Part shown: positions 1-41,050 of the stretch, piece after piece | How positions within the stretch are numbered: the stretch's first letter is position 1 | Layout: each line of letters begins with the position of its first letter | Origin: Treponema sp. | GTDB taxonomy: Bacteria > Spirochaetota > Spirochaetia > Treponematales > Breznakiellaceae | DNA length: 41,050 nucleotides | NCBI GenBank assembly: GCA_009785215.1 | Contig: WQWU01000020.1 | Location: forward strand, 1-41,050 | Reading direction: 5' to 3' | Translations under genes and position numbers: made by a program | The notes under the pieces: generated by a model | What the model saw: only the letters and a program-made list of their open reading frames with translations | The model's database searches: none | Told to the model about the DNA's origin: nothing

Positions 1-31
1 ATATATACACTTATTACAATACGAAACACAC

Positions 32-61
32 TGTTCAGCGTTGAATGTCCAGTTCTGAACA
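32..61. promoter_or_regulatory. Candidate operator upstream of the TetR gene
   Basis: A 7-bp inverted repeat, TGTTCAG and CTGAACA, spans 30 bp and lies about 60 bp before the TetR-family start codon. Regulators of this family usually bind such palindromes next to their own gene. The central bases are only partly symmetric, so this is a suggestion. Confidence 0.35.
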
Positions 62-122
62 CTTTTAGGTAATTTGTCTTGATAAGATATGAAATTTTAG
101 GGTATTTAAGGAGAAGGCTCTA

Positions 123-722
123 ATGAAAAATACAGAAACAAAATTGAAAGGTAACCCTGAAAATAACCGAAACGTCCGCCGTACCAAGCTGGCTTTACGA
201 AATAGTCTGATTGAATTGATGAAAAATAAATCTATACTGCGTATCTCTGTAAAAGAAATTTGCGATACTGCCGATGTGGGTCGTTCGACTTTTTATGCTC
301 ATTACGAAAGTCATTATAATCTTCTTGAAGATATTGAAAATGAGAGTTTGTCTATTTTTGAAGAAAAACTGTCGATGGATCAGCCTTTACGCAAGTATAA
401 TAATCAAGAGATTTCGCTAAAGTTTGAAAAAACTTTGCAATTTATTGCTGACAATACAAGTTCAATACAAATACTTTTAAGTGAAAATGGCGATTTATCT
501 TTTCAAAGAAAGTTTATTCGCCGTCTTGTTAATTACTTTAAAAATGCAAAGAAACATTATACTGATAATTTAATTGACGAAAAAACAAGTGAATGTTATA
601 CGGTATTTGTTATTCATGGAGCGATTGCCCTTATACAGCATTGGTTGACTAATGGTATGCATATTTCTATTTCCGATCTCGCAAAAATGATCACTTCATT
701 AACTCGTGAGATGAGACAATAA
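123..722 (+). CDS. TetR/AcrR-family transcriptional regulator
   Basis: A 199-residue DNA-binding repressor. The N-terminal helix-turn-helix lies at about residues 40-62 (VKEICDTADVGRSTFYAHYES), with the STFYAHY recognition-helix signature typical of TetR proteins. The rest is a helical ligand and dimer domain with no recognisable specificity. An AAGGAG ribosome-binding site sits about ten bases before the ATG. An inverted repeat upstream could be its operator. It precedes the phage remnant and has no obvious divergent target gene in view, so its regulon may lie to the left. It could be a host gene marking the left edge of the insertion. Family call is firm; the ligand is unknown. Confidence 0.88.
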   Translation: MKNTETKLKGNPENNRNVRRTKLALRNSLIELMKNKSILRISVKEICDTADVGRSTFYAHYESHYNLLEDIENESLSIFEEKLSMDQPLRKYNNQEISLKFEKTLQFIADNTSSIQILLSENGDLSFQRKFIRRLVNYFKNAKKHYTDNLIDEKTSECYTVFVIHGAIALIQHWLTNGMHISISDLAKMITSLTREMRQ

Positions 723-845
723 ATATAGTTCTGTAATTTCATATAAAAGTATAGTTTCAAAATAGATAAAAAGAGTTTTTTGACTTTTCTAAACTTGCAT
801 AAAACGCCTATATAAACCTCTGCTTGCCAGAACTATCTTTAGTTT

Positions 846-1571
846 ATGACTTTAGAGAACGGCAAGGAAACAAAAAACCTGTATACTCTAATCCCCTTAG
901 AGGAGTTTAAGGCTCTTATGGGGATAGACGACAGAGAGGACAAATTAGCCCGATTTTGCCTAATAACCGCTACTTTGACGATAGAGCAATACTGCAAGCG
1001 GAAATTCCTGCGGAAAAAATATTTTGAAAATGTGCCGTTTTCGGGAAGTCTTGAAATTCCATTGAAGGAATATCCTGTTACGGAAATACTTGCGGTTTTC
1101 ACAATGAACGATGAGCAGTTTAGAGCCAACTGCGGAAAGATACTTGAACCTGTTTTTTACCGCCCGATGTTGGGCTGTGATTATAAAGAAGAACTGCCTT
1201 TTAGCCTTTTATTATCTCCCTCTTTAAGACCGTATCAATTAAAAGCCATAAGAATAATTTATTGGGGTGGATATGTTGTAAATTCGCATCCTTGCGAATT
1301 TACAACACGAAGTTTTTGTAAAACAAAAACTTCAGCTAAAGCAAGGAAAACAGCGGCATCCGTGCCACTTATCCCTGCTGACTTGGCAACTGCCTGTATG
1401 GAATTAGCGACTTGGAATATAAACCGATACCGTGGTCGGCGTGTTGGTATGACAGGAAATATAAGGGGCGCAGGAATTCTCGGCACAAGTGCCGCAGGCG
1501 AACATTTTGAATTGTCTATGCCAGAAAATGTAAAAACGTTACTGGAACCGTATAAACGTAAAACGATTTAA
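846..1571 (+). CDS. Phage head-tail connector (gp6-like), with in-frame palindromic insertion
   Basis: A 241-residue protein resembling phage gp6-type connectors, which join the portal to the tail. Seen are an N-terminal LEEFKALMGIDD segment, a helix with IEQYCKRKF, and a C-terminal SMPENVKTLLEPY/RRKT-type ending. Residues about 144-174 are encoded by a three-hairpin repeat module (1275-1366) that keeps the frame open. This stretch lies between a GGY turn and PADLATACMEL, where gp6-like proteins normally run straight on. The start has no good Shine-Dalgarno sequence and the gene opens the phage block, so the deletion that removed the head genes may have ended just upstream. Function of this copy is uncertain. 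Confidence 0.65.
   Translation: MTLENGKETKNLYTLIPLEEFKALMGIDDREDKLARFCLITATLTIEQYCKRKFLRKKYFENVPFSGSLEIPLKEYPVTEILAVFTMNDEQFRANCGKILEPVFYRPMLGCDYKEELPFSLLLSPSLRPYQLKAIRIIYWGGYVVNSHPCEFTTRSFCKTKTSAKARKTAASVPLIPADLATACMELATWNINRYRGRRVGMTGNIRGAGILGTSAAGEHFELSMPENVKTLLEPYKRKTI
1275..1366 (+). repeat. Three-hairpin module A, inside the connector gene
   Basis: Hairpin 1 (1275-1306) has 13-bp perfect arms around ATCCTT. Hairpin 2 (1309-1333) has 11-bp arms, GAAGTTTTTGT and its complement, around AAA. It is followed by AGCTAAAGC and hairpin 3 (GGCATCCGTGCC, 1355-1366). Order, loops and linker match the intergenic modules, but this one is read through in frame. Confidence 0.85.
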
Positions 1572-1612
1572 CTCTCGCAGAGGCGCAGAGACGCAAAGAA
1601 CGCAGAGAAGAA
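1572..1612. repeat. CGCAGAGACGC-type dispersed repeat
   Basis: The gap between the connector and the next gene contains purine-rich iterations of GCAGAG and GCAAAG (for example GGCGCAGAGACGCAAAG). Similar short repeats are scattered in many unrelated bacterial genomes. No hairpin or coding role is visible. Confidence 0.5.
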
Positions 1613-1627
1613 TTTAGGAGTTGTTGT

Positions 1628-2062
1628 ATGGAAGATTTTATTGAACTACAGATAATTTCCGCTGTTAGTAAGCTTTTAACTGTAAAGGTAAATGAAATAA
1701 TTGGAAACTGGAACTTCTTTTTTCCGTTAGTTGAAATTGGAAAATATAACGGAAGTAATGTTGTTAATCCTGTTATTTCGCTTTCTTCTTGTGAACAAAC
1801 AGAGAAGGAAAGAATTATCAAGATTGACAGTTATTCTTTGACAATAACTTTTACTGTTCCTGAAACGCCAGATTGTGAATTGTACTGTTACGGTTATTCA
1901 AACGCTTTTGATAAGGCTTTGAGTTTAGATAAAACTTTAGGCGGTATTGTTCAATGTGCCACAATAACAGGAACAAAATATATACCGCCCAAAAAACCTG
2001 ATTGCGGTTTATTTTGGGAAGTGATTATTTCCTTGCGTGTAACAACTGAGGGGCGTATATGA
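1628..2062 (+). CDS. Putative phage tail-completion / minor structural protein
   Basis: A 144-residue protein of mixed beta-strand character with no motif I can name. It lies between the head-tail connector and a tail-tube-like protein, where tailed phages encode head closure, tail completion or tail terminator proteins. The start follows AGGAG, and the stop overlaps the next start by four bases (ATGA), so the two are translationally coupled. Many YG and aromatic residues fit a structural protein. The function is inferred from position only. Confidence 0.45.
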   Translation: MEDFIELQIISAVSKLLTVKVNEIIGNWNFFFPLVEIGKYNGSNVVNPVISLSSCEQTEKERIIKIDSYSLTITFTVPETPDCELYCYGYSNAFDKALSLDKTLGGIVQCATITGTKYIPPKKPDCGLFWEVIISLRVTTEGRI

Positions 2063-2925
2063 AAATGCAGGGTTGTAATTGTTCAATACTTATAAAAACA
2101 GAATACAGTGAATTAGATATACCGTATTCAGAAGAAACTATAAGAGACGCAATTTCTGTTTTACAGGAAGAAGCGAGTATCGAAGGAGACGGCACTTGTA
2201 AGGCAATACGAAAAAAAAGCGGCGTAACTGGCTGTGTTGTTACATCATTAACTATTGGTACGGCTCCGCTGTTGCTTTATCTTGCTATGGGTGCTGTCGG
2301 GTTGCCTGTTTTGATTTCACAAACAAGAAGCCTTTACAGATACAGTCTTTGTTTAATACCGCAGGAAGATACAGAGTATTTTAATTTGGTTCAAGACCGT
2401 GGCGGAGAGAGAAAATATTTTGAAAGATGTTTTGTTCAAGGTTTTGAATTGCGTTTCGAAAGAGAGCAAGCAATTAAATTAAAACTTGATGTTTGCGGAG
2501 ACGCACCTTCTGTAATTTACCCATATGCAGATAAATTTGAAAAAATAACAGAAGAAAGATTTTACAGTGATAATGTAAAGTATTTATTAAACGGCAAAGA
2601 ATATAAAAATATTTACGGTATTACGCTTCTTGTGAAAAAAGAAAGCGGAACAAAAACAGAAATATGGATAAAACGTTCATTAGAGCAAGGTTCAGACTTG
2701 CCAGAAATTATTGATGAATTTGTTATTAACGCACAATTATTAAGAGATAAATATGAATACAGTTATTACGGCGCATTTAAGATAACTCTTAAAAGACTGG
2801 TTTTAATTTCAAATGAAACGAATGTAAACAATAGCGATACTGTTATTAGCCCTCTTAGATATTATACGGCAGGAACTGTGTCCGCTGATGTTTTCTCAAC
2901 AAACAGCATCCATGCTGTTTGTTGA
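2059..2925 (+). CDS. Phage tail-tube-like protein (tentative)
   Basis: A 288-residue hypothetical structural protein coupled to the preceding gene by a four-base overlap. Its middle contains a hydrophobic stretch (TIGTAPLLLYLAMGAVGLPVL) followed by beta-rich sequence; the position suits a tail tube or a related tail component. The last codons and the TGA stop are encoded by the first hairpin of repeat module B, so the C-terminal residues after about DVFSTN probably derive from the repeat and not from the ancestral gene. No enzymatic motif is seen. Assignment rests on order in the cluster. Confidence 0.4.
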   Translation: MKMQGCNCSILIKTEYSELDIPYSEETIRDAISVLQEEASIEGDGTCKAIRKKSGVTGCVVTSLTIGTAPLLLYLAMGAVGLPVLISQTRSLYRYSLCLIPQEDTEYFNLVQDRGGERKYFERCFVQGFELRFEREQAIKLKLDVCGDAPSVIYPYADKFEKITEERFYSDNVKYLLNGKEYKNIYGITLLVKKESGTKTEIWIKRSLEQGSDLPEIIDEFVINAQLLRDKYEYSYYGAFKITLKRLVLISNETNVNNSDTVISPLRYYTAGTVSADVFSTNSIHAVC

Positions 2926-2988
2926 GATCGAAGTTTTTGCAATGCAAAAACTTCAGCTAAAGCAATTTAACAACGCCATCCATGGCGT
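2895..2988 (+). repeat. Three-hairpin module B
   Basis: Hairpin 1 (2895-2926) has 15-bp perfect arms around CC and contains the upstream TGA stop. Hairpin 2 (2930-2954) has 11-bp arms around AAT and is followed by AGCTAAAGC, as in modules A and E. Hairpin 3 (ACGCCAT-CC-ATGGCGT, 2973-2988) immediately precedes GGGGAG and the next ATG. Confidence 0.88.
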
Positions 2989-3000
2989 GGGGAGAACATT

Positions 3001-4509
3001 ATGAGGTTTTACGATATTGATAATGCCCTGCAAGAAGCGATAATCGCTGCGGATAAACCAGTTAGGCTTCGGATAGATATTGAATGTGGTAATTATTTTA
3101 ACAGAGTTTTTGAACAGGATATAATCGAAGCCAATTTTTACGGATTAAAAGAAGTCTCTGGCGGTACATCTGCAAGAGGTGAACTGCTGCTTGATAATAC
3201 TATCGGGATTTATAACTATTCATCTGCAAGACCAAATAGTCAGGTTAAGGTTTCATTTTCACTTGGCGAAGGTCTGCCGTATTTTCAGAGATTTGTTTTT
3301 TACATTGACGAAAAAGGTATACAAGATATAAGGGGAAACGGCAGAAAGAAATTTGTTTATATCGGTTTACAGGATTTATCGGCAAAGTTAAGAAAAACAG
3401 ATGAAGCAAGGGATTGGACTTCCCCTGCAGTTTTTACATATTCAGTAGTTTGCGATAAAACGCAACCTGAAAATTCACTGGTTCACGGCATCGCTAAACG
3501 TGCAGGATTAGCGGTTAATGATATTGATTGTTCAACTATTCCTGTAACGCTTCCATATATTCGGTTAAGACGCAATATATGGGGTGAATTATCAAGTCTG
3601 GCTACTGCTTATAGGTGTCATTTAGAGTGCGCACCTGAAAAGCCGTTGGTTTTTGCACATTCTCCATACCAGACAGAAACAATGACGGATAATGAATACT
3701 CTTATATTTTTACTGGCGATGATATTTTTTATCTGCGTAAAACTGCAAGGGCTGATTATTACCGTAATACTGTGCGGTTAAAAGTGAATATGCCAGTATC
3801 ACTTGAAAAACAGGATATATGGCGTTATGACGAAGCTCCAATTTTTTATGATGATAATTTACAGCCATATTATCCGTTTAGAAATGCGATTGTAAGAGAA
3901 ATTGAAAGCGGAAGATATGAAGCTCGTTACAAGGTTATTGACGAAAATGGCAAAGAACGGAATGTAGTCTTTGCTGATGAGATAGACGACAGAGAAGAAG
4001 CAGAAACCAGATTTGAATATCAAGGCGGTTCTTTTTACTATTCCTTTTATGATGTTACTACACATTATGACAAAGCGATTTTAACTCTTAATAAAGACGC
4101 AGACGGAGATTTATACAGGGCTGTTATATACGGCAGACCGATTGTATTGGATTTGAACCGTTCGTGCTTTCTTCGTGATGAGGAAGGTATCGAAAATTAT
4201 GGAACTGTTGCATTAAACATTACAGGTTCTTATTTTTCTGAATATGAAATAGACGGTAGACCGCATTATGAGGATTGGGTAATCCGTGAACTGGCGGAAA
4301 GAATACAAAACAAAAGAGAATTTACTGTTAAAACTCACAGAGCATTATTTAACGCTCGTGTCGGCGCAAAGGTAAAAATCAAAACAAAGAATGAGGAATT
4401 ATCGGGAACGGTTAATGCGTTCTCGTTTAGATATAAGCGCAATAAAGCGTTTGTTGCAAGCTTCAAAATTATGGAAAACAGGGAGGGTGCTAAAAATCTT
4501 CATCCGTGA
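3001..4509 (+). CDS. Phage tail protein (putative tail tip / baseplate hub)
   Basis: A 502-residue protein rich in predicted beta strands. It starts MRFYDIDNALQEAI and includes a segment resembling tail proteins that organise around the tail tube (AKVKIKTKNEELSGTVNAFSFRY near the C-terminus). It follows the tail-tube candidate and precedes the lysis genes, where tip or hub proteins usually lie. GGGGAG provides ribosome binding. The terminal residues NLHP and the TGA stop are part of hairpin 1 of module C. No tape-measure gene is visible between it and the tube, which is unusual for a siphophage. The precise role is not established. Confidence 0.5.
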   Translation: MRFYDIDNALQEAIIAADKPVRLRIDIECGNYFNRVFEQDIIEANFYGLKEVSGGTSARGELLLDNTIGIYNYSSARPNSQVKVSFSLGEGLPYFQRFVFYIDEKGIQDIRGNGRKKFVYIGLQDLSAKLRKTDEARDWTSPAVFTYSVVCDKTQPENSLVHGIAKRAGLAVNDIDCSTIPVTLPYIRLRRNIWGELSSLATAYRCHLECAPEKPLVFAHSPYQTETMTDNEYSYIFTGDDIFYLRKTARADYYRNTVRLKVNMPVSLEKQDIWRYDEAPIFYDDNLQPYYPFRNAIVREIESGRYEARYKVIDENGKERNVVFADEIDDREEAETRFEYQGGSFYYSFYDVTTHYDKAILTLNKDADGDLYRAVIYGRPIVLDLNRSCFLRDEEGIENYGTVALNITGSYFSEYEIDGRPHYEDWVIRELAERIQNKREFTVKTHRALFNARVGAKVKIKTKNEELSGTVNAFSFRYKRNKAFVASFKIMENREGAKNLHP

Positions 4510-4577
4510 AGATTTTTAGCTTTGAGTTTTGCTTTGCAAAACTCATAACATAAAACTAAGCGGCATCCGTGCCGCTT
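4489..4577 (+). repeat. Three-hairpin module C
   Basis: Hairpin 1 (4489-4520) has 13-bp arms around ATCCGT and contains the upstream TGA. Hairpin 2 (4524-4544) is GAGTTTTGC-TTT-GCAAAACTC. Hairpin 3 (4558-4577) is AAGCGGC-ATCCGT-GCCGCTT, directly before GGGAGGG and the next start. Confidence 0.88.
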
Positions 4578-4592
4578 AAAACGGGAGGGACA

Positions 4593-4847
4593 ATGAATAA
4601 AAGAACAGGGGGAAATTCTATGACCGTACAGGACAGACAGTTGATTGTTGAGACGTTAGGCGAAATTAAAGAGCTTAAAGGTGAAATGAAGGAGTTTAAG
4701 GAACACGTTATCGGGCGTGTATCAAGGTTGGAGAAAAAAGACAATGAACGAAGCAAGGAAAGTAAATCTACTATCAGCATTATTATTGCTTCGATTGCTG
4801 TATTACTGACGATAATTATCAATTTTTTTACACACGGGAGTAAATGA
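4593..4847 (+). CDS. XhlA-like membrane-anchored coiled-coil protein (lysis)
   Basis: An 84-residue protein. It has an N-terminal charged coiled-coil (LGEIKELKGEMKEFKEHV) and one C-terminal transmembrane helix (about residues 60-78, SIIIASIAVLLTIIINFF) followed by a short basic tail. This is the layout of XhlA/haemolysin-type phage proteins that act with a holin and endolysin. A strong GGAGGG site four bases upstream supports this start; a second ATG nine codons later is possible. The endolysin gene follows closely, consistent with a lysis cassette. Similarity is by architecture, as no diagnostic motif exists. Confidence 0.6.
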   Translation: MNKRTGGNSMTVQDRQLIVETLGEIKELKGEMKEFKEHVIGRVSRLEKKDNERSKESKSTISIIIASIAVLLTIIINFFTHGSK

Positions 4848-4982
4848 ATGAGTATCAAATGGGAAAAGTGGCAAAAAATCAACATCCGTGTCGATTTTTT
4901 GCCTAGAAGTTTGCAGAGCAAACTTCAAAAAGATTATTCAGTATTCGCCATCCTTGGCGGAAGGAAAAAAAATGCATATTAA
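4848..4982 (+). CDS. Small ORF running through module D (truncated or fortuitous)
   Basis: An open frame of 44 codons starts at an ATG one base after the previous stop region and runs MSIKWEKWQK, then continues through all three hairpins of module D. It ends inside the endolysin start. Only about the first ten residues are not repeat-derived. Either a gene was cut short by the repeat, or the frame is open by chance. Low confidence as a real product, but it parallels the in-frame module in the connector gene. Confidence 0.25.
   Translation: MSIKWEKWQKINIRVDFLPRSLQSKLQKDYSVFAILGGRKKNAY
4871..4959 (+). repeat. Three-hairpin module D
   Basis: Hairpin 1 (4871-4902) is a long AT-rich palindrome with one mismatch and the central CATCCGTG. 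Hairpin 2 (4906-4926) is GAAGTTTGC-AGA-GCAAACTTC. Hairpin 3 (4946-4959) is CGCCA-TCCT-TGGCG, right before GAAGGA and the endolysin start. Confidence 0.85.
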
Positions 4983-5523
4983 TTGGACTAGTCTTATGCA
5001 AAACGAAAAAAAGCAATTTGAAAATATGAACGAACACGATAAATTCGTTTATTTTTTATTATTGCAATACGGCAGTCCTTATGGTTGGGGAATGGAAAAC
5101 CCAATCTCTGCGGACTGTTCAGGAAAAGTCTGTATGGCTTTATTCGCTGCTACTGGCTTGTTAATTCGTACTACTGCGGATGATTTATTCAAAAGAGTTT
5201 TTACAAGAGTAAATCCTCGCAATACGGATATTCGGGCGGTGTTCTATGTAACAAAAAAGGATATGAAACACGGAGACAGAATGGTCGCTGCAGGAACTTG
5301 TACGCATATTGCAGGGTTTGTTGATGAGGGTGTTATTCTCAATTCACAACAGCCTACGGCAAGGGTACGGCGTGTTAATGATGTTTCAGACTGGTATCAA
5401 AGAAACGGTTACGACATTCATATCAGAGGGTTAAACCGTGCGGAATTGGAACGGCTGGCGAAAGAAGGGAAAACTGTCTATGGGCTTGATAAAGAGTTTA
5501 GCGACTTTTTCAATGTCGTGTAA
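4972..5523 (+). CDS. NlpC/P60-type phage endolysin
   Basis: A 183-residue probable cell-wall hydrolase. The segment YGSPYGWGMENPISADCSGKV places a catalytic cysteine at residue 49 in the D-C-S-G context of NlpC/P60 peptidases. THIAGFV near residue 112 supplies the likely catalytic histidine. There is no signal peptide, as expected for a holin-dependent endolysin. The ATG follows AAGGA and hairpin 3 of module D; a longer frame upstream would read through the repeat and is not needed. It sits between the XhlA-like gene and further lysis candidates. Substrate is presumably the peptide stem of peptidoglycan. Confidence 0.72.
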   Translation: MHINWTSLMQNEKKQFENMNEHDKFVYFLLLQYGSPYGWGMENPISADCSGKVCMALFAATGLLIRTTADDLFKRVFTRVNPRNTDIRAVFYVTKKDMKHGDRMVAAGTCTHIAGFVDEGVILNSQQPTARVRRVNDVSDWYQRNGYDIHIRGLNRAELERLAKEGKTVYGLDKEFSDFFNVV

Positions 5524-5642
5524 GCGATATTGAAACATCGCTTACACAAGCGATAAACGACATTAAAACGTCGTTTATCGAAGCGGTTTACGGTGCTGTA
5601 CCAGCACCTACATTTCACCTACGGTGAAACGTCGTAAACCGC
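5518..5642 (+). repeat. Complex hairpin block J after the endolysin gene
   Basis: Two 11-bp hairpins with related loops (ATTGAAAC at 5529-5536, ATTAAAAC at 5562-5569) are followed by a three-way junction. In the junction, GCGGTTTACG (5583-5592) pairs with its complement at 5633-5642 and encloses two stem-loops that both have the loop TAC. The stop of the endolysin lies in the first stem. It occupies the slot of the three-hairpin modules but has different sequences. Confidence 0.8.
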
Positions 5643-5655
5643 CATAGGGGGATAA

Positions 5656-5850
5656 ATGAAAGTTAGTAAAGTTACAGAAAATGATAGTAAGAAAACCTGC
5701 GGTGATTGTTTGCATTGTAAAGTTTCTTATTCACCTACAAAAATAAATAGACTTTGTTTTTGTGCGAAAAAAAACCATAAAGAATACGAGACAGAAATTA
5801 AATGGCTGAACAGATCAGTTTGCGGAATGTTCGAGGATATGTCGGCGTGA
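5656..5850 (+). CDS. Small cysteine-rich (zinc-ribbon-like) phage protein
   Basis: A 64-residue protein with CGDCLHC near the N-terminus and further cysteines in LCFCAKK and SVCGMF, a spacing compatible with a small zinc-binding fold. It starts after a GGGGG-rich site and its TGA stop overlaps a GTG start of the next gene by four bases. Such small metal-binding proteins are common in phage accessory segments. Its partner or nucleic-acid target cannot be told. Confidence 0.5.
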   Translation: MKVSKVTENDSKKTCGDCLHCKVSYSPTKINRLCFCAKKNHKEYETEIKWLNRSVCGMFEDMSA

Positions 5851-6107
5851 GTAAAACAGACGGTATTCAAATATCAGACAAGCCGACTTGGGAGCATACA
5901 TTCAAAGAGTTGTTTGCAATTCTTGGGAAACGGATAGTTTCGCTACCTTCTAAATTGCTTGGGTTCAAGCCTTTTTGTTTATACGCTGCGACTTGGTTAT
6001 TAATTGGCGGTCATATCAGAGATTGGATTTGGTTTTGTATTGTGGTCATAGTTCTTTTTGGAATTGTGGGTCTTAAAGTTGTATCGAGGTGGAAGGAACA
6101 TCATTAA
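5847..6107 (+). CDS. Small two-helix membrane protein (holin candidate)
   Basis: An 86-residue protein starting at GTG, chosen because GTGA overlaps the previous stop and GAGGA lies upstream. Two hydrophobic segments (about residues 40-60 and 61-80, PFCLYAATWLLIGG and WIWFCIVVIVLFGIVGL) and a charged C-terminal end (SRWKEHH) fit a small holin. It lies between the endolysin and the spanin-like pair, which supports a lysis role. The stop is inside hairpin 1 of module E. The holin call is by architecture and context. Confidence 0.45.
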   Translation: MSKTDGIQISDKPTWEHTFKELFAILGKRIVSLPSKLLGFKPFCLYAATWLLIGGHIRDWIWFCIVVIVLFGIVGLKVVSRWKEHH

Positions 6108-6194
6108 AAATCTACATCCGTGTAGATTTTTAATGTCGAAGTTTTGCTGTGCAAAACTTCAGCTAAAGCGTTATAACAGCGGCATCCTTGCCGC
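6103..6194 (+). repeat. Three-hairpin module E
   Basis: Hairpin 1 (6103-6134) has 14-bp perfect arms around TCCG and contains the upstream TAA. Hairpin 2 (6138-6160) is GAAGTTTTGC-TGT-GCAAAACTTC and is followed by AGCTAAAGC. Hairpin 3 (6179-6194) is GCGGCA-TCCT-TGCCGC, abutting AGGAGAATT and the next ATG. Confidence 0.9.
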
Positions 6195-6203
6195 AGGAGA
6201 ATT

Positions 6204-6512
6204 ATGAAAAAATGTAAATGTATTCTGACTGATTTTGCTTACGGTTTAATTATCGGGTTTGTAACTGCGGTAATTATTTGTATGACGATATTTGGATTGA
6301 TTTATGTCAATCATAAAACTAAGGAGAGATTGGAATATGCAGAAAGGCAAATTGAGATTGAAGTCTTACGAGAAGATATTATCAATCGTGATGTTGTTGA
6401 TATTCTTGATACAATCCCAGGGGTTCGCAATGCCTCTGACGGAGCAGCAGCAGAATTTGAACGAAGAAGAGACGAGATTTTACACGGATTTAGAAATCGA
6501 AATACTGATTGA
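6204..6512 (+). CDS. Rz-like inner-membrane spanin candidate
   Basis: A 102-residue protein with a single N-terminal transmembrane helix (LIIGFVTAVIICMTIFGLIY) followed by a long charged coiled-coil (KTKERLEYAERQIEIEVLREDI). This is the layout of an i-spanin. AGGAG precedes the ATG. A second gene starts inside it in another frame, as in many phage Rz/Rz1 pairs. Spanins bridge the inner and outer membranes in the last step of lysis, which suits a diderm spirochaete host. The call rests on architecture and position after the endolysin. Confidence 0.5.
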   Translation: MKKCKCILTDFAYGLIIGFVTAVIICMTIFGLIYVNHKTKERLEYAERQIEIEVLREDIINRDVVDILDTIPGVRNASDGAAAEFERRRDEILHGFRNRNTD

Positions 6513-6735
6513 TGAAATTTCGGAAGCGGCATTGGAAGCCATAGAACAGGCTGCAGGAGAAGCAGCAAGAGCAGCAGTTTTGTCTATGCTGGAACGTGAA
6601 GCCATAACGTTAAGAGAAAATCAACGATTGCGAACTGAAGCTGAAGCGTTAAGACGAAATAGATTATTGATTGGGGTTCTTAGTTTTATTGGTGGTTTGA
6701 TTACTGGCGTTGTTATTAAAAATCATCTTCCATGA
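6337..6735 (+). CDS. Overlapping exported membrane protein (Rz1-like position)
   Basis: A 132-residue protein encoded in a different frame from the spanin candidate, overlapping it for 176 bases. The ATG is supported by AAGGAGAG eight bases upstream. It begins with a signal-like hydrophobic segment (ILSIVMLLIFLIQSQGFA). A long Ala/Glu-rich helix follows, then a C-terminal hydrophobic helix (LIGVLSFIGGLITGVVI). It lacks a clear lipobox cysteine, so it is not a typical Rz1 lipoprotein, but the nested arrangement resembles Rz/Rz1. The terminal KNHLP and TGA come from hairpin 1 of module F. Confidence 0.5.
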   Translation: MQKGKLRLKSYEKILSIVMLLIFLIQSQGFAMPLTEQQQNLNEEETRFYTDLEIEILIDEISEAALEAIEQAAGEAARAAVLSMLEREAITLRENQRLRTEAEALRRNRLLIGVLSFIGGLITGVVIKNHLP

Positions 6736-6746
6736 TGATTTTTAAT
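6715..6746 (+). repeat. Module F, hairpin 1 (stop-codon hairpin)
   Basis: This stem has 13-bp perfect arms around TTCCAT and contains the last codons and TGA of the overlapping membrane protein. Together with hairpins 2 and 3 it makes module F. Confidence 0.9.
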
Positions 6747-6749
6747 ACA

Positions 6750-6805
6750 GAAGTTTTGCGTTGCAAAACTTCATAAATCATATTTACACCGCCATCCATG
6801 GCGGT
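6750..6805 (+). repeat. Module F, hairpins 2 and 3
   Basis: Hairpin 2 is GAAGTTTTGC-GTT-GCAAAACTTC (6750-6772). Hairpin 3 is ACCGCCAT-CC-ATGGCGGT (6788-6805), followed by a GGGGGGAG ribosome-binding site and the next ATG. Confidence 0.9.
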
Positions 6806-6820
6806 ATTGGGGGGAGATAA

Positions 6821-7372
6821 ATGTTTGAAAAAATAAAAATTAAAGGAAAAGTTACGGTACAGGTTTTTGACAGTAACGGTAAAATTAAAAGGCGAAGTCC
6901 TTGTTTCCTGCGCAGATTATTTGGCTTGCAGGGAAAGTTTATGGTGCAGGAGTTTCATAACATTGTAACAAGAGAGGGAGACGCTTTAATAGCTGACGCT
7001 CTTTTGACTGCGCCAACACGGTCTAAAGTTACAAGCGCAAGCGGTTTTATTCAAGTTGGTACTGGTTGGACTGGAAACTCTGTTAAAACCAATACAAGGT
7101 GCAATACTCCAACTGGAAGTATGAAAGCCTTAGACGCAAGTTATCCTGCATTGAAGGCTGCTTGGGGAAGCTCTGGTGATACTACTGTTACATATCGTGC
7201 TACTTTTGGCGCAGGACTTCTTAATGTAAATGGAATAAACGAAGCCTGTCTGTTGAACGGAAATAGTACATCTGCTAACTGTTTGGCATACGCTCAAATT
7301 ACACCTAGCGTAAATGTAACTGCAAGCGACACCCTGCAAATAGTATGGGAAATTACAATACTCGGTCAATAG
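6821..7372 (+). CDS. Phage tail-fibre-like structural protein
   Basis: A 183-residue protein. It has a basic N-terminal strand-rich segment (KIKGKVTVQVFDSNGKIK) and a Gly/Thr/Ser/Asn-rich body (QVGTGWTGNSVKTNTR). The end is beta-rich (SVNVTASDTLQIVWEITI), typical of phage fibre or appendage proteins that read GTGWT and end in VWEITI. It precedes a larger fibre-like protein. A GGGGGGAG site gives strong initiation. Exact role (fibre, decoration or baseplate-attached protein) cannot be settled. Confidence 0.55.
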   Translation: MFEKIKIKGKVTVQVFDSNGKIKRRSPCFLRRLFGLQGKFMVQEFHNIVTREGDALIADALLTAPTRSKVTSASGFIQVGTGWTGNSVKTNTRCNTPTGSMKALDASYPALKAAWGSSGDTTVTYRATFGAGLLNVNGINEACLLNGNSTSANCLAYAQITPSVNVTASDTLQIVWEITILGQ

Positions 7373-7373
7373 C

Positions 7374-7468
7374 GCAATAAAAATGTCATCCGTGCCATTT
7401 TTATTGCTATGAGTTTTTACTTCGCAAAAACTCAATTAAAATTTATTGGCTATACGCCATCCGTGGCG
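7374..7468 (+). repeat. Three-hairpin module G
   Basis: Hairpin 1 (7374-7407) begins one base after the TAG stop and has 12-bp arms plus a mismatch around CATCCGTG. Hairpin 2 (7410-7434) is TGAGTTTTT...AAAAACTCA. Hairpin 3 (7455-7468) is CGCCA-TCCG-TGGCG before a weak ribosome-binding site. Confidence 0.86.
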
Positions 7469-7481
7469 AAAGAATTGAAAT

Positions 7482-9200
7482 ATGGTAAATTTTGTTCAAA
7501 GTTCAAATGATTTTCCACTGGTTGTTTCTCTTGGTGAAAAAGAGCCGTCTTGCGGTCTTTCACGTTGGGGCGGTAAAGAACGGTTAATGTTTATACCGCC
7601 TTGTGATGAGGGGCTTTTGCTTAGGGGGAACAATAGGCAGCTTGTCTATAAAGGGAGAAAGCAGTCTCATAGGTATACTATTTTGGGAGACGGCGCTTTT
7701 GAGTACGATTGTATATTAAATAAAGAGCCAGAAAGTAATGTTGTTGTTTTGAGAATGGAAGGAGCTGAACATTACGATTTTTTCAGACAGCCTGATTTTG
7801 TCCGTGATGATTTTTTGAAAGGTAGTTATGCTGTTTATAAAAAGCAAACTCTTGTAGGTCAAGGTACAGGCAAACTTTGTCATATACACAGACCGTTAAT
7901 TATTGACGCTCGTGGTCGTAAGGTTTGGGGGGAATTGTCTGTTGTCGGGAATGAATTGCGGATAACGATACCAGAACAATGGCTGTCAGAAGCGAAATAT
8001 CCTGTTGTTGTTGATCCGACTGTTGGTAGTACGCAATTAGGAAGTCAAACACATTGGGATAATGAAGATAATGAAAGTTATGACCCTTTACATATTGAAG
8101 TGGCTATTGCGGTTAATCGGTTTTTGATACCAGAAACATTAAATGGTTTAGCAACTGGATATATATATGCTTATAATAATGATTATGACCCACCTGTAAG
8201 ACCTGCGCTGTATTCCGATAACAATAATTCTCCATTAACAAGAAGATCTGCAAATGAGGGCTTTTATGATATTGAAGTAAGAGCAGGAAAACCAGCAAGT
8301 TGGAGAAGTGCAACATTTCAAACTAATACAAGTATTTCAAGCGGTAGTTATGTTTGGTATGGTTTTTGTTCGTGGTGGTATGCTACAAGATTTGATTATG
8401 GAGCCAGATGTTATTTAGGAGACTGGAGTAATAATTCTGTTATTCCAAATACATTTCCGATTTATAATGTTAATTGGTACGAAAACTTTAAGCTGACAAT
8501 GTATTTCACTTATTCATCGGCTCAAAATTATGTGCGGACTTTAACGCAGGGTGTAAGGCTTACTGATGTAAGAAGCAATAAAGCGGACTATAATAGATTA
8601 TCTACACAGACAACAAGAGCGTCAGATTTGTTACAAGGTTCTGTTTCATTTTTCCGCAGTTGTCTTTCCAATGCTTTTAACAATACATCAATGATAAGAA
8701 CTCCAACTTTTATTCGTACAAGAAGTGAAAATATTGGTATATCTGGTGAATTGAAAAATAATCGGGAAATTAAAAGACAGGCTTTAGAAGATGTGCAAGT
8801 TAATGAAAAGTTTACTAGAAGTCAAGGATTTATACGAAGTTTAATAGATGATTTATTTTCCAGTGATAATTTTAATTTTGATGTTTTAATTTTACGTTCT
8901 ATTTCTGAAAATGTAGAAGTTAAAGATATTTTTATAAAATTAAATGAATACTTTTGTAATTTATACGAAGAAGCAGGAATAATTGAACAAATAGAACGAC
9001 AGGGAGATTTTTACAGGACAGAAAAAGAAAATGTTATTGCAGAGGGTTCTCTTTTTAGACAGTTATGTATTTTTATTAAACTGTTTTCTTCTTCGATTGT
9101 TCGGGATTTTATCCTAAAACGGTTTTTAATTGCCAGAGAGGAATTAGTTTTGAAATCAAATATAACAAGAGATTTAATTCTTGAAAGTAAAATAAGTTAA
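7482..9200 (+). CDS. Large phage tail / surface protein
   Basis: A 572-residue protein. The N-terminal 190 residues include KVWGELSVVGNELRITIPEQ and then KYPVVVDPTVGS, a strand-rich domain found in phage and cell-surface proteins. A middle region rich in Tyr, Asn and Ser follows, and a C-terminal third of long charged helices (FIRSLIDDLFSSDNF onward). It lies among fibre and baseplate genes, so a tail appendage is the most economical reading. The helical C-terminus is more AT-rich and less fibre-like, suggesting a composite protein. No enzymatic motif was found. Confidence 0.5.
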   Translation: MVNFVQSSNDFPLVVSLGEKEPSCGLSRWGGKERLMFIPPCDEGLLLRGNNRQLVYKGRKQSHRYTILGDGAFEYDCILNKEPESNVVVLRMEGAEHYDFFRQPDFVRDDFLKGSYAVYKKQTLVGQGTGKLCHIHRPLIIDARGRKVWGELSVVGNELRITIPEQWLSEAKYPVVVDPTVGSTQLGSQTHWDNEDNESYDPLHIEVAIAVNRFLIPETLNGLATGYIYAYNNDYDPPVRPALYSDNNNSPLTRRSANEGFYDIEVRAGKPASWRSATFQTNTSISSGSYVWYGFCSWWYATRFDYGARCYLGDWSNNSVIPNTFPIYNVNWYENFKLTMYFTYSSAQNYVRTLTQGVRLTDVRSNKADYNRLSTQTTRASDLLQGSVSFFRSCLSNAFNNTSMIRTPTFIRTRSENIGISGELKNNREIKRQALEDVQVNEKFTRSQGFIRSLIDDLFSSDNFNFDVLILRSISENVEVKDIFIKLNEYFCNLYEEAGIIEQIERQGDFYRTEKENVIAEGSLFRQLCIFIKLFSSSIVRDFILKRFLIAREELVLKSNITRDLILESKIS

Positions 9201-9281
9201 AAATGGCTTCCTTGCCATTTTTAACTTTCGGAGTTTCCGCTTTGCGAAAACTCCACAATAAAACAACGCCATCCATGGCGT
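9194..9281 (+). repeat. Three-hairpin module H
   Basis: Hairpin 1 (9194-9227) has 14-bp perfect arms around TTCCTT and contains the upstream TAA. Hairpin 2 (9230-9254) is GGAGTTTCCGC-TTT-GCGAAAACTCC with one mismatch. Hairpin 3 (9266-9281) is ACGCCAT-CC-ATGGCGT, adjacent to AGGAG. Confidence 0.9.
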
Positions 9282-9291
9282 AGGAGTAAAT

Positions 9292-9582
9292 ATGGGAAAA
9301 ATATTTAAGGGTCAAACTGCTTTACGCTTAACATTAAAAACTTTTACTGATTTGGAAGATATTATTTCTGCTGTTATTAAATATAGAAAACCAAACGGCT
9401 CTACAGGAGAATTTAACGCTGCTGTGAGTGATGTAACTAAGGGTGTTATTTTTTATGAATGTATAGAGGGAGATATTGACGCTACTGGTTGGTGGGTTTT
9501 TTGGGCTTTTGTTACCTTTGCTGACGGCCGTACGGCTGCAGGAGAAGCAGCAAAAGTTTATGTTTGGAAGGAAGGCTGCTAA
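9292..9582 (+). CDS. BppU-like phage baseplate protein domain
   Basis: A 96-residue protein with the pattern of the N-terminal domain of phage baseplate upper proteins. It begins MGKIFKGQTALRLTLKT, followed by IKYRKPNGSTGEFNA and a WWVFWAFVTFADGRTAAGE strand pair, the segment in which this family describes a polymer-like immunoglobulin fold. It starts after AGGAG. Here the domain stands alone and probably links fibres to the baseplate. The TAA stop lies in hairpin 1 of module I. Family similarity is judged by eye. Confidence 0.6.
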   Translation: MGKIFKGQTALRLTLKTFTDLEDIISAVIKYRKPNGSTGEFNAAVSDVTKGVIFYECIEGDIDATGWWVFWAFVTFADGRTAAGEAAKVYVWKEGC

Positions 9583-9709
9583 AAAATCAACTTCCTTGTT
9601 GATTTTTTAGCTAGGAGTTTGCTTTCGCAAACTCCATTAAAATGGGAAAACAGCGCCATCAAGAGGGGAACCTTCGCCACTTTGTGGCTCGGTTGAGGTT
9701 CCGTGGCGC
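9578..9709 (+). repeat. Three-hairpin module I, with expanded third hairpin
   Basis: Hairpin 1 (9578-9611) has 14-bp perfect arms around TTCCTT and includes the upstream TAA. Hairpin 2 (9614-9635) is GGAGTTTGC-TTTC-GCAAACTCC. Hairpin 3 is enlarged: GCGCCA (9653-9658) pairs with TGGCGC (9704-9709) and encloses a second stem formed by GGAACCT and AGGTTCC. Its internal AGAGGGGAACCTTCGCCA (9662-9679) recurs exactly at 12512-12529. Confidence 0.85.
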
Positions 9710-9718
9710 AGGAGTTTT

Positions 9719-10075
9719 ATGGCTAAACGAAAAACCATTGAAGAAAAATACAATGAAAATATACGGAAACAACAAAGAATACTTGATGATTTCATTGCTC
9801 ACGAAACGGAATGGGCAAATGATTTAATGCTTTGGTACAGGGTTAAAAAACTGGAAATGCCAGAAGATGAATATAGGGGTGTATCTTATTTTTTGAATAA
9901 AGAGTTTACAAAGAAAACTGGTTCTTTGTCCTTGCTTTATGAAACTTCAGTACGATGTGATAACGAATTACCAGAGTTTACAAAAGAATTGGCTTTTGAC
10001 CTTGTTAGGTTCAAATATAAAATGTATTCCGCAGTTTTGGAAAAAGGGGGTTACGGTGGTACAACAGTTGGGTGA
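9719..10075 (+). CDS. Hypothetical phage protein upstream of the helicase
   Basis: A 118-residue protein. It begins with a basic coiled-coil-like helix (KRKTIEEKYNENIRKQQRIL) and continues as a mostly helical, charged sequence with no motif I recognise. It overlaps the GTG start of the helicase gene by 20 bases, so the two are probably co-translated. A replication accessory role or a small terminase-like DNA-binding role are both possible by position; neither is supported by a motif. Confidence 0.5.
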   Translation: MAKRKTIEEKYNENIRKQQRILDDFIAHETEWANDLMLWYRVKKLEMPEDEYRGVSYFLNKEFTKKTGSLSLLYETSVRCDNELPEFTKELAFDLVRFKYKMYSAVLEKGGYGGTTVG

Positions 10076-11441
10076 TGAGTGTATTTATTTAAGGCTTCAA
10101 CAGCTACAAAAAGGTTTATTACAATTTACAGATACGACAAACGCATACAGATTATTAAAAGAATATGGCAAGGATATTCGTTATAATTCTGTATGGAAAA
10201 AATGGCTTGTGTGGAATGGCTGTCATTGGGATATGGATGACGGTTATTTAATACACGATAAAGGCTTGCAGATTATCAGAGGTATTTATCAAGAATTATT
10301 AAAAACATCTGATTTTAGAGATAGAATTGATATTGAAAAACACGCTATGCAAAGTGAAAGCGCAAGAAGGAGAAAAGCGCTCATTGAGGTTGCTTCGTGG
10401 ATACCTGAATTAAATGTTAAAACTGATGATCTTGATAAAGACCCTTGGCTTTTGAATGTGCGAAATGGAACGATTAACTTGCAGACTGGAGAAATTAACG
10501 AACACAATGCGGATAATTTAATTACCCGATGTGCGAATGTTGATTATGATAAAAACGCAGATTGCCCTGTTTGGAAAAAGTTTTTAATGGAGATTATGAA
10601 TTACAATAGTGATTTGATACGGTTTATTCAAAATGCTGCAGGTTGGGCAATTACTGGCGATACTTCCGAACAAACTATGTTTATTTTATTCGGTACTGGC
10701 GCAAACGGAAAATCTACTTTTCTAAATACGATTATGAATTTATTGGGTGATTATGCTTCCGCTACGCCGACACAAACTTTTATGAAAAAGACAGGCGACC
10801 AAATGACTAATGACCTTGCAAGGCTTAGGGGTGCAAGGTTTGTTACTACTACAGAAACGGAACAAGGCAGAAGATTGTCTGAACCGCTTATAAAACAAAT
10901 AACTGGAAATGACAGAATTACCGCACGGTTTTTGTACGGAGAGTTTTTTAATTTTCTTCCGACTTTCAAAATTTGGATGGCGACAAACCATAAACCAGTT
11001 ATTAAAGGAACTGACCACGGTATATGGCGAAGAATTAAACTAATACCTTTTACAAACCGCATAGAAGAAGAAAAACAGGATAAATATCTTGAACAGAAAC
11101 TAATGCAGGAAAGTTCAGGTATTTTGAATTGGTTGTTGGAAGGTGCAAGGCGTTGGTGTAATGAAGGTTTGAAGGCTCCGAAAATTGTATTAAATGCTAC
11201 TGCTGAATACAGGGCGGAAATGGATGTTGTGGGAGATTTTATAAATGAGCGTTGTATTCAAATATCTGGTGTTGCTATTAAGGCAAGAGAACTTTTTAAG
11301 TGTTATCAGGACTGGTGCGAAGAAAACAATGAACGTGCTGTTAGTGAAAGATTTTTTGGTTTGCGCTTAAAAGAAATTGGTATTGACCAGAAACGAAGTA
11401 ATGACGGTAGGTACTGGCAGAACATTCATTTGAGGGCATAG
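10056..11441 (+). CDS. D5/P4-type phage replication helicase (superfamily 3)
   Basis: A 461-residue protein starting at GTG (AAAAGGGGG lies just upstream). An alpha-helical D5_N-like segment is followed by a Walker A motif GTGANGKST at residues 213-221, a Walker B/sensor region (FVTTTETEQGRRLSEPLIKQ) and IWMATNHKP. A C-terminal DNA-binding part (KCYQDWCEENNERAVSERFFGLRLKE) closes the protein. This is the helicase half of P4/D5 primase-helicases; the N-terminal primase domain is absent, so the element needs a separate primase. It is the last gene before a structured noncoding region that contains iterons, so that region may be its origin. Confidence 0.85.
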   Translation: MVQQLGDECIYLRLQQLQKGLLQFTDTTNAYRLLKEYGKDIRYNSVWKKWLVWNGCHWDMDDGYLIHDKGLQIIRGIYQELLKTSDFRDRIDIEKHAMQSESARRRKALIEVASWIPELNVKTDDLDKDPWLLNVRNGTINLQTGEINEHNADNLITRCANVDYDKNADCPVWKKFLMEIMNYNSDLIRFIQNAAGWAITGDTSEQTMFILFGTGANGKSTFLNTIMNLLGDYASATPTQTFMKKTGDQMTNDLARLRGARFVTTTETEQGRRLSEPLIKQITGNDRITARFLYGEFFNFLPTFKIWMATNHKPVIKGTDHGIWRRIKLIPFTNRIEEEKQDKYLEQKLMQESSGILNWLLEGARRWCNEGLKAPKIVLNATAEYRAEMDVVGDFINERCIQISGVAIKARELFKCYQDWCEENNERAVSERFFGLRLKEIGIDQKRSNDGRYWQNIHLRA

Positions 11442-12290
11442 CCTGTGGCTGGGCGCACTGCTTCACCTAAAGGTTCAGCGCATTTTTCATCTCATTGACA
11501 TTTATTGTGCGCCACGCTGTGCTAAGTTTTTTCATCTACACGGCTGCGCCGTGCATTTTCGGGCGTCCCCCTTGCCCCCATTTATTTTGGGTCGTGAAAG
11601 CAAGTGATTGTTTTAATTCTCTTTTTTTACCGTGCTTTGTGTTGATTGGCTATGCAGGGTTATGTTTTATTTGCGACATTAGGTACAGAAAACAGAAAGA
11701 ATATTTATTCCTACACAAAAAAATCAATCTGGTAGAAAAAACTAGCAAAAAAAAGTCCATGCACACACTCCCCGATAAAAAAAATCAGCCCAAAATGACG
11801 GTTTTTTGCCGTAAAGTGCAGTATCAAAATCAAATAAGATACACGAATTTAATTATGTTTTGTTATTCTTTGTATATCTCTATTACTAAATTTTATCTTT
11901 CCTTTGTTGCTTATTCATAAAAAAAAGGAAATTAGAAAAAGGTAATGAAGTATAGGGGGTTTCCCGAAAATTGGCGTTTATCATACACATACTGCACAAT
12001 CGGTTTTTTGCCCTGCCAAGACTGAACAAACTTATGTCTCCCTACGGTCGACGAGCTTAAGGAAATTTATTTTAACGCCGCAAAAATGCGGCTCTAGCTT
12101 CACTACAAAAAACTTTTTATAAAGACATTTTCCCTTTCAGTTTTTCAGAAACTGGCAGGGCGAGTGGCGATCAACTCAACACGACAATAAAAGTCCGCTA
12201 TGGAAGGAAAGAGAGAGTAAACTCCTCACTAACGATACGGCGCTGGTCTGATGATTGCGAAGCGAGCTTGCGAGCGTAGCAAGCGTCTGT
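11442..12290. other. Noncoding stretch after the helicase
   Basis: About 850 bases without a credible gene. A short perfect hairpin CACGGC-TGC-GCCGTG lies at 11538-11552, and a looser one occurs just after the helicase stop. Runs of A and T dominate 11.7-11.95 kb. A 141-codon open frame here has unnatural composition and no ribosome-binding site and is not accepted as a gene. The stretch leads into the repeat array. Confidence 0.5.
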
Positions 12291-12511
12291 CCAGCGGAGA
12301 GCCAATAAACTCTTGTGTTAGGCATTGCCGAGAAAAGTACCGCATACAGAACCGCAAAGAGGAAATAAACTTTGCATTTAGAAAAATAATTTAATGAGCC
12401 AATAAACTGTTCACATCATAGTGCGGTGGTGCACCGCACTTCTGCGGTTATGTAGGCGGTTCTTTTTCGGCGCTTAGATTTCCGTCTTTTGTTTTTCCTT
12501 CCTGCCATAGC

Positions 12512-12556
12512 AGAGGGGAACCTTCGCCAACAAACCTTATGGTTTATTGGCTCGGT
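12512..12556. repeat. Second copy of the module-I internal repeat
   Basis: AGAGGGGAACCTTCGCCA matches 9662-9679 exactly over 18 bases, and both copies are followed within 30 bases by TGGCTCGGT. It ties the noncoding region to the phage intergenic repeats. Confidence 0.8.
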
Positions 12557-12853
12557 GCGGGTTGCGGAAAGAGCCAGATAAACTTTTTATGAGCTATCAG
12601 ATATCGGAACTGTTACCAACTTTTCACTTGCGAAGATAAGAGCCGAATAACTTTTTATTTTTCAAAATCGGCGGAGTGATGATACTCGTGTAGTGAGCGT
12701 AGCGAACGAAACGATGTTGAAGAACGGAGAATAGCCAATAAACTTTTTCACTACGAAGTCTTGGGAAGGTTGCTAACACTACGTCAGCCGTGGGCGAATA
12801 TCAGGGTGCTTGTTGGGAATGAGAAAAACTGGGTGGGCGTACTACAGCCAGCT

Positions 12854-13008
12854 GTGGCGGATTTGTGGTTGGGCATCAAGGATGATGCCTGTATTATACA
12901 AAATATGCAAACACGGATGTTTGCATATTTTGTATTCCTTATTGAAAACAGGGGGGGAAGCTGCGCGGCGAGGGGGGGGGACAAATAATGCAACCACAAA
13001 TCCGCCAC
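12854..13008. repeat. Nested palindrome with reverse-oriented CATCCNTG hairpins
   Basis: An 18-bp sequence starting GTGGCGGATTTGTGG (12854-12871) is perfectly inverted at 12991-13008. Inside it lie GGCATC-AAGGAT-GATGCC and a stem with 18-bp perfect arms around CGGA (12896-12935). Read on the minus strand, their loops are CATCCTTG and CATCCGTG, the same loop motif as the phage modules. Confidence 0.85.
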
Positions 13009-13208
13009 CTTAGCACTCTTAGCTTGTAGGTTAATCGGGTCTGGGTGGGCATACTACGATGAACTCCCACGGTTTACAGAATGCAGATAAACTTTTTAAG
13101 TTTGTTATTTAATGATTTGGAAAAATTGCGGAGTTTTGAACGGAGCAATTTTTTCCACTGACCAATTGCCACAAAGAATAAAATAGCCACTTTAACAGAT
13201 AACGTGCT

Positions 13209-13306
13209 CCCCCTCGCCGCAGCCAGGGTGGGTGGGTCGAGATGAATAATGCTTTCAAGGCGGAAAATGTGGGTTGGCTGCGGCGAGGGGGCAAGATGAA
13301 TAATGC
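13209..13306. repeat. 17-bp GC-rich inverted repeat with flanking direct repeats
   Basis: CCCCCTCGCCGCAGCCA (13209-13225) is perfectly inverted at 13275-13291. AGATGAATAATGC occurs directly at 13240-13252 and 13294-13306. A related GCGGCGAGGGGG plus AATAATGC segment lies at 12965-12990. The region is strongly GC-rich against an AT-rich background and contains no gene. Confidence 0.8.
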
Positions 13307-13359
13307 GCTCTTCTTCTTTTTCGAGGAAAAGCCGAATGCAGTAGGGGATTTTTTACTTC

Positions 13360-13543
13360 TATGTGCCAGTTATATGCCAGAAGGTTTTTTCTTGTTTTTT
13401 AACAGTTTTTAATATTTTTAACAGCTTTTCTTTCGTTCAACAGTTGGTTAATCTGATTGTGAAAAAATATAGCCTCATATTAATGATTTAACTGGCATAT
13501 AGACTGGCACATAAACTGGTATAGCAGGGTAATTCGGGGTAAT
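13360..13543. repeat. Iteron-like block flanked by inverted TGCCAG arms
   Basis: Three AACAG(T/C) iterons start at 13401, 13420 and 13439, exactly 19 bases apart. They lie between a 21-base arm at 13360-13380 (GTGCCAGTTATATGCCAG) and its inverted copy at 13492-13513, which differs by one inserted base. Two GGGTAAT repeats follow at 13527 and 13537. The arrangement resembles a replication origin or the arm sites of an integrase attachment region. Neither protein partner is certain. Confidence 0.55.
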
Positions 13544-13621
13544 CTAAAATAGGTCAAAATACGCTGTTTCTATTGACTTTTACCCCAATATATGCCAATA
13601 TAATTCAAAATGATTTCGTAT

Positions 13622-13890
13622 TCCCCAGAGTATTCATACTCTGGATCTGCTTGTGGGAGTTCAAATCTTCCCTGGGGAATTAATAAAAACCTCCGGTTTT
13701 TATTTAGGAGAAACTTTCAGTTTCTCCATAAATAATTCGTGAAGATTTGAACTCCCGTAGTGCTGTGACCGAAAAAGGCGAAAGCCTTTGAAGGGTTGAG
13801 CCGCAAGGACGCGGCGAAAAGCACGAAGGCGGGCCTGGAAGCCCGAGACACGAAGTCGAGGGCTGGAAGGTTCAAATCTTCCCTGGGGAA
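13622..13890. repeat. Structured block with three T-arm-like repeats
   Basis: GGGAGTTCAAATCTTC (13656-13671) is inverted at 13741-13756, and TTCAAATCTTCCCTGGGGAA occurs again directly at 13871-13890. The first copy, with TCCCCAG seven-base pairing to CTGGGGA, looks like the acceptor and T arm of a tRNA without D and anticodon arms. Between the second and third copies lie GGC-GAAA-GCC, GCCGC-AAGGAC-GCGGC and GGGC-CTGGAA-GCCC stems. It could be a decayed tRNA or attachment site, a structured RNA, or a dispersed repeat. No protein is supported here. Confidence 0.6.
13682..13727 (+). repeat. Two-hairpin relative of the phage modules
   Basis: AATAAAAACC-TCC-GGTTTTTATT (13682-13704) is followed by GGAGAAACT-TTC-AGTTTCTCC (13707-13727). 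The TCC centre of the first and the GGAG/CTCC arms of the second match hairpins 1 and 2 of the phage modules. Confidence 0.7.
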
Positions 13891-14017
13891 AAATCATTAT
13901 TAACCCTAAAAATCTGCTTAAAAAACGCCGATGATCAAAAGAGGAGCCTACACCAGACTTGCAGTCAGGTTCGGTTAAGGTTCTAAAAGAATGGCTGTAG
14001 ATTTTGATAATTTCAGC

Positions 14018-14053
14018 TATAATTTATGTATGAACGGCGCAAAAACGCCATAA
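14018..14053 (+). promoter_or_regulatory. Probable -10 box and hairpin before fliL
   Basis: A perfect TATAAT lies at 14018-14023, with only a weak -35 element 17 bases before it. A transcript would begin near 14030. There a seven-codon frame (MNGAKTP) covers a GGCG-CAAAAA-CGCC hairpin. The fliL ribosome-binding site follows at 14065. Confidence 0.4.
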
Positions 14054-14077
14054 ATGTTAATCCATGGAGGTTTTGGA

Positions 14078-14647
14078 ATGTCTGATAGTGATGATATTGA
14101 TCTTGATGGCGGTGATGAAGCAGAATCCGGAGGTTCTTCAAAGAAAAGAGGCGGCGGCGGATTAGGAAATTTACTTCCAACTATATTAAAATTTGTGGCT
14201 ATTGGTCTTGGAGCTTTGATTTTTATCATAACTGTATCTGTTATAACACATAATATCATGAGCCAGGGCGGAAAGTCACAAACCGTTGTAAATGATCCTC
14301 TCTCTCCATATGTTGGAAGGCGGCCAGAATATGCCATGTATACCATGCTTGGCTCAATCCAGACACGAACAAGGGATTTCCCGATACACCATTCTGTTTC
14401 GGTAGAAATGGTTATTGGTTATGATTTAAATGATCAGGCGGCATCTTCGGAATTAATAAGCCGTCAGATTGAGCTGCAGGATTTTGTCCGCCGTTACTTT
14501 GCGGGAAAAAGCGCGGCTGAATTGGCTCCCAACAGGGAAGATGAGTTAAAGGCAGAGATTCGTGAAATGTTAAATACAAGGTTTTTAGATACAGCAAGAG
14601 CAAGGATTATTCTGTTTAGAAAATTAGATGTAATGGAAGCATTTTAA
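14078..14647 (+). CDS. fliL: Flagellar basal body-associated protein FliL
   Basis: A 189-residue inner-membrane protein that surrounds the stator and supports torque. A Gly/Ser-rich acidic cytoplasmic tail precedes one transmembrane helix (about residues 35-55, FVAIGLGALIFIITVSVITHNI). A periplasmic FliL domain with SVSVEMVIGYDL and the conserved RDxIL-like C-terminal part (FLDTARARIILFRKLDVMEAF) follows. TGGAGG sits seven bases before this ATG; an ATG 24 bases upstream lacks such a site. It is the first flagellar gene in view. The usual motA/motB neighbours are missing upstream, replaced by noncoding phage-associated DNA. Confidence 0.9.
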   Translation: MSDSDDIDLDGGDEAESGGSSKKRGGGGLGNLLPTILKFVAIGLGALIFIITVSVITHNIMSQGGKSQTVVNDPLSPYVGRRPEYAMYTMLGSIQTRTRDFPIHHSVSVEMVIGYDLNDQAASSELISRQIELQDFVRRYFAGKSAAELAPNREDELKAEIREMLNTRFLDTARARIILFRKLDVMEAF

Positions 14648-14723
14648 AATGCCAATTTTAAATGAACCTTGCCAATATTTTGGTAAAGGTTTAACATAAA
14701 GAAAAGGTCAGGCAGGGGTAATT

Positions 14724-15752
14724 ATGACAGAAGTTCTGTCCCAGGATGAGATAGACCAATTATTAACCGCGATAAATGCAGGAGAAACCGAGCCTGAGGA
14801 TTTCCGGCCGGCTGCGGATAGCCGTAAAATCAAAATATATGACTTTAAACGTCCTGACAAATTCTCCAAGGAACAAATCCGTACTGTTTCTATTATGCAT
14901 GAAACATTTGCCCGTCTTACCACAACATCACTTTCTGCGCAGCTTCGCAGTATGGTTCATGTGCACGTAGCTTCGGTAGATCAGCTTACTTACGAAGAAT
15001 TTATCAGATCGATACCTACGCCTACGACCCTTGCAATCATCAATATGGATCCTTTAAAAGGAAATGCCATTTTAGAAATTGACCCTGCAATTACTTTCTC
15101 CATTATTGACCGTCTTTTCGGCGGTACCGGCGAAGGCACAAAATCTCAGCATGAATTAACCGATATTGAGCAATCTGTAATGGAAGGGATAATTGTCCGT
15201 ATTCTTGGAAATATGCGCGAAGCATGGACAACAGTTATCGACCTTCGTCCGCGTTTGGGTCAGATCGATACTAACCCTCAATTTGCGCAAATTGTACCCC
15301 CGACCGAAATGGTTGTTCTTGTTACGCTAGAAACCAAGGTTGGCGATGTAGAAGGCATGATGAACTTCTGTATCCCGTACCTTACGATAGAACCGATTAT
15401 CGGCAAACTTTCCGCTCAATTCTGGTATTCATCAGTGCGCAGAAATGCTACGACTGAGAACCTCAATGTTCTAAAGGATAAGCTCGCAACAGTCGATGTT
15501 AATGTAACAGCCGAAATTGGAAAGATAAACGTACCTGTACGGGATGTTCTTTCCTTACAGATTGGGGATGTAATACGGCTCTATAACACCCGCATTGGTG
15601 ATCCCTATTCATTGAACATCGGCTCACGTAAGAAGTTTTTGTGCCGCCCCGGTATTATCGGGAAGAAAATTGCGGTGCAAATAACACAGAAAATTGACGA
15701 GCTTGGACACGAAGAATTCGAAGAGCTCGCTTCTGAAGGAGATGAATTATGA
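14724..15752 (+). CDS. fliM: Flagellar motor switch protein FliM
   Basis: A 342-residue C-ring protein that receives CheY-P and sets rotation direction. The N-terminal CheY-binding peptide reads LSQDEIDQLL (residues 5-14). The middle CheC-like domain contains NMDPLKGNAILEIDP and FGGTGEG, and the C-terminal SpoA/FliN-like domain ends with FLCRPGIIGKKIAVQI. Length is normal for the family. The gene ends in ATGA, overlapping the start of fliY, so both switch proteins are coupled. Confidence 0.96.
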   Translation: MTEVLSQDEIDQLLTAINAGETEPEDFRPAADSRKIKIYDFKRPDKFSKEQIRTVSIMHETFARLTTTSLSAQLRSMVHVHVASVDQLTYEEFIRSIPTPTTLAIINMDPLKGNAILEIDPAITFSIIDRLFGGTGEGTKSQHELTDIEQSVMEGIIVRILGNMREAWTTVIDLRPRLGQIDTNPQFAQIVPPTEMVVLVTLETKVGDVEGMMNFCIPYLTIEPIIGKLSAQFWYSSVRRNATTENLNVLKDKLATVDVNVTAEIGKINVPVRDVLSLQIGDVIRLYNTRIGDPYSLNIGSRKKFLCRPGIIGKKIAVQITQKIDELGHEEFEELASEGDEL

Positions 15753-16942
15753 TGAGCGATGGTGCCTTATCCCAAGATGAAATTGATGCTCTGTTGTCAG
15801 GTGTAGACTCTTCGTCTATGAGCGGTATGGGCGGTGCTTCTGCTACCATGACTGCTCCTGCAGGCGGTGCAGCTTTTGATCGCGGAGCTTTGGAAAAATT
15901 CTTCGCTTCTACAACTAATGCTCTTTCAGCTAACCTGGCTGCTTTAACAGGCGCATCTGTAACTCTTGTAGGTCCTCAGGTAGATTCTCAATCGCGTGAC
16001 AGCTTCCTTGGGCAGCTTCCTGATATGGTAACCGCCATAAATGCAAATTATACATCTGGTTTTCCCGGCGAACATATTTTTATTCTTTCAGAAGATTCAG
16101 CAAGAGCAATTGCAGCTTTAATGACCAAAGAAGATGATATTCAGCTTGATGATATGGCAATGTCTGTAATTGGTGAAGTAGTCTCTCAGATGGTAGGCAC
16201 TCAGATTACAGCTTTAACCGATAAAACAGGAAATAAATCGATAGTTGCGGCTTCTCCTTCTGCGGCGAATGTGCCAAAAGCGACTGCCGCGCTTCCTGCT
16301 GGAGATTTTGCCGTTATGGGTTATCACCTTGATCTTGGTGACGGACAATCACACCAGATGTGGGAAATTCTTGGCGCAGGCCCTGCCGCTGATATTTCCA
16401 ACGGTTTAACAGGCGGCGGTTCTGCTCCGCAGGCGGGAATGGGTCAAGCAATGCAGAATATGGGCATGGGTATGGGAGGCATGGGTATGGATATGGGCGC
16501 AATGAACATGGGAGGAATGATGGGCCAAGGCATGCAAATGCCAGGAATGGGTATGCAGGGTATGGGAATGCCAGGCATGGGAATGCCAGGCATGTCAATG
16601 CCAGGCATGGGTTCTACCAATGTTCAGCCAGTTCAATTCCCTAACCTAATGCAGCCTCGCCTTGGCGCTCATGAAGCAGGAAACATCGGTCTAATCATGG
16701 ACGTTTCCATGGAAATGACTGTAGAACTTGGCCGCACCCGCAAACTTATTAAAGAAATCCTGGGAATGGGCGAAGGTACAATCATCGAGCTTGATAAACT
16801 TGCTGGTGAACCTGTAGACATTCTTGTAAACCATAAACTTATCGCCAAGGGTGAAGTTGTAGTTATCGATGAAAACTTCGGTGTTCGCGTAACAGAAATC
16901 GTATCGCCGATGGAACGCATAAATGACATGGGGTATAATTAA
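15749..16942 (+). CDS. fliY: Flagellar motor switch phosphatase-type protein FliY
   Basis: A 397-residue C-ring protein with three parts. First comes an N-terminal switch peptide, LSQDEIDALLSGV. A CheC-like domain follows (about residues 45-210), and last a C-terminal FliN/SpoA domain (IGLIMDVSMEMTVELGRTRK to VVIDENFGVRVTEIVSP). A GAAGGAG site lies before the ATG. Residues about 230-288 form an unusual Met/Gly-rich linker with repeats of PGMGM. In the CheC segment, GEVVSQMVG has Ser where the phosphatase motif usually has Asn, so CheY-P phosphatase activity is doubtful (inference). It is followed by a terminator instead of fliO. Confidence 0.93.
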   Translation: MMSDGALSQDEIDALLSGVDSSSMSGMGGASATMTAPAGGAAFDRGALEKFFASTTNALSANLAALTGASVTLVGPQVDSQSRDSFLGQLPDMVTAINANYTSGFPGEHIFILSEDSARAIAALMTKEDDIQLDDMAMSVIGEVVSQMVGTQITALTDKTGNKSIVAASPSAANVPKATAALPAGDFAVMGYHLDLGDGQSHQMWEILGAGPAADISNGLTGGGSAPQAGMGQAMQNMGMGMGGMGMDMGAMNMGGMMGQGMQMPGMGMQGMGMPGMGMPGMSMPGMGSTNVQPVQFPNLMQPRLGAHEAGNIGLIMDVSMEMTVELGRTRKLIKEILGMGEGTIIELDKLAGEPVDILVNHKLIAKGEVVVIDENFGVRVTEIVSPMERINDMGYN

Positions 16943-16969
16943 TTTATAAACAGCCATAGGGCTCACAGA

Positions 16970-17003
16970 GACCTGATTGCTTCGGCAATCGGGTCTTTTT
17001 TTT
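16970..17003 (+). terminator. Rho-independent terminator after fliY
   Basis: GACCTGATTGC-TTCG-GCAATCGGGTC forms an 11-bp stem with a TTCG tetraloop followed by eight T residues. It closes the fliL-fliM-fliY unit. Confidence 0.95.
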
Positions 17004-17062
17004 GCTTGAAAAAAACTGTAAAATGAGCGATATTTATGTATAATGAAGTACAGGAGGTAAAT

Positions 17063-17323
17063 ATGGGTGAATATTGGACCGAAATGCAAAAACAAGATAT
17101 TTCATATTTTAATGAAAACCTCGAAACTTGGGCAAATAACCCGCTTTACAAGCTGAAATTCGTTATTATTTCCGGTAAGGAATTAAAAGGTATATATGAT
17201 ACATTTGAGGCTGCCTTAGGATCTGCGGTAATATCTTTTAATAGCGGTGATTACATTATTCAGCAGATTTTATCTGAAAAAGAAAATGTTAGTTTTCTAT
17301 ATCCCGCTTTGGCTTTAGCCTAA
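17063..17323 (+). CDS. Small DUF5678-like protein, partner of the retropepsin gene
   Basis: An 86-residue soluble protein with the core LKFVIISGKELKGIYDTFEAALGSAV and then GDYIIQQI. This pattern (a "keeps/knows ... gIyDT.eeAl...g.fiiqqI" fold) resembles small DUF5678-type proteins encoded beside retropepsin-like proteases in other bacteria. AGGAGG lies five bases before the ATG, and TATAAT lies at 17039-17044. The next gene follows after 17 bases. The hydrophobic C-terminus (FLYPALALA) is notable. It could be a protease substrate or partner; function is unknown. Confidence 0.6.
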   Translation: MGEYWTEMQKQDISYFNENLETWANNPLYKLKFVIISGKELKGIYDTFEAALGSAVISFNSGDYIIQQILSEKENVSFLYPALALA

Positions 17324-17340
17324 AACAATAGGTAAGCAGT

Positions 17341-17865
17341 ATGGCAAATTTTCATCATCATAACATTGGTTTTCAGATAACTCCAACTCCTCCGAAAGGA
17401 ACCCAATTAGGTCTTAACTTATCGCCTATTCCTTTATTCCAAAATGGTTTTAATATACCTGTGGAAATATCAACCGCAAGCGCATTTAGGAAACCGCCTA
17501 TTAACTTGCCGCTGTCATCTATTGTAGTGATGGCACATTTTGATACTGGCGCAAGTATTACATCTATTGACATTAACCTGGCAAAATATTTGAAATTACA
17601 GTCTGTAGGTCAGTCGGAGAGTTATACCGCATCTGGTTCTCAGATTATGCCCAACTTTGCTGTTGATATAAGCTTTCCAAATACAAGGCTGTCCCCGTTC
17701 TTTGATTTACGTGTAGGGTCATGCAGACTTAATTTTGATCTGGATAAAAATCTTGAAAATCCTAATGTTCCCAAGAATTTTGGATTGCTTTTAGGACGTG
17801 ATATCATGTCAAGATGGATTGTTTTCTGGGATGGACAAACATCAACCGTAACGATTAGTGATTAA
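17341..17865 (+). CDS. Retropepsin-like aspartic protease
   Basis: A 174-residue protein with the catalytic motif HFDTGASITSI (Asp68-Thr69-Gly70) and the second family signature GLLLGRDIMSRW near residue 150. There the hydrophobic-hydrophobic-Gly element supports the active-site loop. One catalytic Asp per chain implies a homodimer, as in retroviral and bacterial retropepsins. There is no signal peptide, so it is cytoplasmic. It forms a two-gene unit with the preceding small protein, bounded by terminators on both sides. The substrate is unknown. Confidence 0.8.
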   Translation: MANFHHHNIGFQITPTPPKGTQLGLNLSPIPLFQNGFNIPVEISTASAFRKPPINLPLSSIVVMAHFDTGASITSIDINLAKYLKLQSVGQSESYTASGSQIMPNFAVDISFPNTRLSPFFDLRVGSCRLNFDLDKNLENPNVPKNFGLLLGRDIMSRWIVFWDGQTSTVTISD

Positions 17866-17898
17866 TATTTCAATAATTTGCTAATAAATATAAACAGA

Positions 17899-17932
17899 GA
17901 CTTGGTTGCACAAACAGCCGGGTCTTTTTTTT
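17899..17932 (+). terminator. Terminator after the retropepsin gene
   Basis: GACTTGGTTG and CAGCCGGGTC form a 10-bp stem (with G-T pairs) around CACAAA, followed by eight T residues. It resembles the fliY terminator in sequence. Confidence 0.92.
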
Positions 17933-17937
17933 GGATA

Positions 17938-18393
17938 TTATATCCCAAGTTCCTTATGAAAATATCTTAATGTGGAAAAACGGCATAAAGAAGAGTCTGG
18001 TAGTGTTGGTATTTTTTTTCGACGTTGTACTTCCTTCTTGTATGATTTAACGTAAAACGAAAATCTTTGTTTTATTTGGTATTCTTTTTGCTTTAAGATA
18101 TTATATTCATGTTGCCGAATAGTTACAGGTGTTGAATCTGTATACTTTGATAAATCTGAGATAACAACAGCCTTTGAATAATCTAAACCCCTTTTCTGTT
18201 CATTAGAACTATCAGCTATGTAACAAAAAGGATGGGTGATATGAGAGCGAAGCGGAATCGCATATGTTAAATAATCTAATTCCAGAACTAAAACATAATA
18301 CGGACGTTTTTCTTTTGTAAGGATCTCTTCACAATGAGCATATTGGGTATAAAAAGCAGCATTCAAACGACGGAATTCCATTAAATAACCCAT
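17938..18393 (-). CDS. tenpN: Type III toxin (TenpN/ToxN family endoribonuclease)
   Basis: A 151-residue protein resembling TenpN-type toxins. It shows RRLNAAFYTQY, then RPYYVLVLELDYLTYAIPLRSHI, GLDYSKAVVISD, TPVTIRQHEYNILKQKEY and a C-terminal LCRFSTLRYFHKEL. Such toxins are RNases held in check by a repeat RNA that they cut themselves. The gene directly follows a terminator hairpin and two 50-base repeats, the hallmark layout of type III systems. The ATG at 18393 uses the GGGGG of the terminator stem as ribosome-binding site; MEFRR, four codons later, is an alternative start. Family match was judged by eye. Confidence 0.72.
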   Translation of the reverse strand: MGYLMEFRRLNAAFYTQYAHCEEILTKEKRPYYVLVLELDYLTYAIPLRSHITHPFCYIADSSNEQKRGLDYSKAVVISDLSKYTDSTPVTIRQHEYNILKQKEYQIKQRFSFYVKSYKKEVQRRKKIPTLPDSSLCRFSTLRYFHKELGI

Positions 18394-18416
18394 AAAAATA
18401 CCCCCAAGCCGGGGGT
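18394..18416 (-). terminator. Terminator between antitoxin RNA and toxin
   Basis: On the minus strand ACCCCC-GGCTT-GGGGGT is followed by ATTTTT and immediately by the toxin ATG. Partial read-through of such a hairpin sets the ratio of antitoxin RNA to toxin mRNA in type III systems. Confidence 0.85.
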
Positions 18417-18518
18417 GAAAATAAGGCTTTTTTTAGATTTACGTGATTGCGCCCTACAATCACTTCACCAATCGAACTTTCTTTTGATTAACGTGATTGC
18501 GTTCTACAATCACCTCAT
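18417..18518 (-). ncRNA. Type III antitoxin RNA: two 50-nt repeats
   Basis: On the minus strand GTGATTG...CAATCAC stem-loops occur twice with a period of exactly 50 bases (stems at 18493-18513 and 18443-18463). The surrounding ~30 bases are also conserved (CAATCACGT(T/A)AATC). Transcription should begin near 18518, at the edge of the first repeat. Type III antitoxins are short repeat RNAs cleaved by their toxin into repeat-length units. Two repeats of about 50 bases fit the shorter-array families (TenpI, CptI) better than ToxI. Confidence 0.75.
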
Positions 18519-18524
18519 ATATAA

Positions 18525-18553
18525 ACAATAAGTTGTTTACGAAAGTATGTCAA
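18525..18553 (-). promoter_or_regulatory. Sigma-70 promoter of the antitoxin RNA
   Basis: Minus-strand TTGACA (18548-18553) and TATTGT (18525-18530) are separated by exactly 17 bases. The predicted start lies just before the first repeat. Confidence 0.85.
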
Positions 18554-18589
18554 GATAAATATTTAATTTTTGCATTTGAAAACCTGCCA

Positions 18590-18913
18590 TCAATACTTCG
18601 CTAATTCTTCAAAAGCGTTCTTTATTTCGTCTGATATTGATTCCTGCAGTTTTTTTTGAATTGATTCCATGTATTTTTTCTGTGCCGATTTATTGGATTT
18701 TACTGTTTCATCATAAAATAATTGATACGGTTCTATTTGAAGAGCGCTTGCGATTTTTCCGATAAAAACAAAAGAGGGATGCCCCTTCCCGCTTTCTAAC
18801 TGCCTTATATACGAATGAGCGGTTCCGCATTTTTCTGCTAATTTTTCTTGAGAAAACCCCATGACTTTACGCCATCTTTTTAGATTATTAATAAAAAGCC
18901 GCTCCATATCCAT
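18590..18913 (-). CDS. XRE-family helix-turn-helix regulator
   Basis: A 107-residue DNA-binding protein. It has an N-terminal Cro/C1-type helix-turn-helix (about residues 8-62, RKVMGFSQEKLAEKCGTAHSY then IRQLESGKGHPSF) and a C-terminal Lys/Glu-rich helical tail likely used for dimerisation. It has no clear Shine-Dalgarno sequence, and AUG could be near the transcript end. It is divergent from a lipoprotein operon. AACGATCAT and ATGATCGTT between the two genes are likely operator half-sites. It may also read toward the downstream type III toxin-antitoxin locus, which has its own promoter. Confidence 0.88.
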   Translation of the reverse strand: MDMERLFINNLKRWRKVMGFSQEKLAEKCGTAHSYIRQLESGKGHPSFVFIGKIASALQIEPYQLFYDETVKSNKSAQKKYMESIQKKLQESISDEIKNAFEELAKY

Positions 18914-18929
18914 ATTTATGTATTCTAAG

Positions 18930-18991
18930 AACGATCATTTTTTAAATATATAGATGCTTGACACATACATAATAATTATTATATGATCGTT
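18930..18991. promoter_or_regulatory. Divergent operator and promoter (XRE / lipoprotein operon)
   Basis: AACGATCAT (18930-18938) is inverted as ATGATCGTT (18983-18991). TTGACA at 18958-18963 and TATGAT at 18982-18987 (18-base spacer) form a promoter toward the lipoprotein genes, and the second half-site overlaps its -10 box. This is the expected layout for repression by the adjacent XRE protein. Confidence 0.7.
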
Positions 18992-19030
18992 ATAAACGAA
19001 CATTATTTTTACGAAAATTTGGAGGATTTT

Positions 19031-19807
19031 ATGAAAAAAATAGCTTTTGCCGTGGTTTTAGTGGTGCTGATGGTGGGCTGGATGGGGGCATGTGCTTCTA
19101 TAACCGATGTTTATAGACCTTTATCTGGAGTTCAGGGTGCTGATGTTTTAGGAACAATTCAAACAGAGTTTGAATCAGTATTTGCATTTATGCCAGGAAC
19201 ATATCCAGGTGCTAGTAAGTCTTGGAAAAGGAATGTTGATCAAGCAGCCTATAATGCATTATTAGAAGCTGCAAGAAAAGAGTACACAGGTAATATAGAT
19301 GTTTACGATGTTACCTTTACAGTTGTTCATTATGCAAGTAGGCAAAATAATATGAATAAATATAGAGCAACTGGAAGAGTCGTTTCATTAGGTGGTAGCA
19401 GTGGAAGAACTACTACTGGCAGAACTGGCATCGAAGGTGCTTTGCAAAGAGCTGCCGAAGAAGTATCAGAAAGTTTTACCGCAAGATCTAGACTTGCAAT
19501 CGTCTATATAACAGCTCAAGACAGAGGTCAGACAGATTACATTACAGGCGAGCTTGAACATATTTTACGCAGAATGGGATATGTAATAATCGACAGATCC
19601 GAACTTGACAAAATACGAACCGAACAGCGTTTTGGTGCAAGCGGCGAGGTTGATGACAACACCGCAGCAAGAATAGGTCAATTAGCAGGTGCAAGCGTTA
19701 TAATAACAGGCAGAATTGACGGCGAAGGCAGTCTTCGCAGGCTTCGTTTAAGAGCATTGGATACTTCGTCTGCACGGGTTGTAGGAACAGCTTCAGAGCC
19801 GCTGTAA
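19031..19807 (+). CDS. CsgG/LpoB-like outer-membrane lipoprotein
   Basis: A 258-residue lipoprotein. The signal peptide ends in a lipobox with Cys21 (VGWMGAC). The N-terminal domain, GTIQTEFESVF to RATGRVVSLGG, occurs once; the C-terminal CsgG/LpoB-type domain reads AIVYITAQDRGQTDYITGEL and GYVIIDRSELDKIRTEQ, then GASVIITGRIDG. Members of this fold act in envelope assembly (CsgG pore, LpoB penicillin-binding-protein activation). GGAGG lies before the ATG. The C-terminal half is almost identical to the last gene of the cluster, so it arose by duplication. The exact partner is unknown. Confidence 0.8.
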   Translation: MKKIAFAVVLVVLMVGWMGACASITDVYRPLSGVQGADVLGTIQTEFESVFAFMPGTYPGASKSWKRNVDQAAYNALLEAARKEYTGNIDVYDVTFTVVHYASRQNNMNKYRATGRVVSLGGSSGRTTTGRTGIEGALQRAAEEVSESFTARSRLAIVYITAQDRGQTDYITGELEHILRRMGYVIIDRSELDKIRTEQRFGASGEVDDNTAARIGQLAGASVIITGRIDGEGSLRRLRLRALDTSSARVVGTASEPL

Positions 19808-19808
19808 A

Positions 19809-20948
19809 ATGATAAAGCGAATAGTGCCGTTATGTGCAATTTTAATTGTTTTATTCTCTGGTTTTGTTTTTGCGCAGACACCAAATGAAGCAAATGCCGC
19901 CGCAAGAGATGCGCTTCGCAGGCTTGAATCTGCTTTAAGCGGCGAATCTGTAAGCGGTTTAAGTACACCGCCTCCAGCTCAGGTAACACGAGGCGGTAAT
20001 CAGCCCCGTTGGACAGATGATCCGTACGCTGCATATCCAAGAGAACGGTTTATCGCCGTTACAGGAACAGGTGTTAACCGCAACGATGCAGAACGAAGAG
20101 CCCTCGTTGCGTTAGCTGCATATTTCGGCCAGTCTATACAGGCAGATTTTTCCACAACAACTGCATATACACAGGCTGTAAACAGCGGAACTGTAAACGT
20201 TTCTGAAAATTCAAATGTCAGAGATCGAATAATTACTGCCGCTTCCATGGATAACTTAATCGGCGCAGAAATTGGAAACATTTGGGATGATGGCCGAGGT
20301 ACTGTTTATGCAGTTGCTTTTTTGGATAGGGCAAAAACAATTTCTATTTATACGGATATGATAATTTTGAATAATCAAAATATAACTCTTCTTACAGCAA
20401 TGAGTAATGCCGAAAAAAATACATTTAACGGTTTGGCTCGTTTCCGTCTTGCTTCTAACATTGCAGGCATTAATACAAATTATGCTTCTGTAGTTTCTAT
20501 GGCTGGCGGTTCTACCGCTTCTTTAAATTTAAGAAATGCAGAATTTTATAATTTGGAAGTTCAGAATATTATCCAGAATATCACTGTGGTAGTGAATGTC
20601 AGTAATGATCGTTCAAATCGTGTGCAGGATGCATTTGCGAGGGTTTTAAGTTCTTTAAGATTACGAACAAGGGGAAACAATCCTCCGTATACACTGGAAG
20701 TACGTTTAAATGTAAGTGAACTAAGAACACCCGCAAGTGAATTTGTTTTTTGTAATATCGAATTAAGCGCAAACTTAATAGAAAACTCAACAGGTGCTTC
20801 TTTAATTGCTTTTAACGAAAGCGTTAGGGAAGGTCATACGATTTATACAGGCGCAGAAGCAAGAGCATTTTCTGCAATAGAAGGAATAATTGCAGAAAAG
20901 TTTTCTTTTTTACTGCAGGGGTATATAAATTCGTTAATTCCCAGGTAA
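19809..20948 (+). CDS. LPP20-family exported protein
   Basis: A 379-residue exported protein beginning with a signal peptide (IVPLCAILIVLFSGFVFAQ). A central LPP20-like domain contains ERFIAVTGTGVNRNDAERRAL, AALAAYFGQSI and IGNIWDDGRGTVYAVAFLDR. Its C-terminal 150 residues are beta-rich and otherwise unassigned. It starts one base after the stop of the lipoprotein gene and lacks its own strong ribosome-binding site, so coupling is likely. LPP20-like proteins are envelope proteins of uncertain role often found with CsgG/LpoB-type neighbours. Confidence 0.7.
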   Translation: MIKRIVPLCAILIVLFSGFVFAQTPNEANAAARDALRRLESALSGESVSGLSTPPPAQVTRGGNQPRWTDDPYAAYPRERFIAVTGTGVNRNDAERRALVALAAYFGQSIQADFSTTTAYTQAVNSGTVNVSENSNVRDRIITAASMDNLIGAEIGNIWDDGRGTVYAVAFLDRAKTISIYTDMIILNNQNITLLTAMSNAEKNTFNGLARFRLASNIAGINTNYASVVSMAGGSTASLNLRNAEFYNLEVQNIIQNITVVVNVSNDRSNRVQDAFARVLSSLRLRTRGNNPPYTLEVRLNVSELRTPASEFVFCNIELSANLIENSTGASLIAFNESVREGHTIYTGAEARAFSAIEGIIAEKFSFLLQGYINSLIPR

Positions 20949-21016
20949 GTAATTTTTATTATATGTTATGTGAAATTAGTTTCTTAAGAAACTTTTTATA
21001 TTAAAAGGAGAGTAAA

Positions 21017-21562
21017 ATGAAAAAGATTTTAGTATTGTTTGTTGTTTTATTTGTGATGGCTTTTATAATTGGCTGTGCTTCTGCGCCAGCCGCACCTGCA
21101 GCACCATCTGCAAATTTGCAGATTATGCCGTCATGGTTTAATCAAGTAGCGCCGCCAGATGAAATTTGGGGAGTTGGTTTTATAAATCTTCAAAATGCGA
21201 GTTTGGCTATGCAGACAGCTACTGCCAGTGCACAAACCGATGCCGCACGGCAATTAGGCTCATTAGTTAAGGCTCAATTAGTAAATTATGCCAATGAATC
21301 AGGACTTCAGAGTAATCCAAGATCGATGATAGCAATAGAAAATATTGAAAATAATATTGTAAATATGAATCTTTCTGGCGCTGTCGTAAATGCCCGTGAA
21401 CAAACATCGGATGGTACATGGTGGGTAAGAGTTGCGGTAAAAAAGGCGGAAGTTTCAAGGCAGGTAAATTCGATTGTTAATAACGAAATGGCAGATTTTG
21501 CCGAATTCAGAGCAGATCAGGCTTTAAGAAGACTGGAAGCCGAATTGAACCGATCTCGTTAA
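21017..21562 (+). CDS. LPP20-family lipoprotein
   Basis: A 181-residue lipoprotein with the lipobox FIIGC (Cys20) followed by an Ala/Pro-rich linker. The LPP20-type domain carries IWGVGFINLQNASLAMQTAT, AQTDAARQLGSLV and WWVRVAVKKAEV. GGAGAG precedes the ATG. The last base of its stop overlaps an ATG of the next gene. It shares the domain of the preceding 379-residue protein but is shorter. The four genes from 19031 to 22557 form one unit between a promoter and a terminator. Confidence 0.72.
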   Translation: MKKILVLFVVLFVMAFIIGCASAPAAPAAPSANLQIMPSWFNQVAPPDEIWGVGFINLQNASLAMQTATASAQTDAARQLGSLVKAQLVNYANESGLQSNPRSMIAIENIENNIVNMNLSGAVVNAREQTSDGTWWVRVAVKKAEVSRQVNSIVNNEMADFAEFRADQALRRLEAELNRSR

Positions 21563-21573
21563 TGGAGAAAAAA

Positions 21574-22557
21574 ATGAAAAAATTAGCTTTTAGTGCAGTT
21601 TTGATTTTTGGATTATTACTGCCTTATGCAGCTAACGCACAGGACGGCAATAGAAGACCTTTGCGAGCAGGCGAGCAGGTAATTGGAACTGTGCAAACAA
21701 CATTTCAGGCATTTAATACAAATACTAGATCTCTACGTGAAAGTGCAACAGAAGCAGCTTACATAGCTTTAGTTGCCGCGGCAAACAGAGAACATCAAGG
21801 CGCAGTTGATGTGCGTGATATTACATGGGTTCAGGGAAGATCGGTTCAAGGTATGGGCATGTTTGAATTTTCCGCTAACGGAAGAGTTATTTCATTAAGC
21901 GATAACAGAGCATCAGGCGGAGAACAATCAATTGGAACTGTGCAAACAACATTTCAAGCGCTTCTTAGTAATACTAGATCGGCTCGTGAAAACGCAGGTC
22001 AAGCCGCTTATATTGCCTTGCAAGAAGAAGCAACCAGGAGATTTCAGGGAAACATTGATGTAAAAGATATTACTTGGGTTCAGGGAAGATCAGTTCAGGG
22101 TATGGGAATGCATGAATATTCTGCCGCTGGAAGAGTTGTTTTATTAGGCAGCGGCGGAGCATCGGCTTCTGCCACTGGTATCGAAGGCGCTTTGCAAAGA
22201 GCCGCACAGGAAGTATCAGAAAGTTTTACAGCAAGATCACGCATAGCTATTGTTTACATAACAGCGGAGAGCAGAGGGCAGACAGATTACATTACTGGCG
22301 AACTTGAACATATTTTGCGCAGAATGGGTTATGTAATAATAGACAGATCTGAACTTGACAGAATACGAGCCGAACAGCGTCTTGGCGCATCACTTGAAGT
22401 AAACGATGCAACTGCCGCAAGGATTGGTCAATTTGCGGGAGCAAGTGTAGTAATAACAGGCAGAGTAGACGGCGAGGGCAATCTTCGCAGGCTGCGTTTA
22501 AGAGCGCTGGATACTTCATCTGCACAGGTTGTCGGAACAGCTTCAGAGAGATTGTAG
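21574..22557 (+). CDS. CsgG/LpoB-like protein with duplicated N-terminal domain
   Basis: A 327-residue exported protein. After a signal peptide (LAFSAVLIFGLLLPYAANAQ) it has two copies of the domain that starts GTVQTTFQAF and contains ITWVQGRSVQGMGM, about 75 residues each, and then the CsgG/LpoB-type domain. The C-terminal 110 residues are nearly the same as those of the first gene in the cluster. Unlike that paralogue it lacks a lipobox Cys, so it may be periplasmic. The ATG at 21574 has GGAG upstream; an ATG 12 bases earlier does not. Confidence 0.76.
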   Translation: MKKLAFSAVLIFGLLLPYAANAQDGNRRPLRAGEQVIGTVQTTFQAFNTNTRSLRESATEAAYIALVAAANREHQGAVDVRDITWVQGRSVQGMGMFEFSANGRVISLSDNRASGGEQSIGTVQTTFQALLSNTRSARENAGQAAYIALQEEATRRFQGNIDVKDITWVQGRSVQGMGMHEYSAAGRVVLLGSGGASASATGIEGALQRAAQEVSESFTARSRIAIVYITAESRGQTDYITGELEHILRRMGYVIIDRSELDRIRAEQRLGASLEVNDATAARIGQFAGASVVITGRVDGEGNLRRLRLRALDTSSAQVVGTASERL

Positions 22558-22579
22558 ACACAGGTTGTGTTATTGAAAA

Positions 22580-22606
22580 GGCCGGGTAATTCCGGTCTTT
22601 TTTTTT
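22580..22606 (+). terminator. Terminator after the lipoprotein cluster
   Basis: GGCCGG and its partner CCGGTC form a short stem (one G-T pair) around GTAATT, followed by nine T residues. Confidence 0.9.
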
Positions 22607-22664
22607 ACAAAAACCACTTTACTAAACTAAGTTTATGGACTAAGATTAATAGTAGGAGGCAAAT

Positions 22665-22907
22665 ATGCACCAATATAATATTCATTCTGCAAAAACTCAA
22701 TTATCAGCATTGGTAGATAAAGCCGCTATAGGCGAAACATTTGTTATCGCTAAAGCTGGCAAACCATTGGTAAAGGTTATTCCTTACATGCCGCAGAAAT
22801 CTGATCAACAGCGGATAGGTTTTCTAAAGGATCAAATTAAAGTTCCTGCCGATTTTAATAATATGGGGCAAGAAGAAATAATTAATATGTTTGAGGGTAT
22901 TAAATGA
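22665..22907 (+). CDS. Phd/YefM-type antitoxin
   Basis: An 80-residue DNA-binding antitoxin. The N-terminus MHQYNIHSAKTQLSALVDKA and the following GETFVIAKAGKPLVKVIPY are typical of Phd/YefM dimers, and the C-terminal helix (QEEIINMFEGIK) should wrap the toxin. AGGAGG lies before the ATG. The last four bases overlap the toxin start (ATGA), the standard coupling in type II toxin-antitoxin pairs. It is expected to repress its own promoter together with the toxin. Confidence 0.9.
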   Translation: MHQYNIHSAKTQLSALVDKAAIGETFVIAKAGKPLVKVIPYMPQKSDQQRIGFLKDQIKVPADFNNMGQEEIINMFEGIK

Positions 22908-23284
22908 AGCTTCTTGTTGATACACAGTTATTATTATGGGCTGCATTAGACATATTGCCAAAAAAAGCAATTCCTTATTTTTCTGATGAAAACACTCTAT
23001 ATTTTAGTTCTGCAAGCATTTGGGAAGTAATAATAAAAAGAGGGTTAAATCGCAAGGATTTTCAGATTGATCCAACAATGTTTTATGGCGGACTCTTAAA
23101 TAATGGCTATGAAGAAATCGAGATTTCAAGTCACCACGCTTTATTAGTTGCTCATTTACCGCAAATTCATAAAGACCCTTTTGACCGAATTTTAATTGCT
23201 CAAGCCAAAGCAGAAGGAATGATGTTGCTTAGCTCTGACGAAGTCATTTCGCAATATCCCCATGTGGTTTATGTAAAGGGTTAA
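22904..23284 (+). CDS. vapC: VapC-family PIN-domain toxin
   Basis: A 126-residue PIN-domain ribonuclease. The acidic residues expected to bind Mg2+ are present: Asp6 (LLVDTQ), Glu41 (SIWEV), Asp94 (KDPFDRILIAQA) and Asp112 (SSDEVI). The PFDRxLIAQA signature is typical of PIN toxins paired with Phd-type antitoxins. Targets are usually tRNA or rRNA. The full length and intact motifs suggest an active toxin. With the type III locus 4 kb upstream it makes the island a carrier of two toxin-antitoxin systems. Confidence 0.9.
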   Translation: MKLLVDTQLLLWAALDILPKKAIPYFSDENTLYFSSASIWEVIIKRGLNRKDFQIDPTMFYGGLLNNGYEEIEISSHHALLVAHLPQIHKDPFDRILIAQAKAEGMMLLSSDEVISQYPHVVYVKG

Positions 23285-23292
23285 AATTAAAT

Positions 23293-24288
23293 ATGGGACT
23301 TATGAAAACTACCCTCGCTGTTTTTCTCCTCCTCCTAACTTCAACTCTTCCCGCGCAGGAAAGGAATTTTGATAATTATTCTATAGTTAATTTACAGAAC
23401 TATCCCTTTAGAACAAGTCCAATAACTATTCAAAGACTGGCTTTTAAAAATGATACTCAATATGCGTATAACGTCATTTTTACATCGATGGGGTTAACGG
23501 TAAGTGCGCGTTTAAGTGTGCCGGCGATAAATCCGCAGGATATAAAAGGAATTGTTATAATGCTTCGCGGGCATCAGGGGCAGAGGGGATACTACACAGG
23601 AAGAGGAACAGAAAATCCTGCAAGAAGGTATCTGCAAAACGGCTGGGCTGTAATCGCTCCGGATTTTTTTGGCTATGGTTCGTCATCTCCAACCCCTGCG
23701 CCATGGGAAATGCATCAATTTTATTGCACGATTAACGCTGTAGAATTGTATAAAAGTTTACAACAGCCGGTATTCAGGTTTGATTCTGCAGTTGCGCAGG
23801 CAGACAGAACAGCGCTTCCGTCAAATTTTAAAAAGATTGTTTTGTGGGGTCACAGTAATGGCGGACAGGCGGCGCTTCATTTTCTGCAAGTTATCAGAGA
23901 ACCTGTTTCTACAGTTTTATGGGCTCCTGTAAGTATTGCTTTTCCTGAAAACATCGCGCACTTTAACAGAAATACAGAATGGGTTAGGCGTTTTAGGGAA
24001 AACCATACGCGTACAATCGATGATTTTTCGCTGTTAAAAAACCTTGATAAAATTGCTCCGGGAACAGCGATACTTTTGGAACAGGGAACGCGAGACACTG
24101 CTGTTCCCAGAGCGTGGAACGATGCTCTTGCCGCGGCAATTAATACAGAAAACAACCGCAGAAGACAGGCAGGAATAGGAATTATTAATCTTCGTTACGA
24201 AGTTTATACAAACGCAGATCATAATTTAAACCCTTTCTGGAACACTGTGCTTCCGGGAAATATTAGATTTTGGGATAGTAATCAATAA
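23293..24288 (+). CDS. Exported alpha/beta-hydrolase
   Basis: A 331-residue secreted or periplasmic hydrolase. A signal peptide (MKTTLAVFLLLLTSTLPAQ) is followed by an alpha/beta-hydrolase fold. RGHQGQRG and DFFGYGSSS lie in the oxyanion region, the nucleophile elbow is WGHSNGG (Ser about residue 188), the acid is in EQGTRDTAVP, and a late NADHNLNPF segment supplies the histidine. It resembles prolyl-peptidase or esterase-type enzymes; the substrate cannot be told. AAGGG precedes the first ATG; a second ATG three codons later is possible. It follows vapC after eight bases. Confidence 0.8.
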   Translation: MGLMKTTLAVFLLLLTSTLPAQERNFDNYSIVNLQNYPFRTSPITIQRLAFKNDTQYAYNVIFTSMGLTVSARLSVPAINPQDIKGIVIMLRGHQGQRGYYTGRGTENPARRYLQNGWAVIAPDFFGYGSSSPTPAPWEMHQFYCTINAVELYKSLQQPVFRFDSAVAQADRTALPSNFKKIVLWGHSNGGQAALHFLQVIREPVSTVLWAPVSIAFPENIAHFNRNTEWVRRFRENHTRTIDDFSLLKNLDKIAPGTAILLEQGTRDTAVPRAWNDALAAAINTENNRRRQAGIGIINLRYEVYTNADHNLNPFWNTVLPGNIRFWDSNQ

Positions 24289-24292
24289 TTAT

Positions 24293-24330
24293 TCCTCCGT
24301 GTTCCCAGTGCCTCCGTGTGAACTCTTCCG
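24293..24330. repeat. CCTCCGTG-type dispersed repeat
   Basis: CCTCCGTG occurs twice within about 20 bases, separated by TTCCCAGTG, and TGTGAACTC follows. This kind of short repeat is scattered in many environmental bacterial genomes. It lies between the hydrolase and purC. Confidence 0.5.
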
Positions 24331-24336
24331 AATATA

Positions 24337-24365
24337 TTGAACAAGAAATTTAATTATCGTATAAT
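24337..24365 (+). promoter_or_regulatory. Sigma-70 promoter of purC, leaderless layout
   Basis: TTGAAC (24337-24342) and TATAAT (24360-24365) are 17 bases apart. The purC ATG begins six bases after the -10 box, so transcription should start at or within a base or two of the start codon. Confidence 0.8.
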
Positions 24366-24371
24366 GCTCCC

Positions 24372-25055
24372 ATGGAACTTGTTAAAACCGGAAAGACAAA
24401 AGACGTTTATAAACTGCCAGACGGAAATTATCTGTTAAAATTTAAAGATACAGTTACAGGCAGTTCTGCAACAGGCGAATCTGATCCAGGCGGTAACAAG
24501 GTTGTAGGTTCTGTAGACGGAGTAGGCTCCGCCGCGCTTAAAATGTCCGCTTATTATTTTGAACTTTTTAAAAAGAAAAAGATAAATACGCATTATATTA
24601 GCGCGGATTTAACAAAAAATGAAATGCTTGTGCGGCCTGCTGTTTTTTTCGGAAATGGACTTGAATTTGTTGTACGTTATAAAGCAACCGGCAGTTTTGT
24701 TAGAAGATTCGGTTCTTTCTGCAAAGAAGGTGATGTGTTGTCTAATCCTGTTTTTGAAGTCACTTTAAAAGATGATGAGCGCGAAGATCCTCCTGTTACA
24801 GGCGAAATCCTTGCGGCTCTAAAGATTTTAACTCCCGCGTTGTACAATAAGATCCGCAAAGAAACACTGAAAATCTGCGATATTGTAAGAAATGATTTAA
24901 AAAAGCGCAGTCTTGAACTCATCGATATAAAGATCGAATTCGGCATGGTAAACGGCAGACTTGCCCTTATTGACGAAGTTAGCGCAGGCAATATGCGCGT
25001 ATATAAAAACGGCAAAAAGATCGATTATATAACGCTGTCAAAACATATTAAATAA
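24372..25055 (+). CDS. purC: SAICAR synthetase (PurC)
   Basis: A 227-residue ATP-dependent enzyme that joins aspartate to CAIR in purine synthesis. It begins with the characteristic LVKTGKTKDVYKL nucleotide-binding strand pair. It contains FVVRYKATGSFVRRFG, LKDDEREDPPV, and the ELIDIKIEFGM and LIDEVSAGNMRV segments of the active site. Length is near the family norm. The promoter places the RNA start at the ATG, so translation is probably leaderless, and no Shine-Dalgarno sequence exists. No other purine gene is adjacent. Confidence 0.95.
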   Translation: MELVKTGKTKDVYKLPDGNYLLKFKDTVTGSSATGESDPGGNKVVGSVDGVGSAALKMSAYYFELFKKKKINTHYISADLTKNEMLVRPAVFFGNGLEFVVRYKATGSFVRRFGSFCKEGDVLSNPVFEVTLKDDEREDPPVTGEILAALKILTPALYNKIRKETLKICDIVRNDLKKRSLELIDIKIEFGMVNGRLALIDEVSAGNMRVYKNGKKIDYITLSKHIK

Positions 25056-25062
25056 AAATCTA

Positions 25063-26106
25063 TTAAAACGGTTCCATCTTTAATACAGCGCTTTCAAATA
25101 ACATATATTCTTTTGTCTGAACATCGTCCATAAATGCTGTAACAGACGTTAGTGCGCCGCAGTCAAATTGAATTAAAAACCTTGTAAATATTTTGTATTC
25201 ATCAGGATCAGGTGTTCTATTAACAAGATCGGCATCAGTTAAGGTGTAATACCCGCCGTAACTGTTCTCTGTATTTATGGGAATAATTACCGCTTCTCCT
25301 TCTACAGATTGCAAAGCGTAAGTGTTACTCTCTTCTTCCAGCATTACAAAGAGACGTTCTCTTGTCATTCCGCTGGGCTGAGCTGGTACAATAATTGTAA
25401 TTAATCCCAGAAAGCGAACATCGTTATCTGTAGTAACTGTTAGGGTATAACTAACGCCGCTTCTTGTTTCTGCTCCATTCATTTTAACATGCCAGGTTTG
25501 CGGAATATCAATTTTAAGAGCGTTCCTTTCATTAAACCTATAAATATTCGATTTATATTCCGGAAATGACATTTGGATTCCGCATATCACTTTTATCATA
25601 ACATCCAATGCTGGATCTAAAGGATCATCAACATACAATGTAGCTGCGGCAACAGGATTATTTTCCTGGTAAATAAATAATAATCCCCCAACCTTTGCTC
25701 TTCCGTCTGCGGGCGGAAGCCCGGCATATGCTGCAAATTGAGCTGTAAAATAATAAGCAATGCCGTTATCAATATTTATTTTTCTGAAAGACGGTGTTTT
25801 TTCTGTATATTGATAAGCGCTTTCCATATACCATTCATTAATTTGAGCTAAAAAACCAGCTTCTGTATACGCAAACGGACGATTTCCTGCCATGATAAAA
25901 ACCGTAGCTCCGGGTTTGCGGCTTTCATCTGCATAAAAAGTTATCTGATGATTTCCTCTTCTGTCTGTATTTTCTACTGCCCAAATTTCCCAGCCTGACG
26001 GAGGGGTTAGTGTTACTGTATCCATTTGCCTGAAAGTGAATGTTTCTGTAAAAGCGGACATGAACGGCAGACAAAATAGGACTGTAATTATTAATGACCT
26101 TTTCAT
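25063..26106 (-). CDS. Exported protein of unknown function
   Basis: A 347-residue protein, convergent with purC. The ATG at 26106 has GGAGGA upstream and opens a signal peptide (SLIITVLFCLPFMSAFTE); an earlier frame extension lacks such a site. Two similar halves seem present, each with a PPSGWEIW- or IPQTWHVK-type opening followed by a Met/Glu-rich strand region. This suggests tandem copies of a lipocalin-like or PsbP-like beta domain. I know no function. It is probably periplasmic. Confidence 0.65.
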   Translation of the reverse strand: MKRSLIITVLFCLPFMSAFTETFTFRQMDTVTLTPPSGWEIWAVENTDRRGNHQITFYADESRKPGATVFIMAGNRPFAYTEAGFLAQINEWYMESAYQYTEKTPSFRKINIDNGIAYYFTAQFAAYAGLPPADGRAKVGGLLFIYQENNPVAAATLYVDDPLDPALDVMIKVICGIQMSFPEYKSNIYRFNERNALKIDIPQTWHVKMNGAETRSGVSYTLTVTTDNDVRFLGLITIIVPAQPSGMTRERLFVMLEEESNTYALQSVEGEAVIIPINTENSYGGYYTLTDADLVNRTPDPDEYKIFTRFLIQFDCGALTSVTAFMDDVQTKEYMLFESAVLKMEPF

Positions 26107-26269
26107 GAATGCACTATCCTCCTTATTAAAAGTATAACACAAATAAAACATATACTTCTGCAGTTTGACAGAATCTATAAAATACTTTGCTTTTCACCCC
26201 TTTTAATCTGTTATTTTTCGAAAAATCTGTTTAAAAACCAATTATTTTTTGTTTTTTCATACCTTTCTA

Positions 26270-26298
26270 TTGCCATTAATAGAAAAATAATGTACAAT
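26270..26298 (+). promoter_or_regulatory. Sigma-70 promoter of the fliO-to-flagellar operon
   Basis: TTGCCA (26270-26275) and TACAAT (26293-26298) with a 17-base spacer precede fliO. They would restart transcription after the island that follows fliY. Confidence 0.75.
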
Positions 26299-26331
26299 AA
26301 TTCAGAATCAGTTTGATCTGGGGGGGGAAAA

Positions 26332-26940
26332 CTGAAAAAGTCTAAATTTGCCCTGTTTTTGATAATGGGGATCCTTATCCAATTTTCAATTTTCCCGCAA
26401 GAAACGGCTTTGGACATTGCCGAAGGAGAAGCTGTTACAACAGAAGATTCTTTTAGAATTGCCGAGCAGGCATTTGTGTTTACAGATTCAGCTTCCGATT
26501 CAAACGTTGCAAACCCTTCCATTTGGGCTGTTGTAAGAATGCTGCTGGTTTTAGCTCTTGCTGCGGCAGCAATATACGGCGCAGTTTTTTTTATTAAACG
26601 TACTTCAAGGCAGACACCGGGAAGTGATCCTTTCCTTAAAATTCTGGCAAGCTCTCATCTTGGCGTTAATCGTTATGTGCACATTGTCTCTGTCGGGAGC
26701 CGTGCATGGCTTTTGGGCGCAAGCGACGGCGGAGTAAATGTTATAAGCGAAATTGATGATAAAGAAACAGTAGACGCCCTGCTTCTTGAAGAAGACAGAA
26801 GAAATAAAGAAAAGCCGCAAAGCCGCTTGTTGGATTTTGTTTCCATGCTTAAACGTCACGGCGCTCCTGTGCAAGCTCAAACTCCGCCGTCCGGAACAGA
26901 AGAAATCCGGAAGCGCATGGAAAGGATCAAGGGGTTATAA
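26332..26940 (+). CDS. fliO: Flagellar export protein FliO (FliZ), probable CTG start
   Basis: About 202 residues, a membrane protein that assists assembly of FliP. A signal peptide-like start (KSKFALFLIMGILIQFSIF) appears only if translation begins at CTG, placed four bases after a run of eight G residues. A TTG codon 27 bases later would cut that peptide short. The single transmembrane helix is AVVRMLLVLALAAAAIYGAVFFI. It is followed by the FliO cytoplasmic core (LASSHLGVNRYVHIVSVGSR, AWLLGASDGGVNVI). The stop overlaps the fliP ATG. No in-frame ATG occurs before the helix except one at codon 12. Confidence 0.82.
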   Translation: MKKSKFALFLIMGILIQFSIFPQETALDIAEGEAVTTEDSFRIAEQAFVFTDSASDSNVANPSIWAVVRMLLVLALAAAAIYGAVFFIKRTSRQTPGSDPFLKILASSHLGVNRYVHIVSVGSRAWLLGASDGGVNVISEIDDKETVDALLLEEDRRNKEKPQSRLLDFVSMLKRHGAPVQAQTPPSGTEEIRKRMERIKGL

Positions 26941-27749
26941 TGCGGTTAATCGGGCTTTTTTTAGCGTTTATCTTTATTTTTATTCCAACTGCGGCATTTT
27001 CGCAGGAGTTATTTCCTGATAGATCTGTTCAGGGTACAACAGCCATGAATGCTCCTCCAGGGCCGCCGGTTATTCCTTTTATCGATTTAACTGTCCGTAA
27101 CCCCTCAAGCGGACAGGAAGTAGCTTTTTCGCTGCAGCTTCTTTTATTGCTTACAGTGCTTTCTCTTGCTCCAAGTATCATTATTTTAATGACAAGTTTT
27201 TTGCGTGTTTCCATTGTACTGGACTTTATTAAACGCGCTCTTTCGCTGCAGCAGGTTCCGCCGAATCAGGTAATTTTGGGAATCTCGCTTTTTTTAACAA
27301 TTTTTATTATGTGGCCTACATTTAGTGCAATTTATACTAATTCATTGCAGCCGCTTTCTGCAGGAGAGCTTTCTGTAGAAAATGCATACAGGGAAGCGGA
27401 AGCTCCTTTAAGGATTTTTATGTACAGCCAGATGAGCAGCCGCCCGGAAAATATCCGTCTTTTTATGGCAATGCGCGGACTTGACCGCCCGGATACGTTA
27501 GCTGACGTTCCAACCTATGTTTTAATTCCTGCGTTTATTTTAAATGAGCTTACTGTGGCGTTTAAAATAGGGATAATGCTGTTTATTCCGTTTATTGTTA
27601 TTGACATGGTAGTGGCAAGTTCACTTATGTCCATGGGTATGATCATGCTTCCTCCTGTCATGATTTCCATGCCGTTTAAATTAGCGCTTTTTGTTTTAGT
27701 TGATGGATGGGCGCTTCTAACGGAGCAGCTTGTCCGTTCATTTATGTAA
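26940..27749 (+). CDS. fliP: Flagellar type III export gate protein FliP
   Basis: A 269-residue polytopic protein forming the export-gate ring with FliQ and FliR. A cleavable signal peptide (LIGLFLAFIFIFIPTAAFS) is present. The family regions LLLLTVLSLAPSIIILMTSF, LRVSIVLDFIKRAL and MSMGMIMLPPVMISMPFKL are complete. The ATG overlaps the fliO stop, and AAGGGG lies upstream. Fully typical in length. Confidence 0.97.
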   Translation: MRLIGLFLAFIFIFIPTAAFSQELFPDRSVQGTTAMNAPPGPPVIPFIDLTVRNPSSGQEVAFSLQLLLLLTVLSLAPSIIILMTSFLRVSIVLDFIKRALSLQQVPPNQVILGISLFLTIFIMWPTFSAIYTNSLQPLSAGELSVENAYREAEAPLRIFMYSQMSSRPENIRLFMAMRGLDRPDTLADVPTYVLIPAFILNELTVAFKIGIMLFIPFIVIDMVVASSLMSMGMIMLPPVMISMPFKLALFVLVDGWALLTEQLVRSFM

Positions 27750-27759
27750 GGGGAAAAGA

Positions 27760-28029
27760 ATGAGTATCGGCGATATAGTAGGTCTTTTACGCGGAGGAAT
27801 AATACAGGTTTTAATGATGGCGGCTCCAATGCTGTTATCTGCACTGGCTGTAGGTTTAATCGTAGCGATATTGCAGGCTGCAACGTCAATTCAGGAACAG
27901 ACGCTTACATTTGTGCCTAAAATTGCTGTTATTTTAATTGTGCTTGCTATATTCGGCGGCATGATGTTTACATCGCTTGGACAATATACAAGGGAATTGT
28001 TCATGCGTATTCCTGAAATGGCACGTTAG
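27760..28029 (+). CDS. fliQ: Flagellar export gate protein FliQ
   Basis: An 89-residue protein with two transmembrane helices, the usual FliQ size. Its pattern is IVGLLRGGIIQVLMMAAPML, then QAATSIQEQTLTFVPKIAVI. AGGGG lies before this ATG, ten bases after the fliP stop; an upstream frame extension has no such site. It completes the FliPQR gate. Confidence 0.95.
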   Translation: MSIGDIVGLLRGGIIQVLMMAAPMLLSALAVGLIVAILQAATSIQEQTLTFVPKIAVILIVLAIFGGMMFTSLGQYTRELFMRIPEMAR

Positions 28030-28045
28030 GTGCTGCGGAGAAAAA

Positions 28046-28918
28046 ATGGTAGATGGCGCTGTTTTACAGAACATTCTCGCTTTTGGCCCGGTCTTTTTAT
28101 TGATCGCGGCAAGGGCTCTTGCAATGATTCACACAGCGCCTCTTCTTTCTTCTGAAGCCATCCCCCAAACTGTAAGACTTGCGCTTGCAGGGCTTGCCGC
28201 CTTTGCTGTAATCCCGACAGCGGAGGTTTTTCAGGCAGCTAATTCACCTAACGGCCTTGTTACGCTGCCCGGCGGAACTTTAAGCGATCTGCGCTTTGAA
28301 GCATTTTCTCTGCGCTTCGGCCTGCTTGTTGCAGGAGAAGCCATAATCGGAATAATTATTGGTTTTTACATGACAATAATTTTTGCATCATTCTCTACCG
28401 CAGGCCAGTTCTTTTCACTGCAGATGGGTTTTGGCGCTTCTGAAACATTTGATCCTGTTGCGCAGATAGAAAATCCTTTAATGGGTCAGTATTTTAACCT
28501 GGTATCAATGCTTATTTTTGTAACAATAGGCGGCTTTCATCAGTTATTTCTTGGCGGATTCTGGCGTTCTGTGCAGACCATCAATATAATTTCCCTGATA
28601 GAAGGAAGAGAGCATGTTGTAACAATGATCGTTTCCGGTCTTTCGCGTTTATTTTTAGATGCTATAGTTATTTCACTGCCGATTCTTGGAACATTGTTTC
28701 TTACATCGCTTACAACAGGGTTAATTTCCAAAGCATCTCCGCAGATTAATATTCTTTCCGAAGGTTTTCCCATTTCCATTATAACAGCTTTTGTTCTAAT
28801 TCTGGCTTCTTTGCCTTTCCTCATTGAAGCGTTTACCAGAGTAATTGATTCAGGTTTTAGCAATATACAGCAGCTTTATATACAGATCGGGCGGCAAATT
28901 ACAGGAGGGGGTTATTAA
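28046..28918 (+). CDS. fliR: Flagellar export gate protein FliR
   Basis: A 290-residue membrane protein of the export gate. Six hydrophobic segments and family landmarks FFSLQMGFGASETFDP and GGFHQLFLGGFWRS are present. The ATG follows GCGGAG; a longer frame upstream overlaps fliQ and is not needed. It precedes flhB closely and matches the standard fliPQR-flhB-flhA order. Confidence 0.95.
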   Translation: MVDGAVLQNILAFGPVFLLIAARALAMIHTAPLLSSEAIPQTVRLALAGLAAFAVIPTAEVFQAANSPNGLVTLPGGTLSDLRFEAFSLRFGLLVAGEAIIGIIIGFYMTIIFASFSTAGQFFSLQMGFGASETFDPVAQIENPLMGQYFNLVSMLIFVTIGGFHQLFLGGFWRSVQTINIISLIEGREHVVTMIVSGLSRLFLDAIVISLPILGTLFLTSLTTGLISKASPQINILSEGFPISIITAFVLILASLPFLIEAFTRVIDSGFSNIQQLYIQIGRQITGGGY

Positions 28919-28920
28919 CA

Positions 28921-30102
28921 GTGAACAAAGATCAATTAACAATTAATAATGAAAATATCAATCCATTGTTCCCTGTTCCCTATTCACTGATAATTGATCT
29001 CCAGTGGTTCTCGGATGAAAACGATGAAAACGCGCCGGGTAAAACAGAACAGCCGACCGAACATAAAATAAAACGGCTGCGGGAAGAAGGTCAGGTTGTA
29101 AAAAGTCAGGAATTAACGGGCGCTATTGGATTGTTTTTACCGGCGCTAGCTTTGTTTTTTCTTGCGCCTTCCATGTTACGTACATGTATAGATATGGTTC
29201 GTTTTTTCTTTCTTAGAGTAACAGAAATGGATCCAACAACAGATGGACTTGTTGCAGCTAACTTTTTAAACTTTTTTGTAAGGCTTGCAGTTCCTATCCT
29301 TGTTATTGCAGTTATATCTGCAATTTTTTCCAATTTGGCGCAGTTGGGCGGCTGGTTATTTACTACAAAACCAATTACCCCAAACTTTACAAAAGCAATA
29401 CCAAAGTTTGGTCAGTACTTTAAAAGAATATTCTCTACAGAAGGATTATTTAATCTCGGCAAATCGCTGATAAAAATTGTCATTATCGGATTTATTGCGT
29501 TTACGTTTATTAGTTCCGATGTAGAAAAACTTCTTAATCTGCAGAAAGCCGATCCTTACACAGGTCTTACATTAATAGCATCTATCGCAATACGAATGTT
29601 ATTGGTTGTAGCTCTTGTTTTATTTGTTCTTGGAATTGCGGATTATTTTTTCCAGCGCTGGCGCTTCAGGGAACGTCACAAAATGACACGTTACGAAATA
29701 AAAGAAGAAATGAAAATGTATGAAGCGGATCAAATGATTCAAAGCCGGATCCGCAGCCGCTTCCGCGAAATGTTAAAGCAGAATATTAATGTTGCTGTTC
29801 CCAAGGCAGATGTTGTTATCACAAACCCGACGCACTATTCGGTTGCTCTGCAGTATGATCAGCTTTCGATGCCGGGTCCTATGGTAGTTGCAATGGGTGC
29901 GGATGAAGCGGCGTTAAGAATAAGGGAGATTGCAAAACAACATGATGTGCCGCTTATGGAAAACAAACCGCTTGCCCGTGCGCTTTACAGCGAAACAGAT
30001 GTAGGAGACATTATTCCCGAAGCTTACTGGAATACAGTAGCTGTTATTTTAAGTAAAGTTTGGCGCCTTAACGAAGAACGGCGTGAAAGGAAAAGTGCGT
30101 AA
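28921..30102 (+). CDS. flhB: Flagellar export switch protein FlhB with N-terminal insertion
   Basis: A 393-residue export-apparatus protein that switches substrate class by self-cleavage. The transmembrane domain is followed by the cytoplasmic autocleavage motif NPTHYSVAL (Asn302-Pro-Thr-His), and the family opening TEQPTEHKIKRLREEGQV is intact. Before it, residues about 4-27 (QLTINNENINPLFPVPYS and neighbours) come from a 72-base palindromic insert with AGATCAATTA ends. The native start was probably MNKDLQWF. The start is GTG with GGAGGGG upstream. Its stop overlaps the flhA ATG. Confidence 0.94.
   Translation: MNKDQLTINNENINPLFPVPYSLIIDLQWFSDENDENAPGKTEQPTEHKIKRLREEGQVVKSQELTGAIGLFLPALALFFLAPSMLRTCIDMVRFFFLRVTEMDPTTDGLVAANFLNFFVRLAVPILVIAVISAIFSNLAQLGGWLFTTKPITPNFTKAIPKFGQYFKRIFSTEGLFNLGKSLIKIVIIGFIAFTFISSDVEKLLNLQKADPYTGLTLIASIAIRMLLVVALVLFVLGIADYFFQRWRFRERHKMTRYEIKEEMKMYEADQMIQSRIRSRFREMLKQNINVAVPKADVVITNPTHYSVALQYDQLSMPGPMVVAMGADEAALRIREIAKQHDVPLMENKPLARALYSETDVGDIIPEAYWNTVAVILSKVWRLNEERRERKSA
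28929..29000. repeat. 72-bp palindromic insertion at the start of flhB
   Basis: Ends AGATCAATTA (28929-28938) and TAATTGATCT (28991-29000) are a perfect 10-bp inverted pair. The interior contains ACAATTAATAATG-like and GTTCCCTGTTCCCTATTC repeats of a kind found dispersed in many genomes. The length is 24 codons, so flhB stays in frame. Confidence 0.75.
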
Positions 30103-32210
30103 TGGCAGATGCTGCATTAACAAACGATAATTCCCGGAATCCTTTAGGTTTTATTAAAGACAGCTTCCCTGCTGTTGCGGTAATAACCATTGTTCTTGCC
30201 ATTATTCTCCCAATGCCGCCGGTTATTCTTGATGCGCTTATGGCAATAAATCTTGTTTTTGCGCTTATGGTGCTTCTCATTGTTCTTTATGTGCAAAAGC
30301 CGACCGAGTTCAGCCTCTTCCCGACAATGCTTTTGGTTTCTACAGTTTTCAGCCTTGCATTAAATGTTTCTTCTACAAGATTGATTTTAAATCAGGGTGA
30401 AAAATTTCAAGGACAAATGATTAAGGCCTTTTCAAATTTCGTTGTCGGCTCCGGAGGCAATGAAGGTCTTGTTGTCGGTTTTATTATCTTTATCATTATT
30501 ATTGCCGTTCAGGTAATTGTTATAACAAAAGGAGCAACGCGCGTATCCGAAGTTGCAGCCCGTTTTACATTGGACAGTATGCAGGTAAAAATGATGGCTG
30601 TAGAAACCGAATACAGCTCCGGGGCAATATCGGAAGAAGAAGCAAAAAGGCAAAAAGCCGAAATACGCCAGGAATCTGATTTTTACGGATCAATGGACGG
30701 AGCAAGTAAATTTATTTCCGGAAACGTAAAAGTCGGCGTTTTTATTATTATTGTAAAAATGCTCGGCGGATTTATTATAGGCTCGACAAGAGGCGAAGCA
30801 GATGTAATAGGAATTTATATAAGACTTGCAGTCGGCGACGGCCTGGTTACCCAGCTTCCCGCTCTTTTAATTTCTACCGCAATGGGTATTGTTGTAACAA
30901 GGGCTGCTGCAACAGGTATTCTTGCAGATCAGCTTGTTAAACAGATACTTGAACGCGATTCGCTCGTTTACTGGATTTGCGCGATTGTGCTTGTTGTTCT
31001 TTCTGTATTGCCGGGTTTTCCATGGTATGTGCTTCTTCCAATGGCAGTACTTGTCGGTTTCCATGCTTACAGAACAAAAGAACAGAAAAAGCGGGAAGCC
31101 GGCTTTAACGAAATGATGACAAAAACACGCGAGCAAAAAGAAGAAAAACCTGCGGATTTCCCCCCTGTTGTTCCGCTGGATGCTCTTTCGCTTGAACTTG
31201 GTTATGGTCTTGTTCCGTTAGTTGAAAAAGAAAAAGGCGCAGAACTTCTGGAAAGGGTTCAGGGTGTAAGGCGGCAGTCGGCTTATGATCTGGGGCTTGT
31301 TATTCCAAAGGTACGCATTATAGATAACTCGATACTTGAGCCGTCTGAATACTGTTTTAAGATAAAAGGCGTAGATTCAGGACGCGGAAAAATCCGCCTT
31401 GGTTACTTCCTTTGCATTAATCCTGGAACTGTAATTTCAGAAATGGAAGGTGAAAAAACGGTAGATCCGGCTTTTGGGCTTCCTGCAATTTGGATAGATC
31501 AGGAAAAAAGGGATGAAGCAGAGCGCGCGGGATATACTGTGGTAGATCCGCCGTCCATTATTGCTACGCATTTAACAGAAATAATACGCAAGTCTGCGGC
31601 AGAAATACTCGGGCTTCAGGATACGCAGGCAATCCTTGATACATTACGCAAGGAGTATCCGGCTGTAGTTGATGAAGCATTAAGAGAGGGCAGAGGATTG
31701 CGCGTAACAGAGATTCAGAAAATTTTCCACGGTTTGTTACGCGAAAGAGTATCTATCCGCAATCTTGTATCCATTCTGGAAGCAGTTGCAGATTTTGCGC
31801 CGGTTTCAAAGAATATATGGTTCCTTACAGAAAAAGCGCGTCAGGCTATCGCAAGCCAGATATGCCATCAGTATATTGATGAAGACAGGATATTAAGAGT
31901 GCTTACGATAGACCAAAGCCTTGAACAGAGAATAATTGATGCAAAATATGAAACTGCTTCCGGTCTTATCTGCGCTCTTGATCCGCCGACGCAGAAAGCG
32001 TGGATAAGGGCTGTTGTTAAGGCTGTTACGGCAGTAAAGGAACAGGGCTGGATGCCAGTTATCCTTTGTTCGGAACAAGCGCGTTTCCTTGTAAAAAATT
32101 CTACAGATCGTGAATTGCCGGATTTGGCAGTATTATCAGTTCCCGAAATTGCAACCGGCATAATTCCGGAAGCTGTTGGAGTAATTAGACTAGAAGAGAT
32201 GGAGCAGTAA
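30102..32210 (+). CDS. flhA: Flagellar export protein FlhA
   Basis: A 702-residue proton-coupled export motor. The N-terminal half has about eight transmembrane helices with the FHIPEP region (FVVGSGGNEGLVVGF, LDSMQVKMMAVETEY, ISTAMGIVVTRAA). The C-terminal cytoplasmic domain begins near DALSLELGYGLVPLVEKEKG and binds chaperone-substrate complexes. It ends GVIRLEEMEQ. Full length, with one-base overlap from flhB and one-base gap to flhF. Confidence 0.97.
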   Translation: MADAALTNDNSRNPLGFIKDSFPAVAVITIVLAIILPMPPVILDALMAINLVFALMVLLIVLYVQKPTEFSLFPTMLLVSTVFSLALNVSSTRLILNQGEKFQGQMIKAFSNFVVGSGGNEGLVVGFIIFIIIIAVQVIVITKGATRVSEVAARFTLDSMQVKMMAVETEYSSGAISEEEAKRQKAEIRQESDFYGSMDGASKFISGNVKVGVFIIIVKMLGGFIIGSTRGEADVIGIYIRLAVGDGLVTQLPALLISTAMGIVVTRAAATGILADQLVKQILERDSLVYWICAIVLVVLSVLPGFPWYVLLPMAVLVGFHAYRTKEQKKREAGFNEMMTKTREQKEEKPADFPPVVPLDALSLELGYGLVPLVEKEKGAELLERVQGVRRQSAYDLGLVIPKVRIIDNSILEPSEYCFKIKGVDSGRGKIRLGYFLCINPGTVISEMEGEKTVDPAFGLPAIWIDQEKRDEAERAGYTVVDPPSIIATHLTEIIRKSAAEILGLQDTQAILDTLRKEYPAVVDEALREGRGLRVTEIQKIFHGLLRERVSIRNLVSILEAVADFAPVSKNIWFLTEKARQAIASQICHQYIDEDRILRVLTIDQSLEQRIIDAKYETASGLICALDPPTQKAWIRAVVKAVTAVKEQGWMPVILCSEQARFLVKNSTDRELPDLAVLSVPEIATGIIPEAVGVIRLEEMEQ

Positions 32211-32211
32211 A

Positions 32212-33480
32212 ATGGAAATGTTCATCGAGCAGGGTGAAAGCCGCGAAGACTGTATGTTAAAAATTGCCTCTAAATATAACAGGCAGTTTCAGATTCTTAG
32301 CCAGAAAGAAATTAGAATCGGCGGAGTTATGGGATTATTTTCCAAACCCGGCGTACAGGTAGAGTTTTATTTTCCTCAGCAAAGGAATGTGTCTGCAATG
32401 TCAAAACACGGCTTGCATTATCAGTTTGCAAAAGACGGGCAGCCAGGTTATAAACTGGAAGAAGAAAAAATGAAAGTAATTGCGGCTGCAAGAAAAAATA
32501 TAAACGAAATATCTTTAAGCGGCAAAGAGTCTTCGCAGCAAATTCTGGATGCCCTAAAAGAAATTAAAGACAAGGTAGAACAGACAGGGCTTTCATCAGG
32601 CGCAAAAAAGGAAGAGCATCCTGCATTTAACCGCGTTTCAGAACTTTTAAAATTAAACGATTTTTCTGACAAATATATAACCGGCATGATAAACAGGTTA
32701 CGCAGGGAATTTTCGCTTGAACAGCTTGATAATCTTGATACAGTGCAGGATAAACTTCTTGAATGGATTGGAGAAAGCATCGGTATATTTAAGGAAGAAC
32801 CTGTTGTAAGAAAACCTAGAATAATGGTTCTTGTAGGCCCTACAGGAGTCGGAAAGACAACAACTATTTCCAAACTTGCAGCTATTTACGGAATAGGCAC
32901 CGATGAGATTCAGGCAATCGATGTAAGAATGATAACGATAGACGCTTTCCGTATCTGCGCAAAAGATCAATTGGAGCAAATAGGCAACATTATGCAAATA
33001 CCTGTTTCCTGTGTTGTAAATAAGCAGGAACTAAAAAAAGAATTGGCTTTATACAGCGATTCAACAGAATTATTTTTAATTGATACCATTGGAAAAAGCC
33101 CGAAAGATTCATCCAAGTTAGGTGAAATGAAAGAAATACTTGACGGAGCGGGAAAAGCTGCAGAGTTTCATCTTGTAATCAGCGCCGCTACAAAGACATC
33201 GGATATAGAAGATATTTTACAGCAGTTTGAACCTTTTAATTACAGGTCTGTAGTGCTTTCCAAAATGGATGAAACAGACCGTATCGGCAATATTATTTCT
33301 GCACTGGCAGAAAAAAATAAGTGTTTATCATATATTACAGACGGACAAACTGTACCAGTAGATATAAGAAGAGCGTCTGTAGTGCGTTTTCTTATCAATC
33401 TGGAAGGTTTTAAAGTAAACCGTGATAAAATAGAAAGTCTTTTTCCTTCGGGAGAAGCTGATCAATTTAAATGGAGATAA
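32212..33480 (+). CDS. flhF: Flagellar SRP-like GTPase FlhF
   Basis: A 422-residue SRP-type GTPase that sets the site and number of flagella. An N-terminal basic domain precedes the G domain, with P-loop LVGPTGVGKTTTISK near residue 206 and LIDTIGKSPKD as the G3 region. VVLSKMDETDRIGNI supplies the base-specificity segment. It lies between flhA and flhG, as in most polar flagellates and in spirochaetes, where filaments sit at the cell ends. Normal length. Confidence 0.96.
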   Translation: MEMFIEQGESREDCMLKIASKYNRQFQILSQKEIRIGGVMGLFSKPGVQVEFYFPQQRNVSAMSKHGLHYQFAKDGQPGYKLEEEKMKVIAAARKNINEISLSGKESSQQILDALKEIKDKVEQTGLSSGAKKEEHPAFNRVSELLKLNDFSDKYITGMINRLRREFSLEQLDNLDTVQDKLLEWIGESIGIFKEEPVVRKPRIMVLVGPTGVGKTTTISKLAAIYGIGTDEIQAIDVRMITIDAFRICAKDQLEQIGNIMQIPVSCVVNKQELKKELALYSDSTELFLIDTIGKSPKDSSKLGEMKEILDGAGKAAEFHLVISAATKTSDIEDILQQFEPFNYRSVVLSKMDETDRIGNIISALAEKNKCLSYITDGQTVPVDIRRASVVRFLINLEGFKVNRDKIESLFPSGEADQFKWR

Positions 33481-33497
33481 AAGAGAGGAATTTATTT

Positions 33498-34412
33498 ATG
33501 GAAGATCAAGCTGAAAAATTGAGAGAAATAATGAAACGAAAAAAAGACAATTCGTTAAAATCCTCTTCTGTAAAATCCGGTAAAGCGGCAGATAAAGCCA
33601 GGATAATTACTGTTACTTCCGGTAAAGGCGGTGTAGGCAAAACAAACCTTTCAGTTAATATGGCGCTTGCTTTTGCAAGGCTGGGAAAGAAAGTTGTTGT
33701 AATGGATGCAGACCTGGGGCTTGCCAATGTTAATGTAATGTTAAATATGATTCCAAAATATAATTTGTACCACGTAATAAAAAAACAAAAAACAATAAGG
33801 GAAATACTTGTAGAAACCGAATACGGCATTTCTATTGTAGCAGGCGCTTCCGGTTTTTCCCAGATTGCAAATATGGGCGAAGTAGACAGAAAGGATTTTA
33901 TTTCTGAACTTGATACGCTCTCCAATGCGGATATAATTATCATAGATACAAGTGCAGGCGTTTCAAGCAATGTTCTGGATTTTATTGCCGCTGCAGATGA
34001 TGCTGTTATTATTACAACGCCGGAGCCTACAGCAATTACAGATGCATACGGAATTATCAAAATTATTGCTACAGAGTATGACTCGCTTAATATGGGATTA
34101 AAACTTGTTGTTAACCGCGCAAAAGGCGCAGCGCAGGCAAAAAGCGTTGCCGACAGGATGATTAATATTGCAGGTCAATTTTTAAATTTAAAGGTAGATT
34201 ATCTTGGATTTATTTATGATGATACTTCTGTTCCTAATGCTGTTTTAAGGCAAAAACCATTTATGGTAGTAGATCCAAAGTGCAAAGCAAGCATATGTGT
34301 TCAGCATATTGTAGATCGCATGGACAGAAATAAACCAAGTGAATCCGCAGGTTTCGGCGCAATGCTGAAAAGATTATTTGGTTCCTCGCAGCAGGAAGAA
34401 AATCTTGTTTAA
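33498..34412 (+). CDS. flhG: Flagellar number regulator FlhG (MinD/ParA-type ATPase)
   Basis: A 304-residue ATPase that antagonises FlhF to limit flagellar number. The N-terminus MEDQAEKLREIMKRKK carries the DQAxxLR motif that stimulates FlhF in related proteins. Walker A is SGKGGVGKTNL (residues 41-51) with the deviant lysine, and DADLGLANVNVM and IIDTSAGVSSNVLDF follow. This ATG has GAGAGG upstream; a start 27 bases earlier overlaps flhF and lacks one. The C-terminal basic amphipathic end fits membrane targeting. Confidence 0.95.
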   Translation: MEDQAEKLREIMKRKKDNSLKSSSVKSGKAADKARIITVTSGKGGVGKTNLSVNMALAFARLGKKVVVMDADLGLANVNVMLNMIPKYNLYHVIKKQKTIREILVETEYGISIVAGASGFSQIANMGEVDRKDFISELDTLSNADIIIIDTSAGVSSNVLDFIAAADDAVIITTPEPTAITDAYGIIKIIATEYDSLNMGLKLVVNRAKGAAQAKSVADRMINIAGQFLNLKVDYLGFIYDDTSVPNAVLRQKPFMVVDPKCKASICVQHIVDRMDRNKPSESAGFGAMLKRLFGSSQQEENLV

Positions 34413-34429
34413 TATGAGAAAGGAAGAAT

Positions 34430-35281
34430 ATGCAAAGTTTTAGATGGGGATTATTTGCCGCGCTTTCTGCCGTTTTTCTCTCTGTTTCACTCGGCATTAT
34501 TTCTGATGTCAGAATTCCCTTTATAATTCTTAGAGCTTTTATTTTCGGCGCTCTTTTCTTTGGTCTTGGTTTTGGATTAAGATTTGTTATAAACAGCTTT
34601 TTTCCTGAACTGTTATATAACGAAGACGAATCAATAACCCAGGGAAGCGAACAAACCGGTCCGCGTATAGATATTACCATCGATACAGCTGGTGAATATG
34701 CAGTGCCGGAATTATTTAAAACCGTGGGCGATTCACGGGAGTTGGGTAATATAGAAGACTTAATTTCCGGCGCTTTTAGGCCAAGAGGCAGAGATGATGA
34801 CCAAAAAGCCAATTTAATGAATGATAGGGGTATAGACGCAGGAAAAGAAGCAGGTTATAATGACGTGAGGGGTATTGAGGATTTTGAAGATACATCTGTA
34901 TTTGAAATACCTGCTTCTTTTGAACAGCCTGCAGCTGTTCAAATGCCGTTTACCCCTAGTTTTGGCGATGATTCGGGTCTGGGAGGTTTACCGGACTTAG
35001 ATATGATGGCAAGGGCGTTTTCTTCTGTTTCTGGCGGTCATGTTTCGCCAATGATGGGAGATTCATCAGCTCCCTCGCTGCCTTCGCTGGAAATGGAGCC
35101 GATGGAACCAATGCCGTCTATGACTACAATGGCATCTATTCCTTCGATGTCTCAGCCAGAGGTTTTCGAACCGGAACCGGTAAGATATGCCGCTGGGAAT
35201 AAACCGCAGACTTTAGACGGAGATTTTAATCCTAAAAGTCTTGCAGAGGGTATTAGAACTGTTTTAAGTAAGGATAATTAA
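34430..35281 (+). CDS. Membrane protein of the flagellar operon (unknown function)
   Basis: A 283-residue protein with two N-terminal transmembrane helices (WGLFAALSAVFLSVSLGII and IPFIILRAFIFGALFFGLGF). A long acidic, Pro/Met-rich cytoplasmic region follows (MEPMEPMPSMTTM-type low complexity near the C-terminus). AAGGAAG lies upstream of the ATG. It sits between flhG and sigma-28, where spirochaetes carry conserved but unnamed genes. A role in placing FlhF/FlhG is conceivable but not shown. The end DGDFNPKSLAEGIRTVLSKD is the best conserved-looking part. Confidence 0.65.
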   Translation: MQSFRWGLFAALSAVFLSVSLGIISDVRIPFIILRAFIFGALFFGLGFGLRFVINSFFPELLYNEDESITQGSEQTGPRIDITIDTAGEYAVPELFKTVGDSRELGNIEDLISGAFRPRGRDDDQKANLMNDRGIDAGKEAGYNDVRGIEDFEDTSVFEIPASFEQPAAVQMPFTPSFGDDSGLGGLPDLDMMARAFSSVSGGHVSPMMGDSSAPSLPSLEMEPMEPMPSMTTMASIPSMSQPEVFEPEPVRYAAGNKPQTLDGDFNPKSLAEGIRTVLSKDN

Positions 35282-35297
35282 AAGGAAAGGTTTGGGA

Positions 35298-36137
35298 ATG
35301 CCGGTACAAACAACAAGTCCAGAACCTCGAACCACAGGTATTTCCTGCGGAGCGGATGTTTCTAAGGCAGAAAGAACAGAAGAAGAACTCTGGCAGTCAT
35401 ACCGGAAAAACCGGGATCCTGCAATTAGAGAATTTTTTATTAAACAATACGCACCATTGGTGAAATATGTCGCCGGAAAAGTTGCAGTTGGAATGCCCAA
35501 TAATGTTGAGTTTGATGATCTTGTAGGTTATGGAGTTTTTGGCCTTATTGATGCAATCGATAAATACGATCCGGAAAAAAATGTTAAATTCAAAACTTAT
35601 GCAGTTACGCGTATAAGGGGCGCCATCTTTGATGAATTGCGCCTGATCGATTTTGTACCTCGTTCTGTAAGGCAGAAAACAAGGGAAATAGAATCGACCA
35701 TTTCTTCGTTGGAAGCGCAATTGGGCAGAACTGCAACGGATCAGGAAATTGCAAAAGCAATGGACATGGATGAAACCGAGTACATGAAAACAATCCAGAA
35801 AATTTCCGGAACAAGCATAATATCCTTAAATGATTTATGGTATTCCGGCGATGATAATGATAAGGTTTCTATCGGCGACAGCATAGAATCTCCTTCAAGC
35901 CTTAATCCCGATGTAATGGTAGTTAATGATGAAATCCGCCGTGTTATTGTAGAGGCTATTAATGAACTGCCGGAGAAAGAAAAGAAAATACTTGTTTTAT
36001 ATTATTACGAAGATTTAACTTTAAAGGATATTGGACGTGTATTGCAGGTAACCGAATCCAGAGTTTCGCAATTGCACACAAAAGCAGTATTACATCTTAG
36101 ATCAAAGCTGACAAACATCCGAAAAGGTATAGTATGA
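35298..36137 (+). CDS. fliA: Flagellar sigma-28 factor (FliA/WhiG type)
   Basis: A 279-residue sigma factor for late flagellar genes. Region 2 reads AIREFFIKQYAPLVKYVAGK, EFDDLVGYGVFGLIDAIDKY, and KFKTYAVTRIRGAIFDELR. Region 3 follows (RQKTREIESTISSLEAQLGR), then region 4 with LPEKEKKILVLYYYEDLTLK and RVSQLHTKAV. It belongs to the WhiG/SigD-like branch found in spirochaetes. The ATG at 35298 has AAAGG upstream; a TTG two codons earlier is less likely. The TGA stop lies in a hairpin that opens a three-hairpin cluster. Confidence 0.95.
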   Translation: MPVQTTSPEPRTTGISCGADVSKAERTEEELWQSYRKNRDPAIREFFIKQYAPLVKYVAGKVAVGMPNNVEFDDLVGYGVFGLIDAIDKYDPEKNVKFKTYAVTRIRGAIFDELRLIDFVPRSVRQKTREIESTISSLEAQLGRTATDQEIAKAMDMDETEYMKTIQKISGTSIISLNDLWYSGDDNDKVSIGDSIESPSSLNPDVMVVNDEIRRVIVEAINELPEKEKKILVLYYYEDLTLKDIGRVLQVTESRVSQLHTKAVLHLRSKLTNIRKGIV

Positions 36138-36205
36138 AACTTCGTTTCATTTTCGATTTGGTCGTGCCGCCATTCGGCAGCACAGTAGGTTTGCAAAGCA
36201 AACCT
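36134..36205 (+). repeat. Three-hairpin cluster between sigma-28 and FapA-like genes
   Basis: ATGAAAC-TTC-GTTTCAT (36134-36150) contains the upstream TGA. GCCG-CCATT-CGGC (36166-36178) lies inside GTGCCG...CAGCAC, and AGGTTTGC-AAA-GCAAACCT (36187-36205) precedes the next gene. The plan and the GTTTGC/GCAAAC arms match the phage modules, with the order of the last two hairpins exchanged. Confidence 0.72.
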
Positions 36206-36218
36206 AAAGGTTAGTAAT

Positions 36219-38180
36219 ATGATCGACTTTGTCCAGCTGCAGGAAATTGTAAAAAAGCAACTGGAACTGGATAGAGCAATCAGGTCTGTAGATGCATCAG
36301 GCCCTACTCTGGAAGCCGCCGTTAATGAAGCTGTAGCGTTACTCGATACTTCTATCCGCCGTCTTGAATACGAAATAATAGAAAGAGGCTCCTCTGGTTT
36401 TATGGGAGCGGGAAAAAAAGACTGGCTGATTCGCGCTTACGAACGTCTTTCTGCAAAGAAGAAAAAACTTGAAGAAGAACATCTTATTGATGATGACTTT
36501 GATAATGCAGAAGTTATTGTAGACAGAGACGGAGATGCTTTTGTACAGTGCTGGCCGGACGGTATTTACCTAAAGGTAATTCCTCCTGTAGGCAACGGAA
36601 GAAGAGTGTATTCCGCCTTTGCAATGCAGGTATTGCATGATAAAAAGATAGAAGAATTTGACAAAAACATGGTTGAAAATCTTATAGACGCGGCGGAAGG
36701 CGTTTATATAAAAGTTGCAGATTATAAACACAATCCAATGAATGATAGTATGGCTTCTGTAGAAGTTGATGATTCAGAAATGAAGGTTTATATCACAGTA
36801 ATTCCTCCTGGAGTTGGCGGCGCCGATTTAACTGTTGATGCAATGAAAAGTCTGCTTACACAAAACAGGGTATACCATGGCATTAAAGAAGAAACCCTTA
36901 TTGAATTTGCAGACAGGCCGGTTTACAGGGAAAAAATGGAAATAGCCGAAGGTACAAGACCTTTAAACGGAAAAGATGCATATATACATTATCATTTTGA
37001 AACAGATCAAACAAAGATAAAATTAAAAGAAGGCGCTAACGGACGCGTTAATTTTAAAGAACTGAACATTATTCAAAACGTTGTGCAGAATCAGCCGCTT
37101 GCAAAAAAAATGCCTCCGGAAGACGGAGTAGACGGAAAAACTGTCACCGGAAAAATTCTTCCTGCAAGGTCCGGCAGTGATATTCCTTTGCCTGTAGGTA
37201 CAAATGTTCATGTTGGCGATGACGGTGATACAATTTTTGCAGACATTAACGGACAGGTTATCCTTGCAGGCGGAAAAATAAATGTAGAACCAGTTCTTAC
37301 TGTAGAGGGCGATGTAAACCTTAAAACCGGAAATGTTATTTTCCTTGGAACTGTTATTATTACAGGCAATGTCGAGGATGGATTCTCTGTTAAAGCGGCA
37401 GGAAATATCGAAGTAAAAGGAACAGTATCCAAGGCTGAATTGGATGCAGAAGGTGATATAATTATTTATCAGGGTATTAACGGCAAGAGCGGCGGTAAAA
37501 TCCGCGCAGGACGCTCAATCTGGTCGCGCTTTATGGAAAATGCAAATGTAGAAGCCGGCAATATGGTTGTTGTTACTGACGGTATTATAAACTCACAGGT
37601 TGATGCGATTAAGAGTATTGTCTGTATGGGCAAACGCGCAAGTATTATGGGCGGCCGCATTCGCGCAGGAGAAGAAATAAACGCAAAAGTTTTGGGAAAT
37701 TCTACAAGCGGTACAGAAACAATCTGCGAAGTTGGTTTTGATCCCAACAGCAAAGTAGAGCTTGAACGTTTGCTTGCAATAAAATCAAATGCAGAAGATG
37801 AACTGGAAGCAATGAAACTGGACTTGCAGTCGCTTATCAATACTAAAAAGCAGCGTAAATCCCTTCCGGAAGAGAAAGAATTATACCTGCAGGAATTAAT
37901 GGAACGCCGCGGAGTTTTAACCGAAGAACTGCAAAAAGCAATGGAGAATATTCAGCTTGTTCAGGAATACATGAATCAGATACAGGTTCGCGGCAAAGTG
38001 TCCGCATCTACCAAGGTATGGCCTGGCGTTAAAATATGGATTCGTGATGTTAAAGAAGATGTACGAAATGAGTGCAAAGCCGTTACCTTTATTTTGGAAA
38101 ATGGGCTTATCAGAATGACGAAATACGAAGAACCTGATGAGCTGGCAAAGAAGGGACTTGATGGCTATAGCTCCAATTGA
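36219..38180 (+). CDS. FapA-family (DUF342) flagellar-operon protein
   Basis: A 653-residue cytoplasmic protein. The central part is a beta-solenoid of DUF342/FapA type, with ladder-like repeats (GNVIFLGTVIITGNVEDGFS and VKAAGNIEVKGTVSKAELDA) ending in MGGRIRAGEEI. A long coiled-coil follows (KLDLQSLINTKKQRKSLPEEK region), then a small C-terminal beta domain. FapA-type proteins polymerise and bind regulators or envelope elements. Its place after sigma-28 is conserved in spirochaetes. The coiled-coil suggests assembly or scaffolding. Its stop overlaps the next gene by 20 bases. Confidence 0.8.
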   Translation: MIDFVQLQEIVKKQLELDRAIRSVDASGPTLEAAVNEAVALLDTSIRRLEYEIIERGSSGFMGAGKKDWLIRAYERLSAKKKKLEEEHLIDDDFDNAEVIVDRDGDAFVQCWPDGIYLKVIPPVGNGRRVYSAFAMQVLHDKKIEEFDKNMVENLIDAAEGVYIKVADYKHNPMNDSMASVEVDDSEMKVYITVIPPGVGGADLTVDAMKSLLTQNRVYHGIKEETLIEFADRPVYREKMEIAEGTRPLNGKDAYIHYHFETDQTKIKLKEGANGRVNFKELNIIQNVVQNQPLAKKMPPEDGVDGKTVTGKILPARSGSDIPLPVGTNVHVGDDGDTIFADINGQVILAGGKINVEPVLTVEGDVNLKTGNVIFLGTVIITGNVEDGFSVKAAGNIEVKGTVSKAELDAEGDIIIYQGINGKSGGKIRAGRSIWSRFMENANVEAGNMVVVTDGIINSQVDAIKSIVCMGKRASIMGGRIRAGEEINAKVLGNSTSGTETICEVGFDPNSKVELERLLAIKSNAEDELEAMKLDLQSLINTKKQRKSLPEEKELYLQELMERRGVLTEELQKAMENIQLVQEYMNQIQVRGKVSASTKVWPGVKIWIRDVKEDVRNECKAVTFILENGLIRMTKYEEPDELAKKGLDGYSSN

Positions 38181-38490
38181 TCTTCAGACAATTTTTTCCC
38201 AGGTTGATAAAGTTGGGAAAACGCAGGCCGCGCAGAAGGAAGGGCAGGCATTACAGCAGGCTATTCAGGGCGCGCATATCCAAAAAAAAACTGAAGAACA
38301 AATTAGACAAGTAAACGAAGCCCAGAACACTGGAGAAGGCGCAGACAAAATTAACGATCATTCACAGCGCCATAACAGCGGTTCCGGCAATGAAAAAAAA
38401 AGAAAAGAAGAAGAAGAGCAGGAAGAAGAAAAAAAACTTGGTGTTTTGCGCGATCCTTATTTGGGAAATAAAATTGATATAAGATTATAA
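38161..38490 (+). CDS. Small charged protein of the flagellar operon
   Basis: A 109-residue soluble protein with an Ala/Gln-rich helical first half (AQKEGQALQQAIQGAHIQKK). A strongly charged Lys/Glu stretch (KKRKEEEEQEEEKK) and a conserved-looking tail, LGVLRDPYLGNKIDIRL, follow. The ATG at 38161 lies inside the end of the FapA-like gene; no stronger start exists further down. Its partner is presumably the FapA-like protein or the next membrane protein. Function unknown. Confidence 0.6.
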   Translation: MAIAPIDLQTIFSQVDKVGKTQAAQKEGQALQQAIQGAHIQKKTEEQIRQVNEAQNTGEGADKINDHSQRHNSGSGNEKKRKEEEEQEEEKKLGVLRDPYLGNKIDIRL

Positions 38491-38500
38491 GAGATAATCA

Positions 38501-39148
38501 ATGAATATTATGCATATTGTATCCATTATTTGTTTAACTCTTTGTATATTAATATTTTTTTATTTAAAATGGTATGTTAAGCAGAGGACATCCGCATCCG
38601 GAATGCAGGAACACAGAACAGAAACCCTTAAACTTATCGCAGAGATTAATGCTGTAACAGACAGAGATTTACAGCTGGTAGAAGACAGGGTTAATAAACT
38701 TAAACTGGTTTTGCATGAAGTTGATAAGCGAATTGAACTTTATGAAAAAGAACTGGAAAATATTACACCAAAAGTTAAAAAACCGGCGGAAACCTTGTAT
38801 AATAGTTTAGGAAAGGGAATCCGCGCTGCCTTGCGTGAACCTCATATAGAACAGACAGCGCCTGCCGTACAGATGCTTGAATCTGCCCCTGTGCCGCCGC
38901 CTCCACGGGTAATACCTGCGCTGCAGGTGCCTGCTCCGCAGATACCTGCTCAGCAGGTAATTGTTGAAGTGCCTGCTTCCGTACCACCTGCGGCGCCGCC
39001 TCCTGTTACACAACAGTCCAAAAAGCAAATAAGAGCCCATATTGATATTCTGGCAAACGAAGGACTTTCTGCAGAGGATATTGCATCGCAGCTGGATATA
39101 AGTATCGCAGAAGTTAATCTGGCAATGAATCTCCGCCGTAAGAAGTAA
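38501..39148 (+). CDS. Membrane-anchored coiled-coil protein with C-terminal HTH-like end
   Basis: A 215-residue protein. Helix 4-24 is transmembrane (IVSIICLTLCILIFFYLKW). A coiled-coil (LVEDRVNKLKLVLHEVDKRI) and a Pro/Ala-rich linker with repeated VPAPQIPAQQV-type units follow. The C-terminal segment, ILANEGLSAEDIASQLDISI, reads like the helix-turn-helix end of sigma-region-4-like or DUF2802/DUF6115 proteins. It closes the flagellar operon. The linker on the coding strand forms GC-rich repeats. No function is assigned. Confidence 0.6.
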   Translation: MNIMHIVSIICLTLCILIFFYLKWYVKQRTSASGMQEHRTETLKLIAEINAVTDRDLQLVEDRVNKLKLVLHEVDKRIELYEKELENITPKVKKPAETLYNSLGKGIRAALREPHIEQTAPAVQMLESAPVPPPPRVIPALQVPAPQIPAQQVIVEVPASVPPAAPPPVTQQSKKQIRAHIDILANEGLSAEDIASQLDISIAEVNLAMNLRRKK

Positions 39149-39199
39149 AATCGTTAATACCTAATTGAAAAATATTTCCATATAATGCACAATTAATTA

Positions 39200-40513
39200 A
39201 TGATAAAGAAAATAGCGATACTTCTTATCTTGTCTTTTTTCTGCTGTACTGGCATTTTTGCTCAAGTATTCCCCCGTCCTTTAAATCATGTTAAAACTCC
39301 GGGAGAAGACCTGACAATAAAGATAGCCGTTGTTGGCCCCGGGGATCAGCTTTATTTTTGGTGGGGGCATATCGCTCTTATAATAGAAGATGCCAGGACA
39401 AAAAGAAATTATTTTTTCGATTACGGAATATTTGATTTTGATGCTGATGACTTTTTTTATAATTTTGCATTTGGACGATTATTATACAGCTGCGGCGTTT
39501 CACCGGCAGAATTAAATATGGAAATTTATGAAATAACAAACCGTAATGTTGTTTATTATACCCTTGATATTCCGCCGGAAGCTAGAGAAAAGGTTCGTGA
39601 TTTTGCTGAATTTAATATACAGCCGGAAAATGCCGATTATTTTTATCATCATTTTAAAGATAATTGTTCTACAAGAATACGGGATATAATCGATCTTGCT
39701 GTAAACGGACAGTTATATGAACAATTCGGAAATAAACAAAGCCGTTTTACTTTAAGAGAACATGTAAGACGCCATACATGGTTTTCTCCTGCAGCCGACT
39801 GGTTTTTAAATTTTTTAATGGGGCAGGTTATTGATACACCAATAACTGTATGGGATGACATGTTTCTGCCGTCAGAAGTAGGAAAATGGATAGAGGATTT
39901 TTATTACACAGACGCAGCTGGTAATACAGTAAAACTTGTTTCGCATATAGAGACAATTTTGACAGCAGAAAATCGTCCTATTGTGCTGGAATTGCCGCGC
40001 AAACAATGGCTGTATCAGCTTATTTTTAGCCTGATATTAACATCAATTTTCTTTTTGTTTTTTTATTTGCAATTAAAAAATCATAAAATAGGAAGAGTAT
40101 TGGCGGGATTAAATATGAGTTTTTGTAGTTTGTTTTTTGGAGTTTCTGGGCTTCTTCTTTATTTTATGAGCTTATTTACGAACCATGATTATACATTTCA
40201 GAATGCAAATATGATATTTTGCACTCCGCTCCTTCTTGCCGGAGTTCCGTTTGGAATAAATTATGCCTTTACCGAAGATAACGCAAAATTTATAAAATAT
40301 AACGCTTTATTAAGATTATTATGGCTTATTACAGTTCTTGGCTTGTTTATTTCCATGGTTATAAAGTTTTTGCCGTGGTTTTATCAGGATAATCTTGCAG
40401 ATCAAATGCTGATATTTCCTATAGCTCTTCTTTTTGTGTTTCATCCTGTTGGCTTTAAAGAAGCTGTTCTTTATATTAAATGTTTTGGAGAAAAATATGG
40501 CAGAAAGCGATGA
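39200..40513 (+). CDS. DUF4105-family membrane protein
   Basis: A 437-residue protein. A signal peptide or first helix is followed by the DUF4105/Lnb N-terminal-type domain, with GHIALIIED, FFDYGIFDFDADDFFYNFAF, GRLLYSCGVS, and FKDNCSTRIRDIIDLA. The Cys in DNCST is the likely catalytic residue. Five hydrophobic helices make up the C-terminal third. Related proteins are periplasmic hydrolase- or acyltransferase-like, with unclear substrates. TATAAT lies 14 bases before the ATG without a Shine-Dalgarno sequence, so the leader is very short. Confidence 0.75.
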   Translation: MIKKIAILLILSFFCCTGIFAQVFPRPLNHVKTPGEDLTIKIAVVGPGDQLYFWWGHIALIIEDARTKRNYFFDYGIFDFDADDFFYNFAFGRLLYSCGVSPAELNMEIYEITNRNVVYYTLDIPPEAREKVRDFAEFNIQPENADYFYHHFKDNCSTRIRDIIDLAVNGQLYEQFGNKQSRFTLREHVRRHTWFSPAADWFLNFLMGQVIDTPITVWDDMFLPSEVGKWIEDFYYTDAAGNTVKLVSHIETILTAENRPIVLELPRKQWLYQLIFSLILTSIFFLFFYLQLKNHKIGRVLAGLNMSFCSLFFGVSGLLLYFMSLFTNHDYTFQNANMIFCTPLLLAGVPFGINYAFTEDNAKFIKYNALLRLLWLITVLGLFISMVIKFLPWFYQDNLADQMLIFPIALLFVFHPVGFKEAVLYIKCFGEKYGRKR

Positions 40514-40751
40514 ATGGCGGGAAATAAAGTATAAGGAAGTTTTTGACCAGGAAATAAGGGGGCTAAACCGCCGCCGTCAATCAGATACTGGGTGTAAAAC
40601 AGAGGATTTAGAAGGAATTTTGAGCAATTTGTATATACTGGAGGGCGCAGACCATGACGGCAGAGGCACTCTTCAGGATACTATCTTGTCTGCCACAATA
40701 GCGGCTTATGAGCATTTTATACATCAATGGCGTTTGGAAAGCCAGAAATAA
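40497..40751 (+). CDS. Small conserved spirochaete-type protein
   Basis: An 84-residue soluble protein (MAESDEWREIKYKEVFDQEI, then LEGILSNLYILEGADHDGRG and a helical C-terminus). It starts inside the end of the DUF4105 gene with TTGGAG upstream, so it is co-translated. It has no motif I know. The LEGILSNLYxxEGxDxxGRGT segment looks well ordered and is not low complexity, so it is likely a real gene. Function unknown. Confidence 0.65.
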   Translation: MAESDEWREIKYKEVFDQEIRGLNRRRQSDTGCKTEDLEGILSNLYILEGADHDGRGTLQDTILSATIAAYEHFIHQWRLESQK

Positions 40752-40800
40752 TAATTATTTTTGTAACTATCTGTTCCCTGTATGGTTGTATAATCAGCAG

Positions 40801-40871
40801 ACTAGTGTGATTTCATGTTCCTCCTAATTTCTCCTTTTCCCCGGAGTTACTCCTTTCTCCGGGGTTTTTTT
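40801..40871 (+). ncRNA. Possible small RNA with anti-Shine-Dalgarno motif
   Basis: TATAAT at 40789-40794 could start a transcript near 40801, and the terminator at 40839-40871 would end it after about 70 bases. The 5' part is CU-rich and contains TTCCTCCT, complementary to ribosome-binding sites. The -35 element is poor, so this is only a candidate. Confidence 0.3.
40839..40871 (+). terminator. Rho-independent terminator before tRNA-Asn
   Basis: CCCCGGAG and CTCCGGGG make an 8-bp GC-rich stem around a ten-base loop, followed by seven T residues. Confidence 0.93.
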
Positions 40872-40882
40872 ATGTTAAATAC

Positions 40883-40911
40883 TTGACTTTTTTTCTGATT
40901 TTTTATAAGAT
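40883..40911 (+). promoter_or_regulatory. Promoter of tRNA-Asn
   Basis: TTGACT (40883-40888) and TAAGAT (40906-40911) with a 17-base spacer put the transcript start a few bases before the tRNA. Confidence 0.65.
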
Positions 40912-40922
40912 ATGATTAATTA

Positions 40923-40995
40923 TCCCTGGTAGCTCAGCTGGCAGAGCAAATGGCTGTTAACCATTGGGTCCGTGGTTCGAATCCGCGCCGGGGAG
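40923..40995 (+). tRNA. tRNA-Asn (anticodon GTT)
   Basis: A complete 73-base cloverleaf. The acceptor TCCCTGG pairs with CCGGGGA (one G-T pair) and the D arm contains AGCTCAGCTGGCAGAGC. The anticodon stem is AATGG/CCATT with loop CTGTTAA (GTT at 40956-40958), and the T arm holds GGTTCGAATCC. The discriminator is G, as usual for Asn, and CCA is not encoded. A promoter lies upstream and a terminator downstream, so it is a single-gene unit. Confidence 0.97.
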
Positions 40996-41002
40996 TAAAA
41001 AA

Positions 41003-41033
41003 AATATCACCTAAAAGGTGGTATTTTTTTTTG
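41003..41033 (+). terminator. Terminator after tRNA-Asn
   Basis: AATATCACC-TAAAA-GGTGGTATT forms a 9-bp stem (one G-T pair) followed by a run of T residues. Confidence 0.85.
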
Positions 41034-41050
41034 CTTAATGATGCGGATTC

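Follow-up and report, generated by a model that had tools for sequence, protein, structure and literature searches.

TD-2, filed as a small RNA, is probably a short palindromic element that inserts into genomes of Treponema and its spirochaete relatives, with nine copies in one prophage

Results

Nine hairpin modules match Rfam TD-2

The three-hairpin modules that recur among the phage genes of a Treponema sp. contig are copies of a named Rfam family, TD-2 (RF03162), seen from the other strand. TD-2 is probably a short (~90-100 bp) palindromic repeat that is dispersed by insertion in Treponema and spirochaetes related to it; this prophage has nine copies. Throughout the window, meaning the whole 41,050-nt stretch analysed (WQWU01000020.1), 9/9 modules matched RF03162 on the minus strand over model positions 1-98, with scores of 53.0-74.0 bits against a gathering score of 48.7 bits. 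Chance was excluded for the nine modules by the Rfam E-values of the window search (1e-9 to 2e-5), and a covariance model of our own, whose training set included 8/9 modules, returned all nine with E-values of 4e-18 to 2e-7. The modules lie where the original prediction had placed them; its further statement that no described element has this plan no longer holds, all nine being TD-2 on the opposite strand.

1271..1369, minus strand: module A, TD-2, RF03162 53.0 bits; in frame within the head-tail connector ORF 846-1571
2890..2989, minus strand: module B, TD-2, RF03162 62.9 bits; between ORFs 2059-2925 and 3001-4509
4485..4576, minus strand: module C, TD-2, RF03162 74.0 bits; behind ORF 3001-4509
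4866..4961, minus strand: module D, TD-2, RF03162 57.7 bits; ahead of the NlpC/P60 ORF (start ~4972)
6098..6195, minus strand: module E, TD-2, RF03162 61.7 bits; between ORFs 5802-6107 and 6204-6512
6710..6805, minus strand: module F, TD-2, RF03162 65.9 bits; between ORFs 6304-6735 and 6821-7372
7370..7470, minus strand: module G, TD-2, RF03162 53.0 bits; between ORFs 6821-7372 and 7482-9200
9191..9282, minus strand: module H, TD-2, RF03162 56.2 bits; between ORFs 7482-9200 and 9292-9582
9574..~9709, minus strand: module I, TD-2, RF03162 58.9 bits over 9574-9668, the remainder assigned by eye; between ORFs 9292-9582 and 9719-10075
846..1571, plus strand: head-tail connector ORF with module A in frame; phrog_442 head-tail adaptor, E 8.8e-11

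The predicted architecture was recovered on the plus strand: a long hairpin with a WTCCNT loop and 13-15 bp arms, a GTTTTGC-like second hairpin, a GC-rich CATCCNTG hairpin adjoining the ribosome-binding site and, read by eye, AGCTAAAGC directly after hairpin 2 in modules A, B and E. The description of the modules as gene separators fails for A, which lies in frame inside ORF 846-1571. Module I is 132 bp long because its GC hairpin is split by extra sequence (~9660-9704) that is itself able to fold. As in Rfam's TD-2, the window modules have three hairpins with ANGGAN loops in the outer two; Rfam, however, types the family as Gene; sRNA (clan CL00124), whereas the copies seen here look like insertions, with empty sites, and are antisense to phage genes. 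TD-1 (RF03155) belongs to the same clan but has a longer model (120), is typed Cis-reg and is absent from the window's Rfam matches. The description of TD-2 is reportedly that of Weinberg et al. in 2017; a literature search on the TD-1 and TD-2 names and on RF03162 found no paper naming TD-2.

Filled and empty sites

TD-2 matches were found in 85 of 195 family genomes, 55 over the cut-off; G320 had 60 matches (46 over the cut-off), and dispersed copies were similarly present in G102 and G088. Viral scans with single proteins yielded 0, 5 and 1 loci, and an alignment query yielded 30 genome and 30 viral loci. When the nine window sites were compared with their counterparts in relatives, a strict pattern found the TCC-loop hairpin in 11/243 site-relative pairs and none in 232/243, although this census missed TD-2 at site H in L019 and L210, where covariance models found it (true count at least 13), and many of the loci had been fetched for carrying TD-2, which raises occupancy. 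L065 at site E and L146/L224 and L196 at site D, where one flanking gene was missing or unmatched, were skipped.

The connector gene (site A) was empty in 26 of 29 relatives, many of which match both sides of the module, and filled in three. By the strict census the hairpin occurred in 2/26 relatives at B and 1/28 at C, and no module was seen at D (19/19 relatives with both flanks), E (21/21 with both flanks) or F (26/26). TD-2 nonetheless stands behind the same upstream gene as module D in L146/L224 and L196, and G152 (L065) has a copy at site E too. Reciprocal occupancy is seen between two prophages from one MAG: L215 is filled at G and empty at H, L210 filled at H and empty at G. A short TD-2-like insert at G in L220 (34.5 bits) was counted as empty, and the four relatives counted as filled at I include L197 and L220 with a single hairpin, L197 being a full model match.

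Similar variation was seen on the chromosome, where the pstA-pstB junction is filled in 2/8 species and empty in 6/8; the net difference between G152 and G157, two genomes with identical pstA proteins, is +87 bp. Many copies follow a stop codon immediately, and some lie in frame within a gene: in the connector gene of the window, G152, G180 and L232 (a viral contig) and, in the set of relatives compared, in the tail gene of G152. Inspection of filled and empty sites by eye revealed no consistent target-site duplication. A copy in a hybrid kinase (L010) was set aside, as it scored 39.1 bits, below the cut-off, in a loop that is length-variable among relatives. Of the roles first suggested for the modules, that of a mobile palindromic element has the best support: sites stand empty in relatives, occupancy is sporadic and some insertions are in frame.

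Stems stay paired while their arms vary

The stems of the GGA-loop hairpins remain almost perfectly Watson-Crick while their arm sequence varies widely. The expected picture of numerous copies whose arms covary and whose loops are conserved held true in other genomes, with double changes in 15 of 18 predicted pairs among 66 copies; the same alignment also holds 7 G.U, 3 A.C and 3 other mismatches. A stem scan of 79 modules counted 1493 Watson-Crick, 10 G.T and 2 A.C pairs (wobble 12/1505), in a procedure that stops extending a stem once any other mismatch is reached. The G.T share was 0.67%, whereas 11 tRNAs from these loci reached 7.3% (Fisher 2e-9). Identity of the outer arms between copies is low, at 0.37 overall and 0.32 within the window, yet the arms still pair; they are too divergent between copies for simple copy-and-paste.

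One account of these data is that arms are rewritten as a block rather than by slow compensation, the template for an arm being its partner or the target (quasipalindrome correction, or target-templated synthesis at insertion). Beyond the scarcity of wobble pairs and the divergent but paired arms, it draws on a T-A to A-T swap among filled connector alleles and on site H, where native CATTAA/CACTAA forms the outer arm. The gene-side arm also looks native at H in L210, at I in L024 and at the p2/p3 junction in L025, but at the pst junction the outer arm is not native. Of 22 pairs listed for a test of this, five turned out to be further filled copies and were removed by eye; in the remaining 17 the outer six positions matched at 47/102 (46%, by eye), against ~33% in a control spanning all 22. 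Support for a native gene-side arm as a general rule was therefore weak overall, and it is kept as a rival only. Strong selection for perfect stems would account for the same data, the scan itself favours intact stems, and the mismatches of the 66-copy alignment also count against block rewriting, which we regard as tentative and somewhat unlikely.

Loops, strand and neighbouring genes

On the minus strand each module carries two hairpins with ANGGAN hexaloops closed by a C-G pair. In a scan of 79 modules whose pattern fixed GGA alone, leaving the first base and the closing pair free, 157/158 loops started with A and 157/158 were closed by C-G. Such paired hexaloops, set directly on the stem, fit the CsrA/RsmE consensus, the ANGGAX hexaloop being described as a high-affinity site (PMC4005645), and the motif makes protein binding to the minus-strand loops plausible. 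The conservation of the loops across families suggests a function beyond selfish spread.

All 22 strong matches in these phages are antisense to genes. A phage-locus model search, which took 59 of the 66 loci L196-L261 (L233, L234, L235 and L237, on contigs already included, and L256, L257 and L261, not repeats, were left out), gave 32 matches up to E 0.1, 25 minus and 7 plus. Five of the plus matches overlap minus matches; L236 (6.6e-4), the lone weak plus-strand match in a related phage, and L212 (0.021) do not. Among genes lying -35 to 50 nt from the TD-2 3' end, 29 were antisense and 3 sense, as compared with 12 and 5 on the 5' side; a manual tally in G320, for genes within 50 nt, gave 11 antisense and 2 sense. 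The bias fades when the distance limit is lifted (48 antisense vs 23 sense among 77 modules; 16 vs 14 among 30 copies in G320). Beyond these phages the bias stands out only where a copy lies near a gene.

These features raise the alternative that TD-2 is a minus-strand small RNA whose ANGGAN loops bind CsrA, so that the prophage would carry up to nine sponges of the CsrB/RsmZ kind. Rfam's sRNA type and the high-affinity form of the loops fit this, as does the presence of CsrA in 14/16 genomes searched; CsrA was not, however, found in the window's own genome, which is 75% complete. Wobble pairs tend towards the TD-2 strand (G.T 10 vs A.C 2; two-sided binomial 0.039), but in copies sampled with Rfam's model, which itself favours G.U on that strand. 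All nine modules are antisense to tightly packed phage genes, occupancy is sporadic, and a minus-strand scan of the 150 bp upstream of each module listed no sigma-70-like promoter, leaving an independent sRNA with its own promoter unsupported by that scan. CsrB, RsmZ and the candidates TwoAYGGAY and Bacillaceae-1 likewise carry paired ANGGA stem-loops (PMC4005645, PMC4333381), whereas a TD-2 copy has two sites only and is a putative transcript and CsrA ligand; as of 2014 such CsrA-titrating sRNAs were described as identified only in Gammaproteobacteria (PMC4333381). We judge the sponge reading unlikely.

It is quite improbable that the modules are instead plus-strand, cis-acting mRNA hairpins that set the 3' ends, processing or translation of their neighbours. 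At the majority of close junctions the strand opposite TD-2 is that of the mRNA, and TD-1, typed Cis-reg, overlaps TD-2 on the opposite strand in 7/8 G320 loci hand-picked as being of TD-1/TD-2 type. Terminator-like sites are also enriched in the region (17 found vs 7.6 expected). Seven of these sites are hairpins belonging to modules A, C, E and H, scored on one strand or on both. Terminator or translation control is, however, not needed at the phage junctions, because 232 of the 243 site-relative pairs lack a module under the strict test; 6/8 pst operons are empty as well, one copy lies within coding sequence, and wobble pairs show no preference for the plus strand. A composite, in which TD-2 is an insertion element of a new kind that remakes its long hairpin wherever it inserts, copying one arm as an inverted repeat of its partner or of the target and so keeping stems nearly perfect with few G.U intermediates, while CsrA-type loops and antisense orientation allow it to follow stop codons and spare the next gene, appears highly improbable.

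Discussion

Under the preferred reading of TD-2 as a mobile palindromic insertion element, copies would be moved by a putative trans-acting enzyme and would be tolerated at gene junctions because a stop codon and a ribosome-binding site stay usable, and the prophage would have accumulated its nine copies. The orientation bias speaks against this reading, being unusual among repeats that insert freely. Also against it are the divergence of the arms between copies, the conserved loops, the lack of a consistent target-site duplication at sites inspected by eye, the lone plus-strand match in L236 and the negative outcome of the Y1 search for a mobiliser. The bias might arise if a copy in sense orientation placed CsrA-type ANGGA hairpins before a start codon; alternatively, insertion itself may be directional.

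Rickettsia palindromic elements and prokaryotic MITEs are likewise described as short, dispersed palindromic repeats, some of them in frame in genes (PMC10969869), and TD-2 shares two of their traits, dispersal with empty orthologous sites and some in-frame insertions. It differs in its three hairpins, fixed loop motif and orientation bias, and the likeness drawn here is one of plan.

A family filed as a small RNA thus looks like a mobile palindromic repeat, and both counts of TD-2 'RNAs' and Rfam's choice of strand may mislead annotation. The few wobbles in such variable stems are a warning that, if palindromes can be rewritten blockwise, covariation by itself may be insufficient proof of an RNA function. 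Should the CsrA loops be in use, a CsrA-titrating repeat would be carried by these spirochaetes and their phages.

REP/RAYT palindromes are also dispersed extragenic hairpins and carry GTAG/CGTC tags (PMC3733652); TD-2, in contrast, has no consistent link to a Y1 transposase. A RAYT/Y1 transposase (PF01797) was rejected as the mobiliser: it was found in 4/10 genomes, and G102, which is 86% complete and has at least 19 TD-2 matches, was not among them. Among 15 Y1 loci scanned, L181 held a 14-bp GGA hairpin, and 6-bp ones occurred in L168, L180 and L181.

TD-2 modules in a probable partial prophage

A gathering scan of the whole window returned 11 Rfam matches, of which nine were TD-2 (RF03162), one per module and all on the minus strand (53.0-74.0 bits; cut-off 48.7), and the remaining two were one tRNA and one 6A RNA. 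In the four alignments shown, the TD-2 plan is a series of three hairpins, of 6 bp (consensus loop AUGGAU), 11 bp (GAGUUUU) and 14 bp (consensus loop ACGGAU). The original prediction had described the reverse complement of TD-2; the modules lie at nine places, and each has the three hairpins it named. The modules themselves were correctly observed; the claim that no such element had been described is not upheld, all nine belonging to a family already named. TD-2 reportedly stems from Weinberg et al. 2017, and a literature search for the TD-2 name found no paper. Judged from sequence, TD-2 is best read as a dispersed palindromic insertion element that would have accumulated in this prophage, with predicted CsrA-type loops opposite the mRNA strand.

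The nine places lie in what looks like a partial prophage (~846-11441), downstream of which are chromosomal flagellar genes (fliM match strong, fliL under the Pfam cut-off).

Features of the window
846-1571, head-tail adaptor (phrog_442)
about 4972-5523, NlpC/P60 protein with a minor-tail match
9939-11441, D5-type primase
18467-18517, minus strand, 6A RNA (RF02925), 49.2 bits

A different multi-hairpin spacer (5518-5640) runs from the NlpC/P60 ORF to ORF 5656-5850; in the related locus L065, tblastn matches to these two ORFs are a few bases apart.

Filled and empty sites

In the window the connector ORF encodes 241 aa, and many relatives match it as two pieces, residues to about 149 and then from about 175. 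Among 29 distinct relatives with both parts, TCC-loop hairpins, the plus-strand reading of the TD-2 loops, were found in three (genome G152, contig G180:C9 and viral contig L232); the site is empty of them in the other 26, some with other short inserts. The nine occupied sites together gave 11 filled of 243 site-relative pairs by the strict hairpin test, and covariance models add at least two filled relatives at site H.

Relatives filled at each site, strict hairpin test
A: 3/29
B: 2/26
C: 1/28
D: 0/19
E: 0/21
F: 0/26
G: 1/38
H: 0/27
I: 4/29

Conversely, the junction between 1628-2062 and 2059-2925 is empty in the window and filled in 3 of 30 relatives, and a tail gene of G152 holds TD-2 internally where the window has none. 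Two prophage contigs of the Spirochaetia bacterium MS502-68 MAG are reciprocal, one (L210) with H filled and G empty, the other (L215) with G filled and H empty. Other inserts also occur at these phage junctions in relatives (L146 690-920, L196, L209, L216, L232), including a ~180 bp palindromic insert and runs of ATGAGAAATGA-like repeats.

A chromosomal junction, named pstA-pstB from our reading of the translated proteins, had eight orthologues at ≥77% identity among 39 genomes sampled from the genus; some match to the query occurred in 36. It is filled in two (G152, G156) and empty in six. The window's own genome is among the empty ones, as is G157, which has an identical pstA protein to G152. 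The filled spacer is longer by 87 bp. Both copies lie directly after the stop codon and point the same way, and their outer arms differ; two independent TD-2 insertions at one site are likely, although repeated loss could still account for the distribution.

Pairing and arm variation

Stems were scanned with only GGA fixed in a six-base loop, mismatches other than G.T or A.C ending the stem. On the TD-2 strand of 79 modules this gave 1493 Watson-Crick, 10 G.T and 2 A.C pairs. The G.T share was 0.67%, versus 7.3% (17/232) for 11 tRNAs of these loci (Fisher 2e-9), and G.T versus A.C gave a two-sided binomial p of 0.039; both statistics are biased, since most loci came from Rfam's model and the pattern favours intact stems. 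The covarying arms of the original prediction held in an alignment of 66 copies, with double changes at 15 of 18 predicted pairs and, over 1188 cells, 7 G.U, 3 A.C and 3 other mismatches. Outer arm identity was low, at 0.37 overall; the eight copies aligned from the window gave 0.32. Compensated changes also separate connector alleles at one orthologous site (TGTTGTAAATTCGCA, TGTTCCAAATCCGCA, TGTTGTAAAACCGCA), the one C.A pair of TGTTCCAAATCCGCA on the plus strand being G.U on the minus. Very strong selection on stems would explain such arms, as would rewriting of the arms as blocks, but for the latter a comparison of the outer arm with native target sequence gave a weak result.

Orientation and loops

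When related phage loci were oriented to have the query gene forward, TD-2 lay on the minus strand in 22 of 22 strong matches (E < 1e-6), nine of them from the window and two of the loci compared (L205, L206) being nearly the same phage; locus L236 has one separate weak plus-strand match (E 6.6e-4). For 77 modules detected de novo in the window and in loci L010-L101, gene edges were compared using simple ORF calls. Genes with their near edge -35 to 50 nt from the TD-2 3′ end were antisense in 29 cases versus 3 sense, and those -10 to 50 nt from the 5′ side in 12 versus 5; for the 3′-side gene at any distance the count was 48 versus 23. Genome G320 gave 11 versus 2 within 50 nt and 16 versus 14 at any distance. 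The antisense bias is strong near genes only, because the excess shrinks when the distance limit is removed. At these close junctions TD-2 is complementary to the mRNA strand. Rfam TD-1, which shares a clan with TD-2 and is typed Cis-reg, lies on the complementary strand at seven of eight loci picked in G320. A promoter scan listed no sigma-70-like site ≤150 bp upstream of modules.

In a GGA-only scan, 157 of 158 TD-2 strand loops have A first and 157 of 158 a C-G closing pair. PMC4005645 describes the RsmE/CsrA target as an ANGGAX hexaloop whose stem closes with a C-G pair, a pattern that the TD-2 loops fit; PMC4333381 makes a similar motif argument for TwoAYGGAY and for Bacillaceae-1 read as its reverse complement. 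CsrA was found in 14 of 16 genomes searched and not in G000 and G186, both incomplete.

Distribution

The window's own genome (75% complete) has 12 matches, nine in the window and three elsewhere under the cut-off. At family level, 85 of 195 genomes had a match at E ≤ 0.001, 55 over the cut-off, and per-genome copy numbers are minimum values owing to a stricter filter. In a phylum sample, 33 of 296 genomes matched (22 over the cut-off), all from two families of one order, the window's own family being one of the two. The genome of G320, assembled as a single contig of ~2.9 Mb, yielded 60 matches, of which 46 passed the cut-off. In genomes G102 and G088 the printed copies are closely alike and their flanks different. 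TD-2 and Flavo-1 (RF01705) repeats may travel together, since in 3 of 12 loci scanned (L021, L032, L050) Flavo-1 directly follows TD-2 on the same strand with an 11-base overlap.

By eye, copies at four G320 loci (L297, L298, L299, L301) lie behind proteins that resemble lipoproteins and have a C-terminus like that of formylglycine-generating enzyme, the fold of diversity-generating retroelement targets. Outside the phage genes, window 12873-12932 (plus strand; R1 E 0.0018) holds two GGA-loop hairpins without hairpin 2: one is GGCATC-AAGGAT-GATGCC, the other has loop ACGGAT on a 17-bp stem. By eye, a sequence GAGGGGAACCTTCGCCA...TGGCTCGGT (9655-9705) breaks up the GC hairpin in module I; it recurs at 12505-12565 and is perhaps a second small repeat.
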